Below are positions 1-23,281 of a stretch of 23,281 nucleotides of DNA, piece by piece; the first letter of the stretch is position 1, and the number at the start of each line of letters is the position of its first letter. Made by a program: the position numbers and the translations under genes. The stretch comes from Candidatus Abyssobacteria bacterium SURF_5 (GTDB taxonomy: Bacteria > Abyssobacteria > SURF-5): NCBI GenBank assembly GCA_003598085.1, contig QZKU01000094.1:1-23281 (forward strand). Reading direction: 5' to 3'. The notes under the pieces are model-generated. The model was not told the DNA's origin and searched no databases. It was given only the letters and a program-made list of their open reading frames with translations.

Positions 1-2
1 TC

Positions 3-56
3 AACCCGCACATCCCTTGGCTTTATGACTTCAAACTCGACTTTCGATTCAAATGA
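3..56 (+). CDS. C-terminal end of an unidentified protein, possibly an outer-membrane beta-barrel (partial)
   Basis: One frame open at the left edge reads NPHIPWLYDFKLDFRFK and then TGA at 54-56. Alternating aromatic and charged residues and an end close to Phe resemble the last strand of an outer-membrane barrel protein. Only 17 residues are visible, so the family cannot be named. A second frame is also open from base 1 to a TAA at 70-72 (ending in SNEEMKM), but it looks less protein-like. The choice between frames is an inference. Confidence 0.35.
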   Translation, partial: NPHIPWLYDFKLDFRFK

Positions 57-226
57 AGAGATGAAAATGTAAAATAAACTGTTTCAATAAAATCTCTGCC
101 TTTGTGGGAATGGGAGGAAAACCAAGAAGCGGTGGAGAACAGGGGCGGTGTTTCAGGACGTGCGAGGCGCCATTGCTTATCGATGAGTTGCCAGTCAATC
201 ACAATTATGGTGTTGCCTCTGTCGAC

Positions 227-237
227 TGTGGTAAAAT
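227..237 (+). promoter_or_regulatory. Extended -10 promoter element upstream of the histidine kinase
   Basis: The bases TGTGGTAAAAT form an extended -10 (TGn plus TAAAAT at 232-237). No good -35 is seen at the usual distance. It ends directly against the ATG at 238, so a transcript from it would start near 244. That favours the kinase start at 292 over 238. The same TGTGGTA core is found before two other genes in the window (16166 and 17885). Confidence 0.4.
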
Positions 238-291
238 ATGGAGAACCACTGCCGAGGTTTCCCACAGCGGAACGGACTGCTGCAACAGATC

Positions 292-2433
292 ATGCACTTT
301 AATCAGCTGATAGAATTCATCGGACACTTCATGGGCGCCGTGCTCCAGCTCATTCTGATCATGATGATGTCCCGGCGCAAGGAAAAGCGGCACAGCGAAA
401 GGGTCTTTTTTACGCTGGTCGTGGCCGTTTTCATCTGGCATTCCGGCAATTTTGTCACGATCTTCTCGAGTCTGCTCACCGGCGTGCGCGTGATGCTCAT
501 CGGACTGATATGGGATACCGCATCCACATTGAGCATCGGATTCATTCCGGCTCTCCTGGTGCACACGCTCCTTGCTTTCCTCGACGAGGCCAAGGGTGAA
601 TCTGTTTCTCGCAAGCGGTACCTGCCGCTCTTCCTGTCGTACTCACCGCTCCTTCTGCTGTGGAGTGCTCCAATGAACCTGGTGCAGCATCCGGAGTTGC
701 CGCGTGCGGAAAACATATTTGCCGCTTCCAATCTTTTCCATTACTGGGCGGTCGTGGCGATTGCGGCCGCATCTTTCATGTGCTACCGGTTGTCGGTCCT
801 CTCGCGCGACGACATCCAGCGGCGCTTCTACATCTCGATGGTACGGACATTCGTCATCATCTTCGGCTTGTTATTCTTCACCTATGTGCTTCGCGCGCAG
901 AGCGTGCCGGTATTAGGGGCTTACTTCGAGAGCGCTTGTGCGCTTGCACCGATGTTCCCGACGATTATTTTTTCCTATTTCATTCTCCGGTACAACTACA
1001 TGGAGTATGTCCTCAAGAGGAGTCTCTTTTATTCAATCCTGGCAACTTTCGTTCTCGGCGTCTACATCTTGGGCATCCGCCGGGTCGGGGATGCCGTCGA
1101 AAGGACGCTCGACATCGATTTCAGGATCATCGAGGCGATCCTGGTCATTGGTCTCATTCTCCTGGTCGAGCCGTTGCGAGAGCGGTTTCAGGCTGTGTTC
1201 AACACGCTGTTTTTCCGCGAGCAGAATTACTACCGGCGCGTGTTCACGGAGCTGAGCCACCGGCTGGCGTCGCTCCAGGGCATTGAAGTCGGCAGGCTGC
1301 TCCGGTACGTGGTGAACAGTGTTCAGGCCGCAATGCGACTGAGCACCTGCAGAATCATTTTGTTCCGTCACGAAGAGGGGAAACTGGTCGTGGAAGAGAC
1401 GTCTTCACCCCTGCCGTCGTATGAATTCGAAAACATCGTCCGATATTTCCAGAACACGCGGGTCAACAATATCTCGTTTTGGCAGACGCGCGATCAATTC
1501 ATCGTGAAGGAGATGAAGGAACTCGAAGCGACCATGGTGCTGCCGATCTATCGCGAGGGCAACCTTGCGGGCATCCTGTCGCTTGGCTCGAGCACGCAAT
1601 ATCGCGATCTGTACGACAACGAGATCGAGATGCTGTCGATTCTCTTGAACCACCTGATCAGCGCAATCGACAACACGCGTTTGCTTCGCGACAAGCTCGA
1701 ACTTGAGCGGCGCATGCTTGCCAGCGAGAAGTGGATGAGCCTGGGGCAACTGGCCGGCCAGATCGCGCACGAAGTCAAGAATCCGCTGAGTTCCATCAAA
1801 GCGATCGCGCACGTGATGCGGGAGGAGCTGCCGCCCGAGAACCAGTTCTACAAGGATTTGACGATGGTCGAGGACGAGATTGATAAGCTTGCCGGAGTGG
1901 TAAACCAGTTGCTCCTGGTGGCTCGCCCGAAGGCCTACGAGGAACAGACGACCTACCTGCGGGACGTCGTCGAGAATGTGGCGAGCGTTCTGCGGGCGGA
2001 GGCATCGCTGCATAATATCGTGATCACGTGCAGCTACAATGGCAAGATACCGGTTCTCAAGGCCAGCCCGGTGACGATTCGCGAGATACTGTTCAATGTC
2101 ATGCATAACGGCCTCCAATCCATGACCCACGGCGGCACGCTTTCGGTCCGTGTCTCCTGTCATTCGCCGGGAACGGAGAAGTCGTCAGTGGTGATCGTTG
2201 TGCGGGATACGGGGCCGGGCATCTCCGACGAGGACATGCCGAAAATTTTCGAGCCGTTCTATACGACGCGGGAGGGCGGTAGCGGGTTGGGGCTCTGGGT
2301 AGTCAAGGAAAAACTTGCCGAGTTGGGCGGCAGCATCGGAGTACAAAGCGAGAATGGGACTAGCGTCACCATCAGCATTCCGGTCGAATCAAGCGCCGCG
2401 GCGCCGGGTGCAAATGAAACGGGAGAATCATGA
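292..2433 (+). CDS. Membrane-bound sensor histidine kinase (multi-TM, GAF, HisKA, HATPase)
   Basis: This is the sensor half of a two-component system, expected in the inner membrane. From the ATG at 292 it has 713 residues. Roughly residues 5-300 hold seven or eight hydrophobic segments. A GAF-like domain follows at about 315-460. The HisKA dimerisation helix has an H-box (GQIAHEVKNPLSS) with phospho-acceptor His493. The ATPase domain shows an N-box near 602 (NVMHNGLQSM), a G1 box near 639 (DTGPGIS), and an F-box and G2 (FEPFYTT, GSGLGL). The layout resembles NtrB/AtoS-type kinases, and the membrane plus GAF front end also recalls PrsK. The frame stays open to an ATG at 238 (731 residues), but a promoter-like box abuts that codon. 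Neither start has a clear Shine-Dalgarno. It overlaps the next gene by 4 bases (ATGA), so it is co-translated with its regulator. The signal sensed is unknown. Confidence 0.93.
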   Translation: MHFNQLIEFIGHFMGAVLQLILIMMMSRRKEKRHSERVFFTLVVAVFIWHSGNFVTIFSSLLTGVRVMLIGLIWDTASTLSIGFIPALLVHTLLAFLDEAKGESVSRKRYLPLFLSYSPLLLLWSAPMNLVQHPELPRAENIFAASNLFHYWAVVAIAAASFMCYRLSVLSRDDIQRRFYISMVRTFVIIFGLLFFTYVLRAQSVPVLGAYFESACALAPMFPTIIFSYFILRYNYMEYVLKRSLFYSILATFVLGVYILGIRRVGDAVERTLDIDFRIIEAILVIGLILLVEPLRERFQAVFNTLFFREQNYYRRVFTELSHRLASLQGIEVGRLLRYVVNSVQAAMRLSTCRIILFRHEEGKLVVEETSSPLPSYEFENIVRYFQNTRVNNISFWQTRDQFIVKEMKELEATMVLPIYREGNLAGILSLGSSTQYRDLYDNEIEMLSILLNHLISAIDNTRLLRDKLELERRMLASEKWMSLGQLAGQIAHEVKNPLSSIKAIAHVMREELPPENQFYKDLTMVEDEIDKLAGVVNQLLLVARPKAYEEQTTYLRDVVENVASVLRAEASLHNIVITCSYNGKIPVLKASPVTIREILFNVMHNGLQSMTHGGTLSVRVSCHSPGTEKSSVVIVVRDTGPGISDEDMPKIFEPFYTTREGGSGLGLWVVKEKLAELGGSIGVQSENGTSVTISIPVESSAAAPGANETGES

Positions 2434-3833
2434 CATCGGAATCGAAAATCCTCCTCGTGGATGACGAGAAATCCGCCCGCTACGGGATGCGGCGCGCCCT
2501 TGCCAGCTTTGCGAGCCGCATACTGGAGGCTGGGAATGGAGTAGAGGCCATGGAGATTGCGCAGAAGGAAAATCCCGACCTGGTAATCATGGACGTTGCG
2601 ATGCCGGAGATGGACGGTCTCGAGGCACTGCAGAGACTTCGCCAGCTTCAGCGTGCGCCGGTGGTTATTATCGTTACCGCTCACGGTTCTGAGAAAATTG
2701 CGGTCGAGGCAATGAAAAAAGGGGCGTACGACTACATTGCGAAGCCGTATGAGGTCGATGAACTGCGCCTGACGGCGCGAAGAGCGCTTGAGAAAATCTC
2801 GCTCGAGTGCGAGAACCGCCGACTGGCTGAAGAATTGAAGCGGCACGAATCCTACGGAGAGATAATTGGCGCCAGCAAGCCGATGCAGGAGGTATTCGAT
2901 CGCATCGGAAAGGTGTGCCAGACCGACGCCGCTGTCCTTATCGAGGGCGAGAGCGGCACGGGCAAGGAACTGGTCGCCCGCGAGATTCACCGGCGGAGTC
3001 ATCGAAGCGATGGGCCATTCATCATCATGAACTGCGCTGCATTGCCTGAGAACCTGATCGAGAGCGAATTATTCGGCCATGAAAAAGGGGCATTTACGGG
3101 CGCAACGGCTCAAAGGAGGGGGAAGTTCGAAGTCGCCCACGGCGGCACGCTTTTTCTCGATGAAATCGGTGATATGAGCGTCAACACGCAGGCAAAAGTA
3201 CTCAGAGTGCTCCAAGAACAAAAATTCGAGCGGCTGGGAGGAGAGAAGACCATCAGCGTCGACGTGCGCATCATCAGCGCCACGAACAAGGACCTTGCCT
3301 CGGCAACGCGGGACGGCGTCTTTCGTGAGGACCTGTACTACCGGCTGAAGGTGATCAGCATCTGTCTGCCGACGCTGAGAGAGCGAACTGATGACATTGC
3401 CGCGCTGGCCGATCACTTCGTCAAAATGTACAGCGTCAAACACAAAAAGATGATCTTGAGCCTCGACTCTGAGGCGATCAGAGATCTGCTCGCCTACCAT
3501 TGGCCCGGCAATGTGCGTGAATTGCGGAACTCGATCGAAAGCGCCGTTGTCCTGACAAACAGCGAGATCATCAGGCGGGATGACCTGCCCCCGGAGATCC
3601 GCCGGCAACCGGGCGACGACTTCTCTCGAGCTCTCCTGCTCGATACCGACCTGCCATTCCGCGAGTGGAAGAAGAAAATGGTCGAGTCGGCGGAGCGCCG
3701 GTACTTCCTCCGCAAGCTGGAGGAGAACGATCGCAATATCAGCCGGACCGCTCGCGCGATTGACATGCTGCGCCAAAGTCTCCAGCAGAAGCTGCGGGAA
3801 TTGAATATAGACGTGCGGGAACTGCAGGATTAG
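2430..3833 (+). CDS. Sigma-54-dependent response regulator, NtrC family
   Basis: This cytoplasmic transcription activator is the partner of the kinase it overlaps. It has 467 residues. The receiver domain (about 5-120) carries the acidic pair DD near the start, phospho-acceptor Asp55 (MDVAMPEMDG), and the conserved T and K (VTAHG, AKPY). The AAA+ domain has Walker A GESGTGK at 173-179, the sigma-54 contact loop GAFTGA at 220-225, and Walker B FLDE ending at 245. The C-terminal 45 residues form a Fis-type helix-turn-helix (NISRTARAIDMLRQSLQQKL). With every catalytic motif intact it should remodel sigma-54 polymerase. A sigma-54 promoter lies 1.6 kb downstream before the pilin operon, making that operon a plausible target. 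It is similar in layout to PilR, ZraR and AtoC, and the sequence does not decide between them. A GGGAGA at 2422-2427 serves as ribosome site. Confidence 0.95.
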   Translation: MTSESKILLVDDEKSARYGMRRALASFASRILEAGNGVEAMEIAQKENPDLVIMDVAMPEMDGLEALQRLRQLQRAPVVIIVTAHGSEKIAVEAMKKGAYDYIAKPYEVDELRLTARRALEKISLECENRRLAEELKRHESYGEIIGASKPMQEVFDRIGKVCQTDAAVLIEGESGTGKELVAREIHRRSHRSDGPFIIMNCAALPENLIESELFGHEKGAFTGATAQRRGKFEVAHGGTLFLDEIGDMSVNTQAKVLRVLQEQKFERLGGEKTISVDVRIISATNKDLASATRDGVFREDLYYRLKVISICLPTLRERTDDIAALADHFVKMYSVKHKKMILSLDSEAIRDLLAYHWPGNVRELRNSIESAVVLTNSEIIRRDDLPPEIRRQPGDDFSRALLLDTDLPFREWKKKMVESAERRYFLRKLEENDRNISRTARAIDMLRQSLQQKLRELNIDVRELQD

Positions 3834-4027
3834 TATCAAGGACCTTTTCCCGCTTGAGCGCGTTTGGTCATTCCGGCTTCAGAATCCGTCCGAAATGTTA
3901 CCTTTTACCACCTGCTCCTTCCTCACATCCCTGACTCTCCTGCGCCGGACGAGACAACCCTTCCCTGCGAAAACAGTGGCAAAATGGAAACATTGCAAGC
4001 TTGATCGACTAGAAGGCGGGAGTTTCC

Positions 4028-4420
4028 TCAATCAAACATGGATACGCCGGTCGTAACCATCGGCTTTACAAGAAATCGCAGCGCAATTCGGCGGGAATAT
4101 CCTTCGTTCTGTTCTTGATCGAGCGGCTCCGACCGCACGATGACGGCAGGGGCATCGAGTTGGGCCGACGGGAAAGACGCATCGGGGCCAAGCGGGATGG
4201 CGATCGAGACGGCCACTTCGGCTCCCGGTGTGAATACGTCGGCCGAATCGAGGAGAAGACCATTGGCGGATACATTCTTCGTGCGAAAAAACCATTCGGG
4301 CGCATCGTCAGTATAATGGGTGCTCTTGAGCCGAACGGGATATACGGCGTCCCGGCGAGGCGCATGCCTTCTTTCTTGCCCGGCGCACGATTGTCTTATT
4401 TGAGCGCTACACTCCGACAC
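4028..4420 (-). CDS. PilZ domain protein (downstream of a tandem pair)
   Basis: This 130-residue single-domain protein is a likely c-di-GMP receptor. The two PilZ signatures are visible. An RxxxR motif (RHAPR) lies in the N-terminal arm, followed by a second motif NVSANGLLL, which fits [D/N]xSxxG. The rest is beta-rich, as expected of the PilZ barrel. The start is a GTG at 4420, directly after the TAA of the upstream PilZ gene. An AAGGAG site inside the end of that gene lies 9 bases before the GTG, which supports this start and translational coupling. No enzymatic domain is attached, so output would be through a partner protein. It converges with the sigma-54 activator gene across 194 bases with no clear terminator. 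Confidence 0.85.
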   Translation of the reverse strand: MSECSAQIRQSCAGQERRHAPRRDAVYPVRLKSTHYTDDAPEWFFRTKNVSANGLLLDSADVFTPGAEVAVSIAIPLGPDASFPSAQLDAPAVIVRSEPLDQEQNEGYSRRIALRFLVKPMVTTGVSMFD

Positions 4421-4795
4421 TTACCACAACTCCTTCTTGAGATGAGACAGAACCCTCATGTAGCGAAACCACTCGATCACCCCGACCTTGCGAATGGAGC
4501 ATCCCACCAATCGAGATGAGCCACTCCCTTCAACGGGAGCAACCCATCTCACGCGCGCCTGCAACTTGACGGGATGAAGGTAATTGCTTTTAAGTTCTAT
4601 TTCGACATCGCTGCCGGGGCTGAACTCGCAACAGGTCCGAATGCTCAGGCCGCGAATACTGATATCTTCCACTTTCGCTTGCTCTTCGATAAGAGTCGCT
4701 CCGCAAACGCGGGCCTCGAAAAATGGAGGGCAATGATACCTGTTAATGTCCCGATGAGTTCTTTTTGCTTCGGATTCCTTCATATGTGATGCCAT
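4421..4795 (-). CDS. PilZ domain protein (upstream of a tandem pair)
   Basis: This 124-residue protein is beta-rich and followed immediately by a second PilZ gene. It has RDINR (RxxxR) near residue 14 and DISIRGLSI near residue 43, the DxSxxG motif. Both halves of the c-di-GMP binding signature are therefore present. A later hydrophobic stretch ending in a basic and aromatic tail (WFRYMRVLSHLKKELW) could contact a partner. The two PilZ proteins are not near-identical copies, so they look like diverged paralogues rather than a fresh duplication. The start is uncertain: ATG at 4795 or the in-frame ATG at 4783, neither with a strong Shine-Dalgarno. Divergent from the zinc-ribbon gene at 4946. 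Confidence 0.8.
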   Translation of the reverse strand: MASHMKESEAKRTHRDINRYHCPPFFEARVCGATLIEEQAKVEDISIRGLSIRTCCEFSPGSDVEIELKSNYLHPVKLQARVRWVAPVEGSGSSRLVGCSIRKVGVIEWFRYMRVLSHLKKELW

Positions 4796-4841
4796 TCATC
4801 ACTCGTATTTGACCTGCTGCCGCCGCAAGCGAGGCAAGATT

Positions 4842-4871
4842 ACGATAGCATACCGATCGGTTAAAGGTCAA
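4842..4871 (-). promoter_or_regulatory. Possible promoter for the PilZ pair
   Basis: On the minus strand TTGACC (4871-4866) and TATCGT (4847-4842) are 18 bases apart, upstream of the PilZ gene at 4795. The -35 is good and the -10 matches 4 of 6. It lies back to back with the plus-strand promoter at 4874-4902, so the two could compete for polymerase. Confidence 0.35.
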
Positions 4872-4873
4872 AT

Positions 4874-4902
4874 TTGCGCCGGGACGCAGCCTCCGCTATA
4901 AT
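4874..4902 (+). promoter_or_regulatory. Sigma-70 type promoter for the zinc-ribbon gene
   Basis: TTGCGC (4874-4879), a 17-base spacer and a perfect TATAAT (4897-4902) precede the small gene at 4946. The predicted transcription start is near 4909. Confidence 0.65.
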
Positions 4903-4945
4903 AGCTGTAAATCCTGCACAGTATTCCCGAAAGGACGATGTTTCG

Positions 4946-5131
4946 ATGGTCGCTAAACGCATTATTTGTCCGCTCTGCGGCGATGAGGTTTCCGTTGACA
5001 GATTTCAAGCTCATTTTGAAGCCGAAAAATATGTGCTTGACCGGATATCGAAGGAGCATCCGGAATGGAAAGAGTCGGACGGAAGCTGCACAAAATGCCT
5101 GAAATACTATAGGTCTCTGACGAAGGAATAG
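4946..5131 (+). CDS. Small zinc-ribbon-like protein (61 residues)
   Basis: The protein has two CxxC pairs, CPLC at 8-11 and CTKC at 48-51, spaced as in a zinc ribbon. An amphipathic helix rich in charged residues lies between them. No enzyme domain fits in 61 residues, so a structural zinc-binding or adaptor role is inferred. The start at 4946 is chosen because AAAGGA lies 11 bases before it and a good sigma-70 promoter lies 44 bases before it. A longer frame from 4874 would begin inside that promoter. It is transcribed away from the PilZ pair. I do not recognise a named family, but the composition and promoter argue for a real gene. Confidence 0.7.
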   Translation: MVAKRIICPLCGDEVSVDRFQAHFEAEKYVLDRISKEHPEWKESDGSCTKCLKYYRSLTKE

Positions 5132-5154
5132 GCCGATCAATTAAGCGTTTCCAT

Positions 5155-5322
5155 ATGTCAAAACGAAAGCAGAGAAAGCCAAAAAAAAGCAAGGTCACGA
5201 GTTCTATTCCCGCCTCGGCCAGTCCGACACGGTTCTTCATATTTCTCGCAATTGGGCTGGTGCTGTTTTTCATTTTCTTTTTCTTCGTTGCGATCCGCGC
5301 CGGCTCATTCAGTCAACCCTGA
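5155..5322 (+). CDS. Tiny basic single-pass membrane protein (55 residues)
   Basis: The frame begins with a very basic N-terminus (MSKRKQRKPKKSK, nine Lys/Arg in 13 residues). A Ser/Pro/Ala stretch follows, then one strongly hydrophobic, Phe-rich segment at about 27-47, and a short tail. Positive charges before the segment predict the N-terminus inside the cell. It starts 23 bases after the zinc-ribbon gene stops, so the two may share a transcript. There is no clear Shine-Dalgarno before the ATG, which is the main reason for doubt. No family is recognised. Confidence 0.5.
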   Translation: MSKRKQRKPKKSKVTSSIPASASPTRFFIFLAIGLVLFFIFFFFVAIRAGSFSQP

Positions 5323-5468
5323 TCCTTTCTCGGTTCCCCTCTAGAATTCCAAAAAACCGTTGACAATTACAATTTTGGTCCTTCCTGTGGGTCTTCTCCA
5401 TGAGAATCCAGAGGAATGGGTAGACAGAGCTCATTGATTCGGCTGAGGTTATGCCGGAATTGCAGGAA

Positions 5469-5485
5469 TGGCGCGGAATATGCTA
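5469..5485 (+). promoter_or_regulatory. Sigma-54 (-24/-12) promoter of the minor pilin operon
   Basis: TGGCGCGGAATATGCTA matches the -24/-12 consensus TGGCACG-N4-TTGCW with two substitutions. The invariant GG (5470-5471) and GC (5482-5483) are exactly 10 bases apart. Transcription would start near 5495, giving a leader of about 27 bases that still contains the AAGGAGGGG ribosome site at 5509-5517. The match is by eye; no weight-matrix score was computed. Confidence 0.6.
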
Positions 5486-5521
5486 TTGGTAAACTCCGAT
5501 CATGCAACAAGGAGGGGAATC

Positions 5522-7267
5522 ATGATCTCACAAAAGGCATCCCGCTGTTTCCCCGGTGGAGCTGTTGCGGGCGACCCGCGCGGATTCTTGCTGATTTCGC
5601 TGGCAATGGTTCTTTTTGTTGCGGCGGTTTTCGTTTCCGTCGCAGCCACAAGGACCATTCAGGATAAACAATCGACGGCGATCCGGGCGGAAAACGTCGA
5701 ATCGTTTTATGCGGCACAGGCGGGCGAGCACGCCATGAAGGCAGCCATCAGGCGGGATGCGCTTGCGCGTTTTTCCGGTTTTCAGGCCGGCTGGCCCGGT
5801 ACGGGTCCGATACTCTCGAATCCGGAGAGTTTTTTTGCCGACCATGTGACATTGCCGGGAGTGCAACTGCCGAACAGTGCCTGCTTTGAGCAAGTAGAAG
5901 CCGATCTTGCATTCGTGAGCCAGGAGATTACGCCGATCCGGCAGGTTTACAATTTCCAATACACGATCACTTCCCGCGGCACCAATCCGGACTCTGCCGA
6001 CCGTTTGATGCGGATAGTCTCGACCGGCAATTTCCAGATACAAGTTGACCGGCAGAGCTTTGCAAACTACGCCCTGTTCACCGATAAACATACCCTCACC
6101 AGCGGCACACGCGTATGGTTCACGACGAACACGAATTTCAGCGGTCGTGTACATACCAACGACCGGTTCGCGTTTGCGTATAACCCGACCTTCTCGAACG
6201 GGCTGGTCTCCAGCGTCGCCGACGACGCGTATTACTACAACAATGGCAATCCGAAACTGCTTGCTGCCGACCACAACGCGCCCAAGGACGTGCCGGTATT
6301 CGGCGAAGGCTTCGAGCGTGGGGCCGATGAGATAGATTTGCCGCCCAATGCCTTCGACCAGCTTGAAGCTTCGGTCGGCGGGTCGGCCGCGGACAATGAT
6401 GAACTGCGCACAAGGCTCGGGCTTCCGCCCGACGCCGCTCCCCCGCCGGATGGCATCTATGTGCCCAACGACGGCGCCTCGCTGACCGGCGGCATCTATG
6501 TTCAAGGAACTGCTGCGGATGTTCTTGTGTATGTCGATGGCGGCGGGAATCAATGCTACAACATTTCGCACTCGAACGGGTCCACCTCGAATATCGTGGT
6601 TGATGCCGCAAATAACCTCACCACGGTCAATTCCATAACGTATACGGGGACACCCAATGGAGCTCTGTACGTGGCGGGAGACATCGAGTCTCTCGGTGGT
6701 CCCTCAAGGACAGGTGAGGGAGAAATCCCGCCTGCAATCGAATCGGAGACGGCGGCGAGTGTTTTTGCGGAGGGCGATGTAGTCATAACGCGCGATCTCG
6801 CATACGAGGATAATCCGCTCACCACGCCGGACGCCGAGAACGTGTTCGGCGTATTCAGTCCCGGCGGCGACATCAGGATTGGCGCCACCGCACCCGATGA
6901 CGTCGTCATTCACGGCACTCTGATGACCTCCGCTCCCAACGGAGTCGTCCAGGTTGACGGCTATTCCTCCGGAGAGCCGCGGGGGACCGCGACGATTCTG
7001 GGTGGAGTGATCTCCAGCTATTACGGCGCCTTCGGCACGTTCAACGGCAGCGGCCATGCGACAGGGTACGCGAGGAACTTCATTTACGACATGCGCCTCA
7101 ACGGAGGACTTGCGCCGCCTTTCTTCCCGACAACTTCGTTATTCCTGCCGGCAGGGCTGGGCATGAACCAGGTCCAATGGATTTCGCAAGGACAATATAT
7201 TCCCGGCTATTCCGAGTCTTTTGAACTCCCTTCGGACGAGCCGGATTTCAATCCTGATTTTTCATGA
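5522..7267 (+). CDS. PilX-like, DUF4900-type pilus/secretion-associated protein
   Basis: From the ATG at 5522 it has 581 residues. The start is set by AAGGAGGGG at 5509-5517; an ATG at 5468 would begin inside the sigma-54 promoter. After a 21-residue basic leader ending in PRG comes a hydrophobic helix (FLLISLAMVLFVAAVF) and then helical sequence with YAAQAGEHA. This is the arrangement of PilX-type minor pilin proteins that lack the Glu5 of true prepilins. The large exported part has features of DUF4900 proteins: YALFTDKHTL, the GRVHTNDRF element, and long Gly/Asn-rich beta-helical sequence with repeated GGI/GDI turns. It heads an operon with two prepilins (spacing 8, 21 and 17 bases). A role in pilus priming or as a surface-displayed tip protein is inferred. 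The family name is moderately certain. Confidence 0.8.
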   Translation: MISQKASRCFPGGAVAGDPRGFLLISLAMVLFVAAVFVSVAATRTIQDKQSTAIRAENVESFYAAQAGEHAMKAAIRRDALARFSGFQAGWPGTGPILSNPESFFADHVTLPGVQLPNSACFEQVEADLAFVSQEITPIRQVYNFQYTITSRGTNPDSADRLMRIVSTGNFQIQVDRQSFANYALFTDKHTLTSGTRVWFTTNTNFSGRVHTNDRFAFAYNPTFSNGLVSSVADDAYYYNNGNPKLLAADHNAPKDVPVFGEGFERGADEIDLPPNAFDQLEASVGGSAADNDELRTRLGLPPDAAPPPDGIYVPNDGASLTGGIYVQGTAADVLVYVDGGGNQCYNISHSNGSTSNIVVDAANNLTTVNSITYTGTPNGALYVAGDIESLGGPSRTGEGEIPPAIESETAASVFAEGDVVITRDLAYEDNPLTTPDAENVFGVFSPGGDIRIGATAPDDVVIHGTLMTSAPNGVVQVDGYSSGEPRGTATILGGVISSYYGAFGTFNGSGHATGYARNFIYDMRLNGGLAPPFFPTTSLFLPAGLGMNQVQWISQGQYIPGYSESFELPSDEPDFNPDFS

Positions 7268-7275
7268 GGTGATCG

Positions 7276-7647
7276 ATGCAGCAAAAAAAATCTTCTCTGA
7301 GCCAACGGAACGACATAAGGAAAGGGGCGCAAGCCGGGCGATACGGGGATTTGCGACTGCTCGCGCTGTGCACGGGAATACTCCTGCTGTGTGCTGCCGG
7401 TGTTCTCTTTCGCGGCGCTGCCGCGCCTCAACGCGATGATGTGCGCTCTTCCCCCGCGAGCGTTGATTCCGGTTTGGCCGAGAGAGAAGCCCCCGTGCAA
7501 CAATCGAGTGTGGAGGCTGCCGATGAATACGCGTTTGAGCAGGCGCCCGACGCACCGCTGGCGATACAAGCCTCTCCCGAGCGCCGCGACGCTGGAATTC
7601 AGAACATGATCGAACAGATGCCGCGCAATGAGACCATCATATTCTGA
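7276..7647 (+). CDS. Unrecognised single-pass membrane protein in the pilin operon
   Basis: This 123-residue protein is not recognised. Residues 1-25 are polar and basic. Residues 26-45 (LRLLALCTGILLLCAAGVLF) form one transmembrane helix, and the rest is acidic, Ala/Pro/Glu-rich and probably disordered outside the membrane. It lacks a prepilin cleavage motif (no G-F/L-TxxE). GAGGTGAT lies just before the ATG, and the gene begins 8 bases after the DUF4900-type gene stops. It ends 21 bases before the PilV-like gene. The topology recalls small bitopic pilus or secretion assembly factors, but that is only an analogy. A short conserved-looking C-terminal patch (IEQMPRNETIIF) may be the functional part. 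Confidence 0.75.
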   Translation: MQQKKSSLSQRNDIRKGAQAGRYGDLRLLALCTGILLLCAAGVLFRGAAAPQRDDVRSSPASVDSGLAEREAPVQQSSVEAADEYAFEQAPDAPLAIQASPERRDAGIQNMIEQMPRNETIIF

Positions 7648-7668
7648 TGTGGAAAAGAAGGAATCGCG

Positions 7669-8247
7669 ATGAGAGTCGTTCGTGATGAAAGGGGTCTCAC
7701 TCTTGTCGAAGTGGCGGTGTCGATTGTCATCCTGACGCTGTTGCTGCTCGGCATCGGCGCCATGCTGACCGTCTCGATGCGATCGGCGATCACCAACCAG
7801 GAGCGGCACCTGGCCGATTCGCAGGCCCGCATGGTGACAGAACGCATCCTTAATTTCGCCGCAATGGGGTCCGCCAACTTCGATGCCTTGATCGCAAACA
7901 ACCATAATGGAGCCCAGCCGGCCCAGCCGGCCATTCCCGGGGTTCGACCGGCGATCCCGGCCGAGCCGCCTAACGACCGCTTGTATGCTGATTTTGACGG
8001 CGACGGCGTGGCCGACTACGGGATCGGCAGCAAAAGAATCTTTGTTTATCAGTTGCTGATCGACGACATACCTGTGGGAGGGCAAACGGGACTGCTCAAA
8101 CAGATAACCATCCGTATCTATTATGCGGATCAGAATCCTGCCCAGGCGAGGGTTGATACGAGGAAACACCGCAATCCGGGCGGACCAATGCCGCGGCATT
8201 ATACTCCTTCGCTCGCTGAAGTGTGCACGTATATCTCGCGGCCCTGA
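7669..8247 (+). CDS. PilV-like minor prepilin
   Basis: The 192-residue protein has a type III prepilin signal: a 9-residue leader MRVVRDERG, then LTLVEVAVSIVILTLLLLGIGAMLT. Gly at -1 and Glu at +5 of the mature chain are both present, so prepilin peptidase cleavage and N-methylation are expected. Position +1 is Leu rather than the usual Phe, which is tolerated. The first hydrophobic helix continues into a PilV-like QERHLADSQARMVTERIL segment. Residues about 84-102 carry a Pro/Ala repeat (QPAQPAIPGVRPAIPAEPP). A Shine-Dalgarno AAGGAA lies before the ATG. It would be incorporated at the pilus tip or in a pseudopilus. PilV versus GspI assignment is by leader and position only. Confidence 0.85.
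   Translation: MRVVRDERGLTLVEVAVSIVILTLLLLGIGAMLTVSMRSAITNQERHLADSQARMVTERILNFAAMGSANFDALIANNHNGAQPAQPAIPGVRPAIPAEPPNDRLYADFDGDGVADYGIGSKRIFVYQLLIDDIPVGGQTGLLKQITIRIYYADQNPAQARVDTRKHRNPGGPMPRHYTPSLAEVCTYISRP
7910..7975 (+). repeat. Short GC-rich coding repeat in the PilV-like gene
   Basis: GCCCAGCCG occurs twice in tandem and is followed by a related CCGGC-rich stretch encoding alternating Pro and Ala (PAQPAIP, RPAIPAEPP). It is a flexible loop candidate. A site of slippage is an inference. Confidence 0.4.
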
Positions 8248-8264
8248 CAGGTGGTGCTGAAGAA

Positions 8265-8768
8265 ATGTCGCAAATAAAGACTGCAAGAAACGAAGCCGGT
8301 TTCACCCTGGTAGAACTCGCGCTGACTGTTGTGATCGCCCTGGTCATCTCGATTATGGTCGTGCGCTTTTGGATTACCACGTCGGAAGCTTTCATACTCG
8401 ATACGAACATTGTTACGCTCAAACAGCAGTCGGAGCGGACAATCGAGATCATGTCCGAAAAAATACGACGCGCCAACGCGGCGACAATCGTGGTCAGCAA
8501 CGGCAACAGCACCATTGATTTCGTTGATACTTTCGACGGAGCGGCCGTTCGATACGAATTCCAGCCGCCTGCGCCGGGCGGTCCGCCGTGGGGACAGATA
8601 GTGCAGACGGCAAGTGGAATGCAGGTTGTGCTTGCCAGTTATGTCGAAAACTTGCAGTTCACGGCTACACCGACCGGCCTTGTCTCGGTAACCGCCGCCT
8701 TTCAGACGGGAAGCGGCAACGCGCAATCCCGCCTCACCTCCCAATTCAGCGCCTCCGCAAGAAATTAG
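8265..8768 (+). CDS. PilW/GspJ-like minor prepilin
   Basis: The 167-residue protein has a prepilin leader MSQIKTARNEAG followed by FTLVELALTVVIALVISIMVV. Gly at -1, Phe at +1 and Glu at +5 are all canonical. After the helix comes LKQQSERTIEIMSEKIRRANAATI, the helix-to-strand pattern seen in PilW and GspJ, and then a beta-rich C-terminal domain. The start at 8265 is chosen because it gives a normal 12-residue leader and has GGTGGTG before it. The frame stays open upstream to 8223, overlapping the previous gene. It is the last gene of the operon. No major pilin or assembly ATPase is in the window, so the core machinery must be elsewhere. Confidence 0.85.
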   Translation: MSQIKTARNEAGFTLVELALTVVIALVISIMVVRFWITTSEAFILDTNIVTLKQQSERTIEIMSEKIRRANAATIVVSNGNSTIDFVDTFDGAAVRYEFQPPAPGGPPWGQIVQTASGMQVVLASYVENLQFTATPTGLVSVTAAFQTGSGNAQSRLTSQFSASARN

Positions 8769-9126
8769 TCGAAGCCCTGCCAGTGACGACCGTCCGTCTA
8801 GTGCCGATGACCCATCATCATAGGGCCATGCGCACTTGAGAAGAAAAATCCCGGTGGGCGATCTGCGTTCCAGGGCAGTTATTGCACTCGAGGAGGAAAA
8901 TGGCTGCGGCCGAATCCGCCTCGGATCAAGCAGGTCAGTCGAGGCCCGACAGGTGTGATCGCCGGCATTGGCAAGAACTTTGCTCCCTATTCAGTAGTGA
9001 CGGCATTGCCTTCGGGCGGTGAGTCGCCTTGGTTGCCCGAGGAGAAACACGGGAATTTCGAATTATACATAACGTGCTTATAACATTTTACTTAGATGCA
9101 GTAATCGACTGAAAGAGGAGACAAAC
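8769..9126 (+). other. 358-base gap with a weak small ORF and the FHA gene promoter
   Basis: No confident gene is seen. An ATG at 8900 has a very good ribosome site (GAGGAGGAAA) and opens a 40-codon frame to 9022 (MAAAESASDQ...SDGIAFGR), but its composition is not convincing. Another frame is open from about 8808 to 9085 without a good start. TATAAC at 9079-9084 with a weak -35 (TTTCGA, 9056-9061, 17-base spacer) may drive the FHA gene at 9127. No terminator hairpin is seen after the pilin operon. Confidence 0.4.
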
Positions 9127-9834
9127 ATGGCGATCCTGACGCTCGTATTTGGTCGCGATATTTTGGGAACATTTGACGTAAATCGGAACAAGATGATCAT
9201 TGGACGCGCGGACGATTGTGATATCGTTATCGATAATCTTGCGGTTTCACGCCATCATGCAATCATCGAAAAGAATGACGGCTCCGTCCTGATCAATGAC
9301 CTGGACAGCAACAACGGCACGTTTATCAACGGGCAAAAGATCATCGGGTCAACCGCCCTCAACTTCGGTGATGAGATCGGGATCGGCAAGCACGTTCTTG
9401 TTTTCGATAGCCATGCGAAGAAAAGGAAGCCGCTGGATGCACCCATAAAAGAGGCTCTTCCTGATATGGATTCTCCAGAGCGAGGCACCATGTTGGTCGA
9501 ACCGAAGAGCATGGAGAAGATTCAGAAGAAGGTGAGCGCCAGTCGCAAGGCGCATCTTCGCTTGAAAAACGGGCATAATGATGTACTGATTCGGCTCGAT
9601 AAAGCAGATCTTTTCTTCGGCAAGGCATCTGAGTGCGATGTAAAAATAGGCGGTTTCTTCTGTTCTCGCAAACACGCTGCAATTAAACGCGTGGAAAACG
9701 GTTATCAGGTGATAAATTTCGCAGTGCTCTCTCCGACTCGGCTTAACGGGACACGGGTTCAATCGGCTTTCCTTTGTGACGGCGATGAAATCAAAATGGG
9801 CGGAAACACGTTCCTGTTTCATTCCGACCAGTAG
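9127..9834 (+). CDS. Protein with two FHA domains
   Basis: The 235-residue protein is a cytoplasmic phosphothreonine-reading protein by family. FHA domain 1 (about 1-95) shows G26-R27, SRHH at 41-44 and NNGT at 62-65, the full binding set. FHA domain 2 (about 142-233) has G165-K166 in place of GR, SRKH at 180-183 and LNGT at 206-209, so it may bind with altered strength. The linker (96-141) is charged and holds ERGTMLVEP, in which Thr121 looks like a possible phosphosite. GAGGAG lies before the ATG. It follows the pilin operon but with its own likely promoter. No kinase or phosphatase gene is nearby, so the partner is unknown. Confidence 0.9.
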   Translation: MAILTLVFGRDILGTFDVNRNKMIIGRADDCDIVIDNLAVSRHHAIIEKNDGSVLINDLDSNNGTFINGQKIIGSTALNFGDEIGIGKHVLVFDSHAKKRKPLDAPIKEALPDMDSPERGTMLVEPKSMEKIQKKVSASRKAHLRLKNGHNDVLIRLDKADLFFGKASECDVKIGGFFCSRKHAAIKRVENGYQVINFAVLSPTRLNGTRVQSAFLCDGDEIKMGGNTFLFHSDQ

Positions 9835-10020
9835 CGCATCACGACATCGGAAATATCAGCATGCCGGTTGTCAAAAATCGATTTCACCGCGGCTTCACCC
9901 GAGGAATTAATATAACCACCGTTGTCCGGGACCACTCGGTTAGGCGAGAGCGGTGTATCGGAAGAGCCTTACTGTCACCCCACTAAGGATCGATTCTCAG
10001 AACAGCGTTCGCTTCAAGAT

Positions 10021-10040
10021 AGGAGGGGAATGAACTGACC
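10021..10040 (+). promoter_or_regulatory. Ribosome site with a two-codon ORF before the DsbA-like gene
   Basis: AGGAGGGG at 10021-10028 is very close to ATG AAC TGA (10030-10038), a two-codon ORF, and is 12 bases from the real start at 10041. The strong site may therefore serve both starts. This spacing decides the annotation of the 10041 start, because the 10030 frame stops at once. Confidence 0.45.
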
Positions 10041-10844
10041 ATGGCAAAATGCAACTGGCTGGTGATTCTGGTTTTTGTCAATGTTTTCTTTTACCTCGCA
10101 CCGGCGTACGCCGACACCATCATCCTCGTAAATGGAAAGTCATTTGAAGGTATCATCACGGCTGAAGAAGACGATCGCGTCCAGATCGAAGTTACTGCGA
10201 GCCGTGAATTGAAGTGGTTCCCGCGCAACCAGATCGACTCGATCATTTTGGAATATCGTGATGTCGCTCCGGCGGAATATGATGATCCAGAAGATCAAGC
10301 GGCGGCGCCTCTCTCCGTCGTTGGAATGAATGATCCGGGGGCAGCCGCAGCGCCTTTTAAAGGGCCTCGAGATGCACCGGTTACTGTCATGGCTTTCACT
10401 GACTACCAATGCCCGGCATGTGTGCGGCTTATGCCGCGTCTCCAGCAGGTGCTGGATATGCATCCCAACCAGGTCAAAATCGTATTGAGAAACTGTCCGT
10501 GGTCGTATCACAAGTACGCGAAGGAGGCCGCGCTGGCGGCTCTCGCTGCGCACCAACAGGGGAGATTCTGGCAATTCCACGATGCGTTGACGGCAAGAGG
10601 GACGGCGATCGATAGCGCGACTATTGCGGCTGTCGCGCGCGAAACATATCTGGACCTGGAAAAATTCAATGAGGACATGAATGGAGCCTACTGCAAAGAA
10701 CAACTGGCAAGAGATCAGCAGGCGGTCAAGGATATGGGAGTAAAAGCTACACCTTCGGTTTTTGTTAATGGGACCTTCCTGGATGATCGCTCCCTCCGGG
10801 GTTTTCAAGTAATGATCGAGGCGGAACTGCAAAAAAAGAAATAA
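10041..10844 (+). CDS. Secreted DsbA-family thioredoxin-like protein with extra N-terminal domain
   Basis: The 267-residue protein has a signal peptide (1-24, ending PAYA) and so acts in the periplasm. Residues about 25-75 form a small beta-rich segment (DTIILVNGKSFEGIITAEEDD...) resembling Sm/SH3-like domains seen at the front of some envelope proteins. The DsbA-like domain starts near 105. The active site is CPAC at 124-127, within FTDYQCPAC, and the cis-proline loop is KATPSVFVNG with Pro238. Both are conserved, so a disulfide oxidoreductase or isomerase role is expected. The insertion between them (WSYHKYAKEAALAALAAHQQGRFWQFHDAL) is typical of the thioredoxin_4/DsbA group. A further Cys at about 219 is not part of the active site. 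No DsbB/VKOR gene is adjacent. A terminator follows. Confidence 0.9.
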   Translation: MAKCNWLVILVFVNVFFYLAPAYADTIILVNGKSFEGIITAEEDDRVQIEVTASRELKWFPRNQIDSIILEYRDVAPAEYDDPEDQAAAPLSVVGMNDPGAAAAPFKGPRDAPVTVMAFTDYQCPACVRLMPRLQQVLDMHPNQVKIVLRNCPWSYHKYAKEAALAALAAHQQGRFWQFHDALTARGTAIDSATIAAVARETYLDLEKFNEDMNGAYCKEQLARDQQAVKDMGVKATPSVFVNGTFLDDRSLRGFQVMIEAELQKKK

Positions 10845-10878
10845 TTCTTCTCAACACAGATGCTAAGGAAAAGAAGGC

Positions 10879-10898
10879 GGGCGGCCTTTCGGCCGCCC
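10879..10898 (+). terminator. Rho-independent terminator between convergent genes
   Basis: GGGCGGCC, loop TTTC, GGCCGCCC form a perfect 8-bp GC stem followed by TTGCTTT. On the other strand the stem is followed by GCCTTCTTTTCC, so it may also stop clpB transcription. It lies 34 bases after the DsbA-like gene and 34 bases beyond the clpB stop. Confidence 0.85.
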
Positions 10899-10932
10899 TT
10901 GCTTTATGTAATCAGGGTATCCCCCTGTTGCT

Positions 10933-13533
10933 TTAGACTCTCGCCGGCTCTACTTTTCTGAAAACGATCTGCTCATTCTCGGCATCCACCTCGATCGTGC
11001 CGCCTTCACGGAACTCGCCCTTGAGCAGGCTCATGGCGAGCGGATCGAGCACCAGGCGCTGGATAGTCCGCTTGAGCGGACGCGCCCCATAGGCGGGATC
11101 GTATCCTTGCTCGGCCAGCAGTTCCTGCGCGTGCTCGGTCAGCTGAAGGTCTACCTTCCGCTCGGCAAGCCGTTGCTTCACGCGCGCAAGCTGAATGGAG
11201 ACTATCTCCTTGATCTGGTCTTTGCCGAGGCTGTTGAAGGTGATGATGTCGTCGATCCGATTCAGGAATTCCGGCCTGAACTCGCGGCGCAGCGCATCGA
11301 GCATCACTTTACGCGCCTGTTCGGGATCACCATTGACCTGGGCAAGATATTGGCTGCCGACGTTCGAGGTCATGATGATGACGGTGTTCTTGAAATCCAC
11401 AGTGCGACCCTGGCCGTCGGTCAGGCGCCCGTCATCCAGGATCTGAAGCAGAACGTTGAAGACATCCGCGTGCGCCTTTTCGATCTCGTCGAAGAGCACA
11501 ACGCTGTAAGGCTTGCGGCGGACCAATTCGGTCAGTTGTCCGCCCTCTTCATAGCCGACGTATCCGGGCGGCGCCCCGATCAGCCGCGCAACAGTGTGTC
11601 GCTCCTGGTATTCGCTCATATCTATCCGGATCATTGCCGACTCGTCATCGAAAAGGAATTCGGCAAGCGCGCGCGCCAGTTCGGTTTTGCCGACACCGGT
11701 CGGCCCGAGGAATATGAACGAGCCGATCGGCCTGTTGGGGTCTTGCAGGCCGGCCCGGGCGCGGCGGACGGCGTCGGAGACGGCATGGATCGCGTGGTCC
11801 TGTCCGACGACGCGTTGGCGCAGTCTGTCATCCATTTTCACCAGCTTCTCCATTTCGCCTTCAAGCAGTTTTGAGACGGGAATACCGGTCCATTTGGAAA
11901 TGATCTCGGCGATATCCTCATCGTCGACTTCTTCCTTGAGGAAACTGCGCGTGCTCTGGATTTCCGCCAGCCTTTTATTCGTCTCTTCGAGCTGTTTCTG
12001 CAGCTCGATCATGCGCCCGTAACGGATTTCGGCGACGCGGTTCAGGTCGCCCGCCCGCTCCGCGCGCTGTTCCTCGGTCTTTTCGCGGTCCATCTGCTCC
12101 TTGATCTCGCGAACGCGCTGAATGACATTTTTTTCGAGCTGCCACTGCGCTTTCATCTGCCCGCTCTGCTCTTTCAGATCCCCCAGTTCCCGCTCGAGCT
12201 TCTCGAGTCGTTCCCGGGAGGCGGCGTCTCTCTCTTTGCGGAGCGCCTGCCGCTCGATCTCGAGTTGCATGATCTTGCGTTCGACCTCGTCAATCTCGGT
12301 CGGCAGACTATCGATCTCGATGCGCAGCCGCGAGGCCGCCTCATCGATCAGATCGATTGCTTTGTCGGGTAAAAACCTGTCCGAGATGTAGCGGTGCGAA
12401 AGAACGGCAGCGGCCACGAGCGCGGCGTCCTGAATACGCACGCCATGATGCACCTCATATCGCTCCTTCAGCCCTCGCAGGATCGCGATGGTGTCCTCAA
12501 CCGAAGGCTCCTCCACGAGGACAGGCTGGAACCGCCGCTCGAGAGCGGCGTCCTTCTCGATATGCTTTCGGTACTCAGTCAAGGTGGTCGCCCCAATGCA
12601 GCGCAATTCCCCGCGCGCAAGAGCCGGTTTGAGCATGTTCGAGGCGTCGACGGCGCCCTGCGCAGCCCCGGCGCCAACCAGCGTGTGCAGTTCGTCGATA
12701 AACAGAACGATGCTGCCTTCCGCTTCCTCGATTTCGCGAAGCACGGCCTTCAAGCGATCCTCAAACTCGCCGCGAAATTTGGAGCCGGCCACCAGCGCGC
12801 CCAAATCGAGCGCGACGAGGCGCTTGTTTTTCAGGGATTCCGGAACATCGCCGGCAACCATCCGCTGGGCCAGCCCTTCAACTATTGCCGTCTTTCCCAC
12901 GCCTGGGTCTCCGATCAGGACGGGATTGTTCTTGGTTCGGCGCGAGAGCACCTGCATCACTCGCCTGATCTCGTCATCGCGCCCGATAACCGGATCAAGT
13001 TTGCCTTTCTCCGCCAGTTCGGTCAGGTCGCGGCTGTACCGCTTCAATGCCTGGTACTTCTCTTCGGGCGTTTGATCGGTGATTCGCTGGCTCCCCCGGA
13101 TTTCGACCAGCACCTTGTAGATCGTATCGCGAGTAACCCCGTATTCACGCAGGAGCCGGGCCGCCTCGCTTGCCTTTTCGCCCTCGGCAATTGCTATCAG
13201 GAGGTGCTCGGTGCTAATGAATTCATCCTTTAGCTGCTGGGCTTCGGCGTTGGCCCGATTGAACGCTCTGGAAAGCGCATTTGACATGTATAATTGGCCG
13301 GCCTCGCCATAAATCTTCGGCATCCGCTCGAGAATTTCTTCCAGCCGATTCGTAATTACCCTGGGATCGACCTCGAGCCGCTGCAGAATGGGGGCAACGA
13401 TCCCCTCAGGTTGCCGTAACAGGGCCGCGAGTAGATGCTCCGGCTCAATCGCCTGATGGTTATACTGTTCAGCGATCTGCTGGGCTTCTTGCACTGCCTC
13501 TTGCGCTTTTATTGTGAATTTGTCAAAACGCAT
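10933..13533 (-). CDS. clpB: ATP-dependent disaggregase ClpB
   Basis: ClpB is a hexameric AAA+ chaperone that, with DnaK, pulls apart aggregated proteins in the cytoplasm. The 866 residues match the usual length. The Clp N-domain (about 1-145) starts with the typical [16 protein letters not shown]1 has Walker A GDPGVGKT at 208-215, with a following Walker B (FIDELHT). A long charged coiled-coil middle domain (about 410-525) distinguishes ClpB from ClpA and ClpC. NBD2 has Walker A GPTGVGKT near 608 and a Walker B (LFDEIEKA). The C-terminal domain is complete. GAGGAGG lies 11 bases before the ATG. A sigma-70 promoter lies just upstream; no CIRCE element or sigma-32 box was seen. DnaK and GrpE are not nearby. 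Confidence 0.98.
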
Positions 13534-13556
13534 GGGTTCTCTGCCTCCTCATTTCA

Positions 13557-13585
13557 ATTATATAATTCAAGAGAAGAAAAAGCAA
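13557..13585 (-). promoter_or_regulatory. Sigma-70 type promoter for clpB
   Basis: On the minus strand TTGCTT (13585-13580), a 17-base spacer and a perfect TATAAT (13562-13557) lie 24 bases before the clpB start. The predicted transcript would begin near 13550, right at the Shine-Dalgarno, so the leader would be very short. The -10 sits in a self-complementary ATTATATAAT. Confidence 0.6.
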
Positions 13586-13674
13586 TTTGGGTGCCAGCTT
13601 TGCAATCAATATAAGCCTTTTGTTAACAGATACTTATATATACGAGAGGATACGGGAGCGGCACCATCGTTTGA

Positions 13675-13699
13675 TATTTGTTTCATATTGAAACAAATA
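13675..13699. repeat. Perfect 11-bp-arm palindrome, operator-like
   Basis: TATTTGTTTCA (13675-13685), 3 bases, TGAAACAAATA (13689-13699). The arms are perfectly complementary and AT-rich. It lies about 90 bases upstream of the clpB -35 and beyond the terminator of the fusion gene. It has no T-tract like a terminator and does not match CIRCE. A dimeric repressor site is the best guess. Confidence 0.6.
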
Positions 13700-13737
13700 A
13701 GGAGGATCAAGCTACCACACTGGTGGGTAATCAAAAG

Positions 13738-13775
13738 AACCGCTGCCTCCACAGAGACGAGCGGAGGCAGCGGTT
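13738..13775 (-). terminator. Rho-independent terminator of the phosphoglycosyl transferase gene
   Basis: AACCGCTGCCTCC and GGAGGCAGCGGTT form a perfect 13-bp stem around a 12-base loop. On the minus strand it begins 7 bases after the stop codon at 13783 and is followed by CTTTTGATT. Confidence 0.85.
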
Positions 13776-13782
13776 GGCAGGT

Positions 13783-15531
13783 TTATACCTTGCTGAGAGC
13801 TTTGAAGAAAGTCAGGAAAATGATTTTGAGATCCAGCAGGAATGAGCATTCATCGACGTACTGCAGATCCAACTGAATCCAGTTATGGAAAAAATTAGTG
13901 CTCTTGCCTTTTATCTGCCACAGGCCGGTGAGACCTTGCTGGACCTTCAGGCGTACGTCGCGCCAATGGGGATTAAAGCGCATCTCGCTCATGGAGAGCG
14001 GGCGAGGGCCGACAACGCTCATGTGCCCCTGGAGCACGTTGAGAAGTTGGGGGAGCTCGTCCAGATTTGTCCTTCGGAGAAAGCGGCCGACCCGAGTTTC
14101 GCGGGGGTCGCCGTCGATCTTGAACATTGGTCCGTCGGACTGATTCAGGTTCTGAATCCTGGTTTTTATCTCTTCGGCCTCTTGGACCATAGTGCGGAAC
14201 TTGATCATTTTGAATGGCCTGGCATCTTTGCCGCAGCGAGTCTGCGCAAAGAAAACCGGCCCTCGCGAATCAAGTTTGATCGCTATGGCGATGAAGGTCC
14301 ACAGCGGTAATGTGAGGAGGAGCAGCGTGCCGGAGAAGGCCAGGTCCAGCGTTCTTTTCAGGATCGGGTACAGGCGCCCGTTCAGTTGCCTGGTCCAACT
14401 CGGTTTTTCCTTTATAACTTTGCGCACGGTCGTCCCGCCCAGGACGGCCCCAATGCCATCCAGGAACGGCTCTCCGTTCAGGATAATGCTTTCGCGGCAA
14501 TAGCCGGTGTCGAATCTTGCGGCCTTACCGCTGATCAGGCATTTGTCCACTTCAAAATCTGAAGGAAGCGAGCTATCGGCCCAGAGAACGCTTTCACGAA
14601 TGAAACTGTTCTTCTTCAATTGACAGCCCGGCCCGATAACCGACGGCCCTATGAGAGTAACGTTCTTATCAATGGAGGTATTCTCCCCGATAACCAGCGG
14701 GCGGATCAACGTCGCCGTCGGGTCAATGGACACATTTCTTCCCACCCAAATCTGACTCGTAATTTCCTGATAATCATCAAGGTGCTGCTTTGCTTGGGGT
14801 GTATCCCGCAGCAACTCAAAATTCATCCGCAAGTAATCGCCGATGGTTCTGATCCCGGCACAATTCTGCTTGTGTTTCCAACCTTCCACCTTCATTCCGC
14901 TCTTGCGCACTTTCGGAAGCAGCTGCTCCTTCATATCCATGAAGCCCGTCGGTTTGATATGTTCGAGCACCTGCGACTCGAGCACATAGATACCGGACGT
15001 TTCCATATTGGAGCGTCGATCCATCGAGAAGTGAAGCTGGACCACCTCTTCGATTTCGTTGTTCCCGTTCAGCAGTACGCGCTCGATCCCGGATTTCTTC
15101 TCTCCCTGAGTCACCAGTCCTACAGTCAGGTCCGCTCCCGAATGCTTGTGGTGCAAGATCATCTGCTGCAAGTCTTCGGGATGGAGGGAAATCAAACCGG
15201 CGGCAATCAAAACTATGGTATGGCCCGAAAGCTCCGGCTCGAGCGGTTTCAGGCAGCCGGCTGTTCCTCGCGGATGATCTTCCACCACCGTACGAACTTT
15301 CATTCCTTCCAGCGGCTCATTCGTCAGCGCGGACACAATCTCCTTGTCGCCAACGGTCAAGAAAACTTCCCTAATTCCCATCCGTTCCAGTGTCTCGAGC
15401 GTATACTGGTATGCCGGCTTATTCGCAATCGGAAAGAGCGCCTTCGGAACTTTTACTGGATCTATCGAACGACTATTCTTGCCGCCTATGGCTACTACTG
15501 CTTTCACATCCATATTCGATTCTGCTTCCAT
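13783..15531 (-). CDS. Fusion: degenerate nucleotidyltransferase, beta-helix, monotopic phosphoglycosyl transferase
   Basis: The 582-residue protein has three parts. Residues 8-245 are like sugar-1-phosphate nucleotidyltransferases ([11 protein letters not shown] at 29-39, GTAG at 89-92). Its signature loop reads GGKNSRS instead of GGxGTR. The metal-binding Asp motif is replaced by LIAAGLI at 108-114, and the late WxDxG motif by CAGIRTIGD, so it is probably not catalytic. Residues 262-375 contain hexapeptide repeats of a left-handed beta-helix. Residues 386-582 are a bacterial sugar transferase: a re-entrant membrane helix at 399-420, KFRTM, the catalytic Asp491-Glu492 in [10 protein letters not shown], and VVGPRP. 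This domain transfers a sugar phosphate to undecaprenyl phosphate at the inner membrane, starting a glycan. The start could also be the ATG at 15513. No glycosyltransferase or flippase gene is adjacent. Confidence 0.9.
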
Positions 15532-15752
15532 TCTGCAATTGCTCTGCGACTAGTCCTATTCGAAATGCAACTGTGATGTTCTTGGAGTATGTGTTGAAAC
15601 TAGGTGCTTATTTTCGCCTCCTCATCCAACTTCCTTATTTCGAGAGACACGAACACCTACGGCCTCTGAATTATGCGAGTTGGTATTTTGAAGTGATTTG
15701 GTGTCTACAGAAATATGGCGAGCAACAACATTATGCCTTGCCGGCTATAAAG

Positions 15753-15802
15753 TTGCTTTTGGTTGGACCGCTTCGCCCAGCCACGTCTGTAAGCAAACCA
15801 AA
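15753..15802 (-). repeat. Two crossing inverted repeats in the fusion-gene leader
   Basis: On the plus strand TTGCTT (15753-15758) pairs with AAGCAA (15791-15796), and TTTGGTT (15758-15764) pairs with AACCAAA (15796-15802). The order a-b-a'-b' is a pseudoknot or two mutually exclusive hairpins. In between is GC-rich sequence that can form its own small helix. It would lie in the middle of the roughly 410-base leader RNA. Confidence 0.4.
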
Positions 15803-15947
15803 TTCACGCTCTCCGACAACAATAGGTGCAGCTACCGTCTTAACCGATTCTGAAAAATCCCGTTTTTTGGTGTTACTACTGCTCTTACTGTTTTTCCAGG
15901 CGTGCGCGTATTTGGTAAGCAAAAGGACCCCCGCGTACGTAAAACAG

Positions 15948-15976
15948 ATTATATCCTACAAGTTTATCAATGTCAA
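15948..15976 (-). promoter_or_regulatory. Perfect-consensus sigma-70 promoter, minus strand
   Basis: TTGACA (15976-15971), exactly 17 bases, TATAAT (15953-15948). The predicted start is near 15941. The first confident gene downstream is the fusion gene at 15531, leaving a leader of about 410 bases. Confidence 0.75.
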
Positions 15977-16165
15977 GTGTAAAACTTTACTCTTAAAAAA
16001 AAGATTAGTTTGTCTTAATTTACCGGAATCAGTCTTAAAGGAGCGTGTTCTTCTCCCAAATGTTGCGAAAAAAGAAGCAAGAAAAGTGCCACTGGGACAA
16101 GCAATGTCTTGCATGCCGTGGCTCGTGTGCATTTCAAGACTTTTTCCATTTATTTCGCTGATAGT

Positions 16166-16176
16166 TGTGGTATTAT
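16166..16176 (+). promoter_or_regulatory. Extended -10 promoter element of the deacylase gene
   Basis: TGTGGTATTAT holds TGn directly before TATTAT. The -35 region is poor, as is common with extended -10 promoters. It lies 52 bases before the ATG at 16228, whose ribosome site is GGGAGG. Confidence 0.5.
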
Positions 16177-16227
16177 GAACAGAAACTAAATCGTTCGCAA
16201 GGGCTTTCGGGCTGAGGGAGGAAAAAA

Positions 16228-17880
16228 ATGAAATTTGATATATCGGTGCAAAATGGAACAATTTTGGACGGCACCGGTCATCAAGGTTTTCCAGCCGATT
16301 TGCTCATAAAAGATGCGCGTATTGCGGCTGTGGATCGAACGCAGTCCCCCCACGAGGCGCATCAAGTCATAAATGCTTCACAAAGGATTGTCTCACCCGG
16401 GTTTATCGATGTGCACACGCATGCGGATTTTATTTTCGCCTCACCGCGCCACCATCAGCTCCTCGAGCCGTTTGTTCGGCAGGGCGTTACCACCATGGTG
16501 ACAGGTAATTGCGGGGTTTCACCCGCTCCGATGAATAGCGACTGCATCGACCAATTCTCGGCTTACTGGGACTGCATTCTTCCGGGGGAGGGCCTCGGAT
16601 GGGGCTGGAGGACAATGTCCGAATTTCTGCATCATATTGAGACGTTGCGTCCGGTTCTGAACATGTCTCAACTGGTCGGGCACGGCACGGTACGCCTCGA
16701 CGTTCTGGGGTACAATCGGAGGTCTCCGACTGCCGGAGAACTGGAGACAATGCGGCGGCATGTGAGGCAGTCAATCGAGGAGGGAGCGGCCGGATTGTCG
16801 TTCGGTCTCGGATATGTGCCGGGAATTTGGGCAGATACCGCCGAACTTATCCACGTAGCGCGGGGCCTTCCGCCGAATGGACATATTACGGTTCACCTGC
16901 GCGGGCAGACCCGCTTTTTCGATAAAGCGGTCGAGGAAATGATATCAGTGGCGGAAGCTGCCGGCGCATCGCTTCAGCGTTCGCATTTTGTGCCTTTCAA
17001 AGAAACATACACCGAACAATTCTTTTCCGCATATCAGTTGACCGAATCGGCGCGTGCGCGGGGAATGAACATCGGCTACGATCTACTCCCTTACGCCGTC
17101 GCTTCCACCACGATTTTCATGCTGTACCCGCCGTGGATGCTCGAGGGCGGCCTGCCAGCCTTCTTCACTCGGCTTGGCCGGCGCGAGATTCGCGATCGGC
17201 TCATTGACGAGTTCAAACATCGCAAACCGGAATGGCCTCAATGGAAGAGCGGTACGTGGTGTGATTTCGAGTGGGACGAGGAGGCCGGCTGGGGAGATTA
17301 CCGTTTCTACGGATTCAGGAAAAAGGAGCATCTCGCTTATGAGGGGCTTAACCTTGAAGCGATAGCCGAGGATATGTCCAGGAACCCATTCGAGGCTCTG
17401 TTCGATCTGACGGTGGCCGAAAGCGGGAGACTCTATTACACTTCCGGCTCTCATGACGACGAAGGTTTCGATATGGCGATGGGCATGTTCCTGCAGCTTC
17501 CGCACATGTCGTTCATGACTGATGCCGTCGGCATCGGGCGCCAGGCGAAGCACCCATCTCATTATGGGACATTCCCTCGATTTCTGGCGAGACATGCGAG
17601 GGACTGGGCGACGTTTCCTCTGGCCGAGGCGATCCGGAAATGCACTTCGCTGCCGGCGCATCAACTTGGAATAAAGGACCGCGGCGTAATTCGGGAAGGA
17701 GCTTACGCCGATCTCGTGATTTTCGATCCGGATACCGTCGAAGACATGGCATCGTTTGCCGCTCCGTACCGGTATCCTCAAGGGATTGAGACCGTGCTCA
17801 TCAATGGAGCCCCTGTCTGGCACAATGGAGAATATCTCGGCGCGAACGAGCGGCCGGGAATGGTCCTGCGAAACCCGTAG
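16228..17880 (+). CDS. N-acyl-D-amino-acid deacylase (D-aminoacylase family amidohydrolase)
   Basis: The enzyme hydrolyses N-acyl-D-amino acids to the free D-amino acid and a carboxylate. The 550 residues are within the family range. Typical elements in order are the small beta domain start (FDISVQNGTILDGTG), HTHAD with His63 and His65, TGNCG with the bridging Cys95, HLRGQ with His223, RSH with His253, and TDAVG with Asp432. These are the zinc and catalytic ligands of the D-aminoacylase group. The C-terminus has DRGVIREGAYADLVIFDP, the standard amidohydrolase tail. There is no signal peptide, so it is cytoplasmic. The exact substrate cannot be read from sequence; related proteins include dihydroorotase-like amidases. 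It is followed after 75 bases by a CoA-binding ligase subunit that could activate the released acid. Confidence 0.9.
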   Translation: MKFDISVQNGTILDGTGHQGFPADLLIKDARIAAVDRTQSPHEAHQVINASQRIVSPGFIDVHTHADFIFASPRHHQLLEPFVRQGVTTMVTGNCGVSPAPMNSDCIDQFSAYWDCILPGEGLGWGWRTMSEFLHHIETLRPVLNMSQLVGHGTVRLDVLGYNRRSPTAGELETMRRHVRQSIEEGAAGLSFGLGYVPGIWADTAELIHVARGLPPNGHITVHLRGQTRFFDKAVEEMISVAEAAGASLQRSHFVPFKETYTEQFFSAYQLTESARARGMNIGYDLLPYAVASTTIFMLYPPWMLEGGLPAFFTRLGRREIRDRLIDEFKHRKPEWPQWKSGTWCDFEWDEEAGWGDYRFYGFRKKEHLAYEGLNLEAIAEDMSRNPFEALFDLTVAESGRLYYTSGSHDDEGFDMAMGMFLQLPHMSFMTDAVGIGRQAKHPSHYGTFPRFLARHARDWATFPLAEAIRKCTSLPAHQLGIKDRGVIREGAYADLVIFDPDTVEDMASFAAPYRYPQGIETVLINGAPVWHNGEYLGANERPGMVLRNP

Positions 17881-17884
17881 TCCT

Positions 17885-17895
17885 TGTGGTATACT
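17885..17895 (+). promoter_or_regulatory. Possible extended -10 promoter before the CoA-ligase subunit
   Basis: TGTGGTATACT lies 4 bases after the deacylase stop, with TGn before TATACT and no clear -35. It could give the downstream gene its own transcript in addition to read-through. Confidence 0.4.
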
Positions 17896-17955
17896 TGTGC
17901 GCGGTCATTTTGCTTTTTTTTCGAGCCCCAGCTTAAAAGGAGAGACAGAGCGCCA

Positions 17956-19392
17956 ATGATTCTTGAGGAGTTCCAGCCTATTTTCCACCCCCGTTCAATC
18001 GCAGTTATCGGCGCCTCAAACGATCCCACGAAATATGGCGGCCGGTACTTTTATGCGATGAGAGAGCGCAGTTATCAGGGTAAGCTGTATGCGGTCAATC
18101 CGAATGCAGCCGATATCGATGGCGAGAAGGTGTATGCGCGGGTGCAGGACGTTCCGGATGATATCGACTTTGCGATTGTCGCCGTCGCCGCGCCGCTGGT
18201 GGTGAAAGCCGTTGCCGACTGCGCCGAAAAACACGTGCGCGCGGTCCAGATTCTGACCGCCGGTTTCAGCGAAACCGGATCGGCTGAGGGAACCGAATGG
18301 GAGCGGCAGATGGCGCGCATCGCGCGCCAGAACGGCATGCGGATCATTGGGCCGAACTGTTTCGGCGTGTACAGTCCGGAAAGCGCACTCACACTTTTGC
18401 CGGGGCCGGACTTTCCGTCAGAGATCGGTCCGATCGGCGTTATCTCGCAGAGCGGCGGGTTCACTTCTTTTCTCATCCGAAAGGCAATGGGCCTGGGAAT
18501 TCGGTTCAGCAAAGTGATCAGTTATGGAAACGCGTGCGACCTGAACGAGGTGGATTTCCTTTCGTATCTCGAGGCCGACGACCGGACGAAGGCGGTGGTG
18601 GCCTATGTCGAGGGGGTGCGCGACGGCAAGCGGTTTCTCGATGCAGTCAAGAGGACCAGCCTCAAGAAGCCCGTCTGCATCTGGAAGGGCGGGCTGAGCG
18701 GGCTCGGCAGCCGAGCGGTCGCCAGCCACACGGCCTCGCTCGGCGGCAGCAAACAGATTTGGGACGGCTTCTTCAGACAGACCGGAGCAATTCCCGCCGT
18801 GGGCGTGGAGGAAGTACTCGATCTGATCGTCGGATTTACTCATATCCCGAATTTCTGTTCGAAAAGACTTTCGGTAGTCGGCGGCGGCGGCGCCATAACG
18901 GTGGCGGCCGCCGACGCGCTTGACCCGTATGGCATCTCGATGCTCGAGTTCCCGCCGGAGACGCAGCAAAGCATCCGCCGGTATCTCGCGCCAAGCGGCA
19001 ACAGCGTCAGAAATCCGGTGGACGTGGGCACGCCCGTCTTCCTGCCGTTCACGCTCAAGCCGATCCTCGAGATCATTGCGCGAAGCGAACTGGTCGACGC
19101 CGTCATCGTCGAACATTGGGTGACCAATTTCATGCCCTCCTTCGTGCAGGACCTGGCCGACGTGATCCCCTCAGTCCGCGACGCGAGCGGCAAACCGTTC
19201 GTCGTGAGTTTACCCGGCCCGTGCAGCTCGAGCGATACGATCGATATCGAGGAGACCCGCTGGAAATACCGGGAATGGTACCTGTCGCAGGGCGTCCCGG
19301 TCTTCGAAACGATCCAGCGCTCAGCAAAGGCTCTCGGAAAGATCCTGCAGTACAATGAATTCGTTCAAAGGCGGAAGGACCAACAAGCTTAG
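17956..19392 (+). CDS. Acyl-CoA synthetase (ADP-forming), alpha-type subunit, no ATP-grasp domain
   Basis: The protein has 478 residues. The start at 17956 has AAAAGGAGAG before it; a frame opening at 17884 would begin inside the spacer. Domain 1 is a CoA-binding Rossmann fold (SIAVIGASNDPTKYGG, then YAVNP). Domains 2 and 3 are succinyl-CoA ligase-like (IGPNCFGVYSP, GVISQSGG, and RAVASHTASLGG with His258). This His corresponds to the phosphorylated His of the alpha subunit in ADP-forming acetyl-CoA synthetases. The chain ends after the third domain, so the ATP-grasp beta domain of single-chain members (about 700 residues) is absent and no beta gene follows. The family reaction is acyl-CoA + ADP + Pi to acid + CoA + ATP, in either direction. 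A link to the deacylase is inferred from neighbourhood. Confidence 0.88.
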   Translation: MILEEFQPIFHPRSIAVIGASNDPTKYGGRYFYAMRERSYQGKLYAVNPNAADIDGEKVYARVQDVPDDIDFAIVAVAAPLVVKAVADCAEKHVRAVQILTAGFSETGSAEGTEWERQMARIARQNGMRIIGPNCFGVYSPESALTLLPGPDFPSEIGPIGVISQSGGFTSFLIRKAMGLGIRFSKVISYGNACDLNEVDFLSYLEADDRTKAVVAYVEGVRDGKRFLDAVKRTSLKKPVCIWKGGLSGLGSRAVASHTASLGGSKQIWDGFFRQTGAIPAVGVEEVLDLIVGFTHIPNFCSKRLSVVGGGGAITVAAADALDPYGISMLEFPPETQQSIRRYLAPSGNSVRNPVDVGTPVFLPFTLKPILEIIARSELVDAVIVEHWVTNFMPSFVQDLADVIPSVRDASGKPFVVSLPGPCSSSDTIDIEETRWKYREWYLSQGVPVFETIQRSAKALGKILQYNEFVQRRKDQQA

Positions 19393-19900
19393 GCGGCCAA
19401 GACGGCGGGAATCGGACGGGCCCTCCCACCGCTCGCATTCAGCGCGTCGATAGGTAAAGCAGCGACTCCGACTCATTTGGTGTTCGCGTACTGCTTCCCT
19501 CAGAAACAGTTCAAGCAGCATTTGCCGCATCTCCCCCGAACAGCCTCGTTCCAATTTAGTTTTCACGGATTCATCCTTTGTTGCTCGTGCTTTAGCCAAA
19601 ATCGATCTGGCCTAATCCTTTCAATTTTGCGGGGTGCGCGGCATAATGCTTGCACACGCGAACGCCGATTCGGATGGAAGTACTTATGGAAATTGTACTT
19701 ATGATCAGGATTGTGGAGGCGCTCCCATCTCCTGTTGAAAAAGAGAAAACAGACTCTGCGGAGAGCGACTCAGGAGTCCCTTTGTCAGTCATTGCGTGCC
19801 GGCGGAATCAATAAAAAAAGTTAGTTAATACTTGACAAGATATTATGCTATAGGATATAATCTTCGATAGCAAGGTCTACCGCTAGGGAGAGGAGGAGCC
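19393..19900. other. 508-base gap with no confident gene
   Basis: A minus-strand frame with a TTG start (19599-19321) overlaps the end of the ligase gene and looks spurious. A plus-strand ATG at 19646 opens only 30 codons, ending DSDGSTYGNCTYDQDCGGAPISC; it is Cys-containing but unsupported by a ribosome site. GTACTTATG occurs twice near 19680-19700. A GACTC/GAGTC mini-hairpin is at 19767-19778. The end holds the strong promoter of the Arg-rich gene. Confidence 0.5.
19832..19861 (+). promoter_or_regulatory. Sigma-70 promoter with both perfect hexamers
   Basis: TTGACA (19832-19837) and TATAAT (19856-19861) are both consensus, with an 18-base spacer. The start would be near 19868, 33 bases before the ATG of the Arg-rich gene. 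Confidence 0.8.
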
Positions 19901-20074
19901 ATGCAGGAGAGAAGGATAAGCGAACGGAGAAAAAAAGAACGCAGAACCGACATCCGAGCCGCTCGCAATCATGCGGGGATGCAGAGGCGAGTAGATGAAC
20001 GCAGACGCCGCGAGAGAAGGCAGGTTCGCGCAACTCGCAAACCGGTTACCCGTGAGAGAGCATCCAAGAATTGA
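19901..20074 (+). CDS. Arginine-rich microprotein with ERRxx pentad repeats (57 residues)
   Basis: This small gene has unusually strong expression signals: a perfect-hexamer promoter and GAGAGGAGGAG just before the ATG. The protein has 20 Arg and 4 Lys in 57 residues. It is built on a five-residue repeat: ERRIS, ERRKK and ERRTD at 3-17, two degenerate units, then QRRVD, ERRRR and ERRQV at 28-42, all in phase. Alternating Glu and Arg should give a highly charged single helix or disordered chain. It has no Cys, no hydrophobic core and no signal peptide, so a soluble nucleic-acid-binding, ribosome-binding or scaffold role is possible. Similar ERR/DRR runs occur as N-terminal tails of some deltaproteobacterial proteins, but here the tail is the whole protein. 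Function unknown. Confidence 0.75.
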   Translation: MQERRISERRKKERRTDIRAARNHAGMQRRVDERRRRERRQVRATRKPVTRERASKN

Positions 20075-20450
20075 GCGTCAGTTATGTGCTTGGCGGCATG
20101 CTGGCGGTGAGCAGCGCAGCATGCGCGCACCTGGCGTTCTGTTGTGACCATTCTGTGTTCGAGCCTGCTTTCTTTCCGGCTCCTTCGCGTAGCGAATCAA
20201 ACTCAGCCGCTCATCTTTCCGGTGTGTGAAAAAGTGTATTGCGACCGCATGTTCGCAGTCGAAACCGTTCCCGCGCCGTCATCCGTGCCGGAATCGATTT
20301 CCCGGGAGCGCGGTTCGTGATTTCGTCCCGCCGGCACAAAACCTACGTTTGACGGGGATTCCTCCTGAACGTGCTCTGATCTCATTCCTGTGCATTATCT
20401 GCAACCGGTTTTGCTCACTGTTGCAGTTACTTCTCTACCTTCTTTCCTCA
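20075..20450. other. 376-base gap between the Arg-rich gene and the stomatin gene
   Basis: GCATGCTG (20096-20103) and CAGCATGC (20117-20124) form a perfect 8-bp stem, 22 bases after the Arg-rich gene. There is no T-run after it, so terminator function is doubtful. A GTG-started frame of about 58 codons (ending SISRERGS) lacks a ribosome site. Nothing else was found. Confidence 0.4.
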
Positions 20451-21185
20451 CTACTTCAGGAACGGGCGGAAGAGATCGAGCGGTATGGGAAGCACGATAG
20501 TCGAATTTTTTTCCGTCGAGACTTCGACGAGAGTCTGCAGGAAACGCATCTGAAGAGCCATCGGGTGAGCTTCCATCATTACGGCGGCATCGACGAGGCG
20601 CTGGGCGGCCTGGAATTCACCCTCGGCATTGATCACCTTGGCTCGGCGTTCGCGCTCGGCGACAGCCTGTCGAGCCATGGCTCTTTGCATTTCCTGCGGC
20701 AGGTCCACATGCTTGATTTCCACGTTCGAGACCTTTATCCCCCACGGGTCGGTTTGCCGATCGAGAATATTCTGCAGTTCATGGTTGATCTTGTCTCGTT
20801 GCGCCAGGAGTTCGTCCAGTTCCGCCTGCCCCAGGATACTCCGCAACGTGGTCTGGGCCATCTGCGAGGTCGCAAACAGATAGTTTTCGACCTCGACGAC
20901 GGAACGGATGGGTTCCATGACACGAAAGTAGGCAACTGCATTCACTTTCACTGAGACGTTATCGCGCGTGATGACATCCTGCGGAGGCACGTCAAGCGCG
21001 ACGAGCCGCAGGCTGACGCGCTGCATGTTGTCTATCGGCCAGAAGACCATGATGATGCCCGGCCCTTTCGGCTCCGGCAGCACGCGTCCGAGCCTGAAAA
21101 TCACGCCGCGTTCATACTCATTCAGAATGCGAATGCAACTGAGCACGTACAGGACCGGAAGCAGCACGATTATAAGTATCGTCAT
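20451..21185 (-). CDS. Stomatin/slipin-type SPFH (band 7) membrane protein
   Basis: This SPFH scaffold protein forms oligomeric rings on the inner membrane and works with the NfeD protein encoded just upstream. From the ATG at 21185 it has 244 residues. Residues 1-18 are one hydrophobic anchor, followed by [14 protein letters not shown], the hallmark start of slipins. The SPFH domain covers about 22-180 ([39 protein letters not shown]). A helical coiled-coil with [17 protein letters not shown] follows. The short tail ends in [19 protein letters not shown] before 21185 supports this start rather than the in-frame ATG at 21233, which overlaps the nfeD end. The pair is separated by 37 bases. Confidence 0.93.
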
Positions 21186-21222
21186 CTTTTGGATCTCCTT
21201 TTTGTCAGATGCCTGCCGCACA

Positions 21223-22662
21223 TTACTGGTCAATACTCTCGACTGTCGCCGTCATGCCATCGAGTTCGACAACTCTCACTTTATTGCCCTTGCTAATGGG
21301 CCGGCTGCTGCGCGCGTTCCAGATCTCGCCGTGTACGAATATTTTTCCTGCAGTCGCGATATCTGTTTCCGCGATTCCGACTTCGCCGATCAATCCCTCT
21401 CGCCCGACCACACTTTTCCTTGCGTGGACCCGGATCACGAGCGTGACGAGGAAAATGAAGATTGCGGCGGTCGTCAGCACCATCGGGAGAATGACCGCCA
21501 GCGATATCCGCAGGAATTCATACGAGGAATCGATGAGCATCAGCGAGCCCAGCGTCATGCAGATCAGCCCGCCAATGGTCAAGAGGCCGTAGCTGGTTAC
21601 TTTGACTTCTGCTATAAACAGGACCATCGCCAGCAGAATGAGCAGGAAACCCGCGTAATTGATCGGCAGCGCCTGGAACGAGTAGAAGGCGAGAATGAGG
21701 CAAATGGCGCCTGCGATGCCGGGGAACCCGACGCCGGGATGCGTAACTTCGAAGAGCAAACCGAAAAAGCCAAGCATCATCAGGATGTAGGCCACGTTCG
21801 GATTCGATATCGCATTGAGGACTCTCTGACGCGTGGTCATATTGACATAGCGGATTTCCGCCTCTTTTGTCTGAAGGACTCTCGCGCCCGCGGCAGTGGT
21901 CACCTCGACTCCGTCGATCTCCGAAAGCAGAGTCTCGATGTCTTTGCTAATGTAATCGATTACGTTCTCGGCGAGGGCTTCCGTCTCAGTCACCGAAACG
22001 CTCTGCGTGACCGCCTTCACCGCCCACTCCTCGTTACGGTCTCGCGTGCGGGCAATGGCGCGCATCCAGGCAACGGTATCGCGGAGCACCTTATCGCCCA
22101 TGACCGTGCCGGTGGGCTCCACCTCGTCCGCCTCTTCCCTTTGCGGTTGATCGCCGGCCTGCTGATCGTCGGGTTTCTCTTCCGAGGGGCCTTCCTGGCG
22201 TTTCTCCAGTTCTTTGAGCTTTTGCTGGAGTTCCTCGAGCGCTTTGCGCCACGACTCGCCGTCCTCTCCCCCGCCGATTTCCACGGGATGCGCCGCCCCG
22301 ATATTGGTTGAAGGCGCCATCGCCGCGATATTAGCTGCCAGAGTTATAAAGACGCCTGCAGAGCCGGCGCGTGCCCCGCTGGGCGCAACGTAAACGACGA
22401 CCGGCACCTCCGCATTCAGTTCCGCCTTAACGATCCTGCGGGTAGACGCCACCAGGCCCCCTGGAGTATCGAGTTGAATGACGAGACATTCTGCTCCCTC
22501 CTCCTCGGCCCGAGCGATCGCCCGCGAAATATATTCGGCCACAACCGGGCTGATAATATCCTCATCTATGGTAATAACAAGAACCGTGTTGTCCCCGGCA
22601 GCAGCGGAAGGCATAACCAGGGAAAGCGCTGAAAGGAGCAGAAGGAAAAGAGCTTGTCGCAT
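21223..22662 (-). CDS. NfeD family membrane-bound serine protease (long form)
   Basis: The 479-residue protein is a ClpP-like membrane protease, known in archaea to cleave stomatin. It has a signal peptide (about 1-22) and a ClpP-type domain (25-250) containing LDTPGG and [12 protein letters not shown] with candidate nucleophile Ser101. Lys191 ([11 protein letters not shown]) is a candidate base. Four or five membrane helices span about 280-410. The C-terminal NfeD OB-fold domain (about 420-479) has [13 protein letters not shown] and [14 protein letters not shown]. Residues about 131-187 form a charged, coiled-coil-like insertion ([11 protein letters not shown]..., then many Glu, Asp and Gln) between the Ser and Lys regions, larger than is usual. 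The gene pairs with the slipin gene downstream. Its promoter faces that of the secreted Cys protein gene. Confidence 0.93.
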
Positions 22663-22692
22663 GTTTTCTCACTTTGCCTTTACATCCAACTC

Positions 22693-22722
22693 ATTATATT
22701 CCATTTTTCGGTCATAAGTCCA
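22693..22722 (-). promoter_or_regulatory. Promoter of the nfeD-slipin operon
   Basis: On the minus strand TGGACT (22722-22717) and TATAAT (22698-22693) are 18 bases apart, 30 bases before the nfeD ATG. The -10 is perfect and the -35 matches 4 of 6. Confidence 0.55.
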
Positions 22723-22753
22723 GAATGGATAAATCGCATGGATTTCTCTTCCA

Positions 22754-22782
22754 TTGACGTTCAGGCAATCCACGGGTATAAT
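22754..22782 (+). promoter_or_regulatory. Sigma-70 promoter of the secreted Cys protein gene
   Basis: TTGACG (22754-22759), 17 bases, TATAAT (22777-22782). It starts about 27 bases before the ATG at 22816 and is divergent from the nfeD promoter. Confidence 0.75.
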
Positions 22783-22815
22783 TTCAGCAAAATGAAATTG
22801 CACGGGAGGCGCTAC

Positions 22816-23118
22816 ATGAAAAGATTCGGCATCGTGATTGTCTTCGCAATTGTTTTGAGCTCCCTGCTTTTCCCGGAGCAGCAAGCTCCGGCATCCGATG
22901 AGGGCGATGTCGTCCTCCACGAACAGACATCGGCATTTGAACCGGCGGAATCTGCGTCCGCACTCGGAGAACCGGCGATCTCGCCAAACGATACCTGCAG
23001 CGGGAAATGCGGAGGCGCCATTAATCGTTTCTTTGCCTTCGGCTGCAGGCTGAACTATCGGATCCTTGATTGGACGCTCAGCGACAAATGCGAGACGGAA
23101 ATTCCAGGAACGCGATGA
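22816..23118 (+). CDS. Small secreted protein with four cysteines
   Basis: The 100-residue protein has a signal peptide (MKRFGIVIVFAIVLSSLLF, cleavage perhaps near residue 26 after APA). An acidic, probably disordered stretch follows to residue 58. The C-terminal domain has Cys61, Cys65 (CSGKC), Cys77 and Cys92, which could form two disulfides or bind a metal. The start at 22816 is supported by GGGAGG at 22804-22809 and the nearby promoter; a frame from 22654 would begin before the promoter. No family is recognised. The window also encodes a DsbA-like oxidoreductase that could act on such a protein, but they are not linked in one operon. Confidence 0.75.
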   Translation: MKRFGIVIVFAIVLSSLLFPEQQAPASDEGDVVLHEQTSAFEPAESASALGEPAISPNDTCSGKCGGAINRFFAFGCRLNYRILDWTLSDKCETEIPGTR

Positions 23119-23264
23119 ACGATTTTCCCCCGGTATTTGATCCTCCGCCACACGAATGTCTTGCGGAAGGACCTTGTTTTCTGGCCAGGGCTTACGCATC
23201 TAAATTCCGAGTAATTTCTGTAGGAAAGTTTGATCGAGGGCGGCTTTTGTTCTTTTTCTTCTGA
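23115..23264 (+). CDS. Doubtful small ORF overlapping the secreted Cys protein gene
   Basis: It is joined to the preceding gene by an ATGA overlap, which suggests translational coupling. The 49 residues begin MNDFPPVFDPPPHECLAEGPC and end in FFFF because of a T-rich stretch. It has two Cys and several Pro. There is no good Shine-Dalgarno beyond AGGAA in the upstream gene, and the sequence could be chance. No hairpin terminator was found before the window ends. Confidence 0.35.
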   Translation: MNDFPPVFDPPPHECLAEGPCFLARAYASKFRVISVGKFDRGRLLFFFF

Positions 23265-23281
23265 GTGATAGCTTTGGTGTT

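Follow-up and report, generated by a model that had tools for sequence, protein, structure and literature searches.

A conserved arginine-rich small protein behind a consensus promoter in 'Ca. Abyssubacteria' SURF_5 points to a lineage-specific family with two ERR blocks

The window, i.e. the whole 23,281-nucleotide stretch of DNA that was analysed, belongs to the genome of 'Ca. Abyssubacteria' SURF_5 (G000; 5.10 Mb in 145 contigs, published as 5.1 Mb in 145 scaffolds; PMC6121073), a member of an uncultured candidate phylum of the deep subsurface. Among chromosomal housekeeping genes, it carries an ORF for an arginine-rich small protein (Table 1). The same-strand gene upstream, encoding a CoA-ligase alpha-like protein, ends at position 19392, with 440 bases between its stop codon and the promoter of the ORF, and the downstream gene, encoding a slipin (PF01145), is convergent. 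Thus, the arginine-rich gene is monocistronic and does not specify a leader peptide. The GC-rich hairpin after its stop codon was considered as a terminator, a role that is undemonstrated given its folding and the lack of a U run (Table 1). Elsewhere in the window, two adjacent PilZ-domain genes lie in tandem (4028-4795, minus strand), and a 582-aa protein (13783-15531, minus strand) joins NDP-sugar pyrophosphorylase-like (nucleotidyl transferase), left-handed beta-helix (LbH/hexapeptide) and bacterial sugar transferase (PF02397) parts in an unusual-looking fusion. A second perfect TTGACA/TATAAT pair (15976-15947, minus strand) lies ~410 bases upstream of this fused gene, whose long leader gave no match in Rfam.

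The sequence-only reading had called both promoter hexamers perfect and the ribosome site excellent, and both calls were borne out: TTGACA (19832-19837) and TATAAT (19856-19861) agree with the consensus at every position across an 18-nt spacer (versus an optimum of 17), and the strongly pairing AGGAGG precedes the ATG by 4 nt. This was the sole promoter-like site found within 18.5-21.5 kb. A perfect promoter occurs 93 times in the SURF_5 genome, as against zero occurrences of a reversed-pattern control; the promoter of the arginine-rich gene looks real and strong, yet neither unique nor exceptional in its genome. Together with the Shine-Dalgarno sequence, it suggests an abundant product. Because perfect consensus sigma-70 promoters number 82-101 per genome in SURF_5 and two relatives (G001 and G002) and the reversed pattern is absent from all three, a pattern search can locate strong promoters in Abyssubacteria, along with small genes that follow them.

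Table 1 Features at the arginine-rich small-protein locus (positions refer to the window)
Feature	Position	Strand	Evidence or remark
Sigma-70-type promoter, TTGACA-18-TATAAT	19832..19861	+	12/12 hexamer match; one of 93 perfect sites of the genome
Shine-Dalgarno AGGAGG within GGGAGAGGAGGAG	19891..19896	+	Sequence; anti-SD duplex -12.0 kcal/mol
57-aa arginine-rich small protein, 57 codons, ATG start	19901..20074	+	ORF; homologues; purifying selection; family core = residues 9-40
N-terminal ERR block, residues 3-15, ERRISERRKKERR	19907..19945	+	Family shares the last two units only
Non-repeat centre, residues 16-27, TDIRAARNHAGM	19946..19981	+	Conserved; invariant D17, A21, G26, M27, plus I/V18
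C-terminal ERR block, residues 28-40, QRRVDERRRRERR	19982..20020	+	Sequence comparison
GC-rich hairpin 3′ of the stop codon	20075..20145	+	Stability no greater than shuffles (z -0.23); no U run

A single-sequence search of 60 genomes had matches at one locus in G001 (E 6.6e-6) and at two loci in G002 (E 5.6e-5 and 0.005), the only other genomes of the family that were compared, making three Abyssubacteria genera in all. An independent alignment-based scan of GTDB contigs arrived at the same three homologue loci and no others, with SURF_17 among the relatives found. When the three genomes were searched with a profile, its own four members scored E 5e-25 to 3e-22 and nothing else fell below 0.02; weaker matches within SURF_5 itself (E 0.06 and above) were noise, lay within other genes or contained stop codons. 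Composition does not explain the homologue matches, since the query reversed, and so unchanged in composition, had a single match (E 0.23). All homologue frames are intact over 50-63 codons, with one or two copies per genome in 3/3 Abyssubacteria genomes, and the protein therefore withstood the check set by the sequence-only reading, which had named missing or frameshifted homologues as evidence against it. Upstream of the G001 homologue, a TTGACT-17-TATGAT promoter is followed by GGAGAGGAGGAAAT-ATG (read by eye), a Shine-Dalgarno sequence similar to that of SURF_5; both G002 copies have weaker promoters or none that is obvious.

Over the 32-codon core, all six pairs of copies showed fewer non-synonymous than synonymous differences per site (pN 0.29-0.39, pS 0.62-0.99), and 7-12 of the 16-19 identical residues per pair were specified by different codons. 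This outcome of the codon substitution check that had been proposed from the sequence indicates purifying selection at the protein level, and we regard the ORF as almost certainly a real gene. That it might be spurious, with GC-rich intergenic DNA or an RNA gene misread as an arginine-rich low-complexity protein, would fit its lack of a database family and the intergenic DNA that follows it, in which no clear terminator is seen. However, this explanation is contradicted by the codon pattern—mainly synonymous differences in frames intact across three genera—as well as by the promoter and Shine-Dalgarno sequence, the near-empty reversed control and the absence of any Rfam match at the locus, and is highly improbable.

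As had been noted from the sequence, the 57-residue product is 42% Arg+Lys (20 R and 4 K; net charge +16). Six [E/Q]RR triplets, with first residues 3, 8, 13, 28, 33 and 38, keep a single phase of five, an arrangement seen in none of 20,000 same-composition shuffles, although the motif was picked post hoc; R-R pairs at lag 5 alone were mildly enriched (p 0.03). The phasing over about 40 residues claimed by the sequence-only reading therefore stands, but its description of the whole protein as a continuous pentad repeat does not: the triplets fall into two blocks set off by a 15-residue step, and the relatives likewise hold two short blocks of two to three ERR units each, on either side of a conserved centre of 12 residues without repeats, xD[IV]xxAxxxxGM. 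In G001, the ERR units start at 8 and 13, then at 28, 33 and 38; in the two G002 copies, at 13 and 18, then 33 and 38, and at 9 and 15, then 30 and 35. The phase thus slips by one residue in one homologue, and the 15-residue step is kept in 4/4 copies. By this comparison, the conserved feature is a pair of ERR blocks 12 residues apart rather than a protein-long repeat. Neither the first pentad (ERRIS) nor the C-terminal tail of the SURF_5 protein is conserved in the relatives. The common 32-residue core reads RRxxERRKD[IV]xSAxxYxGMQRRxxERR, and all four copies fit the pattern ERRxD[IV]x2Ax4GM[QE]RRx2[ED]RR, by which we define the Abyssubacterial ERR small-protein family; one G002 copy (on contig C26) carries G in place of D at core position 24 and retains its ERR. 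The RR dyads are conserved in every copy, and all four proteins are small and basic, with net charges from +7 to +16.

When 386 genomes were searched with the core profile at E<=0.02, no relatives were found in the 383 genomes outside the family. Eight matches beyond the family members reached this threshold, in line with the chance expectation of 383 x 0.02 = 7.7; the sole one below 0.001 (G021, E 6.5e-4) falls within a CRISPR array from a different phylum. Viral contigs, phages, plasmids and GTDB contigs from other lineages yielded no relatives either. None of the four members matched a Pfam or NCBIfam family at E<=1, PDB sequences gave no match to the arginine-rich protein, and PHROGs returned one insignificant match only. 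Within the scope of these searches, the family thus appears to be lineage-restricted.

AlphaFold predicted the SURF_5 protein to form a single helix (residues 2-46, mean pLDDT 82.8) and a G002 copy to do the same (helix 3-58, pLDDT 78.9), with a pTM of 0.45 for the helix models; these draw on only four sequences, and with so few a lone helix of high charge is readily over-predicted. In such a helix, the (E)RRxx period places R(i+1) four residues N-terminal to the next E and R(i+2) three residues N-terminal to it, making intrahelical salt bridges possible. The excess of i+3/i+4 salt-bridge pairs over shuffles was weak (p 0.04-0.20), and an amphipathic central helix found no support from the hydrophobic moment (p 0.39).

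The genomic places of the four copies mostly differ. Their sole shared context is that of the G001 copy and one G002 copy, which follow an AhpC/TSA peroxiredoxin gene and precede a gene for a PF13453 Zn-ribbon protein; a distant Zn-ribbon match in the SURF_5 genome is at another locus. The slipin/NfeD locus of both relatives holds no copy and no synteny. This lack of linkage to any constant partner gene fits a factor acting in trans, and combined with the RR dyads, the high net charge and the likely abundance, it fits a trans-acting binder of polyanions. By analogy with small DUF1127 proteins such as CcaF1 (PMC11707872) and with helices of the arginine-rich-motif kind, the product would most likely bind RNA or a different polyanion, and our leading if tentative reading is a trans-acting, helical small protein that binds structured RNA or ribosomes. 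The protein would form one long alpha helix, in the bound state if not before, and its two blocks, runs of (E/D/Q)RRxx, would each provide an arginine-rich motif holding on to the phosphate backbone of structured RNA, whether rRNA or mRNA. Register would be fixed by the Glu residues via i+3/i+4 salt bridges, the conserved centre, D-I/V-xx-A-xx-aromatic-x-G-M, might form a hinge or a self-association surface, and the protein would work as an RNA chaperone or a ribosome-associated factor.

Arginine-rich small proteins can, however, act via protein partners, which speaks against RNA binding. Indeed, pull-downs with the DUF1127 protein YjiS of Salmonella gave no evidence of transcript association (PMC11707872), and DUF1127 proteins of A. 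tumefaciens are reported to bind PhoR (PMC12501420), a precedent among arginine-rich small proteins for binding an acidic protein—a regulator, kinase or chaperone client—instead of nucleic acid. The conserved uncharged residues I/V18, A21, G26 and M27 likewise suggest a specific surface, but no partner gene, acidic or other, is constant across the four loci, and we consider this explanation unlikely. The charge of the four copies and their RR dyads would also suit a nonspecific binder of DNA or polyphosphate, i.e. a small nucleoid-associated or polyphosphate-condensing factor. Here, the constant block spacing and the conserved centre speak for something beyond bulk charge, and the gene context holds no pointer to either polymer, rendering this the less probable of the two. 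We therefore favour structured RNA or ribosomes over a protein partner, and the latter over DNA or polyphosphate. The guess of the sequence-only reading at a factor that binds RNA, ribosomes or polyphosphate is a reasonable candidate explanation.

Also weighed was whether the protein is ribosomal protein bS21 in diverged form, or a replacement for it. bS21 is likewise small, basic, arginine-rich and helical, and GDQRRLKDRK of the SURF_5 bS21 resembles GMQRRVDERR of the arginine-rich protein. Yet profile comparison (hhalign) gave a probability of 2.4%, Pfam and PDB sequences gave no match, and a separate bS21 above the Pfam cut-off is encoded in SURF_5 (contig C56), G001 and G002. Since all three genomes have their own bS21, a substitute role is ruled out, and kinship by divergence has a negligible chance of being correct. 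As a separate observation, G002 encodes two different bS21-like proteins (L083 and L085), and SURF_5 (L084) and G001 (L082), with one each above the cut-off, seem to retain a different one of these two types.

Taken as a new lineage-specific small-protein family, as the comparisons indicate it to be, the finding is modest but solid. A candidate phylum for which metagenomes are the only source gains a conserved small protein that had not been classified before, and the case illustrates how a genuine small gene absent from the family libraries searched here can be recovered from sequence alone. Whether by extension the family represents a new group of global RNA-binding proteins—restricted to this phylum, abundant, associated with RNA or ribosomes and with a new architecture of two arginine-rich blocks—is a more speculative proposal, and one we consider somewhat doubtful.

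Among known systems, PHROG 27189 (function unknown, 78 positions) was matched by one of the four members at a non-significant E of 0.039, probably driven by composition. Arginine-rich motif helices, e.g. the N peptides of lambdoid phages, are short, rich in arginine and contain RRxERR-type strings, and the SURF_5 protein, whose helix is predicted from only four sequences, would resemble them in this. It differs in combining two blocks with a conserved centre and in having no known boxB-like target. Membership among N-type antiterminators is not borne out, as viral contigs and phage records hold no homologue and the neighbours are housekeeping genes instead of phage genes. DUF1127/YjiS-like proteins such as CcaF1 of Rhodobacter sphaeroides and YjiS of Salmonella, for which roles in RNA binding and in phosphate and carbon metabolism have been reported (PMC11707872), resemble the arginine-rich protein in being ~50-60 aa long, rich in arginine and built of one small domain. 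The family core ERRKDIxSAxxYxGMQRR is different, however, and 0/4 members match the Pfam or NCBIfam models of DUF1127 at E<=1. If the protein is indeed an abundant RNA-binding protein, it would represent another independent origin of arginine-rich small RNA-binding proteins beside DUF1127. Our best reading is thus of a mode of action that may be akin to that of DUF1127 proteins or lambdoid N-type arginine-rich motifs, in a protein that belongs to neither group.
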